Both the position numbers and the translations under genes were made by a program. Shown piece after piece: positions 1 to 64,000 of a DNA stretch of 64,000 bases. The first letter of the stretch is position 1; every line of letters begins with the position of its first letter. Under the pieces are notes generated by a model that was not told the DNA's origin, searched no databases, and was given only the letters and a program-made list of their open reading frames with translations. Source of the stretch: Tessaracoccus lapidicaptus (GTDB lineage Bacteria; Actinomycetota; Actinomycetes; Propionibacteriales; Propionibacteriaceae); assembly GCF_001693815.1 (NCBI RefSeq), contig NZ_MBQD01000001.1, positions 1 to 64,000 of the forward strand. Reading direction: 5' to 3'.

Positions 1-128
1 GTGTTCGGGCAGCCGCATGCCGGAGTTGCGCAGCACGGCCGTGCGGTACGTGAGGGAGTGCATGAGCATGCCCTGGTCGGGCCGGAAGCGGCCCACCTCC
101 TCCCAACCGAACTCGCGGTTCCGGGGGC
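1..128 (-). pseudogene. Glycosyltransferase family 2 fragment (5' end missing, runs off the window)
   Basis: Read on the minus strand from about 123 down to 1, one frame gives 41 residues including REFGWEEVGRFRPDQGMLMH and SLTYRTAVLRNSGMRLPEH. This resembles the middle of family-2 glycosyltransferases that continue with a TFYVDN-like motif. The homology begins abruptly next to a stop codon at 133-135, with no start codon or RBS, so the N-terminal half is absent. The rest of the gene lies to the left of the window. The family call is from memory of conserved motifs and is moderately secure. The fragment lies head to head with the truncated guaB1. Confidence 0.55.
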
Positions 129-134
129 GTCTTC

Positions 135-1541
135 ATGGTCCCCAGCCGCTCGGGCATCAGCTCCCGCCTCGACGTGGACCTCACCTCCACCGACGGCCTC
201 GCCACCCCGACGCCCCTCGTGGCCGCCAACATGACGGCCGTCTCCGGACGCCGGATGGCGGAGACGATGGCCAGGCGCGGAGGGCTCGCCGTGTTCCCGC
301 AGGACATCCCGAGCGACGTCGTCGCCCGCAGCATCGAGAAGGTCAAGGCCGCGCACCCCGTCTTTGACACAGCCGTGACCGTCTCCCCCACCACCACCGT
401 CGGCGAGACCCTCAGCCTCATCGGCAAGCGCGCGCACGGCGTCGCCGTCGTGGTGGACGGCGACCGGCGCGTCATCGGCCTCGTCACGCCGCAGGACGCG
501 CTCGACGCCGACCGGTTCGCTCAGGCCAAGGACATCATGACCACCGACGTCACCCGCGTCGCGCCCGAGTCCACCCCTGAGGAGGTGTTCGAGCGGCTCT
601 CCGAGCAGCACCAGAAGGTCGCTCTGGCGGTGGACGCCGACGACCGCCTCGTCGGCCTCATGACGCCTAAGGGCGCGCTGCGCTCGGCAATCTACTCCCC
701 CGCCCTCGACCACGAGGGCCGGCTCCGCGCCGGTGTGGCCGTCGGCATCAACGGCGACATCCCCGCCAAGGTCCGGGCCGCACTTGAGGCCCGTGCCGAC
801 GTCATCGTCATGGACACGGCTCACGGGCACCAGGAGAAGATGATCTCCGCCCTGAGCCTGGCCCGCGAGGTCCGTGACGCGTTCGCCGGCGAGACCGGCC
901 GCCGCGTGCTGATCGTGGCGGGCAACGTCGTCACCCCCGAGGGCTGCGATGACCTCATCGACGCCGGCGCGGACATCCTCAAGGTCGGTGTCGGCCCCGG
1001 CGCCATGTGCACCACGCGGATGCAGACCGGCGTCGGCCGCCCCCAGTTCTCCGCTGTTCTGGAGTGCGCGGAGGCCGCCTCCGCGCGCGGCAAGTCCATC
1101 TGGGCCGACGGCGGGGTCCGCCACCCCCGCGACGTCGCCCTCGCGCTCGCCGCGGGCGCCGGGTCGGTGATGATCGGGTCGTGGTTCGCGGGGACGCACG
1201 AGTCCACCGGTGACCAGCTCGTCGACAACCAGGGCCGCGTCTACAAGGAGTCGTTCGGCATGGCGTCGGCGCGCGCGGTGCGGCAGCGCACGCGGGAACA
1301 GTCGGCGTTCGACCGGGCCCGCGCCGCCATGTTCGAGGAAGGCATCTCGTCGTCTCGGATGTACCTTGATCCGCGCCGCCCCGGCGTGGAGGACCTCATC
1401 GACTGGATCACCTCCGGCGTGCGATCGTCGTGCACCTACGCGGGCGCGCGCAGCCTGGGCGAGTTCGCCGAGCGTGCGGTCGTGGGCGTGCAGTCGGGCT
1501 CCGGCTACGAGGAGGGGCGGCCGCTCGATCAGAGCTGGTGA
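135..1541 (+). CDS. guaB1: GuaB1-type IMP dehydrogenase/GMP reductase family protein, N-terminus missing
   Basis: A 468-aa protein of the IMPDH/GMP reductase superfamily. It has the TIM-barrel start (VVANMT-like AANMTAV), two tandem CBS domains at about residues 65-165 (KRAHGVAVVVDGDRRVIGL onward), the phosphate loop and catalytic Cys in GVGPGAMCTTRMQTG, and the SVMIGSWFAGTHE segment. The actinobacterial GuaB1 branch has been reported to act as a CBS-regulated GMP reductase rather than a true IMPDH. Full-length relatives carry about 18 more N-terminal residues (a YDLTYxDVF segment). Here the frame is closed by stops at 51-53 and 63-65, and family similarity starts only at VFMVPSRS. ATG 135 is the only start left and has no RBS. 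Without its first strand the enzyme may be inactive. Confidence 0.85.
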   Translation: MVPSRSGISSRLDVDLTSTDGLATPTPLVAANMTAVSGRRMAETMARRGGLAVFPQDIPSDVVARSIEKVKAAHPVFDTAVTVSPTTTVGETLSLIGKRAHGVAVVVDGDRRVIGLVTPQDALDADRFAQAKDIMTTDVTRVAPESTPEEVFERLSEQHQKVALAVDADDRLVGLMTPKGALRSAIYSPALDHEGRLRAGVAVGINGDIPAKVRAALEARADVIVMDTAHGHQEKMISALSLAREVRDAFAGETGRRVLIVAGNVVTPEGCDDLIDAGADILKVGVGPGAMCTTRMQTGVGRPQFSAVLECAEAASARGKSIWADGGVRHPRDVALALAAGAGSVMIGSWFAGTHESTGDQLVDNQGRVYKESFGMASARAVRQRTREQSAFDRARAAMFEEGISSSRMYLDPRRPGVEDLIDWITSGVRSSCTYAGARSLGEFAERAVVGVQSGSGYEEGRPLDQSW

Positions 1542-1684
1542 CCCACCCTTGACGAACGGCCAGAAACCGCGCGTCAAGTGGAGATCTTGGGTGTCAGACG
1601 CTATTCTCCGCTGACCCTCCCGGGTGTTAGAGTGGTGATGACCGTACGCCTCGGCGCAGTCTGCCGATTAGAGGGGGAACTACC

Positions 1685-2209
1685 ATGGCTTTTGACTCAC
1701 CCGCACCGATCAGTCGGCGCACCGTCGCCAAGGGCATCGCGTGGACCGCGCCGGCCGTGGCCATCGCATCCACAGCACCCGCCTTCGCAGTCTCGAATCC
1801 ACAGGTTTGGTTCGAGAACCAGAATGTCGCCTGCAAGCTACCCGGCGCCTCGTGCGAGAAGGAGACAGGCGTCACCAAGGGCTACGCCGTTCGAGTCCGT
1901 GTCTGCACCAACGTCACAGAGCCGATCACGGTCACGTTCAACTCGGTGGTAGTCCGCCTCGATGGAGTCCTCAGCCCCGGATGGACTATCGAGCCGGTAG
2001 AACTCGCTGGGGCCATTGAGGGCCAGGTGAGTTGCACCTATATCGATCTTGGCATCGAGGGCGAGCCCAACAGCGAGAACGTCTCGATCGAGGGGACCGC
2101 GTCCTTCACGTGGGTTGCGGATGATAACTTCCCCAGCGGCAGTGGCTCCCTGACCTTCAGCGCACCGTCGACCCCTCCCTGCGTGAACTGCTCAACGACA
2201 GGCGCCTGA
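1685..2209 (+). CDS. Tat-exported small surface/secreted protein of unknown function
   Basis: A 174-aa protein. Its N-terminus has a twin-arginine motif (SRRTVAKG, Arg11-Arg12) and a hydrophobic stretch ending APAFA, so Tat export with cleavage near residue 35 is likely. The mature part (about 140 aa) has beta-rich composition (VRVRVCTNVTEPITVTFNSV) and several Cys, ending PCVNCSTTGA; an Ig-like or adhesin-like fold is possible but not recognised. A strong RBS (GAGGGGGA) precedes ATG 1685. The gene is monocistronic and closes with a perfect hairpin at 2221-2259. Codon use is less GC-biased than its neighbours, which may indicate relatively recent acquisition. Function unknown. Confidence 0.75.
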   Translation: MAFDSPAPISRRTVAKGIAWTAPAVAIASTAPAFAVSNPQVWFENQNVACKLPGASCEKETGVTKGYAVRVRVCTNVTEPITVTFNSVVVRLDGVLSPGWTIEPVELAGAIEGQVSCTYIDLGIEGEPNSENVSIEGTASFTWVADDNFPSGSGSLTFSAPSTPPCVNCSTTGA

Positions 2210-2220
2210 CCCCAGGACCG

Positions 2221-2259
2221 CTGAGAGGGGCCCCGCCATCGCGGCGGGGCCCCTCTCAG
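2221..2259. terminator. Bidirectional terminator hairpin
   Basis: A perfect 17-bp stem (CTGAGAGGGGCCCCGCC pairing with its complement) around a 5-nt loop, followed by a short T stretch (ATTT). It lies between the convergent ends of the Tat-exported protein gene and ctaF and can serve both. Confidence 0.85.
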
Positions 2260-2276
2260 CATTTGGTGGTCAGGGA

Positions 2277-2675
2277 TCAGTGCTTGTAGTCGCCCCGGTA
2301 GAACTCCAGGATCCACCCGCTCGCGGACCAGATCCCGATCCCGAAGCCGACGAGGCTGATCCACGGCTGCGACAGCGCGGGGCCCAGGAAGATGATCGCG
2401 ACCGTCACCGCGGCCCAGAACGGCCAGATGGACTTCGGCGCGAAGAAGCCCAGAGCGCCCGCACCCTCCACGACCTCGGCATCGCCCCGGTCCTCAGGAC
2501 GCGGGTCGAAGTTGCGTGCGGTCAGCGCAAGGTAGCCGCCGATCATCAGGCCGAGCAGGCCGCTGAACCCGAGGACGAACGTCCCGGCGATCTCCCCCGA
2601 CATGAACCAGTAGATGGGCGTCACGATCGCGAAGAAGACCGCGATGAACAGGAATACGTACTTCTCCGGCCTCAC
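2277..2675 (-). CDS. ctaF: Cytochrome c oxidase subunit IV (actinobacterial CtaF)
   Basis: A 132-aa membrane protein with four hydrophobic segments ([38 protein letters not shown]; a pair in the C-terminal third), ending FYRGDYKH. This length and layout match CtaF, the small fourth subunit of the actinobacterial aa3 cytochrome c oxidase in the cytoplasmic membrane. It starts with GTG overlapping the ctaD stop codon by 4 nt (GTGA), so translational coupling is likely. It is last in the operon ctaC-ctaD-ctaF. The bc1 complex genes and ctaE are not in this window. Confidence 0.92.
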
Positions 2676-4405
2676 TTGTGGCTACCTTCGGTCTCGACGA
2701 TGGGGTCGACGCGGTCGAGCAGTTCGCCCGGGTCCTCCGCGTGCAGGTCGGCGGCCGCCACCAGCTCGGGCCGGTGCAGGTCGAGCGCCGGGGAGATGGA
2801 GCGGATGCGCGGCAGCGACGTGAAGTTGTGCCGCGGCGGCGGGCAGGACGTGGCCCACTCGAGCGAGCGGCCCCAGCCCCACGGATCGTCGACCATGACC
2901 TTGGGCGCCTTCCGCGTGATCCACACGTTCCACAGGAACGGGATCATCGACACACCCAACAGGAACGCGCCGAACGTGGACAGCTGGTTGAGGAACGTGA
3001 AGCCCTCCCACGCGCCGTAGTCCGCGATGCGCCGCTGCATGCCCTCGACACCCAGCCAGTGCTGCACGAGGAAGGTGGTGTGGAAGCCGATGAAGATCAG
3101 CCAGAAGTGCACCTTGCCCCACGTCTCGTCGAGCATGCGTCCGGTGAACTTCGGCCACCAGTAGTAGAAGCCGGCGAACATCGCGAACACGACGGTGCCG
3201 AACAGCACGTAGTGGAAGTGCGCCACGACGAAGTACGTGTCGGACACCTGGAAGTCCAGCGCCGGGGCGGCGAGGATGATGCCGGTCAGGCCGCCGAACA
3301 GGAACGTCGTCAGGAACCCGATCGCGAACATCATCGACGAGTTCAGCGTCAACGACCCGCGCCACATGGTGCCGATCCAGTTGAAGAACTTCACGCCGGT
3401 GGGCACCGCGATCATGAACGTCATGAACGAGAAGAACGGCAGGTTCACCGCGCCGGTGACGAACATGTGGTGCGCCCACACCGACACCGACAGCGCGCCG
3501 ATGGACAGCGTCGCGAACACCAGGCCGTAGTAGCCGAACACCGGCTTGCGGCTGAACGCGCTCAGCACCTCGGTGATGATGCCGAAGAACGGCAACGCGA
3601 TGATGTACACCTCGGGGTGGCCGAAGAACCAGAACAGGTGCTGCCACAGCACCGGCCCACCGGACGCCGGGTCGAAGACGTGGCTGCCGAGCACCCGGTC
3701 CGCCTCGAGCACCAGCAGGCCGGCGGCGAGCACCGGGAACGCGATGAGGACCATCAGCGAGGTGACGAGGATGTTCCACGAGAAGATCGGCATCCGGAAC
3801 ATGGTGAGGCCCGGCGCACGCATCGTGATGATCGTGGTGACGAAGTTGACGGCGCCGAGGATCGACGACAGGCCGAGCAGGTAGAGGCCCATCAACCACA
3901 GGTCGTGGCCGATGCCGGGCGAGTGGATCGAGTTCGACAGCGGCGCGTACGCGAACCAGCCGAAGCTGGCGGCGCCGTCGGGGCTCACGAAGCCGGCGCA
4001 GGCCATGAGCGAGCCGAAGACGTACAGCCAGAACGCGAACCCGTTCATGCGCGGGAACGCGACGTCCGGCGCACCGAGCTGCAGCGGCAGGATCGCGTTG
4101 GCGAAGCCCGCGAACATCGGCGTCGCGAACATCAGCAGCATGATCGTGCCGTGCATCGTGAAGAACTGGTTGAACGTCTCGTAGTTGACGAACTGCATGC
4201 CGGGGGCGGCCAGCTCGGCGCGGATGGCCAGCGCCAGAACGCCGCCGATGGCGAAGAAGATGAACGCCGTGACGAAGTACATGTTGCCGATCACCTTGTG
4301 GTCGGTGGTCGTCAGGTACTTCATCATGGTCTCGCCGAGCCGGTGCGGCTCGGTGCGGATCTCGGTCTGGAGCTGGCTCCGCTCCGTGATGCTGGCGCTG
4401 CTCAC
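2672..4405 (-). CDS. ctaD: Cytochrome c oxidase subunit I (aa3 type)
   Basis: 577 aa, the catalytic heme-copper subunit, which reduces O2 to water and pumps protons. Visible ligands and motifs: FTMHG (low-spin heme a His, about residue 85), FGHPEVY (CuB His about 263 cross-linked to Tyr about 267), WAHHMF (CuB His pair about 312-313), and VVAHFHYV (heme a3 His and heme a His, about 396-398). Twelve membrane segments are evident. The start is GTG, overlapping the ctaC stop by 4 nt (GTGA); an in-frame METHION-type alternative further in is less likely because the N-terminal extension precedes [13 protein letters not shown] as in relatives. Confidence 0.96.
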
Positions 4406-5259
4406 TTGTGCTCCTCCGGTGCCTCAGTCGGCAGGACGGCCTGCAGGGCCTCCTGAAGCTTCTTCTCGCCGGCGTTGCCGGACTCCGCCAGCTCCTTGAC
4501 CTTCGCCTCGTACTCCTCCTCGGTCACGACGTGGACCTTGAAGAGCATGAGCGCGTGGTATTCGCCGCAGAGTTCGGCGCACTTGCCGTCGTACGTGCCG
4601 AGGCGGTTGGGCGTGACCTCGAACGAGTTGGGGTGGCCCGGGATGACGTCCATCTTGAAGTAGAAGGACGGGACCCAGAACGAGTGGATGACGTCGGCCG
4701 ACTGCAGGTTGAACCGCACGGTCTTGTCGACGGGCAGGTAGAGGTCTGGGATGGTCTCCAGCGTGCCGATGGAGTGGGCGTCGGTGCCCACGTCCGGGTT
4801 GTCGGCCTCCATGTAGTTGAACGTCCACGACCACTTCTGGCCGATGACGTTGATGGTGACCTCGGGCTCCTCAGTGGTCTGCAGCACGGCGTCGGACGCC
4901 TTGACGGTGTAGAAGAACAGCACGCCGATGATGAGGAACGGCACCAGGGTGTAGAGCAGTTCGAGGGGCAGGTGGTAGGTGGTCTGACGCGGGGCGGGGG
5001 CATCCTCGTCCTTGCGGCGGTAGCGCAGCACCGCCCAGCCGATGAGACCCCAGACGAGCACGCCGATGATCAGCGACGCGATCCACGCACCGATCCACAC
5101 GTTCCCCATGACGGGCGCCTGTTCCGTCGCCGCCTCCGGCAGCCCGAACCGCGCTCCCTGACCGGAGCAGGCCGTCAGCCCCACCAGCGACGCGGGGAGC
5201 CCGACGAGCAAGGCTGCACGAACCATCCGCCGACGCGATGGCGCAGGATTGCCACTCAC
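4402..5259 (-). CDS. ctaC: Cytochrome c oxidase subunit II (lipoprotein, CuA site)
   Basis: 285 aa. An N-terminal lipoprotein signal ([14 protein letters not shown], lipobox Cys) is followed by two transmembrane helices and a periplasmic-side cupredoxin domain. The CuA ligands are visible: His in VIHSFWVPS, then [12 protein letters not shown] with both Cys, His and Met. It accepts electrons from cytochrome c or the bc1 supercomplex and passes them to CtaD. GTG 5259 was chosen because GGAAGGG lies 6 nt upstream; the frame is open further upstream but without a signal-like sequence. First gene of the cta operon. Confidence 0.94.
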
Positions 5260-5349
5260 AAGTTGCCCTTCCGTTGACCATTGACCCGGTGGATTCCGCA
5301 CACTTCGGATCGCACAGGGACACCACTGCTGGGGCCACCTTAACGCATA

Positions 5350-5387
5350 AAGCCACCCCCGTGGATTGCGCTCCACAGGGGTGGCTT
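5350..5387 (-). terminator. Hairpin terminator after the A-type Fe-S carrier gene
   Basis: AAGCCACCCC (5350-5359) pairs with GGGGTGGCTT (5378-5387), and the loop holds a second pairing GTGGA/TCCAC. It lies between the 3' end of the HesB-like gene and the cta promoter region, and on the minus strand is followed by a modest T-rich run. Confidence 0.7.
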
Positions 5388-5409
5388 AAGCTGAAAGGTT
5401 CGGTGCCGA

Positions 5410-5757
5410 TCAATGGAAGGAGTCACCGCACGCGCACGAGCCCTGCGCGTTGGGGTTGTCGATCGTGAAGCCCTGCTTCTCGATCGAATCCACGAAGTCG
5501 ATGCTGGCGCCGCCGAGGTACGGGGCGCTCATCTTGTCGGTGACGACGCGCACGCCGTCGTAGTCGGAGGCGACGTCGCCGTCGAGCTCACGGTCATCGA
5601 AGTACAGCTGGTAGCGCAGGCCGGAGCAGCCGCCCGGCTGCACGGCGATGCGGAGCACGAGGTCGTTGCGGCCCTCGGCGTCGAGCAGCGCGCGCACCTT
5701 CTGCACTGCGACGTCGGTGAGGACCACACCGTTCTGGGTGATCTGGGTATCGGTCAC
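5410..5757 (-). CDS. erpA: Iron-sulfur cluster insertion protein (HesB/IscA/ErpA family)
   Basis: 115 aa. It has the A-type carrier cysteines: one in QPGGCSGLRYQ and the C-terminal pair in QGSCACGDSF. This family delivers Fe-S clusters to apoproteins, and lipoyl synthase (lipA at 25.7 kb) is a plausible client. GTG 5757 was chosen because GGAG lies 7 nt upstream; an in-frame GTG at 5784 lacks an RBS and would add residues absent from relatives. Its position next to ctaC and the glycerate kinase matches the mycobacterial order as I recall it. Confidence 0.88.
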   Translation of the reverse strand: MTDTQITQNGVVLTDVAVQKVRALLDAEGRNDLVLRIAVQPGGCSGLRYQLYFDDRELDGDVASDYDGVRVVTDKMSAPYLGGASIDFVDSIEKQGFTIDNPNAQGSCACGDSFH

Positions 5758-5869
5758 GCTTGACTCCAAGTCGAGAGAGGGCACTGTCTTGCTGGAAGAT
5801 TCTACGTCGGTTTCGGAGGAATCCCCATACCGGTCGGCGTATGCCCACGGCGAAACTCCGCCGATGGGC

Positions 5870-6763
5870 TCACCAGGACCAGGTGCGGGCCACCCGCTCG
5901 GCCACCTCGGCGACCTGCCCGGGCGTCGCGATGTCGTCGCCGGCGCCTGCCAGCACCGGGTACGCCGCCTCGAGGCCGGCCAGTCTCAGCTCGCGCGACG
6001 ACACATAGTTGCGGCCCACGATCGCGATGACCGGCCGCAGCGCCTCCCCCGCCATCCCGACGATGCGCTTGACCACCGGCCCGCCGACGGCGTGGAAGTC
6101 CAGCATGTCCGCGCCGGTGACGACGAGGTCCGCCTGCGCCATCGTCCCGGCGAGCCCGTAGTGCTCGACGAGGAAGGTCAGCGGATCCGTGATGACGGCG
6201 CCCATCGCCTGCAGCAGCAGGCCGGCGCCGCCCGCAGCACCAGCGCCGGGCTGGGCCGTCAGCCCCAGCGAGGTGGCCCACCGGCCGGCGACCGCGTCGG
6301 CGGCCAGTACGTCGGCCAGATCGGCGCCGTGTTCGCGCCCCTCGGTGGCGGCCAGACCCGTGAGACCGGTGAGAGGCCGCTCCTGCTGCCCGTCTTCGAC
6401 CAGCGCGACGAGGCGCCGCCCCGACCACGCCTGCCGGGCCACGGCCACGGCCTCCACCGGATCGTCGGCGAACGCGTCGAGCACGCCCCGGCCGAGGTCG
6501 GCGACGCGGCACGCGGTGAGGTCGACCACCAGGTCGCCGTCCGCGTCCGCGAGCGCGCGCCCCAGATCGACGGCGTCAGCCGGCCGCGCGAAGGGGGCCC
6601 CGGGCGCCGCCGTGGCCACCGCATGCGCCAGGGCGTCGCCCGTCACCGCCAGGGGAACGACGGCGGGCACCGCTCCGCGCTCGGCGAACCGACCCGCGAT
6701 GAGGGCCGACGCGTCGGCGGGCGTCAGACCCGCCATCGCGTCGGCCGCGATGACGACTCTCAA
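5870..6763 (-). CDS. Glycerate kinase family protein (short form)
   Basis: 297 aa with glycerate-2-kinase family signatures: N-terminal IAADAMAGLTPADASA (family consensus APDSFKGSLSA), the Gly-rich PGAGAAGGAG, and DLVVTGADMLD near the phosphate-binding site. It would phosphorylate D-glycerate using ATP in the cytoplasm. Classical members have about 370-380 aa, so this is a shortened actinobacterial version and its substrate is uncertain. The start is TTG overlapping the PspAA stop by 4 nt (TTGA), making it the third gene of a pspA-pspAA-kinase operon. Confidence 0.75.
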   Translation of the reverse strand: MRVVIAADAMAGLTPADASALIAGRFAERGAVPAVVPLAVTGDALAHAVATAAPGAPFARPADAVDLGRALADADGDLVVDLTACRVADLGRGVLDAFADDPVEAVAVARQAWSGRRLVALVEDGQQERPLTGLTGLAATEGREHGADLADVLAADAVAGRWATSLGLTAQPGAGAAGGAGLLLQAMGAVITDPLTFLVEHYGLAGTMAQADLVVTGADMLDFHAVGGPVVKRIVGMAGEALRPVIAIVGRNYVSSRELRLAGLEAAYPVLAGAGDDIATPGQVAEVAERVARTWSW

Positions 6764-7092
6764 TGCTGCGATTCCGGGTCCAGCTCGTGCAGGTCGTCGT
6801 CGGCGTCGGGAATGAGGCCGTAGTACTCGCTGGTGGAGTCCAGCAGCGCCTGCATCTCGTCGAGGGTGACGTCCATGTCCGGCAGGATGAGGTCGGACTC
6901 GGCCAACACGTCGTCAGGAACGACGACGCCGACGGCCTGCACGCCGTCGATGAGGCGCTGCAGCGCGGCGCGCATGCCCTCCTCGTCCTCGGCGGCGACC
7001 CGCTCCTCGAGCTCGCGGTCCAGTTCGTTGAGGTCCATCAGGTGCTCGGGCTCGAGCACCCACTGGCCCTGCCCCATGATGCGCACGATCAT
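6760..7092 (-). CDS. PspA-associated protein PspAA
   Basis: A 110-aa acidic soluble protein, starting MIVRIMGQGQW and containing VPDDVLAESDLILPDMDVTL. This matches the small PspAA domain that accompanies PspA in actinobacteria and is probably a partner in membrane-stress responses. It overlaps pspA by 4 nt (ATGA) and is followed by the kinase gene with another 4-nt overlap. No enzyme motif is seen. Confidence 0.8.
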   Translation of the reverse strand: MIVRIMGQGQWVLEPEHLMDLNELDRELEERVAAEDEEGMRAALQRLIDGVQAVGVVVPDDVLAESDLILPDMDVTLDEMQALLDSTSEYYGLIPDADDDLHELDPESQH

Positions 7093-7913
7093 CCCTGGTA
7101 CCCCTCCTGCCGGGACTGATCCACCGCCGGCTGCTCGGCCGGGGACACCTGCTGGGACTGCTGGGCGGGCTCCGCGGGCGAGGCCGAGAGCTCAGGGCGC
7201 GCGGCGGGGCCGCCGGTCAGCTGGGCCTTCATGGCGGCCAGTTCGTTCTCGATCTGCGAATCGGCGGCCAGCGAGTCGAGCTCGCGCGTGATGTCGTCCT
7301 TGACCATGCCGGTGGGATCCTCGAGGGCCCCGGAGGCGAGCAGCTCGTCGACGGCGGACGCGCGCGCCTGCAGCTGGAGCGTCTTGTCCTCGGCGCGCTG
7401 GATCGCGAGGCCGACGTCGCTCATCTCCTCCGAGATGCCGGTGAACGCCTCGTTGATGCGGGTCTGGGCCTCGGCGGCCGAGTACGTGGCCTTGATGGTC
7501 TCCTTGCGGGTGCGGAACGCGTCGACCTTCGCCTGGAGCCGCGAGCTGGCGCGCACCAGCTTCTCCTCCTCGCCCTGGAGCTGCGCGTGCTGCGTCTGCA
7601 GCTCGTCGAGCTGGACCTGCAGGCCCGCCTTGCGGGTGAGCGCCTCGCGCGCCAGGTCCTCGCGGTTCGATTCGAGCGCCCGCTGCGCGGCGGACTGGAA
7701 CCGCTGCACCTCCTGGTTCAGCTTCGCCGCCTGCAGCTCCACCCGCTTGCGGCTGGTGGCGACGTCCGCGACGCCGCGGCGCACGTTCTGCAGGAGCTCC
7801 AGCTGCTTCTGGTACGAGTAGTCGAGGGTCTCGCGCGGGTCTTCGTACTTGTCGAGAGCCTTGTTGGCCTTCGATCGGAAGACCAGGGCGATGCGTTCAA
7901 AAATGCTGGCCAC
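7089..7913 (-). CDS. pspA: PspA/IM30 (Vipp1) family membrane-stress protein
   Basis: 274 aa, almost entirely alpha-helical coiled coil, beginning ASIFERIALVFRSKANKALD with an amphipathic N-terminal helix. PspA/ESCRT-III-like proteins oligomerise on stressed cytoplasmic membranes and maintain the proton gradient. The C-terminal 45 residues are Pro/Ser/Gln-rich and probably disordered. GTG 7913 was chosen because GGAAGGA lies 8 nt upstream; the reading frame extends further but without the family start. First gene of the operon with PspAA and the kinase. Confidence 0.9.
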   Translation of the reverse strand: MASIFERIALVFRSKANKALDKYEDPRETLDYSYQKQLELLQNVRRGVADVATSRKRVELQAAKLNQEVQRFQSAAQRALESNREDLAREALTRKAGLQVQLDELQTQHAQLQGEEEKLVRASSRLQAKVDAFRTRKETIKATYSAAEAQTRINEAFTGISEEMSDVGLAIQRAEDKTLQLQARASAVDELLASGALEDPTGMVKDDITRELDSLAADSQIENELAAMKAQLTGGPAARPELSASPAEPAQQSQQVSPAEQPAVDQSRQEGYQG

Positions 7914-8062
7914 TGAGGGTGTCCTTCCAGGAACGTGCGGTGTTCGCCTCAACGTTAGCGCGGCGGCAGGCCCCCCGGGGTCGCTGCGGCCCCTGAGCCG
8001 ACCCTGAGGCCACCCGGGGTAGACTGGGCGAGCCGTACACCCGACGAAGGACTTTGAGCACC

Positions 8063-8719
8063 GTGGCCCTGTTCCGCCCCTATGAGCGCACCGATTCGAC
8101 GCCGTCGAAGGACCGCATCTCCGCGTTGACGCCGAAGGGCGAGAAGGCGTCCGCGAAGGCAGCCAAGGCCGAGGCGCCGGCTCCCGCTGCGGCAGAACCG
8201 ACGCAGCCCACCCCGGAGGCGCGGCAGGCGGTGCGCCGCAAGCAGGGCGCCACGCCCACCCGTCGGGCCGCCGAGGCCGCCCGCATGGAGCGCCTCCATC
8301 CCACCCTCACGCCGAAGCAGCAGCGCAAGGCGGATTCCGCCGCCAAGTCGCGGGCCCGCGCTGAGGCCTGGGACCGCGTCGAGAAGTCCCCCGAGCGGCA
8401 GTTGCTGCGTGACTACGTCGACACCCGCTGGACCGCCGCCGAGTTCATGATGCCGGCGATGATCCTCGTCATGGCCGCGGTGATGGTGACGATGAACAAC
8501 GTCGTGCTGTCGAGCTGGATCTCGATGTCGCTGTGGGTGATGCTCGCGATCACGATCATCAACGTCGCCATCATGTGGCGCGGCTTCAAGAAGCTGCTGG
8601 CCGAGCGGCATCCCGGGGCGTCGACCCGCGGGCTGCTCGTCTACATGTTCAACCGCTCGCTCATGATCCGCCGGTTCCGGCAGCCGGCGCCGCGGATCAA
8701 GCGCGGGGATCCGATCTGA
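8063..8719 (+). CDS. DUF3043 membrane protein
   Basis: 218 aa. A basic Ala/Lys-rich N-terminal half ([20 protein letters not shown], then RRKQGATPTRRAAEAAR) is followed by the conserved RDYVDTRWTAAEFMMP stretch and two transmembrane helices (about residues 135-175), ending in a basic tail. This is the actinobacterial DUF3043 family, of unknown function. GTG 8063 (VALFRPYER) matches the usual start; TTG 8054 is possible but only 2 nt from the AAGGA. Confidence 0.8.
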   Translation: MALFRPYERTDSTPSKDRISALTPKGEKASAKAAKAEAPAPAAAEPTQPTPEARQAVRRKQGATPTRRAAEAARMERLHPTLTPKQQRKADSAAKSRARAEAWDRVEKSPERQLLRDYVDTRWTAAEFMMPAMILVMAAVMVTMNNVVLSSWISMSLWVMLAITIINVAIMWRGFKKLLAERHPGASTRGLLVYMFNRSLMIRRFRQPAPRIKRGDPI

Positions 8720-8925
8720 TGAGCTACGCATGGCGCCCCGAGTCCGGGGCCTACACGCTCGCCGAGCTCGAGGACGAGGGGCTGCTACACCGCTTCGAGG
8801 ACCAGGGGGCCGCCGAGGAGTGGCTGGGCATCTTCTACGGGGACCTGCTCGAGCACGGGGTGGCCGAGGTGAGCCTCTACGAGGAGGACCGCCTCATCTA
8901 CGGTCCGATGTCGCTGCACCCGTGA
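8719..8925 (+). CDS. Small acidic protein of unknown function
   Basis: 68 aa, starting MSYAWRPESGAYTLAE, acidic and aromatic (EEWLGIFYGDLLEHGVAEV). The ATG overlaps the DUF3043 stop (TGATG), so it is probably co-translated. Its 3' end overlaps by 32 bp the convergent small membrane protein gene at 8894-9199. No family is recognised. Confidence 0.6.
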   Translation: MSYAWRPESGAYTLAELEDEGLLHRFEDQGAAEEWLGIFYGDLLEHGVAEVSLYEEDRLIYGPMSLHP

Positions 8926-9199
8926 CGGGCCGCCGCGCGAGCGCGGCCCCGAACACCACCATGCCGAGTCCCGCGGCGACGGCGAACGGCGCCTGCTGGC
9001 GCGCCACCTCGATCCGGTCCTCGTAGCGCTGCACGCGGCCCGCGCTCTCGTCGGTGAGGCTCGCGTACTCGCAGGTGTCGCCCGGGCCCATCTCGACGCC
9101 GCGACATGACGTCGACGGCGAGACCCACGACACCAGGCCCCACGCGGCGACGGCGAGGCCGGCCACGATGAACGCCCAGAGGCCCACCCGCTGCATCAT
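8894..9199 (-). CDS. Small two-TM membrane protein
   Basis: 101 aa, starting MMQRVGLWAFIVAGLAVAAW. Two hydrophobic segments flank an extracytoplasmic loop with CRGVEMGPGDTCEYAS, whose two Cys could form a disulfide, and a YEDR segment. Similar small proteins occur in other actinobacteria, but the function is unknown. ATG 9199 starts the first of two adjacent Met codons, with no clear RBS. The gene is convergent with the small ORF above and divergent from pepA. Confidence 0.6.
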   Translation of the reverse strand: MMQRVGLWAFIVAGLAVAAWGLVSWVSPSTSCRGVEMGPGDTCEYASLTDESAGRVQRYEDRIEVARQQAPFAVAAGLGMVVFGAALARRPVTGAATSDRR

Positions 9200-9259
9200 G
9201 CGGGCAAAGGTACCCCGGCGCTCCCGGGCGGCCCAACCCGACTCGCTAGGCTGACCGAT

Positions 9260-10765
9260 GTGACGCGCATCAACCCGACCCTGACCCTGTCCCGCAGCCT
9301 CCCGAAGTCCGCCGACGTCGTCGTGCTGGGAGTGGTCCCGCTCACCGGCGACGGCCTCGCCGTCGTCGGCGCCACCCCGGACCTGGAGAAGGCGTTCACC
9401 AAGGCCTACGGCCGCGGCATCAGCGACGTCGCCGTCGCGATGGCCGCGCAGTCGAAGCGCGAGGAGCTCACGCACGTGCCGCCCGTCGATGGCGCGCGCC
9501 TGCTGCTCGTCGGCCTCGGCGACGCCGACGTGACGCCCGAGGCCGTGCGGATCGCCGTCGGCTCGGCGTTGCGCGTGGTCGCGGCGCTGCCGGGCGCGGA
9601 CGGCCTCGAGGTCGCGGTGTCCCTCGAGGTCACCGATCCCGAGCTGCTGCAGGCTGCCGGCGAGGGCGCCCTGCTCGGCGCCTACCGCTTCGAGACCATC
9701 ACCGCCACCACGCCTCCCACGCCGGTGACGGCCGTGACGCTCGTGTCGGCCACCGTCGGCGCGGCGCAGAAGGACGCGGTGGCGCGGGCGAAGGTCGTCG
9801 CGGACGCCGTGTGCCAGGCCCGCGACTGGGGCAACACTCCCCCAAACCTCCTCTACCCGGAGACGTTCGCCGACGCGGCCCGCGGCTACGTGCGCGACGA
9901 GCGGATCGCCGTGGAGATCCTCGACGAGAAGGCCCTCGAGAAGGGCGGCTACGGCGGCATCCTTGCCGTAGGCGGCGGCTCGGCCCGCAAGCCGAGGCTC
10001 GTGCGGCTCAGCTACACCCCGCGCGGCGCCGAGGCGCACCTGGCGCTGGTGGGCAAGGGCATCACGTTCGACTCCGGCGGCCTCGACATCAAGCCCGCGG
10101 GCCAGATGGCGGGCATGAAGTTCGACATGTCGGGCGCGGCCGCGGTCGTCGCGGCCACCCGAGCCATCGCCGCCCTGGGTCTCAAGGTCAAGGTCACCGC
10201 CTACGCGGCGCTCGCGGAGAACCTCCCGTCGGGCAGCTCGTACCGGTCCAGCGACGTCTTGACGATGTTCGACGGCCAGACGGTCGAGAACTACAACACC
10301 GACGCCGAGGGCCGGCTCGTCATGGCCGACGCCATCGCCCGCGCCGGCCTCGACACTCCGGACCTCATCGTGGATGTCGCGACGCTGACCGGCGCCTGCA
10401 TGGTGGCCCTCGGCCTGCGCACCGGTGGCCTGCTCACCAACGGGGAGGCCACCTCGGACCTGCTGCTCGACGCCGCCGAGGCCGCCGGCGAGGACTTCTG
10501 GGAGCTGCCGCTGACGGACTTCACGCGCGAGCAGCTGAAGTCCACGGTCGCGGACATGCGCTCCGGCGCCGGGCACCGGTGGGGCGGGGCGCTCGTCGCC
10601 GGCGCGTTCCTCGAGCGGTTCGTGCCCGAGGGTGTCGCGTGGGCCCACCTGGACGTCGCGGGGCCGGCTGAGAACCCGGACGCGCCGTACGGCTACGTGC
10701 CGAAGGGCGGCACGGGGGTCGCGGTGCGGACGCTCGTGGCGCTCGCGGAGCTGTTGCAGGGCTGA
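9260..10765 (+). CDS. pepA: Leucyl aminopeptidase (M17)
   Basis: 501 aa, a cytosolic dizinc aminopeptidase that removes N-terminal residues from peptides. The C-terminal catalytic domain (about 180-501) shows GKGITFDSGGLDIKP with metal-binding Lys and Asp, MKFDMSGAA, and the M17 signature NTDAEGRLVMADA with the metal ligands Asp and Glu. The N-terminal domain (about 1-160) is diverged, as usual. GTG 9260 lies 7 nt after TAGGCT (9247-9252), so the mRNA is probably leaderless. Confidence 0.94.
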   Translation: MTRINPTLTLSRSLPKSADVVVLGVVPLTGDGLAVVGATPDLEKAFTKAYGRGISDVAVAMAAQSKREELTHVPPVDGARLLLVGLGDADVTPEAVRIAVGSALRVVAALPGADGLEVAVSLEVTDPELLQAAGEGALLGAYRFETITATTPPTPVTAVTLVSATVGAAQKDAVARAKVVADAVCQARDWGNTPPNLLYPETFADAARGYVRDERIAVEILDEKALEKGGYGGILAVGGGSARKPRLVRLSYTPRGAEAHLALVGKGITFDSGGLDIKPAGQMAGMKFDMSGAAAVVAATRAIAALGLKVKVTAYAALAENLPSGSSYRSSDVLTMFDGQTVENYNTDAEGRLVMADAIARAGLDTPDLIVDVATLTGACMVALGLRTGGLLTNGEATSDLLLDAAEAAGEDFWELPLTDFTREQLKSTVADMRSGAGHRWGGALVAGAFLERFVPEGVAWAHLDVAGPAENPDAPYGYVPKGGTGVAVRTLVALAELLQG

Positions 10766-10769
10766 CGGG

Positions 10770-11096
10770 TCACTGGCGGGCGCGCTTGGCGCGCAGCCCG
10801 TACTCGCGCATGCGCTTCGGGTACGGGACGACGCCGGCGTCGTAGCACGGCAGGTCGTGCCGGGCCGCGAAGTCGTAGCCGTAGGCGACGCTCGGGATCC
10901 CGCGACGGGTGGACTCGCCGTCCGCAGCGACGAGCAGCAGCGACGGCTTGTTGAACGAGGTCGGCTGTTCGACCCACGCCTCCACACCCCGCCGGGTCGC
11001 CACAAACTGCGACAGGTGCTGACGCATCGCGTCCGGCACCTGTCGCTCCTCGCGCGCCACCTGGACCTCGCGCCGCCGTCGTCGGAACCACCCCAC
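10770..11096 (-). CDS. Conserved actinobacterial small basic protein
   Basis: 108 aa, starting GWFRRRRREVQ and containing GVEAWVEQPTSFNKPSLLLV, AADGESTRR and YPKRMREYGLR. The pattern of an RRGVEAW-like stretch, LLVAADGExTRR and YPKRMR is shared with a family seen in corynebacteria and propionibacteria, sometimes loosely labelled oxidoreductase; the actual function is unknown. GTG 11096 was chosen as the start because the family begins MGWFRR. Convergent with pepA (4-bp gap) and divergent from lpd. Confidence 0.7.
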   Translation of the reverse strand: MGWFRRRRREVQVAREERQVPDAMRQHLSQFVATRRGVEAWVEQPTSFNKPSLLLVAADGESTRRGIPSVAYGYDFAARHDLPCYDAGVVPYPKRMREYGLRAKRARQ

Positions 11097-11148
11097 GGGC
11101 CCATTATGCGCCAGCGCCCCCAAGGCCCGGCGTGGGAGACTTGCCCGC

Positions 11149-12549
11149 ATGACGCACCCCTTCGACGTGGCCATCCTCGGCGCCGGGTCCGCCGGCTACG
11201 CCTGCGCGCTGCGGGCCGCCCAGCTGGGCCTCAGCGTGGCGCTCATCGACGACACCCCGCTCGGCGGCACCTGCCTGCACCGCGGCTGCATCCCCACCAA
11301 GGCGTGGCTGCAGGCCGCCAAGGTGCGCCGCACGGTGGCGAAGGCGGCGTCGTTCGGGATCGGCGCCACCCTCGGCGACACGGACCCGGCCGCGCTGCTG
11401 GCCTACACCGACGGCGTCGTCGGGCAGCTGCACCGCGGCCTGGAGGGCCTCATCGCGCAGCGGGGCATCACGGTGATCCGCGAGCGCGGCACGCTGGTCG
11501 CCGATGACCGCGGGCCCGGCATCGAGACCGGCGCCACCGTGCACCGGGCGCGCGCCGTCGTGCTCGCCACCGGGGCGGCGCCCGTCACGCTGGGCCTGCC
11601 CGTGGACGGCGCGCGCATCCTCACCAGCGCGGACGCGCTGCGGCTCACGGCGTTGCCCGAGCGGGCCGTCGTGCTCGGCGGCGGGGTGATCGGAGTCGAG
11701 TTCGCGTCCCTGTGGGCGGACCTGGGCGTCCACGTCACCCTGGTGGAGGCCATGGACCGGCTGGTGCCGACGGAAGAGCCGGGTCACTCGCGCATCCTCA
11801 CGCGGGCCCTCAAGGGTCGCGGCGTGGACGTGCGCCTCGGTGCCCCCGTCGACACCGCCGAGGCGACCGACGACGGCGTGAGCGTCCAGATCGGCGGCGA
11901 GACGGTCGCGGCCGACGCCCTGCTGGTGGCCGTCGGTCGCCGCCCGGCGACCGGCGACCTCGGCCTCGAGGGCGCTGGGGTCGCCGTCAGCGACAGCGGC
12001 CACGTCGTCGTCGACGGCCAGCTGCAGACCACGCTGAAAGGCGTGTTCGCGGCCGGCGACCTCGTCGCGGGGCCGCAGCTGGCCCACCGCGGCTACGCGC
12101 ACGGTCTGTTCCTCGCCGAACGCATCGCCCACCTGCAGGGCCGCTCCGGGGAACGGCCCACCCTGCCCCGCGACGCCGGCATCCCGCGCGTCACCTACTC
12201 CTCGCCCCAACTGGCGTCCGTGGGGCTCACCGCCGACCAGGCCGGGCCCGACGCCGAGGTCGTCGACTACCACCTCACCGGCAACGGCCGAGCGCAGATC
12301 CTGCGGGCACCGGGCGACCGGGAGACGGGCGTCGTGCGGCTCGTGCGCCGCCCCGGCGGGGAAATCGTCGGGGTCCACCTGGTGGGCGACGACGTGGCCG
12401 AGCTCATCGGTGAGGCCGCCCTCCTCGTCGGGTGGCAGGCGACCCCCGACGACGTCGCCGGGATCGTGCACGCCCACCCGACGCTGGGCGAGGCGATCGC
12501 GGAGGCGAACTGGGCTCTCGCCGGTCGGCCTCTGCACATGCATGGGTGA
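11149..12549 (+). CDS. lpdA: Dihydrolipoyl dehydrogenase (E3)
   Basis: 466 aa. The N-terminal FAD Rossmann motif GAGSAGYACALRAAQ and the redox-active disulfide GGTCLHRGCIPTK, a second dinucleotide motif VLGGGVIGVEFASLW for NAD, the FAD segment GVFAAGDL, and the C-terminal catalytic HAHPTLGEA are all present. It reoxidises dihydrolipoamide on the E2 subunit with NAD+. It lies 52 bp upstream of the E2 gene in the same direction and is probably co-transcribed with it. Confidence 0.94.
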   Translation: MTHPFDVAILGAGSAGYACALRAAQLGLSVALIDDTPLGGTCLHRGCIPTKAWLQAAKVRRTVAKAASFGIGATLGDTDPAALLAYTDGVVGQLHRGLEGLIAQRGITVIRERGTLVADDRGPGIETGATVHRARAVVLATGAAPVTLGLPVDGARILTSADALRLTALPERAVVLGGGVIGVEFASLWADLGVHVTLVEAMDRLVPTEEPGHSRILTRALKGRGVDVRLGAPVDTAEATDDGVSVQIGGETVAADALLVAVGRRPATGDLGLEGAGVAVSDSGHVVVDGQLQTTLKGVFAAGDLVAGPQLAHRGYAHGLFLAERIAHLQGRSGERPTLPRDAGIPRVTYSSPQLASVGLTADQAGPDAEVVDYHLTGNGRAQILRAPGDRETGVVRLVRRPGGEIVGVHLVGDDVAELIGEAALLVGWQATPDDVAGIVHAHPTLGEAIAEANWALAGRPLHMHG

Positions 12550-12601
12550 ATCGCATATAGGCTGAGGGCATTACCGCGGTACGCAAAGGAGCCACAGACA
12601 C

Positions 12602-14410
12602 ATGTCAACCGAAGTCACCCTCCCGGCACTGGGCGAATCCGTCACGGAAGGCACCATCTCCCGCTGGTTGAAGGCCGTCGGGGACACCGTCGAGGTGGAC
12701 GAGCCGTTGCTCGAGGTCTCCACCGACAAGGTGGACACCGAGATCCCCAGCCCCGTCGCCGGAACCGTCCTCGAGATCAGGTTCCAGGAGGATGACGTGG
12801 CCGAGGTCGGCGCCGTCCTCGCGGTCATCGGGGAGGCCGACGAGGCCGCCGCGCAGCCGGCCGCCGAAGCCCCCGCAGAGGAGGCTGCTCCCGCTCCCGA
12901 GCCCGAGGCCACCGCCGAGGAGACCCCCGTCGCCGAGGCACCGGCGGAGGAGGAGCCGGCCCCGGAGCCGGAGCAGGTGACCGAGAAGGCCCCCGCCGCG
13001 CAGGCCTCCGGGCCCGCCACCGGCACGGAGGTGACCCTGCCCGCGCTGGGCGAGTCGGTCACCGAGGGCACGGTGTCGCGGTGGCTCAAGAACGTCGGTG
13101 ACACCGTCGAGGCGGACGAGCCGCTGCTCGAGGTCTCCACCGACAAGGTCGACACCGAGATCCCCAGCCCCGCCGCCGGCACGCTGCTCGAGATCCGGTT
13201 CAAGGAGGACGAGGTGGCCGAGGTCGGCGCCGTCCTCGCCATCATCGGCGACGCCGAGGCCCAGCCCGCCGCGGCCGAGCCGACGCCGAAGCCGGAACCC
13301 AAGCCCGAGCCGAAGCCAGAACCCAAGCCCGAGCCGAAGCCGGAACCCAAGCCCGAGCCGAAGCCAGAACCCAAGCCTGAGCCGAAGGCCGAGCCCGCCG
13401 CGCAGCCCGCGCACTCCCCCGCCGTCGAGGCCGCCGTGGCCCGCCGCGCGGCCGAGGCGTCCGGCGACGGCACCTACGTCACCCCGCTGGTGCGCAAGCT
13501 CGCCAAGGAGCACGGCGTCGAACTGACCAGCGTCAAGGGCACCGGCGTCGGCGGCCGCATCCGCAAGCAGGACGTCCTGGAGGCTGCCGAGGCCGCCAAG
13601 AAGGCCAAGGAGGCGCCGGCTCCCGCGGCCGCGCCGGCCGCGCAGTCCGCGCCCGCGGCCGCTGCGAAGCCCGCAGCCGCCCCGCAGGTCCGTGGCACCA
13701 CCGAGAAGCTCTCCCGGCTGCGGCGCACCATCGCGGCGCGCATGGTGGAGTCGCTCCAGGTGTCCGCGCAGCTCACCGCGACGGTCGAGGTCGACGTCAC
13801 CGCGATCAGCCACATCCGTGGCCAGGTGAAGGACGACTTCAAGAAGCGCGAGGGCGTGTCGCTGTCCTACCTGCCGTTCATCACGGCGGCCGCGGTCGAG
13901 GCACTCAAGCAGTTCCCGGTCGTCAACGCCACGATCGACACGGAGGCCGGCACCGTCACCTACGCCGACGGCGAGCACATCGGCATCGCGGTGGACACCG
14001 AGAAGGGCCTGCTCGTCCCCGTCATCAAGGACGCCGGCGATCTCAACCTCACCGGCCTGGCCAAGAAGATCGCCGACCTCGCCGCCCGCACCCGGGCGAG
14101 CAAGGTGAACCCGGACGAGCTGTCCGGCGGCACCTTCACGATCACCAACTACGGGTCGGCAGGCACGCTGTTCGACACGCCGATCATCAACCAGCCCCAG
14201 GTGGCCATCCTCGGCACCGGCGCGCTCGTCAAGCGCCCCGTCGTCGTGGAGGACCGCTTCGGCAACGAGTCGATCGCGGTGCGGCACATGATGTACCTCT
14301 CGCTCAGCTACGACCACCGCCTCATCGACGGCGCGGTCGCGGCCCGGTTCCTGTCGTCCGTGAAGGAGCGGCTGGAGGACGGCGACTTCGGGGGCGAGTT
14401 CGGCCTCTGA
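12602..14410 (+). CDS. sucB: 2-oxoacid dehydrogenase E2 (dihydrolipoamide acyltransferase) with two lipoyl domains
   Basis: 602 aa. Two N-terminal lipoyl domains (about 1-77 and 140-217), each with the lipoylated Lys in STDKVDTEI; a Pro/Lys/Glu linker made of four 8-residue repeats; a peripheral subunit-binding domain ([19 protein letters not shown]); and a C-terminal acyltransferase domain ending with the active-site [10 protein letters not shown]. It transfers acyl groups to CoA. Whether it serves pyruvate or 2-oxoglutarate dehydrogenase cannot be told from sequence; actinobacteria share this E2. AAGGAG lies 10 nt before ATG 12602. The nearby lpdA, lipB and lipA supply the partner and the cofactor. 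Confidence 0.92.
13286..13381 (+). repeat. Four 24-bp tandem repeats encoding the PKPEPKPE linker
   Basis: Units start at 13286, 13310, 13334 and 13358. They alternate between two variants (GCCGGA and GCCAGA), so a 48-bp pair has duplicated. The frame is preserved, and the encoded Pro/Lys/Glu linker would be stiff and extended. Confidence 0.85.
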
Positions 14411-14422
14411 TCGACGCATTCC

Positions 14423-14456
14423 GACGGGCGTCATCCCTCGCGGGGTGGCGCCCGTC
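14423..14456. terminator. Hairpin between convergent sucB and carH
   Basis: GACGGGCG (14423-14430) pairs with CGCCCGTC (14449-14456), with inner pairing CATCCC/GGGGTG. It lies between the two convergent 3' ends. There is no clear T run. Confidence 0.65.
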
Positions 14457-14474
14457 GTCGCGTCTCCGTCGGGG

Positions 14475-15350
14475 TCAGAGCCGGCCGGCGGCCAGGCTGC
14501 GGTGGAGCAGTGCGGCGGCCTCCGCGAGGCGGTCCGGCAGCGGGTGGGCGCCATCGACGGCGTCGCGCAGCGATCCCCCGACCCACACCGACAGCGGCGG
14601 CGAGACCCGGCGCAGCGCGTCGATCAGCTCCTGCGTGACGGGCAGCGTGGTCGTCGCCGTGACGCCGACGACGGCGGCCCGGGCACGACTCCGCTCGGCG
14701 GCCAGCACCCACTCGCCGGTCGGGATGTCGGACCCCAGGTAGACCACCTCGACGCCGCGGCGCCGCAGGCAGGTGGCGAAGCAGAGCAGGGCGAGCTGGT
14801 GCCGGTCGCCGGCCGGGAGCCCCACGAGGACGGCCGGACCGCCCGCCGTCGCCGGGGCGGCGTCGAAGACCGCCGCGACGGCGCGCATCAGCCCCGCGCT
14901 CGCGAAGTGTTCCTGGGCGACGGACAGCTCGCCGCTCTCCCACGCCTGTCCGAGCCGCACGAGCTGCGGGAGTATCCAGTCGTCGGCCACCTCCTCGAAC
15001 GGCCCGCTGGCGAGCGCACGGCCGAGCACGTCCGCCAGTGCCGCAGGTTCGAGCGACGCGGCGGCGGCGACGAACTCGGACCCGTCTGGCCGCGCCGACA
15101 CGGCGCCGACGTCCTCCGGGGCCGCGGGCATCGCGGTGAGTTCCGCGACGCTGGCGGCGGCACGCGATGCAGGCACCCCCGCCTCGACCAGCGCGGCCAT
15201 CTCCCGTAGCACCGCAAGCTGGGCGTCGTCGTAGAGGCGGTACCCGCCGGACGACCGCACGGGGCGCACGACCTCGTAGCGGCGCTCCCAGACCCGGAGT
15301 GTCGCCTCAGCGACCCCGGTGAGGGCAGCCACCTGCTTGACTGTGTACAT
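14475..15350 (-). CDS. CarH/LitR-type MerR regulator with B12-binding photosensory domain
   Basis: 291 aa. An N-terminal MerR winged helix (YTVKQVAALTG, LRVWERRYEVVRP, GGYRLYDD; residues 1-70), a helical B12-capping domain with the W-x9-EH signature (Trp137, Glu147-His148), and a cobalamin-binding Rossmann domain with D182-R183-H184, where His184 is the expected lower axial ligand, followed by GVEVVYLGSD. CarH proteins bind promoters as tetramers in the dark with adenosylcobalamin and release on illumination. The residue after Trp137 is Glu138, whereas Thermus CarH has His132 there. GGGAG lies 8 nt upstream of ATG 15350; an upstream in-frame ATG lacks spacing. It is divergent from the carotenoid genes it probably represses. 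Confidence 0.85.
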   Translation of the reverse strand: MYTVKQVAALTGVAEATLRVWERRYEVVRPVRSSGGYRLYDDAQLAVLREMAALVEAGVPASRAAASVAELTAMPAAPEDVGAVSARPDGSEFVAAAASLEPAALADVLGRALASGPFEEVADDWILPQLVRLGQAWESGELSVAQEHFASAGLMRAVAAVFDAAPATAGGPAVLVGLPAGDRHQLALLCFATCLRRRGVEVVYLGSDIPTGEWVLAAERSRARAAVVGVTATTTLPVTQELIDALRRVSPPLSVWVGGSLRDAVDGAHPLPDRLAEAAALLHRSLAAGRL

Positions 15351-15390
15351 CGCTTCATCTCCCGCCGACATCGCACACCGTAGCAAACCC

Positions 15391-15468
15391 TGGACAAACC
15401 TTCGTCACATCTTGCCTCATCGCAATCGCCCCGCTAAGGTCGTTCCAAGGTTCGACAAACATTGGACA
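15391..15468. promoter_or_regulatory. Divergent carH/idi promoter region with TNNACA repeats
   Basis: TCGACA at 15452 and TGGACA at 15463 are exactly 11 bp apart. A further TGGACA lies at 15391, with a weaker TCGTCA 11 bp later. From memory, CarH tetramers read 11-bp direct repeats of type TNNACA. A sigma-A-like promoter for the isomerase/synthase gene is visible: TTGCCT (15412-15417), 17-bp spacer, TAAGGT (15435-15440), placing the paired repeats just after the transcription start. TGGACA at 15391 lies close to a possible -10 of carH on the other strand (TACGGT, 15382-15377), suggesting autoregulation. Confidence 0.6.
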
Positions 15469-15473
15469 CAGCC

Positions 15474-17135
15474 ATGATCGCAGACCGACACCGCGAGGCG
15501 GCCCCGCCGGCCGCCGGGGAGCCCGACGACGTCGTGCTCCTCGCCGAGGACGGCACCCCCATCGGGCGTGCGGACCGCATGCAGGTGCACACCACCGACA
15601 CCCCACTCCACCTCGCCTTCTCGACGTACGTGTTCAACGCACGCGGCGAGGTCCTGGTCACGCGCCGGGCGCTGGCCAAGAAAACCTGGCCCGGGGTGTG
15701 GACCAACTCATGCTGCGGCCACCCCAAGCCCGGGGAGTCGCTGGAGGACGCGGCCCGGCGCCGGATCCGCGAGGAGCTGGGGCTGCACGTCGGCCCGCTC
15801 ACCCCCCTCGTGCCCGACTTCCGCTACCGGGCCACCGACGCCTCGGGCATCGTCGAGAACGAGATCTGCCCGGTGTTCGCGGCCTTCGTCCCCGACGAGC
15901 AGCCGACGCCAGACCCGGGCGAGGTCGCGGAGTGGATGTGGGTGCCGTGGGAGAAGCTCGCGGACGCCATCACCGCGACCCCGCACGTCTACAGCCCCTG
16001 GGCGGCGCTCCAGGTGCCGCTCATCGCCGCCGGCCACCCGGACGCCGCGTGGCGCGCCACGCCCCCGTCGGTGGACGTCGGCTCCGCCATCGGCGACGTC
16101 GATGCGCTGCTCACCGCGGAGCTGGAGTCGCTGGCCATCGAGTGGCGCGAGTACGCCGGCGACTTGGGCCTCGACGTCCTGCCCGCCGACCTCCCCCGTT
16201 GGCTCGGCTCGCTGCTGGTCGGCCACGGCAAGCGGCTCCGCGTCGCCCTGGCCTACTGGGGCTTCATCGCCGCGGGCGGTGTGCACGGCTCGACCGGCTA
16301 CCGCAACCTCGTCCGCGTCGCGGCCTCCCTCGAGACGCTGCACCTCTTCGCGCTCATCCACGACGACGTCATGGACGAGTCGGACTCGCGCCGCGGCCGC
16401 CCGTCCGCGCACCGTCAGGCCGCCCGGTGGCATCGCTCCGCCACCGCCTTCGGCGACCGCGAGGTGTTCGGCCGCAACCTCGCCATCCTGCTCGGCGACC
16501 TCGCCCACACCATGGCGGACCGGCTCGTCGACGGGCTACCGCAGCCCCTGCGCGACCTCTGGTACGTGCTCTCGGTGGAACTCATCGCCGGGCAGCGGGC
16601 GGACCTCACCGGAGCGGCAGCCGCGCGCCGCGACCGGGGCCACGCCGAGTACATCGCCCGCGCCAAGACCGGCCGCTACACCGTCGCCAGGCCGCTGCAG
16701 CTGGGCGCGACCGCGGCCGGCGCCACCGCGAAGGCGGTCGCGACGCTCCTCGAGTGCGGCGACCACCTCGGCCGCGCGTTCGCCCTGCGCGACGAGTACC
16801 TCGGCGTCTGGGGAGATCCCGACATCACGGGCAAGCCCGCCGGCGACGACCTCAGCGAGGCCAAGGCCACCGTGCTGCTGTCGCTGGCCGGCGACCGGCT
16901 CACGGGGGCAGGCGCCGAACTCGTCGCCCGAGTCGGCACTCCGGCGTTCGGCCGCGACGACGTCGCACCCCTCGCCGACGCCATGCGCGCCGCAGGCGTG
17001 GCCGACGAGCTGGAGGCCATGATCGCCGACGCCGTCGCCGAGGGACTCGCCTGCCTCGACACCCTGCCCCTCACCGCGGCCGGCGTCACCGGCCTCCGCG
17101 ACACCGCCCACTCACTCGCCTGGAGGGACGCCTGA
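15474..17135 (+). CDS. Fused isopentenyl-diphosphate isomerase (type I) and polyprenyl (GGPP) diphosphate synthase
   Basis: 553 aa in one uninterrupted frame. Residues 1-180 are a type I Idi: metal-binding His pair in HTTDTPLHLAF, the catalytic Cys in WTNSCCGHPKPGESLEDAAR with the Nudix-like helix, and GIVENEICPVF. Residues about 195-553 are an all-helical trans-prenyltransferase: first Asp-rich motif IHDDVMDESDSRRGR, and second region FALRDEYLGVWGDPDITGKP, where the usual DD is DE. One protein would make DMAPP and then elongate to (G)GPP for carotenoids. ATG 15474 was chosen, with only a weak GGA upstream. The CrtI ATG overlaps the stop codon. Confidence 0.85.
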   Translation: MIADRHREAAPPAAGEPDDVVLLAEDGTPIGRADRMQVHTTDTPLHLAFSTYVFNARGEVLVTRRALAKKTWPGVWTNSCCGHPKPGESLEDAARRRIREELGLHVGPLTPLVPDFRYRATDASGIVENEICPVFAAFVPDEQPTPDPGEVAEWMWVPWEKLADAITATPHVYSPWAALQVPLIAAGHPDAAWRATPPSVDVGSAIGDVDALLTAELESLAIEWREYAGDLGLDVLPADLPRWLGSLLVGHGKRLRVALAYWGFIAAGGVHGSTGYRNLVRVAASLETLHLFALIHDDVMDESDSRRGRPSAHRQAARWHRSATAFGDREVFGRNLAILLGDLAHTMADRLVDGLPQPLRDLWYVLSVELIAGQRADLTGAAAARRDRGHAEYIARAKTGRYTVARPLQLGATAAGATAKAVATLLECGDHLGRAFALRDEYLGVWGDPDITGKPAGDDLSEAKATVLLSLAGDRLTGAGAELVARVGTPAFGRDDVAPLADAMRAAGVADELEAMIADAVAEGLACLDTLPLTAAGVTGLRDTAHSLAWRDA

Positions 17136-18637
17136 TGCGTCGACCCGCACCCCGCGCCACCACCCCCCGCACCGTCGCCGTCGTCGGCGCGGGCCTGTCC
17201 GGCCTCGCCGCCGCGCTGCACCTCGCCGGCGCCGGGCATCGCGTCACCGTCCTCGAGCGCGAGGCCATCCCCGGCGGGCGGAACGGCTCGCTCGAGAAGG
17301 ACGGCTTCCGCTTCGACACCGGCCCCACCGTGTTCACGATGGTGTCGCTGCTCGAGGAGGCGTTCGCCGCCGTCGGCCGTCGCGTGTCGGACTACGTGAC
17401 GCTGCAACTGCTCGACCCGGCCTACCACGCGCACTTCGCCGACGGCTCGACGCTGCTCGTCCGGCCCGGTCACGAGGCGATGCGCGAGGAGATCCTCGCC
17501 CAGAGCGGCGCGAAGGACGCCGCCGCCTTCGACCGGTTCGTCGACTGGCTCAAGCGCCTCAACGACGTCGAGCTGCCGCACTTCATCGACGCGAACTTCA
17601 ACTCCCCGCTCAGCCTGTTCCGCTCACCGCGGGCCGCGCTCGAGCTGGTCCGGCTCGGGGGCTTCGGCCGCCTCGGCCCCACCGTCGCGCGCCGCTTCGA
17701 CGACGAGCGCCTGCACCGCGTGTTCAGCTTCCAGGCCATGTACGCCGGGCTCGCGCCCGCACAGGCGCTGGCCCTGTACGCCGTCATCACGTACATGGAT
17801 TCGATCGAGGGCGTCTTCTTCCCTGAGGGGGGCATGCACGCGGTCCCGCGCGCCATGGCCGCCGCGGCCACCGACGCGGGCGTCGAGATCCGCTACTCCA
17901 GCCCGGTGGACCGGGTGGAGCGTCGCGGCGACGGGTCGGCGTCGGGCGTGCGGCTGGCTGACGGCTCGCTCGTCCCCGCGGACGCCGTCGTCGTCACCGC
18001 CGACCTGCCCGTGGCCTATGAGCGTCTACTCCCCGGCCTGCCGGCGCCCCGGGTGGCGCGCCACGGGAAGTACTCGCCCAGCGCGCTGGTCTGGCACGTC
18101 GGGGTGAAGGGTGACCTCCCCCAGGGGGTCGGCCACCACAACATCTACTTCGGGCGCGCCTGGGACGAGTCGTTCCGCGAGCTGCTCGACGACGGGGTGG
18201 CGATGACGGACCCGTCGCGGTTCCTGTCCGTGCCGTCCCTGGACGACCCGGCGGCCGCCCCGGCCGGGCACCACACGCTGTACTACCTCGAACCGGTGCC
18301 GAACCTGCACGTCGGGCGGATGGACTGGGCGACGGAGGGGCCGCGGCTGCGCGAGCGCATGCTCGGCACGCTCGACCGGCTGGGCTACCCCACCGACATC
18401 GTGACGGAGGAGCTCGTCACGCCCGTCGACTGGGAGCGGCAGGGCATGGCGGCCGGCACGCCCTTCGCGCTCGCCCACACCTTCCCGCAGACGGGCCCGT
18501 TCCGCCCCCGCAACGTGGACCGTCGCGTCCCGGGCCTGGTGTTCGCCGGCTCGGGAACCACCCCCGGTGTCGGGATCCCCATGGTCCTGGTGTCCGGCAA
18601 GCTGGCCGCCGCCCGCGTCGCGGAGCTGGGCCGATGA
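17135..18637 (+). CDS. crtI: Phytoene desaturase CrtI
   Basis: 500 aa, an FAD-dependent desaturase that introduces double bonds into phytoene at the membrane, usually to lycopene in this branch. The N-terminal FAD motif is VVGAGLSGLAAALHLAGAG with RNGSLEKDGFRFDTGPT; FFPEGGMHAVPRAM lies mid-protein; the C-terminal signature GLVFAGSGTTPGVGIPMVL is typical of bacterial CrtI. Its ATG overlaps the upstream stop codon by 1 nt (TGATG), with GGAGGGA placed inside the end of the upstream gene. It overlaps crtB by 4 nt (ATGA). Confidence 0.93.
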   Translation: MRRPAPRATTPRTVAVVGAGLSGLAAALHLAGAGHRVTVLEREAIPGGRNGSLEKDGFRFDTGPTVFTMVSLLEEAFAAVGRRVSDYVTLQLLDPAYHAHFADGSTLLVRPGHEAMREEILAQSGAKDAAAFDRFVDWLKRLNDVELPHFIDANFNSPLSLFRSPRAALELVRLGGFGRLGPTVARRFDDERLHRVFSFQAMYAGLAPAQALALYAVITYMDSIEGVFFPEGGMHAVPRAMAAAATDAGVEIRYSSPVDRVERRGDGSASGVRLADGSLVPADAVVVTADLPVAYERLLPGLPAPRVARHGKYSPSALVWHVGVKGDLPQGVGHHNIYFGRAWDESFRELLDDGVAMTDPSRFLSVPSLDDPAAAPAGHHTLYYLEPVPNLHVGRMDWATEGPRLRERMLGTLDRLGYPTDIVTEELVTPVDWERQGMAAGTPFALAHTFPQTGPFRPRNVDRRVPGLVFAGSGTTPGVGIPMVLVSGKLAAARVAELGR

Positions 18638-19518
18638 GCGCGGCCCAGGAGGCGGGGTACCGGCGCTGCGCGCAGCTCACCCGCGACTACGGCACCACGT
18701 ACTACTGGGGCGCGCGGCTCCTGCCCCAGCAGCAGCGCCGCGACGTCTACACCGTCTACGCCCTGTGCCGCCTCGCCGACGACATCGTCGACGAGCCCGA
18801 GAAGGTGCAGACCGAGGACTGCGCCGTCCCGCGCGACGGCACGTCGGCCGAGCGGCTGGAGGCGTTCCGGCACACGTTCTTCGACGCGCTGGCCCGCGGC
18901 GAGGTCGAGCAGCCGGTCATGTCCGCCATCGTCGAGGGCATCGGGCGCCGCGGCACGGACCCCGAGTGCTTCGAGCGCTTCTTCGACGCGATGGCCGCGG
19001 ACCTCACCACCTCGTCGTGGGCCACCTGGTCGGACCTCCGCGACGGCTACATGGAGGGGTCGGCCGCCGTCATCGGCGAGATGATGCTGCCCGTCCTGGA
19101 GCCCTACACGCAGGACGCCAAGGAACCCGCCCGGGCGCTCGGCCACGCGTTCCAGCTCACGAACTTCCTCCGCGACGTCGACGAGGACCTCGACCGCGGG
19201 CGCGTCTACCTGCCGCAGGAGGATCTCGCCCGGCACGGGGTCGACCCGTGGGAACGCCGGGTGACGCCGCAGTGGCAGGCCATGATGGCCGAACAGGTGG
19301 CCCGCAACCGGGCCCTGTATGCCGAGGCCCTGCCGGGGCTCGACATGCTGCCCCCCGCATCGCGGCGCTGCGTCGGAACGGCCCTGGTGCTGTACCGGCG
19401 GATCCTCGACCGGATCGAGGACGCCGGGTACGACGTGTTCCACGGCCGCATCCGGGTGCCGGGCCGGGAGAAGGCCGCCGTGACGCTGCGCGCGCTCAGC
19501 GGCTCCCTGCCCGTCTAG
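18634..19518 (+). CDS. crtB: Phytoene synthase CrtB
   Basis: 294 aa, a squalene/phytoene synthase family enzyme that condenses two GGPP into phytoene. Both Asp-rich motifs are present: CRLADDIVDEPEK near residue 50 and FQLTNFLRDVDEDLDRGRVY (about 170-189), followed by LPQEDLARHG. Last gene of the plus-strand arm (fusion synthase-crtI-crtB), with starts overlapping throughout, so one operon. Only 6 bp separate it from the convergent crtU-like gene. Confidence 0.93.
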   Translation: MSAAQEAGYRRCAQLTRDYGTTYYWGARLLPQQQRRDVYTVYALCRLADDIVDEPEKVQTEDCAVPRDGTSAERLEAFRHTFFDALARGEVEQPVMSAIVEGIGRRGTDPECFERFFDAMAADLTTSSWATWSDLRDGYMEGSAAVIGEMMLPVLEPYTQDAKEPARALGHAFQLTNFLRDVDEDLDRGRVYLPQEDLARHGVDPWERRVTPQWQAMMAEQVARNRALYAEALPGLDMLPPASRRCVGTALVLYRRILDRIEDAGYDVFHGRIRVPGREKAAVTLRALSGSLPV

Positions 19519-19524
19519 TCCCGG

Positions 19525-21027
19525 TCAGCGGGCCAGGATGCCCGTCATCGGCACGGTCCAGAGGTCATGCCCCTGGGCGCCCCAGCCCTCCAGCAGCGCG
19601 TTGGCGGCGACGAAGCCGGTGGTCGCGGCGCGCTCCATGAGCGCCACCGGGTAGTCGCACCGCACCCAGTCCCCCGCCAGCACCAGGCGGGGCGACGGAG
19701 TGCGGACACCGGGCCGGTCCATCCAGCGCTGCGGGCCGATCAGCGTGCAGTCGTCGCGCACCAGCACCTCGCGGTGGGCGACGCCGGCCGTCCTGGTCTC
19801 GGGGAAGATCCGGTGCAACTCGCTCTCGAGCCGCTCCACGACGGCGTCGCGGGCGGCGCCGTCGGTGGCCACTTCGGGCGCGCAGGCGTAGGCGTGCAGC
19901 TCCACGACCGAGCCGCCGTTGGCCTCAGCCCACCGCGCGGCGCCGGCCTCGAACCGCTCCAGCACCGACACGTTGTCCAGCGGACCGTAGCCGGAGGTGC
20001 CGACGAAGGCCGGTCGTTCGGCATCCACCGGCCGGTCCAGCCACAGGCGCACGACGACGAACGGCGGCGCGTTGACCGTCCCCGCCACGCGACGCTGCCA
20101 GCCGCCCAGCCCGGAGCCGCCCAGCTCGCCGATGAGGGCCCGGCTGCTGCGCGGGTCGGTGGCGAGCACGACGGCGTCCGCGTCGAGCTGCTCGCCGTCG
20201 ACGACGACGCAGGCGGACCCCTGGGCCAGTCCGATGGACTCGACGGTGCGGCCGAGCTGCACGTCCACGCCCAGGCCGGCCACGTGCCGGCCGAGCGGCG
20301 CCCACAGGGCGGTGTCGTAGTCGTCGTCGGGCACGTCGAACAGCAGCCCCTCGGCCGAGCCCATGAAGTAGGTGTGGAACATGGCGACGAGCTCCCCTGC
20401 GGCGAACTCCTTCGGGTCTGCGAAGAAGGAGCGGGCGAAGACCTCCAGCGCGAGGTCGCGGGCGTCCGGCGGGAAGCGGAGGCGGTCGAGGAACTGGGCG
20501 GCGGACTCGCCGTCGTAGGCGGAGTAGGTGTCGGGGAACCGGACGCGCAGCAGTTCCAGCGCGGCCGCCACGTCGACCTTGGCCAGCGAGCCCAGGGTAA
20601 AGGAGGGGCTGCGCAGCACGAACTGCATGACGGACCAGGGTGGGGTGGTCGCCAGCCCGGTGAAGGAGTCCCGCAGGCCGTCGGGGCGCTGGAGCGGGTA
20701 GTCCTCGATCGGCACGAGGAACCCGAGCTGCGGATCGATCCGCGCGAGCAGCCCGCGCAGGTTGTAGTACTGGCGGAAGAAGGCATGGAAACCGCGGCTC
20801 ATGGTGCGGCCGTCGTCCAGCGGCCAAGCGGCCACCCTGCCGCCGAGGCGATCCCCGGACTCCAGCAGCGTGACCCCCACCCCGCGCTCCGCGAGCGCCG
20901 TGGCGGCCGTCAGGCCCGCGATTCCCCCACCGACCACCAGCGCCGTGCGGGGGTCCCGCACGCGCGGCGTTCCGGAGGGGCCGCGATGTCGGACGGCGCG
21001 GCGGTCTCGGCCGGGGTACTGGCTCAT
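19525..21027 (-). CDS. crtU: CrtU-like carotenoid desaturase/methyltransferase (aryl-carotenoid synthase family)
   Basis: 500 aa, FAD-dependent: ALVVGGGIAGLTAATALAE at the N-terminus and LVLAGDWVRCDYPVALMERA near the C-terminus. MSRGFHAFFRQYYNLRGLL and ARSFFADPKEFAAGEL are characteristic of actinobacterial CrtU, which converts beta-ionone rings to aromatic rings (isorenieratene). The natural substrate needs a lycopene cyclase, which is not in this window. ATG 21027 overlaps the methyltransferase stop (ATGA). Last gene of the minus-strand operon. The assignment is by motif; a related desaturase role (CrtD-like) is the main alternative. Confidence 0.8.
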   Translation of the reverse strand: MSQYPGRDRRAVRHRGPSGTPRVRDPRTALVVGGGIAGLTAATALAERGVGVTLLESGDRLGGRVAAWPLDDGRTMSRGFHAFFRQYYNLRGLLARIDPQLGFLVPIEDYPLQRPDGLRDSFTGLATTPPWSVMQFVLRSPSFTLGSLAKVDVAAALELLRVRFPDTYSAYDGESAAQFLDRLRFPPDARDLALEVFARSFFADPKEFAAGELVAMFHTYFMGSAEGLLFDVPDDDYDTALWAPLGRHVAGLGVDVQLGRTVESIGLAQGSACVVVDGEQLDADAVVLATDPRSSRALIGELGGSGLGGWQRRVAGTVNAPPFVVVRLWLDRPVDAERPAFVGTSGYGPLDNVSVLERFEAGAARWAEANGGSVVELHAYACAPEVATDGAARDAVVERLESELHRIFPETRTAGVAHREVLVRDDCTLIGPQRWMDRPGVRTPSPRLVLAGDWVRCDYPVALMERAATTGFVAANALLEGWGAQGHDLWTVPMTGILAR

Positions 21028-21749
21028 GCGTGCTCCTCGGGCTTGTGGGCGACGAAGGTGTGGAGGATGCCGCGCTGCCACCCGGCGGCGGTGCGGTGGG
21101 CGATGTCGACGAAGCCGGCGGCGGCGAGCCGCTGCATGAACCGGTCGACGGAATCGAAGTCGTGGACGCTGCGGCGCAGGTAGCGGTAGAGCTCCGGGCC
21201 GCCGTCGAGCACCGACCCGAGCGGGATGATCACGCCGCGGCTGACGGCGTCCCAGACGAAGGCGGCCGCCGGGTCCCCCGCGACGGAGTACTCCTGCACG
21301 ACGAGCCAGCCGCCCGGCCTGAGGAGCGCGAACACCTCCGCCACGGCCCGGTCCCGGTCCCCCTCCGGCACGTTGCGGAAGAGGTAGCAGGTCAGGATGC
21401 CGTCGCGGCCCCCGTCGATGCGGTCGAGGTCGATCTCGCCGGCCCGTGCCTGGTCGAACGTGACGCGACGCGGCCAGTGCTTGGCCCGTGCCTGAGCCAG
21501 CATCCCGCGCGACGCGTCGAGGCCGTGGATCTCGGTGCCAGGCGGCGACGCGCTGAGCAGCGCCTGGGTCGACGCCCCGGACCCACAGGCGAGATCCAGC
21601 AGCCGCAGCCCTTCCCGGTCACCGAGCCGGCCGATCAGCGCCTCCGCGGCGCGGCGCAGCTCGCGGTGGTAACCCGGGTTGAGCGCCACCAGCAGGTCGT
21701 AGCGCTTGGCCCCCCGGTCGAACGCCTGAGTCAGAAGGTCGTCGATCAT
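21024..21749 (-). CDS. Class I SAM-dependent methyltransferase (CrtT-like)
   Basis: 241 aa. SAM-binding motif I is LRLLDLACGSGASTQAL, with the acidic loop EIHGLDASRGML and RPGGWLVVQEY after it; the protein begins LTQAFDRGAKRYD, like UbiE/CrtT-type enzymes. In Streptomyces carotenoid clusters a methyltransferase crtT sits beside crtU, and the same neighbour relation holds here. The substrate is unknown. It overlaps the NAD-binding protein gene upstream and crtU downstream by 4 nt each. Confidence 0.72.
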   Translation of the reverse strand: MIDDLLTQAFDRGAKRYDLLVALNPGYHRELRRAAEALIGRLGDREGLRLLDLACGSGASTQALLSASPPGTEIHGLDASRGMLAQARAKHWPRRVTFDQARAGEIDLDRIDGGRDGILTCYLFRNVPEGDRDRAVAEVFALLRPGGWLVVQEYSVAGDPAAAFVWDAVSRGVIIPLGSVLDGGPELYRYLRRSVHDFDSVDRFMQRLAAAGFVDIAHRTAAGWQRGILHTFVAHKPEEHA

Positions 21750-22789
21750 GCGGCTTTCCCCCTTCGCCGATCGCGCACGAGCCTAGCGATGGTGACCGAC
21801 AGGATTGTGGAGACCACAGCCAAACCGGCCGAGAGGCCGAAGGCCGCGACGCCGCCGCGCAGCGTCCGGCTCCACCAGTGCGGATCGATGCCGGCCGTGG
21901 CGCGCCGGACGGCCTCGTCGAACCCGACGGTGCCGCCGGGCGGCTCCCCGAGCAGGGCGCGGGCGTCGTCGTCGTCCTTGACGGCGTCGTGGATGAGGCT
22001 GCCGACCAGCGGCCGGGCGATCCCGGCGTCCACGGGGGTCACCAGGCCCACCCAGTGCGACGCGAGGCCCGGAGTGAGGACCGGCAGAGTCCAGATGTGC
22101 CGCGGGCGCAGGCCGGTCACCTGGGCGTAGCGGCGCATCATGTCGATGTAGGTCATGCGCTCGTCCATGCCGACGTCGATGGTGCGGTTGACCTCGGGTG
22201 GCAGGTCGGCGGCGCTGCGCAGGTAGAACAGCACGTCGTCGACGGCGATGGGCTGAATGCGGTTGCGCAGCCAGCGCGGCCCCACCGCCACCGGCAGCCG
22301 CTCGGTGAGGTGGCGCAGCATGTCGAACGAGGCCGAGCCGGCGCCCAACACCACGCCCGCCTGCAGCACGGCCGTCGGCACCCCGGAGCCCAGGAGGATC
22401 TCCCCGACCTCGACACGGGAAGCCAGGTGGTCCGACAGCGGGCCGCGCGGGTGGAGCCCACTGAGGTAGACGATCCGGCCGACGGCGGCGTCCCGGGCGG
22501 CCTCGGCGAACGTGGCCGCCAGTTCCCGGTCCCGGGCTCGGTAGTCGCCCTTGCCGTCCATGGAGTGGAGCAGGTAGTACGCGACGTCGGCGCCCGTGAG
22601 GGCCCGCACGACGTCGGCGAAGTCTCCCGCGTCGCCGGTGACCACCTCGACGCGGTCCCGCCAGGCGGGGTCGAGCTTGTGCGGCGACCGGGCGAGCACG
22701 CGGACGTGCCAGCCGTCGTCGAGGAGGACGGGTGCGAGCGCGGCGCCGATGTATCCGGTGGCGCCGGTGACGAGTGCGGTGCGGGGCAC
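21746..22789 (-). CDS. NAD(P)-binding atypical SDR with C-terminal membrane anchor
   Basis: 347 aa. An N-terminal Rossmann motif TALVTGATGYIGAALAP and an NmrA/epimerase-like body (AYYLLHSMDGKGDY; VYLSGLHPRG; QAGVVLGAGSAS). A C-terminal single transmembrane segment (VAAFGLSAGLAVVSTILSV) is followed by basic residues, so it is probably tethered to the membrane where carotenoids reside. GTG 22789 was chosen because GGGAGG lies 5 nt upstream and the Rossmann motif follows directly. Its role within the carotenoid operon is inferred from position only. Confidence 0.75.
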   Translation of the reverse strand: MPRTALVTGATGYIGAALAPVLLDDGWHVRVLARSPHKLDPAWRDRVEVVTGDAGDFADVVRALTGADVAYYLLHSMDGKGDYRARDRELAATFAEAARDAAVGRIVYLSGLHPRGPLSDHLASRVEVGEILLGSGVPTAVLQAGVVLGAGSASFDMLRHLTERLPVAVGPRWLRNRIQPIAVDDVLFYLRSAADLPPEVNRTIDVGMDERMTYIDMMRRYAQVTGLRPRHIWTLPVLTPGLASHWVGLVTPVDAGIARPLVGSLIHDAVKDDDDARALLGEPPGGTVGFDEAVRRATAGIDPHWWSRTLRGGVAAFGLSAGLAVVSTILSVTIARLVRDRRRGKAA

Positions 22790-22790
22790 G

Positions 22791-23513
22791 TCAGCCTCCC
22801 AGGGCGAGCGTTGGCGGCAATAGGAACAGCATGCCGAGTGACCAAGTGAGATGTGAGGCAATCGGCCCGAGGACACCGCCGGTGACTCGGCGTTGCGCGG
22901 CAGTGAGCAGTCCGAGGCAGATCGCGGCGAAGGTCAGCAGGGGGACGCCGGTGAACAGCGTCGAGGCGGCGTACAGGGCGGTGGAGCCGATGCCGTTGAC
23001 GCTGCGCGGCAGCGACGCGTAGACCGCACCGCGGAAGAACAGTTCCTCTGCGATCCCGTTGACCGCCGTGATGAGCGCCACGACCCACAGGGAGCCGAAG
23101 CGCGCGTGGTCGAGGAGGTCGTCGACGGGCCCGGCCAGGAGCGGGATCCGGTCCACCACGAGGGCTCCGGCGAGGAAGACCCCCAGCAGCATGAGGCCGA
23201 GCAGCACGCCTTGGACGACGCCGCGGCTGCGGCCGCCGTCGCGCGCGCGCCCCTCCCCCAGATACAGCGGGCCCGACGCCAGCGCCCCCACGACCCACAG
23301 CGCGGCGACGCCCACGGTGGCCAGGTAGAACTCGCTCTGGCCCGGCGGAATCGCCAGCGCGAACCCCAGGGCCACCGCCCCGGCGACGATCGTCAGGGCG
23401 ACGACGACGCGCCGCCGCAGCCGCTGGCCGGGGGTCTCGACCCGGGTGCGCTCCACGGGGTGCAGCAGCGCGGCGGCCAGGAACGCGCGCGGCTCGGCGA
23501 GGAATCGTCGCAT
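22791..23513 (-). CDS. CPBP (CAAX-protease/bacteriocin-processing) family membrane protein
   Basis: 240 aa, with six to eight membrane segments. The CPBP motif 1 is seen in ITAVNGIAEELFFRGAVYAS (paired Glu and Arg) and later motifs in ASTLFTGVPLLTFAAICLGL and IASHLTWS (His). Members are intramembrane glutamic proteases or catalytically altered relatives. GGAAGGAG lies 5 nt before ATG 23513. First gene of the minus-strand carotenoid operon, under a promoter with the same TNNACA repeats as the isomerase/synthase gene. Its link to carotenoids is not understood. Confidence 0.75.
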   Translation of the reverse strand: MRRFLAEPRAFLAAALLHPVERTRVETPGQRLRRRVVVALTIVAGAVALGFALAIPPGQSEFYLATVGVAALWVVGALASGPLYLGEGRARDGGRSRGVVQGVLLGLMLLGVFLAGALVVDRIPLLAGPVDDLLDHARFGSLWVVALITAVNGIAEELFFRGAVYASLPRSVNGIGSTALYAASTLFTGVPLLTFAAICLGLLTAAQRRVTGGVLGPIASHLTWSLGMLFLLPPTLALGG

Positions 23514-23542
23514 GCCGCTCCTTCCCGTCGCCGTCAACCGTC

Positions 23543-23571
23543 AGCCTAAAGGTTAGACAAACCTAAGACAA
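23543..23571 (-). promoter_or_regulatory. Promoter of the minus-strand carotenoid operon with CarH-type repeats
   Basis: Minus-strand -35 TTGTCT (23571-23566), a 17-bp spacer and -10 TAGGCT (23548-23543), giving a start about 23 nt before ATG 23513. On the plus strand GACA occurs at 23556 and 23567, exactly 11 bp apart (TAGACA, AAGACA), covering the -35 and spacer. The core (AAGGTT, one base, GACAAAC, spacing, GACA) is nearly identical to the block at 15447-15468. Confidence 0.6.
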
Positions 23572-23615
23572 ACTAGGTGGACCCGTGTGTGGTTCAGCCT
23601 GCCCCATCTGGTTGG

Positions 23616-24359
23616 ATGGCGGGCGTGTTCATCGGAGCCGGGACCGTCGTCAACGTCATCACCGTCGTGGTGGGGTCTCTCATCGGGATCGCCCTGGGCA
23701 ACCGGATCCCGGAGACCACCAAGTCGACGGTGACCGCGGTGCTCGGGCTCGTCACGCTGGTGCTCGGCGGCATGTCGGTGGTGGCCATGAACTCTGAGGC
23801 GCTGCGCGAGGCGGTCGACGGCGCCGCCATGCTCGTCGTCCTGGCCGCCCTGCTCGTCGGGGCGCTGCTCGGGTCGTGGTTGCGCGTCGAGGACCGGCTC
23901 GAGCAGGGGGCGGGCTGGGTACGCGCCCGCTTCACCGCGTCCGGGGACGCGGCACGCTTCGTGGACGGCATGGTCACCGCGACGCTCCTGTTCTGCGTCG
24001 GCCCGCTCGCCATCCTGGGCTCCCTGTCCGACGGGCTGGGGCGCGGCGCCGACCAGCTGCTGGTCAAGTCCGTGCTGGACGGCTTCGCCGCCATGGCGTT
24101 CGCGTCGACCCTCGGCTGGGGTGTCCTGGCGTCCGCCGGCGCCGTCGCGCTCATCCAGGGCTCGCTGACCGCCGTCGGCTACTTCGCCGGCGACGTGCTC
24201 ACCACCGCCCAGGTGGATGCGCTCACCGCGACGGGCGGCGTCGTGCTGCTGGCGCTCGGCCTGCGACTGTTGGACCTCAAGCAGATCCCGGTGGGCGACC
24301 TGCTGCCGGCCCTGCTGCTGGCCCCGCCGCTGGTCACGCTGGCCGCGGCCCTCATCTGA
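23616..24359 (+). CDS. DUF554 membrane protein
   Basis: 247 aa with seven or more hydrophobic helices, starting AGVFIGAGTVVNVITVVVGS, a typical DUF554 opening (GTxxNxxxxxxG). The family includes YdfK-like putative transporters with unknown substrate. ATG 23616 was chosen because the family starts just before the first helix; there is no clear RBS. It is divergent from the carotenoid operon and could share its promoter region, though nothing ties it functionally to pigments. Confidence 0.78.
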   Translation: MAGVFIGAGTVVNVITVVVGSLIGIALGNRIPETTKSTVTAVLGLVTLVLGGMSVVAMNSEALREAVDGAAMLVVLAALLVGALLGSWLRVEDRLEQGAGWVRARFTASGDAARFVDGMVTATLLFCVGPLAILGSLSDGLGRGADQLLVKSVLDGFAAMAFASTLGWGVLASAGAVALIQGSLTAVGYFAGDVLTTAQVDALTATGGVVLLALGLRLLDLKQIPVGDLLPALLLAPPLVTLAAALI

Positions 24360-24381
24360 CGGCGGCGCTACCATCGGGCCC

Positions 24382-25023
24382 ATGGTGGCGTTCGAGTACC
24401 GGGGTTTGGGCGAGTATCACGCCGACTACGAGGAGACCTGGCAGCGGCAGCGCGAGCTGCACGAGGCCGTCGCGGCCGGCGCCCCCGGCCGGATCATCTA
24501 CGTCGAGCACGCCCCCGTCTACACGGCCGGCCGGCGCACCACCCCGGAGCAGCGGCCGCAGGACGGCACGCCGGTCATCGATGTGGACCGCGGTGGGCTG
24601 ATCACCTACCACGGGCCGGGCCAGCTGGTGGGCTACCCGATCGTCCGGCTGCGCGACGGCGTGGGCGTCGTCGACTACGTGCGGGCCTTGGAGTCCGCCG
24701 TCATCGACCTGCTGGCCGGCTACGGCCTGGAGACCGGCCGCGTCGACGGCCGCACGGGCGTGTGGCTGCCCGCCGGCGCAGGCCGCCCGGAGCGCAAGAT
24801 CTGCGCCATCGGCGTGCGGGTGGCGCGGCGCACGACGATGCACGGCTTCGCGCTCAACGTGCTGAGCTCCGCCGAGCGGTTCGGCAACATCATCCCCTGC
24901 GGCATCGCCGACGCCGGCGTGACGTCGATCGTCGAGGAACTGGGCGGGGACTGGACCGTGACCGGGGTCGCCGACGACCTCCGCGACCCCCTCACCCGGG
25001 CGCTGACCCCGCTGCTCGACTGA
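24382..25023 (+). CDS. lipB: Octanoyltransferase LipB
   Basis: 213 aa. It moves octanoate from acyl carrier protein to apo-lipoyl domains, the first step of lipoate synthesis. Visible motifs: RGGLITYHGPGQLVGYPI with the conserved His, ERKICAIGVRVARRTTMHGF with the catalytic Lys, and FGNIIPCGIADAGVTSI with the catalytic Cys. ATG 24382 lies 7 nt after TACCAT (24369-24374), so the transcript is probably leaderless. Its product would act on the lipoyl domains of sucB at 12.6 kb. The 3' end overlaps the convergent EamA gene by 32 bp. Confidence 0.93.
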   Translation: MVAFEYRGLGEYHADYEETWQRQRELHEAVAAGAPGRIIYVEHAPVYTAGRRTTPEQRPQDGTPVIDVDRGGLITYHGPGQLVGYPIVRLRDGVGVVDYVRALESAVIDLLAGYGLETGRVDGRTGVWLPAGAGRPERKICAIGVRVARRTTMHGFALNVLSSAERFGNIIPCGIADAGVTSIVEELGGDWTVTGVADDLRDPLTRALTPLLD

Positions 25024-25687
25024 GTCGCTCCCCCGCGTGTGCCGGGACACCCGGCCGCAGGGACGCCAGCACGACGGCGGCCAGCAGCAGCACGGCGCCC
25101 ACCAGCCCCGTGGGGCCGAGCCGCTCCCCCAACACCAGGAACGCGAGCGCCGCCCCGGTCAGCGGCTCAAGCAGCGCGACCATCACCCCGGTCGTGGAGC
25201 TCTGCGTCCGCAGCCCCCTCAGGTAGGCCAGGTAGGCGACGGCCGACGGGATGAGCCCGAGGGCCACCACCAGCGCGACGGCGCCCGGGGCCGGGTCGAT
25301 CGTCACCCGCTCCCCCGTCGCCAGGGCCACCCCCAGCACCACGGCCCCGCCGAGCAGGAACGCCAGGCCGGACCCCGTGGCGTCGTCGTAGTCCCGCTCC
25401 GGACGCGCACCCAGCAGGCTGATGGCCGCGAATGCGGCGCAGGCGGCCATCGCCAGCACCCGCCGCCGCCCGGATCGGTGTCGCGGCAGCCGGACGCGGC
25501 CGGTGAAACCGGCCGCCGCGAGCAGCAGCAGCCCTCCGATGAGGATCCGGTAGCCAGCCACGGGCAGGAACCCGAGCCCCGAGGCGCGGTTGAGGAGCGT
25601 TCCCAGCGTGCCCGACGTCCCCCACGCGACCCCGGCCACCACCAGGAGCAACAGCCCAGACGTCTGCGGGGTGGCGGGTCTGAGCAC
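24992..25687 (-). CDS. EamA/DMT-family transporter, apparently internally shortened
   Basis: 231 aa, whereas EamA transporters usually have 280-310 aa in two five-helix repeats. The N-terminal repeat begins normally (LLLLVVAGVAWGTSGTLGTL) and the second repeat ends normally (SSTTGVMVALLEPLTGAALA, FLVLGERLGPTGLVG). The middle jumps from helix 3 (ACAAFAAISLL) through a hydrophilic GARPERDYDDATG to the second repeat, so about 60 residues (helices 4-6) are missing. It may be a non-functional remnant with an intact frame. GTG 25687 has no evident RBS. The substrate cannot be predicted. Confidence 0.65.
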   Translation of the reverse strand: MLRPATPQTSGLLLLVVAGVAWGTSGTLGTLLNRASGLGFLPVAGYRILIGGLLLLAAAGFTGRVRLPRHRSGRRRVLAMAACAAFAAISLLGARPERDYDDATGSGLAFLLGGAVVLGVALATGERVTIDPAPGAVALVVALGLIPSAVAYLAYLRGLRTQSSTTGVMVALLEPLTGAALAFLVLGERLGPTGLVGAVLLLAAVVLASLRPGVPAHAGERLSRAAGSAPG

Positions 25688-25745
25688 CCGCTCAGCCTAA
25701 CGTCGCGATCAGGGGGTTCCCGAACGGCCGGGGTAGGCTGTCCGG

Positions 25746-26690
25746 GTGACCGCAGTGCAGCCCGATGGACGTCGCCTCCTCCGTGTCGAGGCGAAGAACG
25801 CCGAGACCCCGATCGAGCGGAAGCCGTCGTGGATCCGCACCACCGCCAAGATGGGCCCCAACTATTCGGACCTGCAGAACATCGTCCGCGACGGCGACCT
25901 ACACACCGTGTGCCAGGAGGCCGGCTGCCCCAACATCTACGAGTGCTGGGAGGACCGCGAGTCCACCTTCCTCATCGGCGGAGACCAGTGCACGCGCCGC
26001 TGCGACTTCTGCCAGATCGAGTCGGCCAAGCCCGAGGGGTACGACCCGTCGGAGCCGCTGCGGGTCGCGGCGTCGGTGAGGAAGATGGGGCTGCGCTACG
26101 CCACCGTCACCGGCGTCTGCCGCGACGACCTCCCCGACGAGGGCGCCTGGTTGTATGCCGAAACCATTCGGCAGATCCACGCCGTCAACCCCGGCGTGGG
26201 CGTCGAGATGCTCGCCCCCGATTTTTCCGGCAAGGCCGAGCTGCTGAACCAGCTGTTCGACGCCCGCCCCGAGGTGTTCGCGCACAACGTCGAGACCGTG
26301 CCGCGGATCTTCAAGCGCATCCGGCCCGGCTTCCGCTACGACCGGTCGCTTCGCGTTCTGACGATGTCGCGGGAGGCCGGGCTGGTGACCAAGTCCAACC
26401 TCATCCTCGGCATGGGCGAGACCCGCGAGGAGATCAGCCAGGCGCTGCGGGACCTGTACGACGCCGGCGCCGAGCTCATCACGATCACCCAGTACCTGCG
26501 CCCCAACGCGACCCTCCACCCGATCGACCGGTGGGTCACGCCCGAGGAGTTCGAGGACCTGGCGGAGGAGGCGAGAGCGATCGGATATTCTGGCGTGCTG
26601 TCCGGGCCGCTGGTCCGGTCCTCCTACCGCGCCGGTCGCCTGTACCGCACCGCGATGGATGCCCGCATGATGAAGGTTGAGACGGAGTAG
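25746..26690 (+). CDS. lipA: Lipoyl synthase LipA
   Basis: 314 aa, a radical-SAM enzyme inserting two sulfurs into octanoylated lipoyl domains. Both [4Fe-4S] sites are seen: the auxiliary cluster [12 protein letters not shown] (residues about 56-67) and the radical-SAM CTRRCDFC (about 83-90); the C-terminal [11 protein letters not shown] supplies the conserved Ser ligand. GTG 25746 lies 6 nt after TAGGCT, so the transcript is probably leaderless. It is followed 4 bp later by DUF4191, as in mycobacteria. Confidence 0.95.
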
Positions 26691-26694
26691 ATCG

Positions 26695-27450
26695 ATGGCC
26701 AGCGAAAAAGCCAAGGCCCTGGCGGCCAAGCAGAAGGCGGAGCTGAAGGCCGCGAAGCTCGCGAAGAAGAATTCCACCAACCCGGCCGACTGGGGTTGGT
26801 GGCGGCAGCTGCGTGAGACGTACCGGATCACCGTGCAGTACGACACCGTGCTGCCGTGGTTGATGCTGGCAGGCTTCGTCGTGCCGTTCCTGGCGCTGCT
26901 GATCCTGGGCATCGTGCTCGACGCATGGATCGTCTGGGGCATCGTCGGCATCTCCGCTGGCGTCCTTGGCGCCCTGTCGGTCTTCACGTGGCGTGCCCGC
27001 AAGGCCGTCTACCGTCGCTTCGACGGGCAGGCCGGCTCGGCGGAAGTGGCCCTGCAGATGCTGCCTAAGAAGTGGATCTCCACCCCCGTCATCACCGCCA
27101 CCCGGCAGCTGGACGCCGTCCACCGCACGCTCGGCCCCGGCGGGCTCGTGCTCATCGGCGAGGGCGACCCCGGCCGGCTCAAGCCGCTGCTGGCCAGCGA
27201 GAAGAAGAAGCATGAGCAGGTCGCCTACGGCGTGGACGTCATCATCGTGCAGATGGGTAAGGGCTCCGGCCAGATCCCGCTCGACAAGCTCGCCGACCAC
27301 ATCAAGAAGCTGCCGAACAAGCTGTCGGCCGCCAAGATCACCGAGGTGAACCAGCGGCTGCGTGCGCTCGACGCGATGCGCCCCAAGGCACCGATTCCGC
27401 GCGGGCCGATCCAGATGAAGGGCGCCCGGTCCGCGATGCGCGGCCGCTGA
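26695..27450 (+). CDS. DUF4191 membrane protein
   Basis: 251 aa. A Lys/Ala-rich N-terminus (KAKALAAKQKAELKAAK), two transmembrane helices (about 55-105), then a soluble domain with AEVALQMLPKKWI and GPGGLVLIGEGDPGRLKPLL. DUF4191 always sits after lipA in many actinobacteria; its function is unknown. ATG 26695 has GGAG 6-9 nt upstream inside the lipA end. The ABC-F gene follows after 3 bp, so these are probably one transcript. Confidence 0.85.
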   Translation: MASEKAKALAAKQKAELKAAKLAKKNSTNPADWGWWRQLRETYRITVQYDTVLPWLMLAGFVVPFLALLILGIVLDAWIVWGIVGISAGVLGALSVFTWRARKAVYRRFDGQAGSAEVALQMLPKKWISTPVITATRQLDAVHRTLGPGGLVLIGEGDPGRLKPLLASEKKKHEQVAYGVDVIIVQMGKGSGQIPLDKLADHIKKLPNKLSAAKITEVNQRLRALDAMRPKAPIPRGPIQMKGARSAMRGR

Positions 27451-27453
27451 TCC

Positions 27454-29217
27454 GTGGCCAACCTCGTCAACCTCGAAGGCGTCAGCCACGGCTTCGGGAC
27501 CCGCATCCTGCTCGACAGCGTGTCCCTCGGACTGGGCGCCGGGGAGGTCATCGGCGTCGTCGGCCGTAACGGCGACGGGAAGACCACGCTGCTGCGGATC
27601 CTCACCGGCGAACTGGAGCCGGACTCCGGCCGCGTCACGGTCGCGACCAACTCGTCGATCGGCGTGCTCACGCAGGCCACCATCGGCGACGACGCCCAGA
27701 CCATCCGGGACTGGATCGTCGACGGTGAGCCCGACCACGTGTGGGCGGCCGACGCCGACAAGCGCGCCGTCGTCGAAGCCCTCGTGGCCGACCTCGACCT
27801 CGACCGCCGGCTCGACACCCTGTCGGGCGGCGAGCGGCGGCGGGTGGGCCTCGTCGCGGTGCTGCTCGGCCACCACGACCTCATCGTCCTCGACGAGCCG
27901 ACCAACCACCTCGACGTCGAGGCCATCGCGTTCCTCGCCACGCACCTGCAGGCGCGGACCCGCGCCGGACTGGCGATGCTCGTGGTCAGCCACGACCGCT
28001 GGTTCCTCGACGCCATCTGCACCCGGATCTGGGAGGTGCACGACGGCGTGGTCGACGCCTACGAGGGTGGTTACGCCGCGTACGTCCTGGCGCGCGTCGA
28101 ACGGCAGCGACAGGCCGCGGCCAACGAGTCGCGGCGGCGGAACCTCGCCCGCAAGGAGCTGGCGTGGCTGCGGCGCGGCGCGCCGGCGCGCACGTCGAAG
28201 CCGAAGTTCCGCATCGACGCCGCCAACGTGCTCATCGCCGACGAGCCCGAGCCCCGCGACAAGCTGGCCCTGCAGCAGTTCGCGGTGACCCGCCTCGGCA
28301 AGGACGTGTTCGACCTCATCAACGTCCAGTACGCCGTCGATGATCGGACGCTGCTGGACCGGCTCACGTGGTCGATCGGGCCGGGCGACCGCATCGGGCT
28401 GGTCGGCGTGAACGGCGCCGGCAAGACCACGCTGCTGGACCTGCTCTCCGGGGACCGCTCCCCGCAGGGCGGCAAGGTCAAGCGCGGCAAGACACTGCGG
28501 CTCGGCTACCTGTCGCAGACCGTGGGCGAGTTGGACGACGAGGACCGCGTGCTGGAGTCGGTCAAGCGGCTCAAAGAGGAGACGAAGCTCGCGACGGGGC
28601 GCGAGGCGAGCGCGTCGTCGCTGCTGGAGGAGTTCGGCTTCACGGGTGACAAGCTGGTGGCCCGCATCGGCGACCTCAGCGGCGGTGAGCGGCGTCGGCT
28701 GCAGTTCCTGCGCCTGCTGCTCGCGGAGCCGAACGTTCTGATCCTCGACGAGCCCACCAACGACCTCGACATCGACACCCTCACCGTCATCGAGGACTAT
28801 CTCGACCGGTGGCCGGGGACGCTCATCCTGGTCAGCCACGACCGCTACTTCCTCGAGCGCATCACCGACTACACCTACGCGCTGCTCGGGGACGGGTCCT
28901 GCGTGCTGCTGCCGGGCGGGGTCGACGAGTATCTCGACCGCCGGGCGCGGTCGAAGGCCGCCGCCGGTTCGCGCCCGGGAGGGGCCGCCGTCGAGGCGTC
29001 CCGCTCCGACGCCGCCGCGGAACGGCAGAGGAAGAAGGACCTGGCCCGCATCGAGGGACAGCTGGAGAAGGTCGCCGCCGAGATCGAGCGGCTGCACGCG
29101 ACGATGGCGGAGGCGGCCACGGACTTCGCCCGCCTGGCCGAGTTGGACGCGCAGTTGCGCGACGCCGAGGCGCGCCACGAGCGCCTCGAGGAGGCGTGGC
29201 TGGAGACCGCCGACTAA
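27454..29217 (+). CDS. ABC-F family ATPase (Uup-like)
   Basis: 587 aa with two ABC domains and no transmembrane segments. First Walker A GRNGDGKTT, signature LSGGERRR, Walker B LIVLDEPTNHLD; second Walker A GVNGAGKTT, signature LSGGERRRLQF, Walker B LILDEPTNDLD; both H-loops are SHDR. A C-terminal coiled coil (about 505-587) resembles the Uup DNA- or ribosome-binding arm. ABC-F proteins act on translating ribosomes or in replication-linked processes rather than transport. GTG 27454 follows DUF4191 by 3 bp. Confidence 0.87.
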   Translation: MANLVNLEGVSHGFGTRILLDSVSLGLGAGEVIGVVGRNGDGKTTLLRILTGELEPDSGRVTVATNSSIGVLTQATIGDDAQTIRDWIVDGEPDHVWAADADKRAVVEALVADLDLDRRLDTLSGGERRRVGLVAVLLGHHDLIVLDEPTNHLDVEAIAFLATHLQARTRAGLAMLVVSHDRWFLDAICTRIWEVHDGVVDAYEGGYAAYVLARVERQRQAAANESRRRNLARKELAWLRRGAPARTSKPKFRIDAANVLIADEPEPRDKLALQQFAVTRLGKDVFDLINVQYAVDDRTLLDRLTWSIGPGDRIGLVGVNGAGKTTLLDLLSGDRSPQGGKVKRGKTLRLGYLSQTVGELDDEDRVLESVKRLKEETKLATGREASASSLLEEFGFTGDKLVARIGDLSGGERRRLQFLRLLLAEPNVLILDEPTNDLDIDTLTVIEDYLDRWPGTLILVSHDRYFLERITDYTYALLGDGSCVLLPGGVDEYLDRRARSKAAAGSRPGGAAVEASRSDAAAERQRKKDLARIEGQLEKVAAEIERLHATMAEAATDFARLAELDAQLRDAEARHERLEEAWLETAD

Positions 29218-29227
29218 GCAGTTCATC

Positions 29228-29400
29228 CCCGCTCGCTGAGGAGGCCCGTCGCGCAGCGACGGCCGTCCACCCCGCTCCCTGAGGAGGCCAGTCCCGCAGC
29301 GACGGCCGTACCCCGCTCCCTGAGGAGGCCAGTCCCGCAGCGACGGCCGTGCCCCGCTCCCTGAGGAGGCCCGTCGCGCAGCGACGGCCGTCTCGAAGGG
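29228..29400. repeat. Tandem palindromic repeat units (four, 41-43 bp)
   Basis: Units start at 29228, 29271, 29312 and 29353. Each begins CCCGCTCCCTGAGGAGG and ends GCAGCGACGGCCGT; the last continues into CGTCTCGAAGGGTCGTCAC. The core (GTCGCGCAGCGAC) is self-complementary. The interval 29218-29757 between the ABC-F gene and the GIY-YIG gene holds only these repeats and the inverted-repeat arm; short ORFs within them are incidental. Confidence 0.8.
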
Positions 29401-29544
29401 TCGTCACGTTCGCCTCGTCGCAGACCTGGGGCCAGCTCCGGGGCTGCGCGGTGGGGGCCGGGCCGCCCACGCCGCCGGCGCCGACGCTTCGCATAGGCGC
29501 GCCGTCGTCGACGCCCACCCAACCTGCCCCGGCCCCCACCGCGC
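29389..29544. repeat. Left arm of a 156-bp inverted repeat flanking the GIY-YIG gene
   Basis: By my alignment it matches the reverse complement of 30194-30349 with about 8 mismatches in 156 bp (about 95%). It begins CGTCTCGAAGGGTCGT and ends in CCCCCACCGCGC. Confidence 0.85.
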
Positions 29545-29568
29545 GTCCCTATCTCTCGGCGGAGCGTC

Positions 29569-29667
29569 CCCCGATCCCTGAGGAGGACCGTCGCGGAGCG
29601 GCGGCCGTGACCCCCGCTCCCTGAGGAGGCCCGTCGCGCAGCGACGGCCGTCTCGAAGGGTCATAAC
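29569..29667. repeat. Two more palindromic units, inner left border of the GIY-YIG gene
   Basis: Units start at 29569 and 29612, the second ending CGTCTCGAAGGGTCATAAC (29649-29667). This end is the inverted counterpart of the sequence immediately at the GIY-YIG stop codon (30075-30093). Confidence 0.8.
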
Positions 29668-29757
29668 GTTTCGTTTCCCACAGACTCGAGTTCGCACTAC
29701 GCGCTGTTATCCACACCACAGCGGAAGGGGTCCCAACTGCCCTTGGTCCCTGGTGAC

Positions 29758-30078
29758 ATGACGGGCATGGCATGGACTTACATCCTCGAATGCGCAGACG
29801 GCTTCTACTACGTGGGCTCGGCCCGGGACCTGGATCAACGGGCGTGGGAGCACGAGATCGGCTCCGGGTCCCGTTTCACGGCCAAGCGGCTTCCCGTGAA
29901 GCTGGTCTGGGCCCAGGAGTTCGACAACATCGGCGAGGCGTACGCAATGGAACGTCGGCTGCACGGATGGAGTCGCGCCAAGAAGGCGGCACTCATCGCG
30001 GGACGGTTCGACGAGGTGAGTCGGCTGGCGCGACGGGGCACTGGGCGTTCGCACGAGACTGATCGAAAGCGAGAGTAA
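29758..30078 (+). CDS. GIY-YIG nuclease family protein inside an inverted-repeat island
   Basis: 106 aa. The GIY-YIG fold is recognisable: WTYILECADGFYYVGSARDL (Tyr8-Ile-Leu and Tyr18-Val-Gly), the following RDLDQRAWEHEIG, and the catalytic-type Glu in GEAYAMERRLHGWSRAKKAAL. It is a single-domain member of the UPF0213/YhbQ-like group. The basic tail ends SHETDRKRE, and the stop codon TAA (30076-30078) lies within the first bases of a palindromic repeat. ATG 29758 was chosen; ATG 29767 and TTG 29743 are alternatives, none with a good RBS. Repeats of one family flank it in inverted orientation on both sides. Confidence 0.78.
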   Translation: MTGMAWTYILECADGFYYVGSARDLDQRAWEHEIGSGSRFTAKRLPVKLVWAQEFDNIGEAYAMERRLHGWSRAKKAALIAGRFDEVSRLARRGTGRSHETDRKRE

Positions 30079-30180
30079 CGACCCTTCGAGACGATCGACG
30101 CTCCGCGCCGATCTCCTCAGGGATCGGGAGAGACGATCGACGCTCCGCGCCGATCTCCTCAGGGACCGGGAGAGACCTCG
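30075..30180. repeat. Inner right border: two palindromic units in inverted orientation
   Basis: Starts GTAACGACCCTTCGAGACG at the nuclease stop codon; then two units with the core GATCGACGCTCCGCGCCGATC followed by TCCTCAGGGA. It is the mirror image of the left border. The 30079-30640 interval before the RDD gene holds only members of this repeat family. Confidence 0.8.
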
Positions 30181-30193
30181 AGATGGAGGGGAT

Positions 30194-30349
30194 GCGCGGT
30201 GGGGGCCGGGGCAGGTTGGGTGGGCGTCGACGACGGCGCACCAACGCGAAGCGTCGGCGCCGGCGACGTGGGCGGCCCGGCCCCCACCGCGCAGCCCCGG
30301 GGCTGGCCCCAGGTCTGCGATGAAGCGAACGTCACGACCCTTCGAGACG
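30194..30349. repeat. Right arm of the 156-bp inverted repeat
   Basis: Reverse complement of 29389-29544 at about 95% identity, starting GCGCGGTGGGGGCCGG and ending CGACCCTTCGAGACG. Confidence 0.85.
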
Positions 30350-30629
30350 ATCGACGCTCCGCGCCGATCTCCTCAGGGATCGGGAGAGACGGTCGACGCT
30401 CCGCGCCGATCTCCTCAGGGACCGGTGGGGACCTCCAGATGGAGGGGATGCGCGGTGGGGCTGGCCCCAGGTCTGCGATCAAGCGAACGTCACGACCCTT
30501 CGAGACGATCGACGCTCCGCGCCGATCTCCTCAGGGACCGGGAAAGACGATCGACGCTCCGCGCCGATCTCCTCAGGGACCGGGAAAGACGATCGACGCT
30601 CCGCGCCGATCTCCTCAGGGATCGAGGGT
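30349..30629. repeat. Further palindromic units and an internally deleted arm copy
   Basis: Two units follow the right arm at 30349-30430. 30450-30507 is a 58-bp copy of the arm that lacks the 98 bp corresponding to 30205-30302. Three tandem 42-bp units then run to about 30629. The stretch before each arm copy (GATGGAGGGGAT) is also duplicated, so the island grew by block duplication. Confidence 0.75.
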
Positions 30630-30640
30630 AGGGGCGGCCG

Positions 30641-31063
30641 TCAGCGGCGGTTGACGACGACGGTGCCCAGGAGCAGGTCGGTCAGGGCCCGCCGCTCGGC
30701 GCCGACCACCATGGCGGGGATCACCAGACACTTCAGCGCCGTGCGCACGACGGGGCGCCACCAGCCGAGCGGCCCGCCGTCGACCCTCACGATGCCGATC
30801 CGCGCGATCAGCTGCCCGAACGACCCACCCGCGAGCGCCGTCAGCAGGCTGGCCTCGACGAAGTACACCGCGAGGATCATGAACGACTCCCAGCCGGAAC
30901 CCGTCATGACGTCGAACCCGAACAGGGCGATGGCGACGATCATGCTGGCGGCCCAGTCGCCGATCATGGCCGCCACGCGCGCCCGCCACGAGGCGAGGGA
31001 TCCGGGGCCGGAGGGCGGGAGCCCGAGCGAGGCTCCGGGATGGTCGACGGGGGCGGCGGTCAC
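30641..31063 (-). CDS. RDD family membrane protein
   Basis: 140 aa with three to four membrane segments. SWRARVAAMIGDWAAS carries the Arg and Asp of the RDD motif, and FGQLIARIGIVRVDG is a typical internal RDD segment. RDD proteins are small membrane proteins of mostly unknown function, some linked to Na+/H+ antiport. GTG 31063 was chosen because TAGGCT lies 7 nt upstream (minus strand 31076-31071), fitting leaderless initiation; an upstream GTG at 31087 is an alternative. It precedes glnA1 in the mycobacterial order, but is separated from it here. Confidence 0.8.
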   Translation of the reverse strand: MTAAPVDHPGASLGLPPSGPGSLASWRARVAAMIGDWAASMIVAIALFGFDVMTGSGWESFMILAVYFVEASLLTALAGGSFGQLIARIGIVRVDGGPLGWWRPVVRTALKCLVIPAMVVGAERRALTDLLLGTVVVNRR

Positions 31064-31195
31064 GGCCGCGAGCCTAGCAGCGCTCACCCATTGTGCCGTC
31101 GGCGAACGATGTTGCTCCTAGCCGAGACACCGTGGGAGGGTATGCGCATGCCTGTGCTCGTCGGTCGCCTCTGGGTTGACCTGTGTCGCGCCACG

Positions 31196-31214
31196 GTCAG
31201 CGGCTGTCGCTGAC
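31196..31214. promoter_or_regulatory. 7-bp inverted repeat upstream of the symporter gene
   Basis: GTCAGCG, 5 nt, CGCTGAC, about 47 nt before the symporter ATG. It could be an operator or a small mRNA hairpin. No regulator is assigned. Confidence 0.35.
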
Positions 31215-31260
31215 CCGCTCCGCCGCGACCCCACTTCCGCACACCCAGCAGAGGAAAACC

Positions 31261-32610
31261 ATGTCAACCATCAGTTCTGAGCGCGCGCCCGAAACGACCG
31301 CCCCGCCGCGCAAGCCCTTCTACACCAACCTCGGCTTCCAGATCGTCGTCGGCCTGGTCGCCGGCGTCGTCCTCGGCCTGATCGCCGTGGCCATCGGCCC
31401 CGACGGCGAGGAGCGCAACTGGCTCGCCGGGCTGCTCTACGAGGTCGGCGGCGCGTACGTCAGCCTCCTGACGCTCCTGGTCGTCCCGCTCGTCGTCACG
31501 GCCGTCATCTCGTCGATCGCCCGCCTGCGCGAGGTCACCAACGCCGCCCGGCTGGCGGTCCAGACGCTCATCTGGTTCGCCATCACGGCTCTGGCCAGCG
31601 TGATCGTCGGCATCGGCGTCGGCCTCATCTCCTCGCCGTGGCTCACCGCCGGCGTCGACGCTGAGGCGGCGGCCGCGCCCGGCCGCGTCGGCTCGTGGAC
31701 CGCCTTCCTCACCGGCCTGATCCCCAACAACATCTTCGGCCTCGGCGTGCGGATCTCCGGCGACGCCGAGTCCGGCTTCGCCGCGTCGCCCAGCTTCTCC
31801 GTGCTGCAGGTCCTGCTCATCTCGATCCTCTTCGGGATCGCGGCGGTCAAGGTCGGCGACAAGGCCGCGCCCTTCGTCGGTTTCATGGAGTCCGCGCTCT
31901 CGGTCATCCAGAAGGTGCTGTGGTGGATCATCCGGCTCGCCCCCATCGGCACCGCCGCCCTCATCGGCCGCGCCGTGGCCACCTACGGCTGGTCCTCGCT
32001 GGCGTCGCTCGGCACGTTCGTCGCCGCCCTCTACATCGGCCTGTTCATCGTGTGGGCAGTCGTGTACCCGGCCATCCTCAAGTTCCACGGCCTGGGCGTG
32101 CGCGAGTTCTACCGCAACGTGTGGCCCGCCATCTCGCTGGGCTTCGTCACCCGCTCCTCGATGGGCACCATGCCGGTCACCGAGCAGGTCGTCGAGCGCA
32201 ACGTCGGGGTGCCGCGTCAGTACGCCAGCTTCGCCGTGCCGCTGGGCGCGACCACGAAGATGGACGGCTGCGCCGCGGTGTTCCCGGCCCTGGCGTCGAT
32301 CTTCGTCGCACAGTTCTACGGCATCGACCTGGGTCTCACGCACTACCTGCTCATCGCGTTCGTCGCGGTACTGGGCTCCTCGGCCACCGCCGGAACCACC
32401 GGCGCGACGGTCATGCTGACGCTGACCCTTTCGACGCTCGGCCTGCCGCTCGAGGGCGTCGGCCTCCTGCTGGCCGTCGAGCCGATCGTCGACATGGGCC
32501 GCACCGCGCTCAACGTCACCGGCCAGGCGCTCGTGCCGGCCGTCGTCGCCAAGCGCGAGGGCATCCTCGACGAGGCCACCTACTCGGCGCGGCCGCAGTT
32601 CTCCGCCTGA
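31261..32610 (+). CDS. Dicarboxylate/amino acid:cation symporter (DAACS)
   Basis: 449 aa of the GltP/DctA (SLC1-like) family in the cytoplasmic membrane. Conserved transport motifs: hairpin 1 TRSSMGTMPVTEQV, TM7 LGATTKMDGCAAV (the NMDGT-like segment), hairpin 2 GSSATAGTTGA, and TM8 AVEPIVDMGRTALNVTGQAL, where Asp and Arg bind acidic substrate. Na+- or H+-coupled uptake of glutamate, aspartate or C4-dicarboxylates is likely. ATG 31261 follows AGAGG; an open frame extends upstream without family similarity. Near glnA1, so glutamate uptake is plausible but inferred. Confidence 0.9.
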   Translation: MSTISSERAPETTAPPRKPFYTNLGFQIVVGLVAGVVLGLIAVAIGPDGEERNWLAGLLYEVGGAYVSLLTLLVVPLVVTAVISSIARLREVTNAARLAVQTLIWFAITALASVIVGIGVGLISSPWLTAGVDAEAAAAPGRVGSWTAFLTGLIPNNIFGLGVRISGDAESGFAASPSFSVLQVLLISILFGIAAVKVGDKAAPFVGFMESALSVIQKVLWWIIRLAPIGTAALIGRAVATYGWSSLASLGTFVAALYIGLFIVWAVVYPAILKFHGLGVREFYRNVWPAISLGFVTRSSMGTMPVTEQVVERNVGVPRQYASFAVPLGATTKMDGCAAVFPALASIFVAQFYGIDLGLTHYLLIAFVAVLGSSATAGTTGATVMLTLTLSTLGLPLEGVGLLLAVEPIVDMGRTALNVTGQALVPAVVAKREGILDEATYSARPQFSA

Positions 32611-32617
32611 GGCTCCC

Positions 32618-32663
32618 GACGGCGCCCCGTCCCGTCGCTGCGGCGACCGGGCGGGGCGCCGTC
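32618..32663. terminator. Hairpin terminator after the symporter gene
   Basis: GACGGCGCCCCG (32618-32629) pairs with CGGGGCGCCGTC (32652-32663), 12 bp, with inner pairing GTCGC/GCGAC. It separates the symporter from the ABC exporter genes. Confidence 0.7.
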
Positions 32664-32718
32664 GTCGTTGCGGGGTGTCCGGGCGCGCCCCACACGGCCC
32701 GGGAGTAGATTCCGGGGC

Positions 32719-33438
32719 ATGGCACACCCCGCCGCGGCGGCCACAGACCTGGTCGTCCACCGCGCTTCCCACGAAGTCCTCCACGGCGTCAGCTTCACGC
32801 TGGCCCCCGGGTCGGTCACCGGCCTGTTCGGCCCGTCCGGGTGCGGCAAGACCACTCTCATGCGCACGATGGTGGGGGTCCAGCACATCACCTCAGGGCG
32901 CCTGGAACTGCTGGGCCTGCCGGCGGGGCATCCCGACCTGCGTCGCCGCGTCGCCTACACCAGTCAGTCGCTGAGCATCTACCGCGACATCCCCGTCCGC
33001 GCGAACGTCCGCTACTTCGCCCGGCTCCACGGGCTGCCCGATGCGGCCGCCGAGGAGGCGATCGCCGCCGTCGACCTCACGCCCCTGGCGGGGCGGCGCG
33101 TCGAAACCCTGTCGGGCGGTGAGGCCAGCCGCGCGTCGCTCGCCTGCGCGCTGGTCGGCCGCCCCGAGGTGCTGATCCTGGACGAGCCCACCGTCGGCCT
33201 GGACCCGCTGACCCGCGAGTCGCTGTGGTCCCACTTCCGCGGGCTCGCCGAGTCCGGGACGACGCTGCTGGTCTCCAGCCACGTGATGGACGAGGCGACG
33301 CGGTGCGACTCGGTCCTGCTCATGCGCGACGGCCACTTCCTCGCCGACGGCCCCATGGACGACCTGCAGGAGCGCACCGGCGCACCGACCCCCGAGGCCG
33401 CGTTCCTGACCCTCGTGCGGGCGGAGGCCGGCGCATGA
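32719..33438 (+). CDS. ABC transporter ATP-binding protein
   Basis: 239 aa with one ABC domain: Walker A GPSGCGKTT, Q-loop AYTSQSLS, signature LSGGEASR, Walker B VLILDEPTVGLD, H-loop SSHVMDEA. It energises the ABC-2 permease encoded next; the pair resembles antibiotic or lipid exporters of the DrrA/NodI type. ATG 32719 lies 7 nt after TAGATT (32706-32711), suggesting a leaderless transcript. The stop overlaps the permease ATG by 4 nt (ATGA). Confidence 0.87.
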   Translation: MAHPAAAATDLVVHRASHEVLHGVSFTLAPGSVTGLFGPSGCGKTTLMRTMVGVQHITSGRLELLGLPAGHPDLRRRVAYTSQSLSIYRDIPVRANVRYFARLHGLPDAAAEEAIAAVDLTPLAGRRVETLSGGEASRASLACALVGRPEVLILDEPTVGLDPLTRESLWSHFRGLAESGTTLLVSSHVMDEATRCDSVLLMRDGHFLADGPMDDLQERTGAPTPEAAFLTLVRAEAGA

Positions 33439-34235
33439 CCGCGCCGCGGCACGCCGCTCCCGCACAGCACGCCGCCGTCGCCCGGCGCGGCCGCCCCCTC
33501 GCCACCGTCGGCCGCATCGTCGCGCAGCTGCACGCCGACCCACGGACCATCGCGCTCGTGATGTTCCTGCCGGTGGTGTTCATCTCCCTGCTCTACTTCG
33601 TGATGATCGACCTGCCCACCCCACCAGGCGCGCCGTCCGCTTTCGACCAGATCGGGCCGACGATGCTCGCGGTCTTGCCGATGATGCTGATGTTCCTCGT
33701 CACCTCCATCACGATGCTGCGCGAACGCACGAGTGGCACGTTGGAGCGCCTGCTCACCACGCCGCTGAGCCGGTGGAACCTGCTGGCGTCGTACGGTCTG
33801 GTGTTCGGCGCGCTGGGCGTGCTGCAGGCGTCGCTGCTCGCGACGTTCGTGCTGTGGGTCTACGGCGTGGAGATCGATGGGCCGCTGTGGGTGCTGCTGC
33901 TGATCTCGCTGCTCGATGCGCTGGTGGGGGTGTCGTTCGGGCTGCTGGCCAGCGCCTTCGCCCGCACCGAGTTCCAGGCCGTCCAGTTCATGCCGCTGTT
34001 CATCGGGCCCCAGCTGTTCCTCTGCGGCCTGTTCGCGCCCGTCGACCAGATGCCCGACGCGCTGGCCGCCGTCGCGCGCGTGCTGCCCATGACCTGGGCC
34101 ACCGAGGCGGTGCTCGACGTCACCGGCAACACGGAGGTGTCCGGCTCCATGTGGGTCGGGGTGTCGCTGCTGGCCGCCCTGGTGGTGGGCATGCTCGTCA
34201 TCGCCGCGTCTTCCATGCCGAGACGCACCCGGTGA
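33435..34235 (+). CDS. ABC-2 type permease
   Basis: 266 aa with six hydrophobic helices (LVMFLPVVFISLLYFVM first), the cytoplasmic loop SITMLRERTSGTLERLLTTP typical of ABC-2 permeases, and FIGPQLFLCGLFAPVDQMPD before the last helices. It forms the membrane part of the exporter with the preceding ATPase; the cargo is unknown. The start overlaps the ATPase stop by 4 nt. Confidence 0.87.
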   Translation: MTAPRHAAPAQHAAVARRGRPLATVGRIVAQLHADPRTIALVMFLPVVFISLLYFVMIDLPTPPGAPSAFDQIGPTMLAVLPMMLMFLVTSITMLRERTSGTLERLLTTPLSRWNLLASYGLVFGALGVLQASLLATFVLWVYGVEIDGPLWVLLLISLLDALVGVSFGLLASAFARTEFQAVQFMPLFIGPQLFLCGLFAPVDQMPDALAAVARVLPMTWATEAVLDVTGNTEVSGSMWVGVSLLAALVVGMLVIAASSMPRRTR

Positions 34236-34256
34236 CCCTGCCGATCCGGGGAAGCT

Positions 34257-34310
34257 GTAACAGTGCCGTTACGCGGCGGCAACTGTCGAGCACATAACGT
34301 TGCCTAGAGT
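34257..34310 (+). promoter_or_regulatory. glnA1 promoter with GlnR-like half-site series
   Basis: GTAAC (34257), GTTAC (34268) and GCAAC (34279) are each separated by exactly 6 nt, the spacing of actinobacterial GlnR boxes (GTNAC-n6-GNAAC type). A -10 candidate TAGAGT lies at 34305-34310. The nitrogen regulator assignment is inferred from spacing and gene identity. Confidence 0.5.
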
Positions 34311-34348
34311 CACTCTCACGATCACCCGACATTGAAGGAAGAACGCCC

Positions 34349-35770
34349 ATGTTCCAAGGCGCAGACGACCTGCTGGCTTACATCAAGGACGAAGGCATCG
34401 AGACCGTCGACGTCCGCTTCTGCGACCTGCCCGGGGTCATGCAGCACTTCACCGTCCCGGCGTCGTCGTTCGGGCGGGAGGTGTTCGAGGACGGACTGGG
34501 GTTCGACGGGTCGTCGATCACGGGCTTCCAGAAGATCCACGAGTCGGACATGGCGCTGATGCCGGACCCGACCACCGCGTACGTGGACCCCTTCCGCAAG
34601 TCCAAGACCCTCAACGTCAACTTCTTCGTCCACGACCCGCTGACGAAGGAGCCGTACTCGCGCGACCCGCGCAACATCGCCCGCAAGGCGCAGGCCTACC
34701 TCGCGTCGACCGGCATCGGTGACACCGCCTTCTTCGCGCCTGAGGCCGAGTTCTACGTCTTCGACGACATCCGCTTCGAGACCACCGCGAACTCGTCGTA
34801 CTACCACATCGACTCGGAGGCCGGCGCCTGGAACACCGGCCGCGTCGAGGACGGCGGCAACCGCGGCTACAAGGTGAAGTACAAGGGCGGCTACTTCCCG
34901 GTGGCCCCGGTCGACCACTTCGGCGACCTGCGCGACGACATCGTCCGCCACATGGAGGCCGCGGGCCTCGAGGTCGAGCGCGCGCACCACGAGGTGGGCA
35001 CCGCCGGCCAGGCAGAGATCAACTGGCGCTTTGACACGCTGCTGAAGTCCGCCGACGACGTCATGAAGTTCAAGTACCTCGTCAAGAACACCGCGTGGGC
35101 CGCCGGCAAGACCGCGACCTTCATGCCCAAGCCCATCTTCGGCGACAACGGCTCGGGCATGCACTGTCACCAGTCCATCTGGAACGAGGGCAAGCCGCTG
35201 TTCTACGACGAGAACGGCTACGCCGGCCTGTCCGACCTGGCCCGCTGGTACATCGGCGGCCTGCTCAAGCACGCGCCGGCGCTGCTGGCGTTCACCAACC
35301 CGTCGGTGAACTCCTACCACCGACTGGTGCCCGGCTTCGAGGCGCCGGTCAACCTGGTGTACTCGCAGCGCAACCGCTCCGCGTGCATCCGCATCCCGAT
35401 CACCGGGTCGAACCCGAAGGCCAAGCGCATCGAGTTCCGTTGCCCCGACCCGTCGTCGAACCCCTACCTGGCGTTCGCGGCGATGCTGCTCGCCGGCATC
35501 GACGGCATCCAGAACCGGATCGAGCCGATGGCGCCGATCGACAAGGACCTCTACGAGCTGCCCCCGGATGAGCACGCCCAGGTCCCGACCGTCCCCGGCA
35601 CGCTGGGCGCGGTGCTCGACAACCTCGAGGCCGACCACGAGTTCCTGCTCGTCGGTGACGTGTTCACCCCGGACCTCATCGAAACGTGGATCGAGCTCAA
35701 GCGCGCCGAGATCCAGGCCATCGCGATGCGCCCGCACCCGCACGAGTTCGAGCTGTACTACGCGATCTGA
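34349..35770 (+). CDS. glnA: Type I glutamine synthetase GlnA1
   Basis: 473 aa, a dodecameric GS making glutamine from glutamate, ammonia and ATP. Visible: [12 protein letters not shown] near the start, the metal/ATP region [36 protein letters not shown] and NRSACIRIP. The adenylylation loop [10 protein letters not shown] contains Tyr402, the target of GlnE, which is encoded at 41.4 kb. AAGGA precedes ATG 34349. Upstream are GlnR-like half-sites; downstream is a strong terminator. Monocistronic. Confidence 0.96.
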
Positions 35771-35785
35771 TCGCTGACCGGCTGG

Positions 35786-35819
35786 AAGTCCCCGCTCTGC
35801 CTCGGCAGGGCGGGGACTT
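35786..35819 (+). terminator. Intrinsic terminator after glnA1
   Basis: AAGTCCCCGC pairs with GCGGGGACTT, with inner CTGCC/GGCAG, followed by T residues. The 35820-35946 interval before the MMPL gene shows nothing else recognisable. Confidence 0.85.
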
Positions 35820-35946
35820 TCGCTGTCGCGGGGTGGTGGCGTCGCCGTCGCGGGGAGGGCGTTGGTTCGACGGCCCCCGCGACATCGACCGTTCGACGGA
35901 CCCCGCGACCACCCGCGACCCCGCCACGCGCCCCTAGGCTGAGCCC

Positions 35947-38088
35947 GTGTCCACGACCCGTCTCGCGCGCCTCGCGATCCCCGTCCTCCTCATCCTCACC
36001 TGGCTCGCCGCGGCGGGGATCGGCGGCCCCTACTTCGGCCGCATCGAGGAGGTGGCCACGAACGACCAGTCGACGTTCCTCCCCACCAGCGCGGAGGCCA
36101 CCGTCGTCGGCGACCGCTACCTGGACTTCGTCGACTCCTCGACGCTGCCCGCGATCGTGCTGTTCTCCAGCGACGACACCCTCACCCCTGACGTCCTGAC
36201 CGAGCTTCAGGAGCGCGCCGCGACGCTGGCCGACATCGAGGGCGTCGAGTCGGTCTCCCCGCTCATCCCGTCGGAGGACGGGCTGGCGGCCCAGGTGTTC
36301 GCCGGCGTCGACGCCGAGGCCAGCATCGCCGAGGTGGTGGACGTCATCCGCGAGGACCTGCCCGAGGGCCTGCCCGACGGCGTGACCACCTACGTCACCG
36401 GCCCGGCCGGGTTCACCGCCGACATCACCGAGGCATTCAGCGGCATCGACGGCCTGCTCCTGGCCGTGGCACTGGCCGTGGTGCTCGTCATCCTGCTGGT
36501 GGTGTACCGCTCGCTGATCCTGCCCTTCGCCGTCCTGGCGACCAGCCTGTTCGCGCTCGCGGTCGCGCTGTTGGCCAACTGGTGGCTCGCCAAGGCGGAG
36601 ATCGTCACCCTCACGGGGCAGACCCAGGGCATCCTCTTCATCCTGGTGATCGGCGCCGCCACCGACTACTCGCTGCTCTACACCGCCCGCTACGCCGAGG
36701 AACTCAAGCGCCGCGCGTCCAAGGCCGATGCCACGCGCGCGGCCCTCAAGGGCGTCGTCGAGCCGATCCTCGCCTCCGGCGGCACGGTCATCGCCGGCCT
36801 GATGTGTCTGCTCCTCAGCGACCTCGGCTCCAGCCGTTCCCTGGGCCCCGTCGCGGCGATCGGCATCATCTTCGCCATGCTCGCCGCCCTCACCCTGCTG
36901 CCGAGCATGCTCTACCTCATGGGCCGTGCGTCGTACTGGCCGCGCCGCCCCCGCTTCGACCCCAACCGCGACGAGGACGCCGAGGTCACCACCGGCATCT
37001 ACGCGCAGGCCGCCCGCCTGGTCGCCGCCCGGCCGCGCGTCGTCTGGGTCGTGTGTGCGCTCGCCCTCGCCGCGGGGGCCGCATTCGTCCCCACCCTCAA
37101 GGCCGACGGCGTGCCGCCCAGCGAGTTCGTCCTGGGCGCCTCCGAGGCCCGCGACGGCCAGGCCGAGCTCGCCGAGCACTTCCCGGCCGGCTCCGGCAAT
37201 CCGGCCCGCGTCCTCACGGACGAGGCCCGCCTGCAGGAGGTCACCGACCTGCTCCTGTCCTCCGACGGCGTCGACTCCGTCTCCGTCGTGGCCGCCGACT
37301 CCCCCGCCGGCACCGCCCCCGTGACGGCCGACGGTGTGCAGCCGCTGGGCTCGCCGGGAACGCCTGCCCCCGCCCCGACCGTCAGCGAGGGCCAGGTCAT
37401 GCTGCTGGCCACACTGGCCGACGCCCCGGACAGCGACGAGGCCGGCGACACCGTCCGCGCCCTCCGCGCAGACCTCGACGGCCGAGCGCAGATCGGCGGC
37501 GAGACCGCCACCAACATCGACACCCGCGACACCTCCATCCGCGACCGCAACCTCATCATCCCCCTGGTGCTGGTGGTGATCCTGCTCATCCTCATCGTGC
37601 TGCTGCGCAGCGTGCTGGCCCCGGTACTGCTCATCCTCACCACGGTCTTGTCGTTCGGCACGGCCATGGGGACGGCGGCGCTGGTGTTCAACCACGTGCT
37701 GGACCTGCCCGGCGCGGACCCGTCGGTGCCGCTCTACGGGTTCGTGTTCCTGGTGGCGCTCGGCATCGACTACAACATCTTCCTCATGACCCGCGTGCGG
37801 GAGGAGTCGCTCGTCCACGGCACCCGCCCCGGCATCCTCCGCGGCCTCGCAGTGACCGGCGGCGTCATCACCTCGGCCGGCCTGGTGCTTGCCGCCACGT
37901 TCGCCGCCCTCGCCGTCCTGCCCATCCTCTTCCTGCTGCAGCTGGCCTTCATCGTGGCGTTCGGCGTCCTGGTCGACACGTTCCTGGTCCGGACGCTGCT
38001 CGTGCCCGCGCTCAGCTACGACATCGGCCCGCGCATCTGGTGGCCGGCGCGTCTCGAGGCCGACCGGGCGGCGCACGCCGCCGAGTAA
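35947..38088 (+). CDS. MMPL/RND family membrane transporter
   Basis: 713 aa in the classic duplicated layout: TM1 at the N-terminus, a periplasmic domain (about 30-170), TMs 2-6, TM7, a second periplasmic domain (about 375-525), then TMs 8-12. The proton-relay type motif GAATDYSLLYTARYAEEL is in the first half and LGIDYNIFLMTRVREES in the second. Such proteins export lipids or hydrophobic compounds. GTG 35947 lies 6 nt after TAGGCT, probably leaderless. No dedicated partner is visible nearby, so the substrate is unknown. Confidence 0.9.
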   Translation: MSTTRLARLAIPVLLILTWLAAAGIGGPYFGRIEEVATNDQSTFLPTSAEATVVGDRYLDFVDSSTLPAIVLFSSDDTLTPDVLTELQERAATLADIEGVESVSPLIPSEDGLAAQVFAGVDAEASIAEVVDVIREDLPEGLPDGVTTYVTGPAGFTADITEAFSGIDGLLLAVALAVVLVILLVVYRSLILPFAVLATSLFALAVALLANWWLAKAEIVTLTGQTQGILFILVIGAATDYSLLYTARYAEELKRRASKADATRAALKGVVEPILASGGTVIAGLMCLLLSDLGSSRSLGPVAAIGIIFAMLAALTLLPSMLYLMGRASYWPRRPRFDPNRDEDAEVTTGIYAQAARLVAARPRVVWVVCALALAAGAAFVPTLKADGVPPSEFVLGASEARDGQAELAEHFPAGSGNPARVLTDEARLQEVTDLLLSSDGVDSVSVVAADSPAGTAPVTADGVQPLGSPGTPAPAPTVSEGQVMLLATLADAPDSDEAGDTVRALRADLDGRAQIGGETATNIDTRDTSIRDRNLIIPLVLVVILLILIVLLRSVLAPVLLILTTVLSFGTAMGTAALVFNHVLDLPGADPSVPLYGFVFLVALGIDYNIFLMTRVREESLVHGTRPGILRGLAVTGGVITSAGLVLAATFAALAVLPILFLLQLAFIVAFGVLVDTFLVRTLLVPALSYDIGPRIWWPARLEADRAAHAAE

Positions 38089-38129
38089 CCCCAGGTGGAC
38101 CCGCCGCCGCGACCCCCTAGGCTGGGGGC

Positions 38130-39095
38130 ATGCGTGGAATCGTGGTGCGGGACAGCGGAGTGGCTCTCGAGGACGGATGCGAGGAACTCCTCGCCGATGA
38201 GGGAGTCCTCGTCGAGGTGGTCTATTCCGACCTCAACTACAAGGACGCGTTGGCCGTCACCGGCCGCCCTGGTGTGGTCCGGCAGAAGCCGCTCATCGCC
38301 GGCATCGATCTGGTCGGCCGCGTCGTCGAGTCGGCGGACGAGCGCTGGACACCGGGACAGTGGCTGGTGCTCAACGGCGCCGGGCTCTCGGAGACCAGGC
38401 ACGGCGGGTACGCCGAGCTGGCCAGGGCCGACGCCGACCTCGCCGTCCCCGTGCCCGACGGACTCACCCCGGAGCGGGCCGCCGCACTCGGCACCGCCGG
38501 CTACACGGCGGCACTCGCGGTGCTGCGCCTGGTCATGGACGGCGTGTCGCCGGACTCTGGCCCGGTGCTGGTCACCGGCGCGACGGGCGGCGTGGGGTCC
38601 GTCGCGGTGATGCTGCTCGCGGCCGCCGGGTTCGACGTCGCTGCGCTGACCGGCCGCGAGGACCGGTTCGGCGACTACCTGCGGGACCTGGGGGCCAGCT
38701 CGATCGTCGGGCGCCAGGCGCTGGGCGAGCCGGGGCGGCCGCTGCAGAAGGCGCTCTATGCCGGGGTCGTCGACTCCGTGGGCGGGCAGGTCCTCGCCAA
38801 CGCCATCGCGCAGACGCAGCCCCACGGCGTGGTCACCGCCTGCGGGTTGGCGGCATCACCCGATCTTCCCGCGACGGTGATGCCGTTCATCCTGCGCGGC
38901 GTGACCCTGGCGGGGATCGACTCGGTGTGGGCAGGCGTCGAGGACCGCGCGGACGCGTGGCGCGTGCTGGCCCGGGGCGTCGACCTGGACCAGCTCGACC
39001 AGATGACCGACCGGGTGGGCCTCGACGGAGTGATTGCCGCGGGCGAAGAGCTGCTGGCCGGCAAGCGGCACGGCCGCACGCTCGTCGAGATCTGA
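38130..39095 (+). CDS. YhdH/AcuI-type zinc-free quinone oxidoreductase (acrylyl-CoA reductase-like)
   Basis: 321 aa, an MDR-superfamily NADPH-dependent reductase. YSDLNYKDALAVTGRPGV and AGIDLVGRVVES are characteristic of the YhdH/AcuI group; LGTAGYTAALAV and the nucleotide motif VTGATGGVGSVAV follow. Relatives reduce acrylyl-CoA to propionyl-CoA. ATG 38130 lies 6 nt after TAGGCT. Monocistronic, and the downstream intergenic gap carries a MITE-like element. Confidence 0.85.
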   Translation: MRGIVVRDSGVALEDGCEELLADEGVLVEVVYSDLNYKDALAVTGRPGVVRQKPLIAGIDLVGRVVESADERWTPGQWLVLNGAGLSETRHGGYAELARADADLAVPVPDGLTPERAAALGTAGYTAALAVLRLVMDGVSPDSGPVLVTGATGGVGSVAVMLLAAAGFDVAALTGREDRFGDYLRDLGASSIVGRQALGEPGRPLQKALYAGVVDSVGGQVLANAIAQTQPHGVVTACGLAASPDLPATVMPFILRGVTLAGIDSVWAGVEDRADAWRVLARGVDLDQLDQMTDRVGLDGVIAAGEELLAGKRHGRTLVEI

Positions 39096-39126
39096 GGACC
39101 GCGGTCCCGGTCTGCGGGAGGGTCGC

Positions 39127-39277
39127 GTCACGACCCTTCGAGACGATCGGCGCTAGCGCGCCGACCTCCTCAGGGGCCGGAACACGACGATCCAGACTCC
39201 GCGCCGACCTCCTCACATATCGCTCCCTGAGGAGGCCCGGCCGCGCAGCGGCGCCGGCCGTCTCGAAGGGTCGTCAC
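39127..39277. mobile_element. 151-bp MITE-like element with 19-bp terminal inverted repeats
   Basis: GTCACGACCCTTCGAGACG (39127-39145) and its exact reverse complement (39259-39277) bound the element. Inside are the palindromic core GGCGCTAGCGCGCC, TCCTCAGGG/CCCTGAGGA motifs and a degenerate unit at 39183-39216. The termini are the same as those of the 29-30 kb island. It fills the gap between two convergent genes and contains no ORF of note. Confidence 0.75.
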
Positions 39278-39279
39278 CG

Positions 39280-40287
39280 TCAGGACAGGTCCAGCTCGAC
39301 GTACGCCTGCTCGGGTGCCCGCTCGATGATGCCCGCCTCGACGAGGAACTCCGCCATCCGGGCGAACGCGTCGGTGTCCAGCGACACGTCGACGGCCCCG
39401 CCCCGGGTCCACAGCTCGGTGGTCGCGGCCAACACCCGCGCCGCGGACTCCCGCTGCGCGGGGTCACTCAGCGCCGGCACCTGCTCCGCCGTCGCGTCGA
39501 GGGCGGCCTCCGGGTCCGCGATGACGGCCTCCTCGGCCTCCCTCATCCCACGGGCCACGGCGGCGAGCACGTCGTCGGACACCTCGGTCCCGACCGTGAC
39601 CAGGCTCGGCCCGACAAGCCGGGGCGACGCGGGATCCGAGATGGGGATCGAGAGCACGGACTCCCCCTGCGCCCGCAGCTGGACCAGCTCGTTGTTGCGG
39701 AACCCCATGATGAAGTCCACCTGCCGGGCGGCCAGCGCGCTGAGCTGCGTGTAGCCGATGTCCATCAGTGTCACGTCGTCCTCCGTGAGTCCCGCCTCGT
39801 GGATGGCGGCGAGCGCCGCGTAGTAGCTGGATCCGTAGTGGCCAGGGATGCCGAGCGTCCGGCCGGCGAGGACGGCCAACCCGTCGTCGGCGGACAGCCC
39901 GAGGTCGCCTCCGCCCATGACCTCCAGCGGGTAGGTCTGGTAGCTGGTGGCGAACGTGCGCAGGTCCTGCCCGGCGGCCGCGGCGACCATCGCCTCGTCC
40001 GCGGACGCGAACACCACGTGTTCCTCTCGGGCGAGCACGGCACCGAAGACGTCCTCCTGCTGGCCGTGGTGCCGCAGCGTCACGTCGAGTCCCTGCTTGG
40101 CGAACAGTCCCTCGGCCACGCCTAGGTAGAAGGCGCTGAACTGCACGTTGGGGATGTAGGTGAGTCCGACGGTGAGCTTGCCGTCGGCGGACGGCGACGC
40201 GGCCGGCGAGGCGCCGGAGCAGGCGGCGAGACCGGTGGCACCGGCGGCGGCGAGCCCGCCCAGCAGAACGGAACGGCGGCTGATCAT
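39280..40287 (-). CDS. Riboflavin ABC transporter substrate-binding lipoprotein (RibY-like)
   Basis: 335 aa. A signal with RRSVLLGGLAAAGATGLAAC (lipobox Cys) and an NMT1/THI5-type binding fold (LTVGLTYIPNVQFSAFYLGV, AEGLFAKQGLDVTL, FASADEAMVAAAAGQD). THI5-like binding proteins carry pyrimidines or flavins; the FMN riboswitch upstream argues for riboflavin, as in RibXY systems. GGAG lies before ATG 40287, which overlaps the permease stop (ATGA). No ATPase gene accompanies it. Confidence 0.82.
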   Translation of the reverse strand: MISRRSVLLGGLAAAGATGLAACSGASPAASPSADGKLTVGLTYIPNVQFSAFYLGVAEGLFAKQGLDVTLRHHGQQEDVFGAVLAREEHVVFASADEAMVAAAAGQDLRTFATSYQTYPLEVMGGGDLGLSADDGLAVLAGRTLGIPGHYGSSYYAALAAIHEAGLTEDDVTLMDIGYTQLSALAARQVDFIMGFRNNELVQLRAQGESVLSIPISDPASPRLVGPSLVTVGTEVSDDVLAAVARGMREAEEAVIADPEAALDATAEQVPALSDPAQRESAARVLAATTELWTRGGAVDVSLDTDAFARMAEFLVEAGIIERAPEQAYVELDLS

Positions 40288-41123
40288 GTGGTTTCTCCTT
40301 GGAGTCGGGCGACGGCGGCTCGTTCCAGGGCGTGGACGAGGCCGTGCAGGGTGAGGGCGGTGAGGCTGATCCACGCGACGACGGCGAACAGGCCGGCCGT
40401 GTCGGCCGCCTCGCGGGTGAGGGTGAGGAGCGTGCCGAGGCCGGCGCCGCCCATGACGAGCTCGCCCACCACGGCCCCGGTCATGGTGAGCACCACGCCC
40501 CCGCGGACGCCCGCGAGGATGGCGGGCGCGGCCATGGGTCCTTCGATGTGGACGAGGCGCTGCCAGGCACCGGCCCCGTCGAGCAGCGCGTTCTCGACGA
40601 CGCGCATGTCGAGCGACCGGAGTCCGACCACTGTGGTGGTGACCATGGGGAAGAACGCGATGATGGCGCACAGGACCGCGATGGGCACGGTGCCGTAGCC
40701 GATCCACAGCACGAGCAGGGGCGCGATCGCGACGAGCGGCACGGTCTGGGAGATGGCGACAAAGGGTTCGACGACGGCGGCGAACAGCCGCGAGTGCGTG
40801 ATGACCACGCCGAGCGGGAGGGCGACCGCGACCGCGATGAGCGCGCCGAGGAGTGCGGCGCCCAGCGTCGGCGCCAGGTAGCGCCAGGCGACGCCGGTGG
40901 TCAGCTGCGTGCCCATCCTGGCGACGACGTCGAGGGGGTTGGGCAGGTAGAGCGGGGCGATGAGGCCGCCGGCCGTGACCGCCCACCACAGCAGCAGCAC
41001 GCCGCCGAGGGCGGCCGCCGCCGGCTTCCACCGTCCGGCGGAGGGGCGGGTGCGCGCGGGATAGGCCGACCACACGCCCAGGTGGGCGAGGCTGCGGGCC
41101 CTGCGGCGCTCCTCAAGGGTCAT
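40284..41123 (-). CDS. ABC transporter permease (RibX-like)
   Basis: 279 aa with six transmembrane helices and the BPD_transp EAA-type loop ENALLDGAGAWQRLVHIEGP (about 190-210), which contacts an ATPase. First gene after the FMN riboswitch, followed by the binding lipoprotein. Prior comparative work described RibXY riboflavin importers lacking a local ATPase; this pair fits. ATG 41123 has only weak GGAC upstream. Confidence 0.82.
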   Translation of the reverse strand: MTLEERRRARSLAHLGVWSAYPARTRPSAGRWKPAAAALGGVLLLWWAVTAGGLIAPLYLPNPLDVVARMGTQLTTGVAWRYLAPTLGAALLGALIAVAVALPLGVVITHSRLFAAVVEPFVAISQTVPLVAIAPLLVLWIGYGTVPIAVLCAIIAFFPMVTTTVVGLRSLDMRVVENALLDGAGAWQRLVHIEGPMAAPAILAGVRGGVVLTMTGAVVGELVMGGAGLGTLLTLTREAADTAGLFAVVAWISLTALTLHGLVHALERAAVARLQGETT

Positions 41124-41176
41124 ATCGTCCCGGTCCTTCGTCAGGTCCGGGGTACGCGCAGGTACGACGGCTGAAT

Positions 41177-41197
41177 GCGCGCACCTTCAGTGCGCGC
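41177..41197 (-). promoter_or_regulatory. Hairpin between riboswitch and ribX start
   Basis: GCGCGCAC/GTGCGCGC 8-bp perfect stem with a 5-nt loop, just 3' of the aptamer. No U-tract follows, so it may be part of a translational or Rho-linked expression platform. Confidence 0.5.
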
Positions 41198-41208
41198 GCC
41201 GTCGCGCA

Positions 41209-41343
41209 AGCGTGTTGCCTCCCATCCAGACTTTGACTGTCGGTCTCGGAATTTCACCGAGTCAACCCGTTGGCCCATGCGGGCCGCGGGGGTCGCGGAC
41301 TATCACCGCCGGTTCGGACTTTCACCGACCCCGGAACACGTTT
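41209..41343 (-). ncRNA. FMN riboswitch (RFN element)
   Basis: On the minus strand the conserved RFN blocks occur in order: GGTGAAAGTCCGAACCGGCG, GTGATAGTCCGCGACC, a variable stem, GGTGAAATTCCGAGACCGAC, then AGTCAAAGTCTGGATGGGAG. The closing P1 stem is formed by CGTGTT (41340-41335) and AACACG (41216-41211). It senses FMN and would turn off the riboflavin uptake genes downstream. Confidence 0.95.
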
Positions 41344-41378
41344 GCGGCGATCCTAGCACCCGGCCGCGGCGGCCCCGC

Positions 41379-44297
41379 TCAGCCCTTCCAGAACACGGCG
41401 TCGACGACGTCGCCCGCTCGGCGCAGGAGGCGGCGGGTGTCGTCGAGGAGCCGGGAGGCCTCCCCTGGTCCGTACCCCAGCAGCACGGAGATCGCGGCGA
41501 GCTCACGGAAGTCCGCGGGCAGCGCGTCCCCGGCGCGGCCGCGCACGAGCATGATGGCGTCGCGCAGGGAGCTGGCCCGGACCCACGCCTCCTCGAGACG
41601 CACAGCCTGGCCCTGCGGCAGGAGTTCGAGCTGCGCCAGCAGCCGCAGCGCCGGCAGCGTCGACGTCGTCCGTAGCCCGGGGTGATCGTAGGCGTGCCGC
41701 AGCTGCAGCAGCTGCACGGTCCACTCGACGTCCGACAACCCTCCCGGCCCGAGCTTCAGATGCCGTTCGCGCGGCACACCCTTGGGGATGCGCTCGGTCT
41801 CCATCCGCGACTTCAGCCTCCGGATCTCGCCCACCTGCTCCCGGGTGAGGCCACCCTCGGGATAGCGGAACCCCTCGACGGCGTCGAGGACCGCCTCGGC
41901 GAGCGCCCGGTCCCCCGCCCCGGGCCGCGCCCGCAGCAGCATCTGCGCCTCCCAGGTGGAGGCCCACTTCCCGTAGTACGCCGCGTACGACGACACCGTC
42001 CGCGCCTGGGGGCCGCCCTTGCCCTCGGGGCGCAGGTCCGTGTCGATGACCAGCGCCGGGTCCGGTCCGGGCTTGCCGATGATCTCGGTGGCGTAGCGGA
42101 TCAGCTCCGTCGCGCGCGTCAGGTCCTCCCCCTCCGTGCCGTCGGCGACGACGAACATGCAGTCCGCGTCGGAGGCGTACCCCATCTCGCGGCCGCCCCA
42201 CCGGCCCAGCGCGATGACCCCCACCTCGGGCGCGGTGACGCGCCGCCGCGCGACCTGCAACCCGGCGTCGACGGTGGCCGACGCCAGGTCACTCAGGGCC
42301 GTGCCGACGGCGGCCAGGTCGGCCAGCCCCAGCACGTCGCTGAGCGCGATCCGGCACAGCTCCGCCCGGCGCAGCGCCCGCACGGACGCGACGGCCTTGT
42401 CCGGGTCGTCCTGGCGGGCGGCCGCCCGCGTCATGGCCTCCGTCAGCTCCTCGGCGGTGCGGGGGCGCAGGTCGTCGTTGCCCGCCAGCATCTGGATGTG
42501 GTCGGGGTTGCGCTTGAGCAGGTCGACGACGTAGCGGCTCGTCGACGCGATGCGCGCCAGCCGGTGCGCCATGTAGCCCTCGTCGCGCAGCGTCCGCAGG
42601 TACCACGACGTGGTGCCCAGCGCCTCGGACAGCTGCCGGAACGCCAGCAGGCCGAAGTCGGGGTTCGGCCCCTCGGCGAACCACTCCAGCATCGCCGGCA
42701 ACAGCTGCCGCTGGATCTCGGCGCGACGGTCGGTGCCTCGAATGAGGGACTGGATGTGCCCCAGCGCCGCCTGCGGGTCCGCGAAGCCCAGCGCGTGCAT
42801 GCGGGTGGTCGCGGCCTCCGGCGTCAGCCGCAGCCCCTCGGCGGGGACGTGGCTGACGGCGTCGAGCAGCGGCGAGAAGAAGATGCGCTGCTGCAGCCGG
42901 CGCACGCGACGCGTGGAGTCGCGCCACCGGGCCCGCAGCTCGTCCGACGTCAAGCCCAGCGACCTGGCCACGTGGCTCAGCGCCGTCTCGTCGTCGGGCA
43001 CGAGGTGCGTGCGCCGCAGCCGTCGCAGCTGGACGCGGTGCTCCAGCGCTCGCTGGAAGCGGTAGGCGTCGGCCATCTCGGCGCCGTCGGCGCGGCCGAT
43101 GTAGCCGCTGCCCACCAGCGCCCGCAGCCCCGAGAACGTCCCCCGCACGCGGAGCCGTTCGTCGGCGCGGCCGTGCACGAGCTGCAGCAGTTGCACGGAG
43201 AACTCGGTGTCGCGGAGCCCACCCGAGCCGAGCTTGATCTCGACCTCGGCCTGCTTGGCGGGGATGAGGGAGATGACGCGCTCGCGCATCGCGCGGACCT
43301 CGGCCAGGAACTCCGGCCGCTCCCCCGCCTGCCACACCATGGGCCAGACGAGGTCGACGAACGCCTGGCCGAGGGCCAGGTCTCCGGCTGCCGGCCGCGC
43401 CTTCAGCATGGCCTGGAACTCCCAGTTCTTCGCCCACCGCTCGTAGTAGGCGCGGCAGCTCGCCAGCGTGCGGACCAGCGGACCGGCCTTTCCCTCGGGG
43501 CGCAGCGCAGAGTCGACCTGCCAGATCGTGCCCTCCGCGGTGTGGGCGGAGCAGAGCCGAGCCTGGGCTGCGGCGAGGCGGGTGGCGACGGTGACCGCCT
43601 CCTCCGCGTCCGCGCCGTCGGCCGGCTCGGCAACGTAGAGCACGTCGACGTCGGAGATGTAGTTGAGCTCCTCGGCGCCTGTCTTGCCCAGCGCCAGGAC
43701 GGCGAGTCGGGCCTTCTCCCATCCGGGGACCTCGGCGCGGGCGTACGCCAGCGACAGCTCGAGTACGGCGTCGGCGACGTGGGCCAGCTCGCGCGCGATG
43801 TCGTCGGCGACGGCGAGCGGGTCCGGGGCACCGAGGTCGCGGGCGGCGATGGCGATGAGCGCGACGCGGTTGGCCAGGCGCAGGGCGTCGCCGTTGCCGG
43901 AGGCGACACCGTCGACAGGTTCGACGCGCGCGGTGAAGAAGTCCAGCCACCCGTCGCGGCCGCGCGGTCCCGGCTCCTCGCGGAGGATCTCGGCCTCCTC
44001 CGGGTGGCGCACCAGCGTCTGCGCCAGCACGGACGAGCCGCCGAGCACCAGCACGACCCGACCCAGCCAGGCGGGGTCGGCCGCGATGCGGTCGAAGAGC
44101 GCGGGGTCCGCCGACGAGATGCGCTCCAGGGAGTCCAGCGCCAGGTCCCGGTCTGCGACGGGTTCGAAGATGGCCAGGTCGAGCGGCGGGTCACCGTCGA
44201 TGCGCCGCTGCCACTTCTCCCAGATCGCGGCGCTGGCCGTGGCCGAGTCGAAGCCGCGGCGGGCGAACTCCCCCGTCTGCGACTGGTACCTGCTCAC
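41379..44297 (-). CDS. glnE: Glutamine synthetase adenylyltransferase/deadenylase GlnE
   Basis: 972 aa with two nucleotidyltransferase domains: GKTGAEELNYISDVDVLYV in the N-terminal half (deadenylation) and GRWGGREMGYASDADCMFV in the C-terminal half (adenylylation), each with the paired Asp. It AMPylates and de-AMPylates the GlnA1 loop tyrosine. GTG 44297 lies 6 nt after TAGTCT on the minus strand. Its place between glnA1 and glnA2 matches mycobacteria, with an 8-kb accessory insertion between glnA1 and glnE. Confidence 0.96.
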   Translation of the reverse strand: MSRYQSQTGEFARRGFDSATASAAIWEKWQRRIDGDPPLDLAIFEPVADRDLALDSLERISSADPALFDRIAADPAWLGRVVLVLGGSSVLAQTLVRHPEEAEILREEPGPRGRDGWLDFFTARVEPVDGVASGNGDALRLANRVALIAIAARDLGAPDPLAVADDIARELAHVADAVLELSLAYARAEVPGWEKARLAVLALGKTGAEELNYISDVDVLYVAEPADGADAEEAVTVATRLAAAQARLCSAHTAEGTIWQVDSALRPEGKAGPLVRTLASCRAYYERWAKNWEFQAMLKARPAAGDLALGQAFVDLVWPMVWQAGERPEFLAEVRAMRERVISLIPAKQAEVEIKLGSGGLRDTEFSVQLLQLVHGRADERLRVRGTFSGLRALVGSGYIGRADGAEMADAYRFQRALEHRVQLRRLRRTHLVPDDETALSHVARSLGLTSDELRARWRDSTRRVRRLQQRIFFSPLLDAVSHVPAEGLRLTPEAATTRMHALGFADPQAALGHIQSLIRGTDRRAEIQRQLLPAMLEWFAEGPNPDFGLLAFRQLSEALGTTSWYLRTLRDEGYMAHRLARIASTSRYVVDLLKRNPDHIQMLAGNDDLRPRTAEELTEAMTRAAARQDDPDKAVASVRALRRAELCRIALSDVLGLADLAAVGTALSDLASATVDAGLQVARRRVTAPEVGVIALGRWGGREMGYASDADCMFVVADGTEGEDLTRATELIRYATEIIGKPGPDPALVIDTDLRPEGKGGPQARTVSSYAAYYGKWASTWEAQMLLRARPGAGDRALAEAVLDAVEGFRYPEGGLTREQVGEIRRLKSRMETERIPKGVPRERHLKLGPGGLSDVEWTVQLLQLRHAYDHPGLRTTSTLPALRLLAQLELLPQGQAVRLEEAWVRASSLRDAIMLVRGRAGDALPADFRELAAISVLLGYGPGEASRLLDDTRRLLRRAGDVVDAVFWKG

Positions 44298-44352
44298 CGG
44301 CCCAGACTAGCCACGGGCGGCACCCGGCAGGGGCGGATATCCTGGGGCGGCC

Positions 44353-44775
44353 ATGTTCAAGCCCACCCCAGCCGTCGTCGCCGCGCTCCGGGAACGCCTC
44401 GGCGCCGCGGACCCGGCGCTCGACGCCGAACTCGCCCGACGCCGCCCGAACCTCACGCGCCTGCTGCTGCGCGCGGCCGCCGATGCCGAGCCGCTGCCCC
44501 GCGAACTGCTCGCCGCGGTCTGCCGCGCCGGCTGCGGCCTGCTGGGCGAACGCCACCCGGGTCCGACGATCGAGGTGCGCGTCCCGCCGTACGCCGCGGT
44601 GCAGATCGGCTTCGGCACCGGACCGGTGCACACGCGCGGCACTCCGCCCAACGTCGTGGAGATGTCGCCGGAGACGTTCGTCGGGCTGGCCACCGGCCGG
44701 CTCTCCTGGGGCGACGCCCGGATCAACGCGTCGGGCGCGCACGCAGCCGAGGCCGCCCGCGCCTTCCCGCTCTGA
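44353..44775 (+). CDS. SCP2-like (sterol carrier) family protein
   Basis: 140 aa. RVPPYAAVQIGFGTGPVHTR and GTPPNVVEMSPETFVGLATG, with a final SWGDARINASG, match the actinobacterial sterol-carrier-family proteins that bear an N-terminal helical extension. The role is unknown, possibly lipid binding. ATG 44353 lies 9 nt after TATCCT. Divergent from glnE and convergent with glnA2. Confidence 0.75.
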   Translation: MFKPTPAVVAALRERLGAADPALDAELARRRPNLTRLLLRAAADAEPLPRELLAAVCRAGCGLLGERHPGPTIEVRVPPYAAVQIGFGTGPVHTRGTPPNVVEMSPETFVGLATGRLSWGDARINASGAHAAEAARAFPL

Positions 44776-44811
44776 CCTCCGCCCGGCCAGCCGCCCGGCG
44801 GGCGCGGCCGG

Positions 44812-46137
44812 TCACATCACGCGGATGTGCCGGTCCAGCTCCCAGGGCGTGACCTGCTTGCGGTAGGCCGCGAACTCCTCGTGCTTGTTGCGCAGGAAGT
44901 ACTCGAACACGTGCTCGCCCAGCGTCTCGGCGACCAGCTCGCTCTCCTCCATGAGGCGCAGGGCCTCGTCGAGGTTCCGCGGCAGCTCCCGGATGCCGAT
45001 GGCCTGCCGCTCACGGTCGGTGAGGCGCCACACGTCGTCCTCGGTCTCCTCCGGCAGCGGGTACTCCTCCTCGATGCCCTTGAGGCCCGCGTTGAGCATG
45101 ACGGCATACGCGAGGTACGGATTGACAGCGGCGTCCACGGCCCGGTACTCGATGCGCGCCGACGACGTCTTGCCGGGCGTGAACTGCGGGATGCGGATGA
45201 GCGCCGACCGGTTGGCGCGCCCCCAGCAGGCGTACGACGGGGCCTCGCCGCCGCCGATGAGCCGCTTGTACGAGTTGACCCACTGGTTGGTGACGGCCGT
45301 GATCTCCGGAGCGTGCCGCAGCAGGCCGGCGATGAACTGCTTGGCGGTCTTCGACAGGTTGTACTCGTCGGTGGCGTCGTAGAAGGCGTTGGTGTCGCCC
45401 TCGAACAGCGACATGTGCGTGTGCATGCCCGAGCCCGGGTGCTCCGAGAAGGGCTTGGGCATGAAGGAGGCGTGGATGCCCTGGCTCACCGCCACCTCGC
45501 GGATCACCACCCGGAAGGTCATGACGTTGTCCGCCATCGTCAGCGCGTCGGCGTAGCGCAGGTCGATCTCATGCTGGCCGGGCGCCGCCTCGTGGTGGCT
45601 GAACTCCACCGAGATGCCCATCTGCTCCAGCATCGTGATGGCGTCGCGACGGAAGTCAGTGCCGTCGCCCAGCGTCGTGTGGTCGAAGTAGCCGCCCTCG
45701 TCCAGCGGGACCGGCGGCATGAGGGAGCGCAGCAGGAAGAACTCGATCTCGGGGTGGATGTAGAACGTGAAGCCCATGGAGCCGGCCTTCTGCAGGGCCC
45801 GCTTGAGCACGAACCGCGGGTCGGCGAAGCTGGGCGACCCGTCCGGCAGCTTGATGTCGCACAGCATCCGGGCGGTCGACCGGCCGGACTGCCGCCACGG
45901 CAGCACCTGGAAGGTCGACGGGTCCGGGTGGGCGACCATGTCCGATTCGTAGACACGCGCGAACCCCTCAATCGCCGAGCCGTCGAAGCCCACGCCCTCC
46001 GCGATGGCGCCCTCCACCTCGGCGGGCGCGATGGCGACCGACTTCAGCGACCCCAGCACGTCGGTGAACCAGAGCCGCACGAAACGGATGCCGCGTTCCT
46101 CCATCGAGCGAAGGACGAACTCAGTCTGCCTATCCAT
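44812..46137 (-). CDS. glnA2: Second type I glutamine synthetase family protein GlnA2
   Basis: 441 aa. GS features: GVGFDGSAIEGFARVYESDM, FMPKPFSEHPGSGMHTHMSL, NQWVNSYKRLIGGGEAPSY, RSALIRIPQ. The adenylylation loop is replaced by EEYPLPEETEDDVWRL without the Tyr-containing LYELPP motif, so GlnE should not regulate it. GlnA2 homologues act as GS or, in Streptomyces, as gamma-glutamylpolyamine synthetase relatives; the role here is uncertain. ATG 46137 was chosen (DRQTEFVLRSMEER start); an upstream open frame lacks similarity. Confidence 0.9.
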   Translation of the reverse strand: MDRQTEFVLRSMEERGIRFVRLWFTDVLGSLKSVAIAPAEVEGAIAEGVGFDGSAIEGFARVYESDMVAHPDPSTFQVLPWRQSGRSTARMLCDIKLPDGSPSFADPRFVLKRALQKAGSMGFTFYIHPEIEFFLLRSLMPPVPLDEGGYFDHTTLGDGTDFRRDAITMLEQMGISVEFSHHEAAPGQHEIDLRYADALTMADNVMTFRVVIREVAVSQGIHASFMPKPFSEHPGSGMHTHMSLFEGDTNAFYDATDEYNLSKTAKQFIAGLLRHAPEITAVTNQWVNSYKRLIGGGEAPSYACWGRANRSALIRIPQFTPGKTSSARIEYRAVDAAVNPYLAYAVMLNAGLKGIEEEYPLPEETEDDVWRLTDRERQAIGIRELPRNLDEALRLMEESELVAETLGEHVFEYFLRNKHEEFAAYRKQVTPWELDRHIRVM

Positions 46138-46252
46138 GCCCCCAGTCTGCCCGCACTCCGCCGTTTCCGCATGTCGTCCCATGCTTCAACCGCGCGTGGC
46201 GGGCGCCGGGGCGCGGTCGAAGGGGCCCCGGCGAGCACCTACGATGGAACGC

Positions 46253-47095
46253 ATGGCAGAGCCGGGGTGGTACGCGGATCCGACGGCGCCCCAGGGTCGG
46301 CGCTACTGGGACGGCCGACGCTGGGTCGACGACCCGCCGCGGCAGGGCCGCGGCATGACGACGTGGCTCGTCGTCGCCCTGCTCGTCGTGGCCACCGTCG
46401 TCGGAGCCATGATCCTCTTCCCGCGCGGCGCCAACCCGTTCGCCGCCACGCCCGAGGACCCGCGGTCCGCCCGCCCGACCGGCACGCAGTGGAACGAACT
46501 CGAAACCTCAGAGACGCCCACCCCCGAACCGGTGGAGAGCGGCTTCGGGGAGCCCATCGAGTGCCCCTCCACCCTGCAGGACCCGCGCAGCGAGATCGTC
46601 GACGGCCGCCTGCACGGCGGCGGCCTGTCGATCGAGCCGCCCGACGGCCGGGGCTGGGTGGACTCCCCCGCCTGGATCGCGTGGCTGCACGACTCCAACG
46701 GCATGATCCGCGACATCGCGCCGGGCTGGATGAGCAACGTCAACGTCGGCTATATCAAGGTCTCCGACGGCTTCTCCCCCGTGATGAGCGTGGCCGCCGA
46801 GCAGTTCGTCACCTGCATGGCGTCGTCGGGCATGTTCTTCGGCTTCGAGCGGCGCGAGATCCTCATCAACCAGGACTACGTGGTGTCCGACCGCATCGGC
46901 TGGCGCCTCACGTCGAACATCTACGTCAACAACCAGCGCCACAACGGCATTGAGGGCGACGTCGTCGACATCATCATCGTGCCCACCGACGACGAGGACC
47001 GCTTCGCCGTCTACGTCTCGTGCGTGACCATCGGGCACGAGGAGAACCAGCGCGAGGTGGACCGGTCCCTGGCGTCGCTGCGCTTCGACGGCTGA
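46253..47095 (+). CDS. DUF2510-domain membrane-anchored protein
   Basis: 280 aa. N-terminal DUF2510 motif [20 protein letters not shown] followed by RRWVDDPP, a transmembrane helix ([20 protein letters not shown], about 37-57), then a Pro/Thr linker and an extracytoplasmic domain of about 190 aa with several Cys and the repeated pattern of a cell-surface domain. Probably a type II membrane protein with an exported C-terminus; function unknown. ATG 46253 lies 7 nt after TACGAT. Confidence 0.78.
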
Positions 47096-47120
47096 GCCCG
47101 CGCCAGTAGACTGGCGGATC

Positions 47121-47981
47121 GTGAGCCTCGTGACCCCGCACCCCATCACCCCGCTGCGCGACGTGCCGCGGAGCATCCCGCGCCCCGAGTACGTCGGGCG
47201 GCCGGCGCCCAAGCGCTACACCGGCTCGGACGTGCAGACGGCCGAGACCATCGAGAAGATGCGGGTCGCCGGGCGCATCGCGTCGGAGGCCATGTACGAG
47301 GCGGCCAAGGCCATCGCCCCGGGCGTCACGACGGACGAGCTCGACGCCGTCGCGCACGAGTACATGCTCGACCACGGCGCCTACCCGTCGGCGCTGGGCT
47401 ACCGCGGCTTCCCCAAGTCGATCTGCACGTCGGTCAACGAGGTCGTGTGCCACGGCATCCCCGACCTGCGCCGGCTCGAGGACGGCGACCTGGTCAAGAT
47501 CGACGTGACCGCGTACAAGGACGGCGTCCACGGCGATAACTGCGGCACGTTCTACTGCGGCGACGTCGACGAGGAGTCGCGGCTCCTGACCGAGCGCACG
47601 CTCGAGTCCCTCAACCGCGCCATCAAGGCCGTCCGGCCCGGGCGCCCCATCTCGGTGATCGGGCGCGTCATCGAGTCCTACGCCAAGCGCTTCGGCTACG
47701 GCGTCGTGCGCGACTACACCGGCCACGGCGTCCACAGCGTCTTCCACTCCGGCCTCGTGGTGCTGCACTACGACGAGCCGCGGATGACCACCGTCATGCA
47801 GCCCGGCATGACGTTCACCATCGAGCCGATGCTCACCCTCGGCACGCACGAGACCGACGTCTGGGACGACGACTGGACGGTGGTGACCACCGACAAGTCG
47901 CGGGTCGCGCAGTGGGAGCACACCATCGTCGTCACCGACGACGGCGCGGAGATCCTGACGCTGCCGGGCACCGCCGAGTGA
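47121..47981 (+). CDS. map: Methionine aminopeptidase type I
   Basis: 286 aa. Metal ligands in the pita-bread fold: [19 protein letters not shown] (two Asp), [11 protein letters not shown] (His), FTIEPML (Glu) and AQWEHTI (Glu). It removes initiator Met from nascent proteins. An N-terminal extension of about 35 aa ([14 protein letters not shown]) is typical of actinobacterial Map. GTG 47121 lies 8 nt after TAGACT, so the transcript is probably leaderless. Confidence 0.94.
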
Positions 47982-48781
47982 CCGTCCGTCACGCCTCCAG
48001 CCGCCTCGAGGTGGAGGTCAGCGCACCGGCGCACCTCGTGTTCTCGGTCGCGGTGAGCAGCGACTACCCGGACATCGAGGAGGAGCTGACCTTCCGCGTC
48101 GGGGACCGCGAGGTCGAGGCCGAGGAGCTCATCGCCCCGTCCGGCAGCCGGCTGCACCGCATCCGCGAGGCTCCGGTCGGCACGCTGCACGTCGACTACC
48201 GGGCCACGGTCGCGTCCCCCTCGCCGGAGGCGGAGATCCAGGGCATCGACGAGATCCTCTACACCCGCCCGTCGCGCTACTGCGACTCCGACCGGCTCGC
48301 CAACCTCAGTCACACCCACTTCGCGGGGCTCACCGGCTACGAGTTGATGAGCGCAGTGACGCAGTGGGTGCGCACCAAGGTCACCTACCGGCCCGGATCG
48401 AGCCGGGTCGTCGACGGCGCCCTCGAGACATACCTGAGCCGCGCCGGCGTGTGCCGCGACTCCGCGCACCTCGTGGTCGCGTTCCTCCGCGGCCTCAACA
48501 TGCCCGCCCGGCTCGTCTCGGTCTACGCGCCGGGCCTGCGGCCCATGGACTTCCACGCCGTCGCGGAGGCGTACCACGACGGGCGCTGGTATCTGCTCGA
48601 CGCCACGGGTCTCGCGCCGCGGCAGCCCATGGTGCGCATCTGCACCGGCCGCGACGCCGCCGACACGGCGTTCATGACCACCCTGGGCGGCCGCACGCGG
48701 CTGACGCGCCTCGCCGTGGACGCCTCCGTCGACGGCGACCTGCCCTACGACGACAGGTTCAGCTTCGTCACGCTCACCTGA
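47978..48781 (+). CDS. Transglutaminase-like protein (first of two)
   Basis: 267 aa. The catalytic triad of the transglutaminase/protease fold is visible: Cys in [18 protein letters not shown], His in [12 protein letters not shown], Asp in [10 protein letters not shown]. The N-terminus is a beta-sandwich-like segment. GTG 47978 overlaps the map stop by 4 nt (GTGA). The convergent gene at 48745-49704 encodes another transglutaminase and overlaps it by 37 bp. Likely a peptide-bond protease or cross-linker in the amidoligase cluster. Confidence 0.85.
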
Positions 48782-49704
48782 GGGACCTCGTCGCCGTCCA
48801 TCGCGACGACGTCGACCCCGACGCTGAGCCGGGACGTCGCGGCCTCGGTCACGATGACGCCGCGCAGCGGCGACACGTCGGCGTAGTCGCGGCCCCAGGC
48901 GGTGACGATGTAGCGGGAGTCGGCGAACTGGCCGTTGGTCGGGTCGATGTCCACCCAGGTGCCGTCGGGCGCCAGGGCCGACAGCCAGGCGTGCGAGGCG
49001 TCGGCGCCCTCCAGCTTCTCGGTGCCGGGCGCCGGGACCGTCTCGATGTACCCCGAGACGTAGCGGGCAGGGATACCCAGCCACCGCAGCACCGCCAGCG
49101 CGACGTGCGTGAAGTCCTGGCAGACGCCGGCGCGCAGCTGGAGCAGCTCGTCGACGGTGGTGCGCACCGACGTGACGCCCGGACGGTAGGCGAAGTCCCG
49201 CCGGATGCCGGCGGTCAGCTCCGCCAGCGCCGCGCCGAACCCGAGGTCCGGGGCGACGACGGTCTCGGCGTAGGCGGCCAGCCCGCCGGCGTCCGCGACC
49301 CGCGCCATGCGCGAGGGCAGCCCGAACATCGCCCGGTCCAGGCGGAACGCCGCCGTGTCGGCGAGTGCCCGCGACGCCGCCTGAAGAGTCCACCGGTCCA
49401 GGGCCGCCATGTCGACCTCCGGCCAGGACACGTCGACGACGGCCTCCTTCACCACCTCCAGGTGCGTGTGGGGGTAGTGGATCTCCAGGAAGTGCGACTC
49501 GTTGCCGAACCGGTCCACGTGCCGGGTGTGCAGCAGAGGGCCGGGCGTGACGCGCAGCCCCTCGGCGCGGACCTGCTGTGACGGCGTGTCGCGGGGGGTG
49601 AGGAATCCACGCTCGTAGCACTGCGTCACCGGCTCCGGGTACTCGTAGCTGGTGCGGTGCTTGACGAAGTAGCGGCGTGGGCCGAGGTGCTGGGTTTTCT
49701 GCAT
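48745..49704 (-). CDS. Transglutaminase family protein (second)
   Basis: 319 aa with an N-terminal Bact_transglu_N-type domain (KHRTSYEYPEPVTQCYERGF) and a catalytic core: Cys in LRAGVCQDFTHVALAVLR, His in ADASHAWLSAL, Asp in WVDIDPTNG. This form is regularly encoded beside circularly permuted ATP-grasp and alpha-E proteins. GGAG precedes ATG 49704, which overlaps the ATP-grasp gene stop by 1 nt, so they are co-translated. Confidence 0.88.
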   Translation of the reverse strand: MQKTQHLGPRRYFVKHRTSYEYPEPVTQCYERGFLTPRDTPSQQVRAEGLRVTPGPLLHTRHVDRFGNESHFLEIHYPHTHLEVVKEAVVDVSWPEVDMAALDRWTLQAASRALADTAAFRLDRAMFGLPSRMARVADAGGLAAYAETVVAPDLGFGAALAELTAGIRRDFAYRPGVTSVRTTVDELLQLRAGVCQDFTHVALAVLRWLGIPARYVSGYIETVPAPGTEKLEGADASHAWLSALAPDGTWVDIDPTNGQFADSRYIVTAWGRDYADVSPLRGVIVTEAATSRLSVGVDVVAMDGDEVPQVSVTKLNLSS

Positions 49705-52133
49705 CAGTGCTCCTCCGCCGGGCCCGACCACCAGTCCGACAGCGTCGCGCGCCGCGGGGCCGACCGGGTGAGGTGCCGGCGGTGCAGGGCGTCGGCCAGG
49801 TCGCGCAGTGCCGCCTGCCAGACGACGGCGGCGTCCACGACGCGGTCCCGCGGGCCGGCGAAGAGCTCCTCCAGGTCGGAGGCGGCCAGTCCCCAGGCCA
49901 GCTCGTCCGCGCGCGTCGCGAGCTCGTCGTCGCCCACCAGGCCCAGGTCCTCGGCGAGCCGGTCCATCTGGTAGGCGGCGGACCTGGGGTTGGTGCGGTC
50001 GGCCAAGAGCAGTTGGGCGGCCGCCACCGCCGGGCGGTCATGTGCCTCGCCCGATGCCGCACGGCGGCGGTACGTGATGGCCGACTCGCAGGCGGCGAGC
50101 AGCGACTCGGCCACCTGGTTCTCGACGACGAGCGCCCGGGACACCCCGAACGCGTGCTGGACCAGCGCGACGGTCCGCTGCGCGCGCTCCAGCCGGGTGC
50201 CGGCGTCGACGAAGGCCCACGTGACGTCACGGGTGAGGCTCTCGGCGTTGATGCCCGCGACGGCGAGGGTCTGCGTGACGACGTCGCCCAGCACCCCGGC
50301 GAGGTCGTGGCGGCGGGGGGCGCCGGCCACGAGCCGCTCCAGCCGGCTGAGCACGTGCCACACGTCGCCCGACATGATGTCCGGGACCTGGTTGGCCGCG
50401 TCGACGAGGCGGCGCACGGAGTGCGCGACCGTCCCGGTGGTGGCCGTCCGCGACATCGCGTGCCGGAGGTGGGTCAGGGCGGCGGTGACGTCGCCGCTGG
50501 ACAGCTCGAGCCCCGTCAGACGCTCGCCGGCGTCGAGCATGGCGGCGAGGGTCTGCGCCCCCCGCGACCCCGGCCGGCGCCCGTGGTCCTGGGCGAGGTC
50601 GGCGGCGACCCGGAGCAGGCGGGCGGTGCCGTCTGCCCGCTCGGCGTAGCGCCCGAACCACACGAGGTTGTCGGCCACGCGTGGCGCGGGAGCCTGGACG
50701 CGCTGCACCACGGCGCCGCCGCCGTCGAACGTGCGCGCCCACGTCTCCTGCGCCTCCGCCGGGTCGAGGACCCACACGTCCTTGGCGAGGGCGCCGTCGG
50801 CCGACGCGATGCGGAAGTCCGGGCCGCGGGCCGCACGGGCCAGCCCGCCGGGCAGGAACACGTGCTCGCCGTCGACGCGGGCACCGAAGGTGCGCACGAC
50901 GACGCGGCGCGGCTCGAGGCCGTGGTCGCCGACGACGGGCTCGGTCGAGAGCTCGACCGGCGCCTGGCCGCACCAGGCCCACGGCTCGGCGGCGATCCGG
51001 GCGCGGACGGCGTCGCGGCCGGCGGCGTCGAGTTCCCAGCCGGCGCGGCTCGGGGCGCGGTCGCGGTTGATGGGTTTGATCACGAGGGAGTCGAGGTGCG
51101 TCAGCACATGGCTGCGCTGGGCCGGATCGCCGCACCACCACGTCTCCGGGGTGGCCAGCGCGAGGTCCTCACCCAGCAGCTGCGGCGCCAGGGCGGGCAG
51201 CAGCCCCAGCAGGGCCGGGTTCTCCACCACGCCGCTGCCCAGCGGGTTGAGCGTGGCCACCGTGCCCAGCCGCGCGGCCTCGAGCAGGCCCGCAACGCCC
51301 AGCTGGGAGTCGCTGCGGAACTCGAGGGGGTCGGCCAGATCCGACGGCACGCGGCGCAGGATGACGTCGACCAGCGCGCGACCCTCGGCAGACGTGAGCC
51401 ACACCTGTCCGTCGCGGACTAGCAGGTCTTCGGCCTCGACGAGGGTGTAGCCCAGGAGCGTGGCGAGGAAGCCCTGCTCGTAGGCCGTCTCGTCGGCGGC
51501 GCCGGACCAGAGCAGCACGCCGCGCGGCGTGTGGTCCGTGCGGGGTGCGGCCTGCTGGACGCCGGCCCGCATCGCCGAGAAGAACGAGCGCATCCGCGCG
51601 GGAGGCGCGTCGTGGTGCAGGTCGGCCATGACGCGGGTGGTGAGGCGCCGGGTCGCCATGGCGTAGCCGACGCCGGCGGGCGCGTCGGCACGGTCGGCGA
51701 GGACGAGCCACGTGCCCGTCGCGGCGTCGCGGCCGACGTCGGTCGCCAGCAGCGGGAGCCAGCCCTCGCCGGGCGCCGGGACGCCCGCGGCACGGTGGAG
51801 GAACCCGGGATGGCCCCACACGGCCTCGGCCGGGACGGCGCCGGAGCTGAGGAGGCGCTGCTCGCCGTAGAGGTCGCCCAGCACCAGGTCCAGCAGGCGC
51901 GCCCGCTGGGCCAGCCCCGCCTCCAGGGTGGCCCACTCCTCCGCTTGCAGCAGCAGGGGCAGCGGGTCGATCGACCAGTGGCGCCCGCCCTCGCCGCCGT
52001 ATCGGATGCCCTCGTCCTCGACGAGCCGGACCAGCTCGGTGCGGGCGGCGGCCAGCCCGTCGGCGCCGAGCCGCTCCACGGCGTCGACGACGGCGCTGAT
52101 GCCGACGCTCGGGCCTTCGGTCGGGACGGTCAC
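49704..52133 (-). CDS. Circularly permuted ATP-grasp protein fused to alpha-E domain
   Basis: 809 aa. Residues about 1-480 form the circularly permuted ATP-grasp part (DLVLGDLYGEQRLLSSGAVP, RGVLLWSGAADETAYEQGFL, LGTVATLNPLGSGVVENPAL, SLVIKPINRD); residues about 510-809 form the alpha-E helical domain (RVADNLVWFGRYAERADGTA, ADLEELF-type end). The two parts are separate genes in many bacteria and fused here. Comparative work predicts a peptide-ligase (amidoligase) system. GTG 52133 lies 7 nt after TAGGGT on the minus strand. It precedes the second transglutaminase. Confidence 0.85.
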   Translation of the reverse strand: MTVPTEGPSVGISAVVDAVERLGADGLAAARTELVRLVEDEGIRYGGEGGRHWSIDPLPLLLQAEEWATLEAGLAQRARLLDLVLGDLYGEQRLLSSGAVPAEAVWGHPGFLHRAAGVPAPGEGWLPLLATDVGRDAATGTWLVLADRADAPAGVGYAMATRRLTTRVMADLHHDAPPARMRSFFSAMRAGVQQAAPRTDHTPRGVLLWSGAADETAYEQGFLATLLGYTLVEAEDLLVRDGQVWLTSAEGRALVDVILRRVPSDLADPLEFRSDSQLGVAGLLEAARLGTVATLNPLGSGVVENPALLGLLPALAPQLLGEDLALATPETWWCGDPAQRSHVLTHLDSLVIKPINRDRAPSRAGWELDAAGRDAVRARIAAEPWAWCGQAPVELSTEPVVGDHGLEPRRVVVRTFGARVDGEHVFLPGGLARAARGPDFRIASADGALAKDVWVLDPAEAQETWARTFDGGGAVVQRVQAPAPRVADNLVWFGRYAERADGTARLLRVAADLAQDHGRRPGSRGAQTLAAMLDAGERLTGLELSSGDVTAALTHLRHAMSRTATTGTVAHSVRRLVDAANQVPDIMSGDVWHVLSRLERLVAGAPRRHDLAGVLGDVVTQTLAVAGINAESLTRDVTWAFVDAGTRLERAQRTVALVQHAFGVSRALVVENQVAESLLAACESAITYRRRAASGEAHDRPAVAAAQLLLADRTNPRSAAYQMDRLAEDLGLVGDDELATRADELAWGLAASDLEELFAGPRDRVVDAAVVWQAALRDLADALHRRHLTRSAPRRATLSDWWSGPAEEH

Positions 52134-52198
52134 GCCCGTAACCCTAGCGCCCGGCGGCGGGGCGGCGGGCCGGCGCGACAGCCGGTACCATGGGGGGC

Positions 52199-52567
52199 GG
52201 ACGAGTCGGCCAGATGATCGCGGCCACTTCGGTGGCTGAGGAAAGTCCGGACTCCACAGAGCAGGGTGGTGGGTAACGCCCACCCGGGGTGACCCGCGGG
52301 ACAGTGCCACAGAAAACAGACCGCCTGGCGACAGGTAAGGGTGAAACGGTGGTGTAAGAGACCACCAGCGCTCCAGGTGACTGGGGCGGCTCGGTAAACC
52401 CCACTCGGAGCAAGACCAAGAAGGCCGGTCTTCGGACCGGCCGCGGACGCCGATCGAGCGCTGCTCGCGCGAGGCGCCCGGGTAGGTCGCATGAGCCCGT
52501 CGGCAACGGCGGGCCTCAGATAGATGATCATCCGTCGACAGAATCCGGCTTACCGGCCGACTCGTCC
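52199..52567 (+). ncRNA. rnpB: RNase P RNA (class A, actinobacterial)
   Basis: About 369 nt. The 5' end GGACGAGTCGGCC pairs with the 3' end GGCCGACTCGTCC (P1). The conserved P4 strand GAGGAAAGTCCGGACTCCAC is at about 52238 and its partner ACAGAATCCGGCTTAC near 52539. The internal GACAGGTAAGGGTGAAACGG and CGGTAAACCCC blocks are also present. It cleaves pre-tRNA 5' leaders. A -10-like TACCAT lies at 52185-52190. Hairpin repeat 52584-52623 follows after 16 nt. Confidence 0.95.
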
Positions 52568-52583
52568 ACCACTCCCGCCTCCC

Positions 52584-52623
52584 GTGTCAGGTTTCGCCGA
52601 GACTACCCGGCAGAACCTGACAC
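52584..52623. repeat. 40-bp hairpin repeat, left copy
   Basis: GTGTCAGGTT (52584-52593) and AACCTGACAC (52614-52623) form 10-bp arms around a loop with a partial GCCG/CGGC stem. The right copy lies at 53636-53675. The gap 52568-52715 between rnpB and the AbiEi-type gene holds this repeat and no gene. Confidence 0.85.
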
Positions 52624-52715
52624 TGAGTGACCCCGTGTTGTCCGATCGGAGGCCTGTGTTGTCCGGGCGGTGCTGCGCCCTGGTCCGACGATCACTCGAC
52701 GGCGAGACTCAGTCC

Positions 52716-53672
52716 ATGCGTCACGCGCAGACAGTCACCCCCGCCCTCCGGCGACTGGCCGCCGCTCAGGCGGGCGTGCTCACGACGCGGCAGCTCGAGG
52801 CGCACGGCATTACCCGGCACGGCCTCGCCCGGCTCGCCCGGGACTGGCAGCGGGTCGGCAACGGGCTGTACCTGACGGGTCCGGCCGCCTGGGAGTCGGC
52901 GGCGTGGGCGGGCCTGCTGCGCGGCGGCAGCTCGGCGGTGCTCGGCGCTGAGGGGGCGGCGTATCTCCACGGAGCCATGCGTGACGCCCCCGGCGTCCTG
53001 AGGGTGTGGGCGCGCCACCGGCATGATGACCTCACCGTCGGTGAGTTCCAGGTGCGATTCCTTCGAGGGGTCCGTACGGGGCGCGGCCATCTTCCTCGGA
53101 CCACTCTCGAGGAATCCCTGTTGGACATCTCGGACCACTCGACAGAAGACGAGGCCGTTGCGGCCGTCACGGGCGCGCTCGCCCTTGGTCGCACGACGGG
53201 CCCGCGGCTGTTGGCCGAGCTGGATGGGCGCCATCGGGTCCGCCACTCGGCTACCCTCAGGTTGCTCTGCTCAGCCGCTGCCCGGGGCATTGAGAGTGCG
53301 TTGGAGTGGCGATTCCAGCAGCGAGTGTTGACCCCTCACCACCTCCCCGTGCCGGATCGCCAGGTACAGAGGAGCGCTGGACGAGTCGACGTTCTGTATG
53401 ACCGTGAATCGCTCGTGATCGAGCTCGACGGGATGCGGGACCACTCGGTGTGGTCCAAGGACATGATGCGCGACAACGAGCACCTGCTCGTCGACGGACT
53501 GATCACGCTGCGCTACGGCTGGTACGCCGTCGAACGGGCTCCCTGCGAGGTCGCCCTTCAGGTGGCACAGGCACTCCGATCACGCGGCTGGCCCGGGCCG
53601 GCTGCCACGTGTCGGCGGCGCCCCCGGGACCTCCCGTGTCAGGTTTCGCCGGGAGTACCCGGCAGAACCTGA
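52716..53672 (+). CDS. AbiEi-antitoxin-type/DUF559 (Vsr-like) nuclease-fold protein between hairpin repeats
   Basis: 318 aa. The N-terminus (about 1-50; LRRLAAAQAGVLTTRQLEAH, GITRHGLARLAR) is the winged helix common to AbiEi-type antitoxins. The C-terminal third (about 195-300; SALEWRFQQRVLTPHHLPVP, GRVDVLYDRESLVIELDGMR) matches the DUF559/very-short-patch-repair endonuclease fold with Asp/Glu residues. It has no adjacent AbiEii toxin. The C-terminal QVSPGVPGRT and the stop codon TGA (53670-53672) are encoded by the right repeat. ATG 52716 was chosen; no good RBS. Confidence 0.75.
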   Translation: MRHAQTVTPALRRLAAAQAGVLTTRQLEAHGITRHGLARLARDWQRVGNGLYLTGPAAWESAAWAGLLRGGSSAVLGAEGAAYLHGAMRDAPGVLRVWARHRHDDLTVGEFQVRFLRGVRTGRGHLPRTTLEESLLDISDHSTEDEAVAAVTGALALGRTTGPRLLAELDGRHRVRHSATLRLLCSAAARGIESALEWRFQQRVLTPHHLPVPDRQVQRSAGRVDVLYDRESLVIELDGMRDHSVWSKDMMRDNEHLLVDGLITLRYGWYAVERAPCEVALQVAQALRSRGWPGPAATCRRRPRDLPCQVSPGVPGRT

Positions 53673-53675
53673 CAC
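53636..53675. repeat. 40-bp hairpin repeat, right copy
   Basis: GTGTCAGGTT (53636-53645) and AACCTGACAC (53666-53675) with the perfect inner stem GCCGGG-AGTA-CCCGGC (53648-53663). It matches the left copy at 38 of 40 positions by eye, and lies in the 3' end of the nuclease-like gene, 9 bp from the convergent RNB gene. Confidence 0.85.
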
Positions 53676-53683
53676 CGCGACCG

Positions 53684-55114
53684 TCACGGCCGCGAGAGGG
53701 CGACCTTCCCGGCCGGGACGTCGACCGCGTCGATGCGGACCCGGATCTCCGAGCCGACCTCAGCCCGCTCGGCCGCCACCCGCAGCTCGACGGCGGGGTC
53801 TGGCACCTGCACGGTGCCGATGCCGGTCTTGGGGTGGACGTCGGTGACGACGCCGGTGAAGATCCGCCCGACCTGATCCTTGAGTACGAGCGCCTCGGCC
53901 AGGTCGAGCACCCCGTTCTCGTAGGCGCGGGCGGTGCGCCCGGAGTCGGCCATCTCGTCGGGCAGCGCGGGGAGCCCGGCCCGCGCCCACTCCGGCACCT
54001 CGAGGTCGTTGAGGAGGGCATGGCAGACCTCCAGGACATAGCGGTCGACGAGCCGACGCAGCGGAGCGGTCGTGTGCGCGTAGGGGGCTGCCAGGGCGGA
54101 GTGCTCGAGGTTGCCGGCGGGCAGCTCGCCGTCGAAGGCCACGTATCCGGCGCCCCGGAACAGCATGGTGCCGCGCGTCAGCGCCGCCAGCTCGCGGGGG
54201 TCGTCGGGCGACAGCGACCGCACGAACTCCGGGTAGTCCATCCCGCGCGGCCAGTCGACGCCGAGGGCCCGCACCGAGCGCCGCAGCTTCTCCAGCGACC
54301 ACTCCTCCGCGGGCGGCAGCGTCCGGACGATGCCCACGCGCCCGCGGAGCATGATGTCGGCCGCGGCGAAGCCGGTCAGGAGCGAGATCTGGGCGTTGTG
54401 GTTCTCCACCGGCACCAGGGACCGGAACTCCAGCGTCCAGCCGCCGCTGTGCGCCTCGATCTCCTGCTCGGGCAGATCCAGGGACACGCCCCCACGGGCG
54501 ATCTCGATCTCCCGGCGCAGCCTGCCCACCTCGGGCAGCAGCGCGACACTCGGGTGGGCCGTGCCCGCGTCGACGTCGCGCTGCACCCCCTCATAGTTGA
54601 GCTTGGCGCGGCTGAGCACCATCCCCCGGGTCAGCGACACCTCCCGCGGATGCCCATCGCGATCCAGCCGGTGCTCCCACACCATCGCGGGGCGCGGACG
54701 GCCGTCGGCGAGCAGCGACGCCGCGCCCTCGGCCAGGACCGATGGATGCAGCGGGACGCGGGCGCCGGGTGCGTACAGCGTCTGGCCCCGGCGGTGGGTC
54801 TCGGCCTCCAAGGCGGTGCCGGGACGCACGAAGTGCGCGACGTCGGAGATGGCGTAGCGCACGAGGTAGCCGTCTCCGTCGCGTTCGATCTGCACGACCT
54901 GGTCCAGATCGGTGGAGGTGGGCGGGTCGATCGTCACGAACTCGACGTCGGTGAGGTCCGCGTGCCCCGACGGCGGAAGTTCGGCGGCTCGGGCCGCCTC
55001 CGCCTCGACCTCGGCAGAGAAGGCCCGCGGGATCTCGAGCCGGCGTTGCAGCAGGAGCAGGCCCTCCCGCACCTCGGCCGGGATGTCGTGAATGTCGAGG
55101 TGCGGTGACGGCAT
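53684..55114 (-). CDS. RNB-domain ribonuclease
   Basis: 476 aa of the RNase II/R family. The catalytic-centre-like segment FVTIDPPTSTDLDQVVQIER carries the Asp cluster, followed by YLVRYAISDVAHFVRPGTAL; MLSR- and APYAHTTAPLRRLVDRYV are conserved in the RNB domain, and the C-terminus is a short S1-like barrel. It would degrade RNA 3' to 5'. ATG 55114 overlaps the Zn-ribbon gene stop (TGATG); an upstream open frame is not family-like. Probably co-transcribed with the Zn-ribbon gene. Confidence 0.87.
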   Translation of the reverse strand: MPSPHLDIHDIPAEVREGLLLLQRRLEIPRAFSAEVEAEAARAAELPPSGHADLTDVEFVTIDPPTSTDLDQVVQIERDGDGYLVRYAISDVAHFVRPGTALEAETHRRGQTLYAPGARVPLHPSVLAEGAASLLADGRPRPAMVWEHRLDRDGHPREVSLTRGMVLSRAKLNYEGVQRDVDAGTAHPSVALLPEVGRLRREIEIARGGVSLDLPEQEIEAHSGGWTLEFRSLVPVENHNAQISLLTGFAAADIMLRGRVGIVRTLPPAEEWSLEKLRRSVRALGVDWPRGMDYPEFVRSLSPDDPRELAALTRGTMLFRGAGYVAFDGELPAGNLEHSALAAPYAHTTAPLRRLVDRYVLEVCHALLNDLEVPEWARAGLPALPDEMADSGRTARAYENGVLDLAEALVLKDQVGRIFTGVVTDVHPKTGIGTVQVPDPAVELRVAAERAEVGSEIRVRIDAVDVPAGKVALSRP

Positions 55115-55854
55115 CAGAGGCCGGACTCCGGCGTGCGGACAAGGATCCGGTCGCACTCGACGCAGCGCAACACCTGGTTGGCGGCGGCGCGGCGGTAGGT
55201 GTCGAGATCCGAGACGGTCAGCTGCAGCTGGCATCCGCCACAGCGGCCCTGCTTGAGCGCGGCCGCGCCGAGGCCGGAGGAGGCCCGCAGCTTCTCGTAC
55301 AGCGTGAGCAGCGCGGCGGGGACGCGGGCGGCGATGGGGGCCCGCGTGGCGGTGAGGTCCTTCGCTTCCTGGCTGAGCTTGGTCACCGCGGTGTCGCGCT
55401 CGGCGACGGCGGCGCGGAGCTTCTCCTCGATCTCGCGCTTGCGGACCGCGATGCGGTCGCGGTGCGCCGTCGCGTCCTCCAGGCGCCCCATGAGCTCCAG
55501 CTCGCTGTCCTCGAGGTCGCCGATGCGACGCTTGAGGTGCTCGACCTCCTCCTGGAGGGAGCGCAGGATCTTGCCGTCGCTGACGGAGCCGTCGTTGATC
55601 CGCTTCTCGTCGCGCTCGAGCCGCGCCCGGACGGGCGTCAGGTCCGCCTCCGCCTTCGTCACCGCCACCTGCAGGTCGTCGACGTCGGTCACCGACGCCA
55701 CCAGCTCGTCGGTCAGCTGCTGCCGGGCTGCCATCAGCTCGGCGATGGTCTTGTGCTGCGGCAGCGACCTGGCGGCGTGCTGCACCCGGGCCACCTCGGT
55801 GTCGAGGTCCGCGAGCGTGAGCAGCGTGCGTTGGTCGGCAGGGTCAGCGAGCAT
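55114..55854 (-). CDS. C4-type zinc-ribbon coiled-coil protein (DUF164 type)
   Basis: 246 aa. A long antiparallel coiled coil (residues about 10-170) is followed by a C-terminal zinc ribbon CGGCQLQLTVS ... CVECDRIL. This family is common in actinobacteria and next to RNase-H- or RNA-related genes; proposed to bind nucleic acid, function uncertain. The start overlaps nothing upstream; glmM lies 59 bp away on the same strand. Confidence 0.85.
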   Translation of the reverse strand: MLADPADQRTLLTLADLDTEVARVQHAARSLPQHKTIAELMAARQQLTDELVASVTDVDDLQVAVTKAEADLTPVRARLERDEKRINDGSVSDGKILRSLQEEVEHLKRRIGDLEDSELELMGRLEDATAHRDRIAVRKREIEEKLRAAVAERDTAVTKLSQEAKDLTATRAPIAARVPAALLTLYEKLRASSGLGAAALKQGRCGGCQLQLTVSDLDTYRRAAANQVLRCVECDRILVRTPESGL

Positions 55855-55913
55855 CGGGCGTCCTTATCCAGTTGGGTGCGCCCCAGGATACTCGGGCGGG
55901 GTCCCGTCGTGCC

Positions 55914-57266
55914 TCAGAGCGCGAGACGCGTGCGCACCGTCTCGGCCAGGTCGTCGGCAATGCGCCGGGCCTGCTCGTCCGTGGGCGCCTCGACCATGAC
56001 GCGGACCACGGGCTCGGTGCCGGAGGGGCGCAGCAGGACGCGGCCGGTGTCGCCGAGTTCCCGGGCGGCGGCCGCGACGGCCCGCTGCACGTGGTTGTCG
56101 ATGCCGGCGCGCAGCTTGTCGACGCCGCGGACATTGATGATCACCTGGGGCAGCACCGTCATGATGGAAGCGAGTTCCTTCAGCGACTTGCCGGTGGCCA
56201 CCATCCGGGCCGCGAGGTGCAGGCCCGTGAGGGTGCCGTCACCCGTGTTGGCGAACTCGGCGATGATGACGTGGCCGGACTGCTCGCCGCCCAGTGCGAA
56301 GCCGTTGGCGTTCATCGACTCCAGGACGTAGCGGTCGCCCACCTTCGTCTGGTCGACCCGGATCCCGTGCTCGCGCATCGCGTTGATGAGACCCAGGTTG
56401 CTCATGACGGTGGCGACGAGCGTGTCGGAGTGGAGCCGGTGTTCGTCCTTCATCGCGACGGCGAGGATGGCGAGGATGTGGTCGCCGTCGACGACGGTGC
56501 CCTCGTGGTCCACCGCGAGGCAGCGGTCGGCGTCGCCGTCGAGCGCGATACCCATGTCGGCGCCCTCGGACCGGACGCGCGCGATGAGATCCCCCATGTG
56601 GGTGGAGCCGCAGTTGTCGTTGATGTTGAGGCCGTCCGGCTCCGCGTGGATCGGGATGATCTGAGCGCCCTGGGCCGCGAACGCCTCGAGGGCGGTGGTC
56701 GACGCCGCACCGTTGGCGCAGTCGATGACGATCTTGAGGCCCTGCAGCGAGGCGTCCTCGCCCAGCGACCCCACCAGGTGGGCGACGTAGGCCTCGACGG
56801 CGCCCAGGTCGTTGCGGATGCGGCCCACGGCGGACCCCGTCGGGCGCGTCCAGGTCTCGCCCATACGGGCCTCGATGGCGTCCTCGAGGTAGTCGTCGAG
56901 CTTGACGCCGCCCTTGGAGAAGAACTTGATCCCGTTGTCGGGCATGGGGTTGTGCGAGGCGGAGATCATGACGCCGAGGTCGGCGTCCAGCTCGTTGACG
57001 AGGAACGCCACGCCCGGCGTGGGCAGGACACCCAACCGCACGACGTCGATGCCGGCCGACGCGAGCCCGGCCACGACGGCGGCCTCGAGGAACTCGCCGC
57101 TGGCCCGAGGGTCACGGCCGACGACCGCCAGGGGGCGGTGCCCGGCGAACGCGCCGGCCTCCCCCAGGATGTGCGCCGCCGCGACCGAGAGGTCGAGCGC
57201 CAGCTCGGCGGTCAGTTCGCTGTTCGCGACGCCACGGACGCCGTCGGTGCCAAAGAGTCGTGCCAC
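55914..57266 (-). CDS. glmM: Phosphoglucosamine mutase
   Basis: 450 aa. The phosphoserine loop [18 protein letters not shown] is at about residue 100, the metal-binding loop [11 protein letters not shown] lies mid-protein, the sugar-binding GGEQSGHVI follows, and the C-terminal phosphate loop [15 protein letters not shown] is complete. It interconverts glucosamine-6-phosphate and glucosamine-1-phosphate for UDP-GlcNAc. GTG 57266 starts [10 protein letters not shown]. It follows rplM-rpsI, as in many actinobacteria. Confidence 0.96.
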
Positions 57267-57333
57267 GCAGGTGACAATACCGTCGCGCAGAGACGGTGAG
57301 CGAATCCCCGCACGGCTCGCGCCCGGAACGCGG

Positions 57334-57366
57334 ACGCGCCCGCCCCGCGGTGCGGGACGGGCGCGT
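57334..57366 (-). terminator. Hairpin after rpsI
   Basis: ACGCGCCCG (57334-57342) pairs with CGGGCGCGT (57358-57366), with a GC-rich loop. It lies between rpsI and glmM. Confidence 0.6.
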
Positions 57367-57379
57367 GCAGCGGCTGAGG

Positions 57380-57904
57380 TCAGCGCTTGCTGTACTGAGG
57401 AGCCTTGCGGGCCTTCTTGAGACCGGCCTTCTTGCGCTCCTTGATGCGGGCGTCACGGGTCAGCATGCCGGCCTTCTTCAGCGCGGGGCGCGACGCTTCG
57501 GCGTCGACCTCGTTGAGGGCGCGGGCCACGCCGAGCCGCAGCGCACCGGCCTGGCCGGTGATGCCGCCGCCGTGGATGCGGGCGATGACGTCGTAGGACC
57601 CCGCGACACCGGCCGTGGTGAACGGGTCGCTCACCAGCTGCTGATGCACCTTGTTCGGGAAGTAGTCCTCGAGGGTGCGGCCGTTGATGGTCCAGGTGCC
57701 GGAGCCCGGCACGATGCGGACGCGGGCGATGGCCTCCTTGCGGCGGCCGGTGGCCGCGCCGGGGGCGACGACGGCGGGGCGGACGTCCGACCCGGCCGCG
57801 GCGGCGGGGTTGGCGTCGGAACGGTAGGCGATCTCGCGGTTCTCGTCGTCGACGAAGGGCGTGATCTCCTCGGCGACGGTCTCGTCGATGTCAGTCTGGC
57901 TCAT
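57380..57904 (-). CDS. rpsI: 30S ribosomal protein S9
   Basis: 174 aa. The S9 core [20 protein letters not shown] and the C-terminal [20 protein letters not shown] plus PQYSKR are diagnostic. The N-terminal extension of about 50 acidic residues is usual in actinobacteria. ATG 57904 was chosen because SQTDIDETV follows, and an ORF upstream is antisense noise. Encoded after rplM with a 20-bp gap. Confidence 0.96.
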
Positions 57905-57924
57905 GGGATGCGTCTCGCTCTCGC

Positions 57925-58368
57925 TCACTGGGCGATCTGGGTGATCTCGAAGGGCTGCGGCTGCTGGGCAGCGTGGGGGTGCTCGGGGCCCGCGTAGACC
58001 TTGAGCTTGCTCAGCATCTGGCGGCTGAGCTTGTTCTTCGGGAGCATGCCCCACACGGCGCGCTCGACGGCGCGGCGCGGGTCCCGCTCCAGCAGTTCGC
58101 CGATGGCGACGGTGCGGAGGCCACCCGGGCGGCCGGAGTGCGTGTAGCGCATGGAGTCGGTGCGCTTGCTCCCGGAGAGAGCGATCTTGGACGCGTTGAT
58201 GACGATGACGAAGTCACCCGTGTCGACATGCGGCGCGAACTGCGGCTTGTGCTTGCCGCGCAGGAGGTTCGCGACCTGGACGGCCAGGCGGCCCAGGATC
58301 ACGTTCTCGGCATCGATGACGTGCCAGTTGCGGGCGATTTCGCCCGGCTTTGGGGTGTACGTGGACAC
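57925..58368 (-). CDS. rplM: 50S ribosomal protein L13
   Basis: 147 aa: [40 protein letters not shown] and [19 protein letters not shown] are L13 signatures. GTG 58368 is preceded by GGAAGTGGG. First gene of the rplM-rpsI operon. The 90-bp leader upstream could carry autoregulation, but no fold was recognised. Confidence 0.96.
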
Positions 58369-58506
58369 AATCCCACTTCCATTCGGTTTGGAAACTGATG
58401 GGGGTTGCCCGCCGGCCGTGCCGAGGCAGGGTCGATTCACGCGCGCAACAGCTGCCTAGCTTACGTTCCGGGAGGCGGCCGGTCAAAACGCCGGGGCCCG
58501 AGGGGC

Positions 58507-58541
58507 CCGGGTGCCCCGCCGCACGCGACGACGGCACCCGG
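58507..58541 (-). terminator. Hairpin after the cellulase gene
   Basis: CCGGGTGCC (58507-58515) pairs with GGCACCCGG (58533-58541), just beyond the cellulase stop codon. Confidence 0.6.
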
Positions 58542-58549
58542 ACAGTGTG

Positions 58550-60277
58550 TCACGCGGCGGGGTGACCTGGCGTGCCGACGACGCCGCCCTCGCCCACCTC
58601 GAGCGTGTAGGCGACCCGCTCGCCGCTCCAGAAGTGGAACGTGAGCAGGACCGTCGACGGCTGGGCGAGTTCGGCGAGGAACGCCGGCCGCAGCAGGATG
58701 CGGTCGCCGGCCTCGTCGGGGGCGAACGCGGCGTCGAACTCCTTGTAGGAGGTCCAGCTGTGCGGTCCGGCGAAGGCGCCGTCGGGGTACACCGCCTCCA
58801 TCGTGGCCAACCGGTCGCCGTTGAACCGGGTGGGGATGGCGAAGCCGTCGGCCGGGTCGGCAGTCGCGGCGGCGGACAGGACGGGGGCGTCGGCGCGGAT
58901 CACCTGGACGGTCCACGGGACGCCGCGGCTGAAGCCCACCTCCAGCGCCGCGCGAACGCCGTAGTCCCCGGAGCCAGCCAGGGCGGCGAGGAGCGACCCG
59001 TGCAGCGTGAGCTGGTCGCCGTCGAGCGTGTAGTCGTCCGAGCGCTTGAGCCGGCGGCCGTCGAGCCATACACCGGTGAACTCGTGGCCGTGCGGTTCCA
59101 GGGTGACGGTCTGGTCCGCGGGTGAGCCCTGCCGCACGAACAGCTGGTCGGTGGTCGCGGTGCCGGAGCGGGTCGTCCAGCTGGTGGCGATGTGGTCGAA
59201 GAGCTGCGGATCGCGCCAGGTGTGGGCGACGCGGTCGAGATGCTGACCGTTGTCCCACCACATGGTCGTCACGTCGTGCGTCCTGGCGAGCCAGCCGAAC
59301 AGTTCGAAGAACCGGAGCTTCTCCCCCTGCTCGATGGTGCCGGTGTGCCGGTCGAACCCGAGCAGTCCGTACTCCCCCAGGATGACCGGGACGCCACGGT
59401 CGACCAAGGAGGTCTTCACGCGGTCGAACGCGCCGAGCATGTCGGCGCGGGCGGTGTCGTCGAAGCGGTATCCGCCCGCGACGTTCACGCTGAACGGCCA
59501 GTAGCCGTAGTAGTGGAAGGTGGCGGCGATGTTGTCGTCGTCGAGCTCATCGAGCGTGTCAACCAGCGCGTCCAGGCGTGCCTGCCCCGCATCCGTGTGG
59601 AGCGTGGGGAGCACCAGGACGCGCTGCGCGTTGCCGCCGCCGCTGGCCCGCACCTCGTCGACGAAGGCCATGTTGAGGTCGTTGAGCAGCTCGTAGGCGC
59701 GTGCGTCGTCGACGCCGGCGAACTGCGGCTCGTTGATGCTCTCCAGCAGGAGCGTGCGGGGGTAGTCGCGGAAGCGGTCGGCGATCTGCCGCCACAGCGC
59801 CAGGAACCGGTCCTTGGCCTCGGGCTGAGTCGGGTACTGGTTGAGCCACATCCAGGAGTCGTGGTGCAGGTTGAGGAGCACGGTCAGGCCGGCGTCGAGC
59901 GCGAGGTCGACCACCTCAGCGACGCGGTCCAGCACGGCGGGGTCGATGGTGTGGTCCGGGGCCCCGCCGTCGTGCTGCCCCCACGTGACCGGGATCCGGA
60001 TGCTGCGGAAGCCCTCGGCGCGCACCGCGCGGAGCAGCTCCGGGGTGACGCGGGGGTTGCCCCAGGCGGTCTCGTCGGCGCCGACGGCGTCGAGCGTGTT
60101 GCCCAGGTTCCAGCCGGGCTGCATGTCGGCCACGATCCGCTCGGCGCCCAGCGCCGTCGGAACCGGGTCCGGGTCGGGCGGCGGGGCGGCCTGGGCGCTC
60201 GGCCCCAGCCCCACCCCCAGGACGACGGCGACCGCGAGCGCGAGCCAGCGTGCCAGGGGTGATCTGCGTCGTTGCAT
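58550..60277 (-). CDS. Secreted GH5 endoglucanase with X2 and CBM46-like modules
   Basis: 575 aa. A Sec signal (LARWLALAVAVVLGVGLGPS) with a cleavage site near AQA-APPP is followed by a GH5 TIM barrel (about 35-370): GWNLGNTLDAVGADETAWGN, catalytic acid/base Glu in LLLESINEPQF, nucleophile Glu in VPVILGEYGLLG. Then an X2 immunoglobulin-like module (QLFVRQGSPADQTVTLEP) and a CBM46-like module (GFSRGVPWTVQVIRADAP). The layout resembles GH5_4 enzymes with CBM_X2/CBM46. Likely cuts beta-glucans outside the cell. GGAGG precedes ATG 60277; a LacI-like operator lies at 60294-60309. Confidence 0.87.
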   Translation of the reverse strand: MQRRRSPLARWLALAVAVVLGVGLGPSAQAAPPPDPDPVPTALGAERIVADMQPGWNLGNTLDAVGADETAWGNPRVTPELLRAVRAEGFRSIRIPVTWGQHDGGAPDHTIDPAVLDRVAEVVDLALDAGLTVLLNLHHDSWMWLNQYPTQPEAKDRFLALWRQIADRFRDYPRTLLLESINEPQFAGVDDARAYELLNDLNMAFVDEVRASGGGNAQRVLVLPTLHTDAGQARLDALVDTLDELDDDNIAATFHYYGYWPFSVNVAGGYRFDDTARADMLGAFDRVKTSLVDRGVPVILGEYGLLGFDRHTGTIEQGEKLRFFELFGWLARTHDVTTMWWDNGQHLDRVAHTWRDPQLFDHIATSWTTRSGTATTDQLFVRQGSPADQTVTLEPHGHEFTGVWLDGRRLKRSDDYTLDGDQLTLHGSLLAALAGSGDYGVRAALEVGFSRGVPWTVQVIRADAPVLSAAATADPADGFAIPTRFNGDRLATMEAVYPDGAFAGPHSWTSYKEFDAAFAPDEAGDRILLRPAFLAELAQPSTVLLTFHFWSGERVAYTLEVGEGGVVGTPGHPAA

Positions 60278-60293
60278 GAATCCTCCAGAGATT

Positions 60294-60309
60294 GTCGAAA
60301 CGTATCGAC
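60294..60309. promoter_or_regulatory. LacI-family-like palindrome upstream of the cellulase gene
   Basis: GTCGAAACGTATCGAC is palindromic with central ACGT except for one mismatched pair. It lies 17 nt before the cellulase ATG and about 100 nt before the divergent EF-G-like gene. Which regulator binds is unknown. Confidence 0.5.
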
Positions 60310-60411
60310 GATGATCGTGTCATGGCCGGAGGGTCACTGGGAAGGGATTTGTCGTAGTCAATGCATGGGGGCCCCGCCCACAGCGCACTGGGTGGGTACT
60401 AAGGTCTGTCC

Positions 60412-62493
60412 ATGGCCTCAAAGACGAGCTCACACATCACCATCACCGGCCCGGACGCGATCCGCAACGTCATCCTCGTTGGCGGCAGCGGCTCCGGCAA
60501 GACAACCCTCTTCGAGCACCTGCTACGTGCCCGCGTCGAGGGCTACCGCGGGGAGAAGGACACCCCTGAGAGAGCGGCCTCGCTCACGTTGGCATCCATC
60601 CCGGCCTCCGACGTCCAGATCAACCTGCTCGACGCGCCCGGGCACCCGGACTACGTCGGGGAACTGCGCGCCGGGCTGCGCGCCGCCGACGCCGCAGTAT
60701 TCGCCATCCCGGCGGGCGAGGAGATCCAGCCCTCGACGGTCAGCCTCTGGCAGGAGTGCGACCGGGTGGCCATGCCGCGCATCATCGCGATCACCAAGCT
60801 GGACCAGGGCCGCTCGGACTTCGATCAGATGGTGGCCGCATGCCGGGAGGCGTTCGGCGACGGCGTCGTTGCGGCGCTGCTGCCCATGCGCGCCGGGGAC
60901 CGGAGCATCGGCAACATATCGCTGCTGAACAAGCGCATCCACGACTACTCCTCCGGCACCCGGGTCTCGCGCGACGCGACCCCCGAGGAGGCCGAGCTCA
61001 TCGCCGACCAGCGCGCCCCCTTCCTCGAGGCCCTCATCACCGAGATCGAGGACGAGGACCTCATGGAGCGGTACCTCGAGGGCGAGGAGATCGCGGTCGC
61101 GGAGGTCTACCAGGTCCTCAACCGCGCCATCATCGGCGCCCGGTTCTTCCCCGTGCTGCCGGCGCACACGACCAGCGACGTCGGCACCGAGGAACTCCTG
61201 CGGTGGATCGAACGCGGCTTCCCCGCCGCCTCCACCCACACCATCCCGCCCGTGATGACGCCCGGAGGGGCGACACTGCCCGGTTCGGACTGCGACCCCT
61301 CCGCCCCGCTGGTGGCTCAGGTGATCCGCACCACCAGCGACCAGTACGCCGGACGCCTCAGCATGGTGCGCATCTTCTCGGGCACGCTGCGCACGGACGA
61401 CCAGGTGCACGTGTCGGGGCACCGGGAGCTCTTCACCGGGCACACCGACCCGGCTCACCCGGACCACGACGAGACCGACCGGGTGGGGCCGCTGTCCGCG
61501 CCCATCGGCGTCGACCCGGCCCCCAAGGACGTCGCGATCGCCGGCGAGATCGTCTACGTCGCGAAGCTCTCGCGGGCGGAGACCGGCGACACGCTGTCGT
61601 CGATCGAGCGCCCCGCCCTCGTCCGGCCGTGGCAACTGCCCGAGCCCCTGCTCCCCGTCGCAATCAAGGCGGACACCCGCGGCGACGAGGACAAGCTCGG
61701 CGGTGCCCTGCAGCGCCTGGCCGTCGAGGACATGACGGTGCGGATCGAGCGCCACCCCGAGACCGACCAGCAGTTGGTGTGGGTGATGGGGCAGGCGCAC
61801 AAGGAACTGCTGCTGTCGCGGTTGCGCAACCGCTACGGGTTGTCGATCTCCGAGGAGCCCGTCATGGTGCCCCTGCGGGAGACCTTCATCGCGCCGGTCA
61901 AGTCTCACGGCCGGCACGTGAAGCAGTCGGGCGGCCACGGTCAGTACGCGGTCGTCGACGTGGAGATCCAGCCCTTGGAGCGCGGCGCCGGCTACCAGTT
62001 CATCGACAAGGTGGTGGGCGGCGCGGTGCCGCGGCAGTTCATCCCGTCGGTGGACAAGGGCATCCAGGCCCAGCTGGCCCACGGCGCGCTGAGCGGCTAC
62101 CCGATCGTCGACGTGGCGGTGACCCTCTATGACGGGAAGTCACACTCGGTCGACTCCTCCGACATGGCCTTCCAGACCGCGGGGGCGCTGGCGATCAAGG
62201 AGGCGGCCTCGGACAAGACCATGGCCCTGCTCGAGCCGGTCGACAAGGTGACCGTCACGGTGCACGAGGCCTTCGTCGGGCCGGTGCTCACCGACCTGTC
62301 GGGCCGGCGCGGCCAGGTGCTGGGCAGCGACGGCGACGCCGAGCACCACGCGATCATCGAGGCGCTGGTCCCCCAGTCGGAGCTGATCAGCTACCCGATC
62401 GATCTGCGCGGGCTCGCGCAGGGCACCGGGAGCTTCACCCGCGAGTTCCACGGTTACGAGCTGATGCCGCGGGAGCTCTGGCCCAAGTCCTGA
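60412..62493 (+). CDS. EF-G-like GTPase (FusA2/EF-G2 type)
   Basis: 693 aa with EF-G domain layout I-V. The GTPase motifs are altered: G1 [10 protein letters not shown]3 DAPGH intact, G4 ITKLDQ in place of NKMD; the switch I motif RGITI has no counterpart. The domain IV segment [15 protein letters not shown] and [21 protein letters not shown]-like sequence ([20 protein letters not shown]) are retained. Mycobacterial EF-G2 is similar and lacks canonical translocase activity; the role here is unknown. ATG 60412 lies 6 nt after TAAGGT, probably leaderless. Confidence 0.87.
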
Positions 62494-62538
62494 GCGGGCG
62501 GGCCCCGATCGGTCGGTTGCGTCCGGCCGGGGCCCGGC

Positions 62539-63759
62539 TCACCCCACCCCGCGCGCGGCGGACACCGCGACACCGACCGCGTCCACCACGGCCTCCGCGA
62601 CGTCGCGCTTGCTACCCTCGACGTCGGCCACGACGACATCGTCGGCCCCCAGGATCAGCAGCCGGTTCTCCGCGACCTCGAAGCCCTTCCCCCATCCGAC
62701 CTCGTTGACCACGATGAGGTCCACTCCCTTGCGGCGGCGCTTCCGCGACGCCCGCGCCAGCAGTTCCTCGCCGACGGCGGTCTCCGCGGCGAACGCCACC
62801 ACCACCTGACCGGGCCGACGGCGCGCGGCCAGTCCCGCGACGATGTCCTCGTTCTCGACCAGCCGCAGCACCGGCGGCTCCCCGTCCTCCTTGGTCAGCT
62901 TCCGCTCGGACACGGCGTCCACGCGGTAATCGGCCACCGCGGCCGCCATGATCACGGCGTCGGCGCGCTCCGCCACCTCGCGCATGACCTCCGACAGCTC
63001 CGCCGCGGATCCCGCCCGCCGCACCTCGACCCCGGCGGCCTCGGCCGGGCGCAGCACCTCGGCCTCGACGTTGCACGCAGCCAGCAGCACCCGGGCCCCG
63101 CGCTCGGCGGCAGCGACCGCGACCGCGACGCCCTGCCGGCCGCTGGACCGGTTGCCGAGATAGCGCACCGGATCGATGGGCTCGCGCGTCCCGCCGGCGG
63201 ACACCGCGACCGTCACGCCCGCCAGGTCACGCCGCCCGCGCAGCAGCGCCTGCGCCGCCGCGTGGATGTCCTCCGGCTCGCTCATCCGCCCCGGCCCCGA
63301 GTCGCCGCCGGTCAGCGGCCCGTCGGCCGGGCCCACGACCTGGACGCCGCGCGAGCGCAGCGTCGCGATGTTGGACTGCGTCGCGGGGTGCAGCCACATC
63401 TCGGTGTGCATCGCGGGCGCGACGAGCACTTGGGCCCGCGTCGCGAGCAGGGTCGTGCCGAGCAGATCCGAGGCGAGCCCGGCCGCCATCGCGGCGAGCG
63501 TGTTGGCCGTCGCGGGGGCGACGACCACCAGATCGGCCCGCTGCCCGAGCGCCACGTGGCGCACCTCGGGCACGTCGTCGTGGACCGACGTGGTGACCCG
63601 GTTGCGCGAGATCGCCTCCCACGTGGGCCGCCCGACGAACCGCAGCGCGTCGTCGGTGGGCACCACGTGCACCTCGTGTCCGTCCAGGACGAACGAGCGG
63701 ACCAGCTGCACGGCCTTGTACGCGGCGATGCCGCCCGTGACCCCTACGACGATGACCAT
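62539..63759 (-). CDS. coaBC: Bifunctional phosphopantothenoylcysteine decarboxylase/synthase
   Basis: 406 aa. The N-terminal flavoprotein CoaC domain shows VIVVGVTGGIAAYKAVQLVR, the catalytic His in EVRHVALGQRADL, and APAMHTEMW. The CoaB half shows VSAGGTREPIDPVRYLGNRS and SGRQG, with a Lys-containing RKLTKEDGE. It adds cysteine to 4'-phosphopantothenate and decarboxylates it (CoA synthesis). ATG 63759 was chosen because MVIVVGVTGG is the family start; an upstream open frame is antisense to the next gene. Confidence 0.93.
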   Translation of the reverse strand: MVIVVGVTGGIAAYKAVQLVRSFVLDGHEVHVVPTDDALRFVGRPTWEAISRNRVTTSVHDDVPEVRHVALGQRADLVVVAPATANTLAAMAAGLASDLLGTTLLATRAQVLVAPAMHTEMWLHPATQSNIATLRSRGVQVVGPADGPLTGGDSGPGRMSEPEDIHAAAQALLRGRRDLAGVTVAVSAGGTREPIDPVRYLGNRSSGRQGVAVAVAAAERGARVLLAACNVEAEVLRPAEAAGVEVRRAGSAAELSEVMREVAERADAVIMAAAVADYRVDAVSERKLTKEDGEPPVLRLVENEDIVAGLAARRRPGQVVVAFAAETAVGEELLARASRKRRRKGVDLIVVNEVGWGKGFEVAENRLLILGADDVVVADVEGSKRDVAEAVVDAVGVAVSAARGVG

Positions 63760-63806
63760 GCGGCCGATTCTCGCAGCCGTCCCGCGTCGCGGGTAGCCTT
63801 CCCGGC

Positions 63807-64000
63807 ATGTGCACTGTCGTCGTCCGTGTACCCGAGCCCGACGGCGGGCCCGTCCGCCTCCTCGCGGTGCGCGACGAGGACCCGGCACGGCCCTGGCGCC
63901 CGCTGGGCCCGTGGTGGCCCGAGCACCCGGGTGTGCGTGGCGTCCGCGACGACCTGGCCGGCGGCGCGTGGCTCGCGGCCGACGACAAGCGCCTGGCCGT
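63807..64000 (+). CDS. NRDE/TANGO2 family protein (partial, runs off the window)
   Basis: The first 64 residues: MCTVVVRVPEPDGGP, LLAVRDEDPARPWRPLGPWW (the NRDE motif is VRDE here) and DDLAGGAWLAADDKRLAV. The family is Ntn-hydrolase-like with N-terminal Cys2 after Met removal; the role is not established. ATG 63807 lies 7 nt after TAGCCT (63794-63799). Confidence 0.75.
   Translation, partial: MCTVVVRVPEPDGGPVRLLAVRDEDPARPWRPLGPWWPEHPGVRGVRDDLAGGAWLAADDKRLA

Follow-up and report, generated by a model that had tools for sequence, protein, structure and literature searches.

Pigment synthesis in Tessaracoccus lapidicaptus is, from its gene and promoter sequences, very likely switched on by light. 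The window (the first 64,000 nucleotides of contig NZ_MBQD01000001.1) contains a gene for a CarH-type regulator facing an idi-crtE fusion gene, with carotenoid genes arranged in two arms. With considerable confidence, the following switch is proposed. An AdoCbl-loaded CarH-type repressor would bind in the dark to tandem 11-bp direct repeats (AAnnTTnnACA), covering the -35/spacer region at carH and arm 2 and the transcription start at idi-crtE, and would silence carotenoid synthesis as well as its own gene. Green or blue light would cleave the Co-C bond of the cofactor and take the regulator off the DNA, resulting in joint induction of the idi-crtE/crtI/crtB arm, the CPBP-SDR-methyltransferase-oxidase arm, carH, and at least one distant gene, TspO/MBR-like and with the same operator. 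In this scheme, we infer that the protein binds, that it represses instead of activating, and that light governs it and brings about induction. The initial annotation had likewise placed the idi/crtI/crtB arm, the crtU/crtT arm and the regulator's own gene under one light switch; domains, signature residues, conserved operators and co-occurrence support most of that proposal, while a low score against one family model and the loss of the upper-ligand histidine weigh against it.

Features of the putative light-controlled carotenoid region (positions within the window)
Feature	Position	Strand	Remarks
CarH-type regulator, 291 aa	14475..15350	-	MerR HTH + B12-binding_2 + B12-binding
-10-like box of carH promoter, TACGGT	15377..15382	-	by eye; adjoins operator A
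Operator A (predicted): AACCCTGGACA AACCTTCGTCA	15386..15407	+	12/14 motif letters; over spacer/-35 side of carH promoter
idi-crtE promoter, TTGCCT-17-TAAGGT	15412..15440	+	read directly; TTG of -35 in 13/14 aligned sequences
Operator B (predicted): AAGGTTCGACA AACATTGGACA	15447..15468	+	14/14; spans about +1 to +22 of predicted transcript
Isopentenyl-diphosphate isomerase fused to polyprenyl (GGPP-type) synthase (idi-crtE), 553 aa	15474..17135	+	
crtI-family phytoene desaturase, 500 aa	17135..18637	+	TIGR02734 488 bits
Squalene/phytoene synthase family, 294 aa (crtB by context)	18634..19518	+	
FAD-dependent amine-oxidase family protein, 500 aa (crtU by context)	19525..21027	-	best NCBIfam HpnE, below cut-off
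UbiE-like methyltransferase, 241 aa (crtT by context)	21024..21749	-	
NAD(P)-binding SDR/NmrA-type protein, 347 aa	21746..22789	-	
CPBP (Rce1-like) membrane protein, 240 aa	22791..23513	-	first gene of arm 2
Arm-2 promoter, TTGTCT-17-TAGGCT	23543..23571	-	read directly; TAGGCT + operator kept in G019, G030
Operator C (predicted): AAGGTTAGACA AACCTAAGACA	23549..23570	+	13/14; fills spacer + 5/6 -35 bases

The evidence supports assignment of the regulator to the CarH-type B12 photoreceptor family, a known kind of protein. Less usual are the placement of predicted operators on the crt promoters themselves, the loss of the upper-ligand histidine, a TspO-like gene among the putative targets, and the existence of relatives that have CarH and operators without a crtB match. 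Its MerR HTH (PF13411/PF00376), four-helix B12-binding cap (PF02607) and Rossmann B12-binding domain (PF02310) each score over the cut-off, and the nearest solved structures are 3whp (E 3.7e-29) and CarH 5c8d (E 4.5e-29). The W-x9-EH element noted earlier indeed runs from W137 to E147-H148, and His184 is of the cobalt-ligand type. Four elements, GxxW, EH, GxxH and GxxxP, are described as the signature of light-responsive B12 domains in one account (PMC11796333); the regulator (P0001) has them all, as GQAW, EH, GDRH and GSDIP. Among NCBIfam models the CarH equivalog NF052513 ranks top with 124 bits against a cut-off of 400. Since that model represents one curated group, the low score weakens the statement that this is the same protein as the model's CarH and leaves the domain and signature match intact. 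No second such regulator was found in the same genome at E 0.001, and the adenosyltransferase family PF01923 has two matches there over its cut-off. The sequence itself shows the protein family, the cofactor-site residues, and conserved operators positioned on promoters.

Direct reading confirmed the 11-bp spacing reported in the initial annotation (TCGACA at 15452 and TGGACA at 15463; TAGACA at 23554 and AAGACA at 23565). Both promoters also read as proposed: TTGCCT (15412-15417), 17 bp and TAAGGT (15435-15440) on the idi side, and TTGTCT (23571-23566), 17 bp and TAGGCT (23548-23543) before arm 2, where the minus strand is read. The statement that both arms carry the same TNNACA operator requires amendment: both blocks are real, but the second unit of arm 2, AAGACA, breaks TNNACA by one base, and the strict TNNACA-N5-TNNACA pair occurs a single time in the window, at 15452. 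The surrounding blocks, described as nearly identical, have 18 of 22 bases alike (counted by eye). A third block, absent from that annotation, lies at 15386-15407 over the predicted promoter of the regulator gene and provides a physical basis for the proposed control of that gene.

Comparison with relatives sharpens the motif: AAnnTTnnACA, twice in tandem. Two clear repeats are present at operator B, and one plus degenerate ones at operators A and C. The 14-letter motif (AAnnTTnnACA twice), which was partly learned from the window's own sites so that conservation is the independent evidence for the operators, gives best independent scores of 14 (15447), 13 (23549) and 12 (15386) in the window; the next independent site scores 9, and any position scoring 11 or 10 overlaps one of the three sites. 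In a random sample of 5000 segments of 171 bp from the window, 30 exceeded 9; each of these 30 had the score of one of the three sites (12-14), and 10 or 11 never occurred. Operator A is a weak copy; of six genomes that have a pair of sites ahead of idi, only G025 is equally low.

The predicted operators resemble those of characterized systems. The known CarH operator consists of nnnnTnnACAn repeats with 11-bp spacing, degenerate members being allowed, and is described with three repeats in Thermus CarH and four in Bacillus CarH (PMC9304148). Domain order, W-x9-EH, the cobalt-ligand His and promoter-overlapping tandem 11-bp TnnACA repeats are shared with Thermus thermophilus CarH as described there. 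Unlike that system, the one here has at most two clear repeats instead of three, an additional conserved AA and T per repeat unit, Glu in place of His132, and several separate operators, including those at the regulator's own promoter and at distant genes. The Bacillus megaterium operator, according to the same source, also has 11-bp tandem repeats, some degenerate, over the -35 or -10, but with four repeats against no more than two clear ones per site here. In Myxococcales, carH is described near rearranged carotenoid genes (PMC9304148).

The operators are conserved among relatives. In 14 aligned carH/idi intergenic regions (G031 and G028 included; G003, G061, G015 and G060 left out), the positions of operators A and B are both conserved beside a conserved promoter; by eye, the operator B core TTnnACAAAC(A/G)TT is present in 14/14 rows, and the tandem operator A is conserved as well. 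A 12-14/14-letter site precedes an arm-2 gene in all nine CarH genomes scanned, the own genome included (in G022 the contig stops short of arm 2). In a set of 39 genomes from the genus, the operator pattern with one mismatch or less was found in 9/12 genomes with a close CarH and 0/27 others (Fisher p 1e-6). The three exceptions, G003, G028 and G061, have 12-13/14 sites at some promoters; G003 has one site upstream of idi, not two, and 16 kb around the G061 carH are without a site at a threshold of 12/16 letters. In the upstream-of-idi scan, the idi genes of G031, G028 and G007 were not recognised, leaving these three without a score there. CYP has no operator in G031 or G061 (scores 6 and 7); the sites of these genomes fall between CYP and crtYc. 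Further, unassigned sites were seen at G030:C17, G019:C65, G031 at 659020, and G026:C1.

Two genomes, G023 and G010, keep crtB and have no close CarH; their idi promoters match 11 and 10 of the 14 letters and their arm-2 promoters 8 and 7, and we read the idi promoters as eroded operator remnants. G015 and G060 have a CarH without a crtB match, yet carry 12-14-letter sites at carH and other genes (tspO-like, MMPL and PNPOx-like in G060; DUF1295-like in G015). In these patterns, the putative operators go with the regulator and not with the crt genes. A+T-rich tandem motifs near promoters may arise through a shared -35-like TTGTNN, and the repeats might then be coincidental, or be promoter-proximal motifs of another conserved carotenoid-gene regulator. 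Such an origin is highly improbable given that the sites follow the presence of carH, not crt genes, even in the two genomes without a crtB match. A chance origin of the blocks was rejected on conservation and co-occurrence with CarH.

Streptomyces LitR/LitS offers another comparison: LitR is also an actinobacterial B12 MerR photoregulator beside a carotenoid cluster, which is two-armed, as here. It is quite unlikely that the present regulator is a light-dependent activator of this kind, with the repeats as its sites. The two proteins share the same broad family and phylum, and operator A lies between -35 and -10, from where MerR proteins often activate; operator B, however, sits at the transcription start, past the -10, a position unexpected for a MerR-kind activator. 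In Streptomyces, LitR is described as activating litS, and the sigma factor LitS as driving crtE (PMC12705666). Unlike in that cascade, the CarH-type operators predicted here are directly on crt promoters with recognisable -35/-10 boxes.

The upper-ligand histidine, His132 in Thermus, is lost from the regulator, which has Glu138 instead. The residue at this position in 18 regulators (own included) is E in 8, A in 5, Q in 4 and H in 1, leaving 17 without the His. One study found H132A Thermus CarH mostly still tetrameric in light, monomer formation being stopped without the His; the same paper mentions an earlier study with the opposite result and other B12 photoreceptors without this His (PMC10442372). 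CtMerR, with Arg at the position, is given as confirmed light-responsive (PMC11796333). Because the upper-ligand His varies among confirmed photoreceptors, it was not taken as a defining trait. The substitution and the H132A result would fit a sensor of B12 level or AdoCbl supply that has no photoresponse in cells, possibly from loss of this ligand. That alternative is unlikely: the light-response signature is complete, CtMerR responds to light without the His, and the main targets are photoprotective. A site in Kineosphaera also speaks against it: by eye, this is located between an ORF with a photolyase-like start and an ORF resembling the relatives' CYP genes.

The regulon is probably wider than the initial annotation proposed, judging from predicted sites elsewhere. 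Scans of the own genome gave 5 matches with a related pattern (2 mismatches or less) and 5 with a wider pattern (3 or less), against 0 for the reversed-pattern control in each; the fifth match of the related pattern is at C22:164158 with 2 mismatches. A strict TNNACA triple, with one unrelated match at C22:180000, was dropped as too strict. One strong distant site is found before a TspO/MBR-like membrane protein gene, whose promoter region falls at C24:198220-198270 and where six relatives also have an operator, and another upstream of a GH32 gene, shared with two relatives. The GH32 operator is ~210 bp from the start codon with a small secreted-protein gene or remnant on its other side (by eye); GH32 was therefore downgraded from a sure to a possible target. 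In seven genomes chosen for having CarH, a weak-site scan gave 46 matches and its control 14. Many weak sites, with 2-3 mismatches, are accordingly chance occurrences, and those in single relatives were counted as regulon members only if the gene family recurred. Among relatives, MMPL transporters and PNPOx-like proteins recur as predicted targets. The TspO/MBR-like target is beside carH in some species and elsewhere with its own operator in others. Eight homologues are 54-78% identical to the own protein, P0002; against PF03073 (TspO/MBR, cut-off 24) the G060 homologue scores 25.2 bits and that of G031 22.6, with no match for P0002 or its G030 counterpart.

An apparently missing lycopene cyclase was initially a puzzle, crtYc having no match in the own genome. 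The puzzle was dropped when a PF05834 lycopene-cyclase-type gene, of a broad family matching 10/14 control genomes including E. coli, was found at C2:96345-97394; therefore no new cyclase is required. A literature search found no paper on natural idi-GGPP synthase fusions.

It is conceivable, and we suggest it tentatively, that this lineage runs CarH without the bis-histidine light state, with Glu, Ala or Gln for the upper His, and that its ancestral role was to switch a general response to photo-stress, not pigment synthesis; TspO/MBR-like, MMPL and PNPOx-like targets recur, and the regulator persists without a crtB match. The natural variants without His132 would allow a test of how far CarH photochemistry depends on bis-His ligation. 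The predicted operator would connect a TspO-like protein with a B12-based light sensor, a link on which a literature search found no paper. For one actinobacterial genus and its near kin, a predicted conserved operator of two AAnnTTnnACA units may make the regulon readable from genomes.

The strict form of the putative CarH operator follows the regulator through the genus Tessaracoccus, and its distribution is best read against the layout of the T. lapidicaptus locus (3.09 Mb genome, 27 contigs). Arm 1 diverges from the regulator gene and arm 2 converges on arm 1. In arm 1, idi and the polyprenyl synthase gene crtE form a single 553-aa fusion, ~530-554 aa long in the relatives with a complete gene call, including G023, G010 and G027 (G numbers are the genomes compared, G000 being T. 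lapidicaptus); the G028 call is 399 aa with a late start, and in G007 the two are apparently separate ORFs of 182 and 358 aa. The arm-2 methyltransferase and FAD oxidase are presumably crtT and crtU, names we take from position and from Streptomyces clusters; among NCBIfam models the oxidase scores best with HpnE, at 171 bits where the cut-off is 283. The CPBP and SDR genes occupy the place of the CYP-crtYc-crtYd genes of relatives, as they do in G030 and G019. No crtYc match was found in G000, G030, G019, G022 or G003, and each has a PF05834 lycopene-cyclase-family gene; G031 has crtYc and weak PF05834 matches only. The cyclase type was apparently swapped between G031 and these genomes.

Features of the carotenoid locus and predicted operators in the T. 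lapidicaptus genome (C, contig; L, single locus; other positions refer to the window)
Feature	Position	Strand	Remark
CarH-type regulator	14475-15350	minus	leftmost gene of locus
Predicted operator A	15386-15407		beside carH start
Predicted operator B	15447-15468		by idi start
idi-crtE fusion, crtI, crtB (arm 1)	15474-19518	plus	diverging from regulator
idi-crtE fusion	15474-17135	plus	
CPBP protein, SDR, methyltransferase, FAD oxidase (arm 2, in order)	23513 down to 19525	minus	converging on arm 1
CPBP and SDR genes	21746-23513	minus	
Predicted operator C	23549-23570		before arm 2
Wider-pattern site on C24	C24:198233-198254		L119 8233-8254
Wider-pattern site on C11	C11:359929-359950		L120 5929-5950
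PF05834 gene	G000:C2:96345-97394		L146

The initial annotation had reported two blocks of TNNACA repeats spaced by 11 bp, at 15452/15463 and 23554/23565. Read directly in the window, these bases and spacings are correct; operator A had been overlooked. Comparison with relatives refined the repeat unit to AAnnTTnnACA, two of which in tandem make up the motif (scored out of 14 letters). In an alignment of 14 carH/idi intergenic sequences, operators A and B are both conserved, a -35 TTG is found in 13, and a TAnnnT box is seen by eye in every row; the window's operator A is a weak copy (12/14). G003 has one site, not two, between carH and idi, and G061, where carH lies apart from the crt genes, has none in 16 kb around carH at the threshold used. 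Operator C (13/14) occupies the spacer and five of the six bases of the -35, a layout kept with its TAGGCT in G030 and G019. All nine CarH genomes scanned, G000 included, have a 12-14-letter site before an arm-2 gene: in relatives carrying a CYP-crtYc-crtYd arm, the predicted operator precedes CYP (G026, G025) or lies between CYP and crtYc (G031, G028, G061), and in G003 one precedes the methyltransferase gene.

Activation through LitS, known from Streptomyces (excerpts of PMC12705666), fits poorly with operator B, the position of which is ill-suited to it. The regulator is most likely a dark repressor, judging from operator placement and the CarH mode described in excerpts of PMC9304148 and PMC10442372. 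In the dark, the AdoCbl-loaded regulator would occupy the two repeats of each site, blocking the -35/spacer at carH and arm 2 and the transcription start at idi-crtE; in light it would be released from the DNA.

The regulator has MerR, B12-binding_2 and B12-binding domains, and the top two solved structures resembling it are 3whp (E 3.7e-29) and CarH 5c8d (E 4.5e-29). It scores 124 bits against the 400-bit cut-off of the NCBI CarH model; its closest named relative, judged by this protein, is Tessaracoccus sp. MC1679 (73% identity). W137, E147-H148 and a cobalt-ligand-type His184 are retained, as are all four elements of a published light-response signature (PMC11796333, seen in excerpt). Thermus CarH has His132 after the tryptophan, whereas this regulator has Glu138; of 18 regulators, this one included, 8 have Glu at the position, 5 Ala, 4 Gln and a single one His. 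Since some B12 proteins lacking a His132-type residue are confirmed light-responsive (excerpts of PMC11796333), Glu138 is compatible with a photoreceptor role. The release mechanism with Glu138 is uncertain, because Thermus H132A stays mostly tetrameric in light in a study that also cites an older contrary report (excerpts of PMC10442372). The genome has two matches over cut-off to the adenosyltransferase family PF01923 and no second regulator of this type at E 0.001, the sole further match at a looser limit having E 0.0097.

The strict pattern (up to one mismatch) is present in 9 of 39 genomes of the genus, against one match of the reversed-pattern control across all 39. It occurs in 9 of the 12 genomes with a close CarH (E <=1e-78) and in none of the other 27 (Fisher p 1e-6, treating genomes as independent though they are related), three of which (G008, G016, G029) have more distant regulators. 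G023, G010 and G027 have crtB 71-78% identical and no close CarH; of 14 letters, the idi promoters match 11, 10 and 7, where random window pieces without the three sites reach up to 9, and the arm-2 promoters match 8, 7 and 8. The idi promoters of G023 and G010 (L142, L143) look like eroded operators at the expected place. Conversely, crtB had no match at E 1e-20 in G015 or G060 (84% complete), both with CarH and predicted operators. On this sequence comparison, the predicted operators thus track the regulator, not the pigment genes. In G015 (L111), a predicted operator lies between carH and an ORF that, read by eye, is DUF1295-like; the G060 locus is L139.

A wider pattern (up to three mismatches) occurs at five places in the T. 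lapidicaptus genome, namely operators A, B and C and one site each on C24 and C11, against none for the control. The C24 site ends 16 bp short of the start of a 276-aa, membrane-protein-like protein, and homologues of this TspO/MBR-like gene have an upstream operator of 12-14 letters in all seven genomes scanned (G000, G030, G019, G022, G031, G028, G060), with a three-unit version in G030 and G019. By Pfam TspO/MBR, the G060 protein is slightly over the cut-off, that of G031 slightly under, and the T. lapidicaptus copy has no match. The gene immediately follows carH in G031, G028 and G060; in G008 and G016 it is near the more distant carH relative, and the threshold used gave no site there. 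A GH32 gene (family tested on the T. lapidicaptus copy only) lies downstream of the C11 site, as in G030 and G022; on the site's far side, a gene for a small secreted protein apparently survives as a remnant, whereas G022 has an open ORF. Predicted operators also precede MMPL transporter genes in four relatives (sites L109 14871, L108 2024, L133 4199, L138 3502), which are G025, G026, G022 and G060. In G031 and again in G060, one precedes a gene of PNPOx-like type. Both PNPOx-like proteins and two of the MMPL proteins were assigned to their families by search, the remaining MMPL by likeness. In Kineosphaera limosa (L011 1854-1875), a 12/14 site lies between two ORFs whose starts, read by eye, look like those of a photolyase and of the CYP genes.

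Among the literature titles listed for Tessaracoccus, carotenoids and light, none concerns CarH control, and among the titles and abstract openings listed for TspO none links it to LitR or CarH. CarH control of carotenoid genes is already known, and the present case is a further example, in Tessaracoccus.
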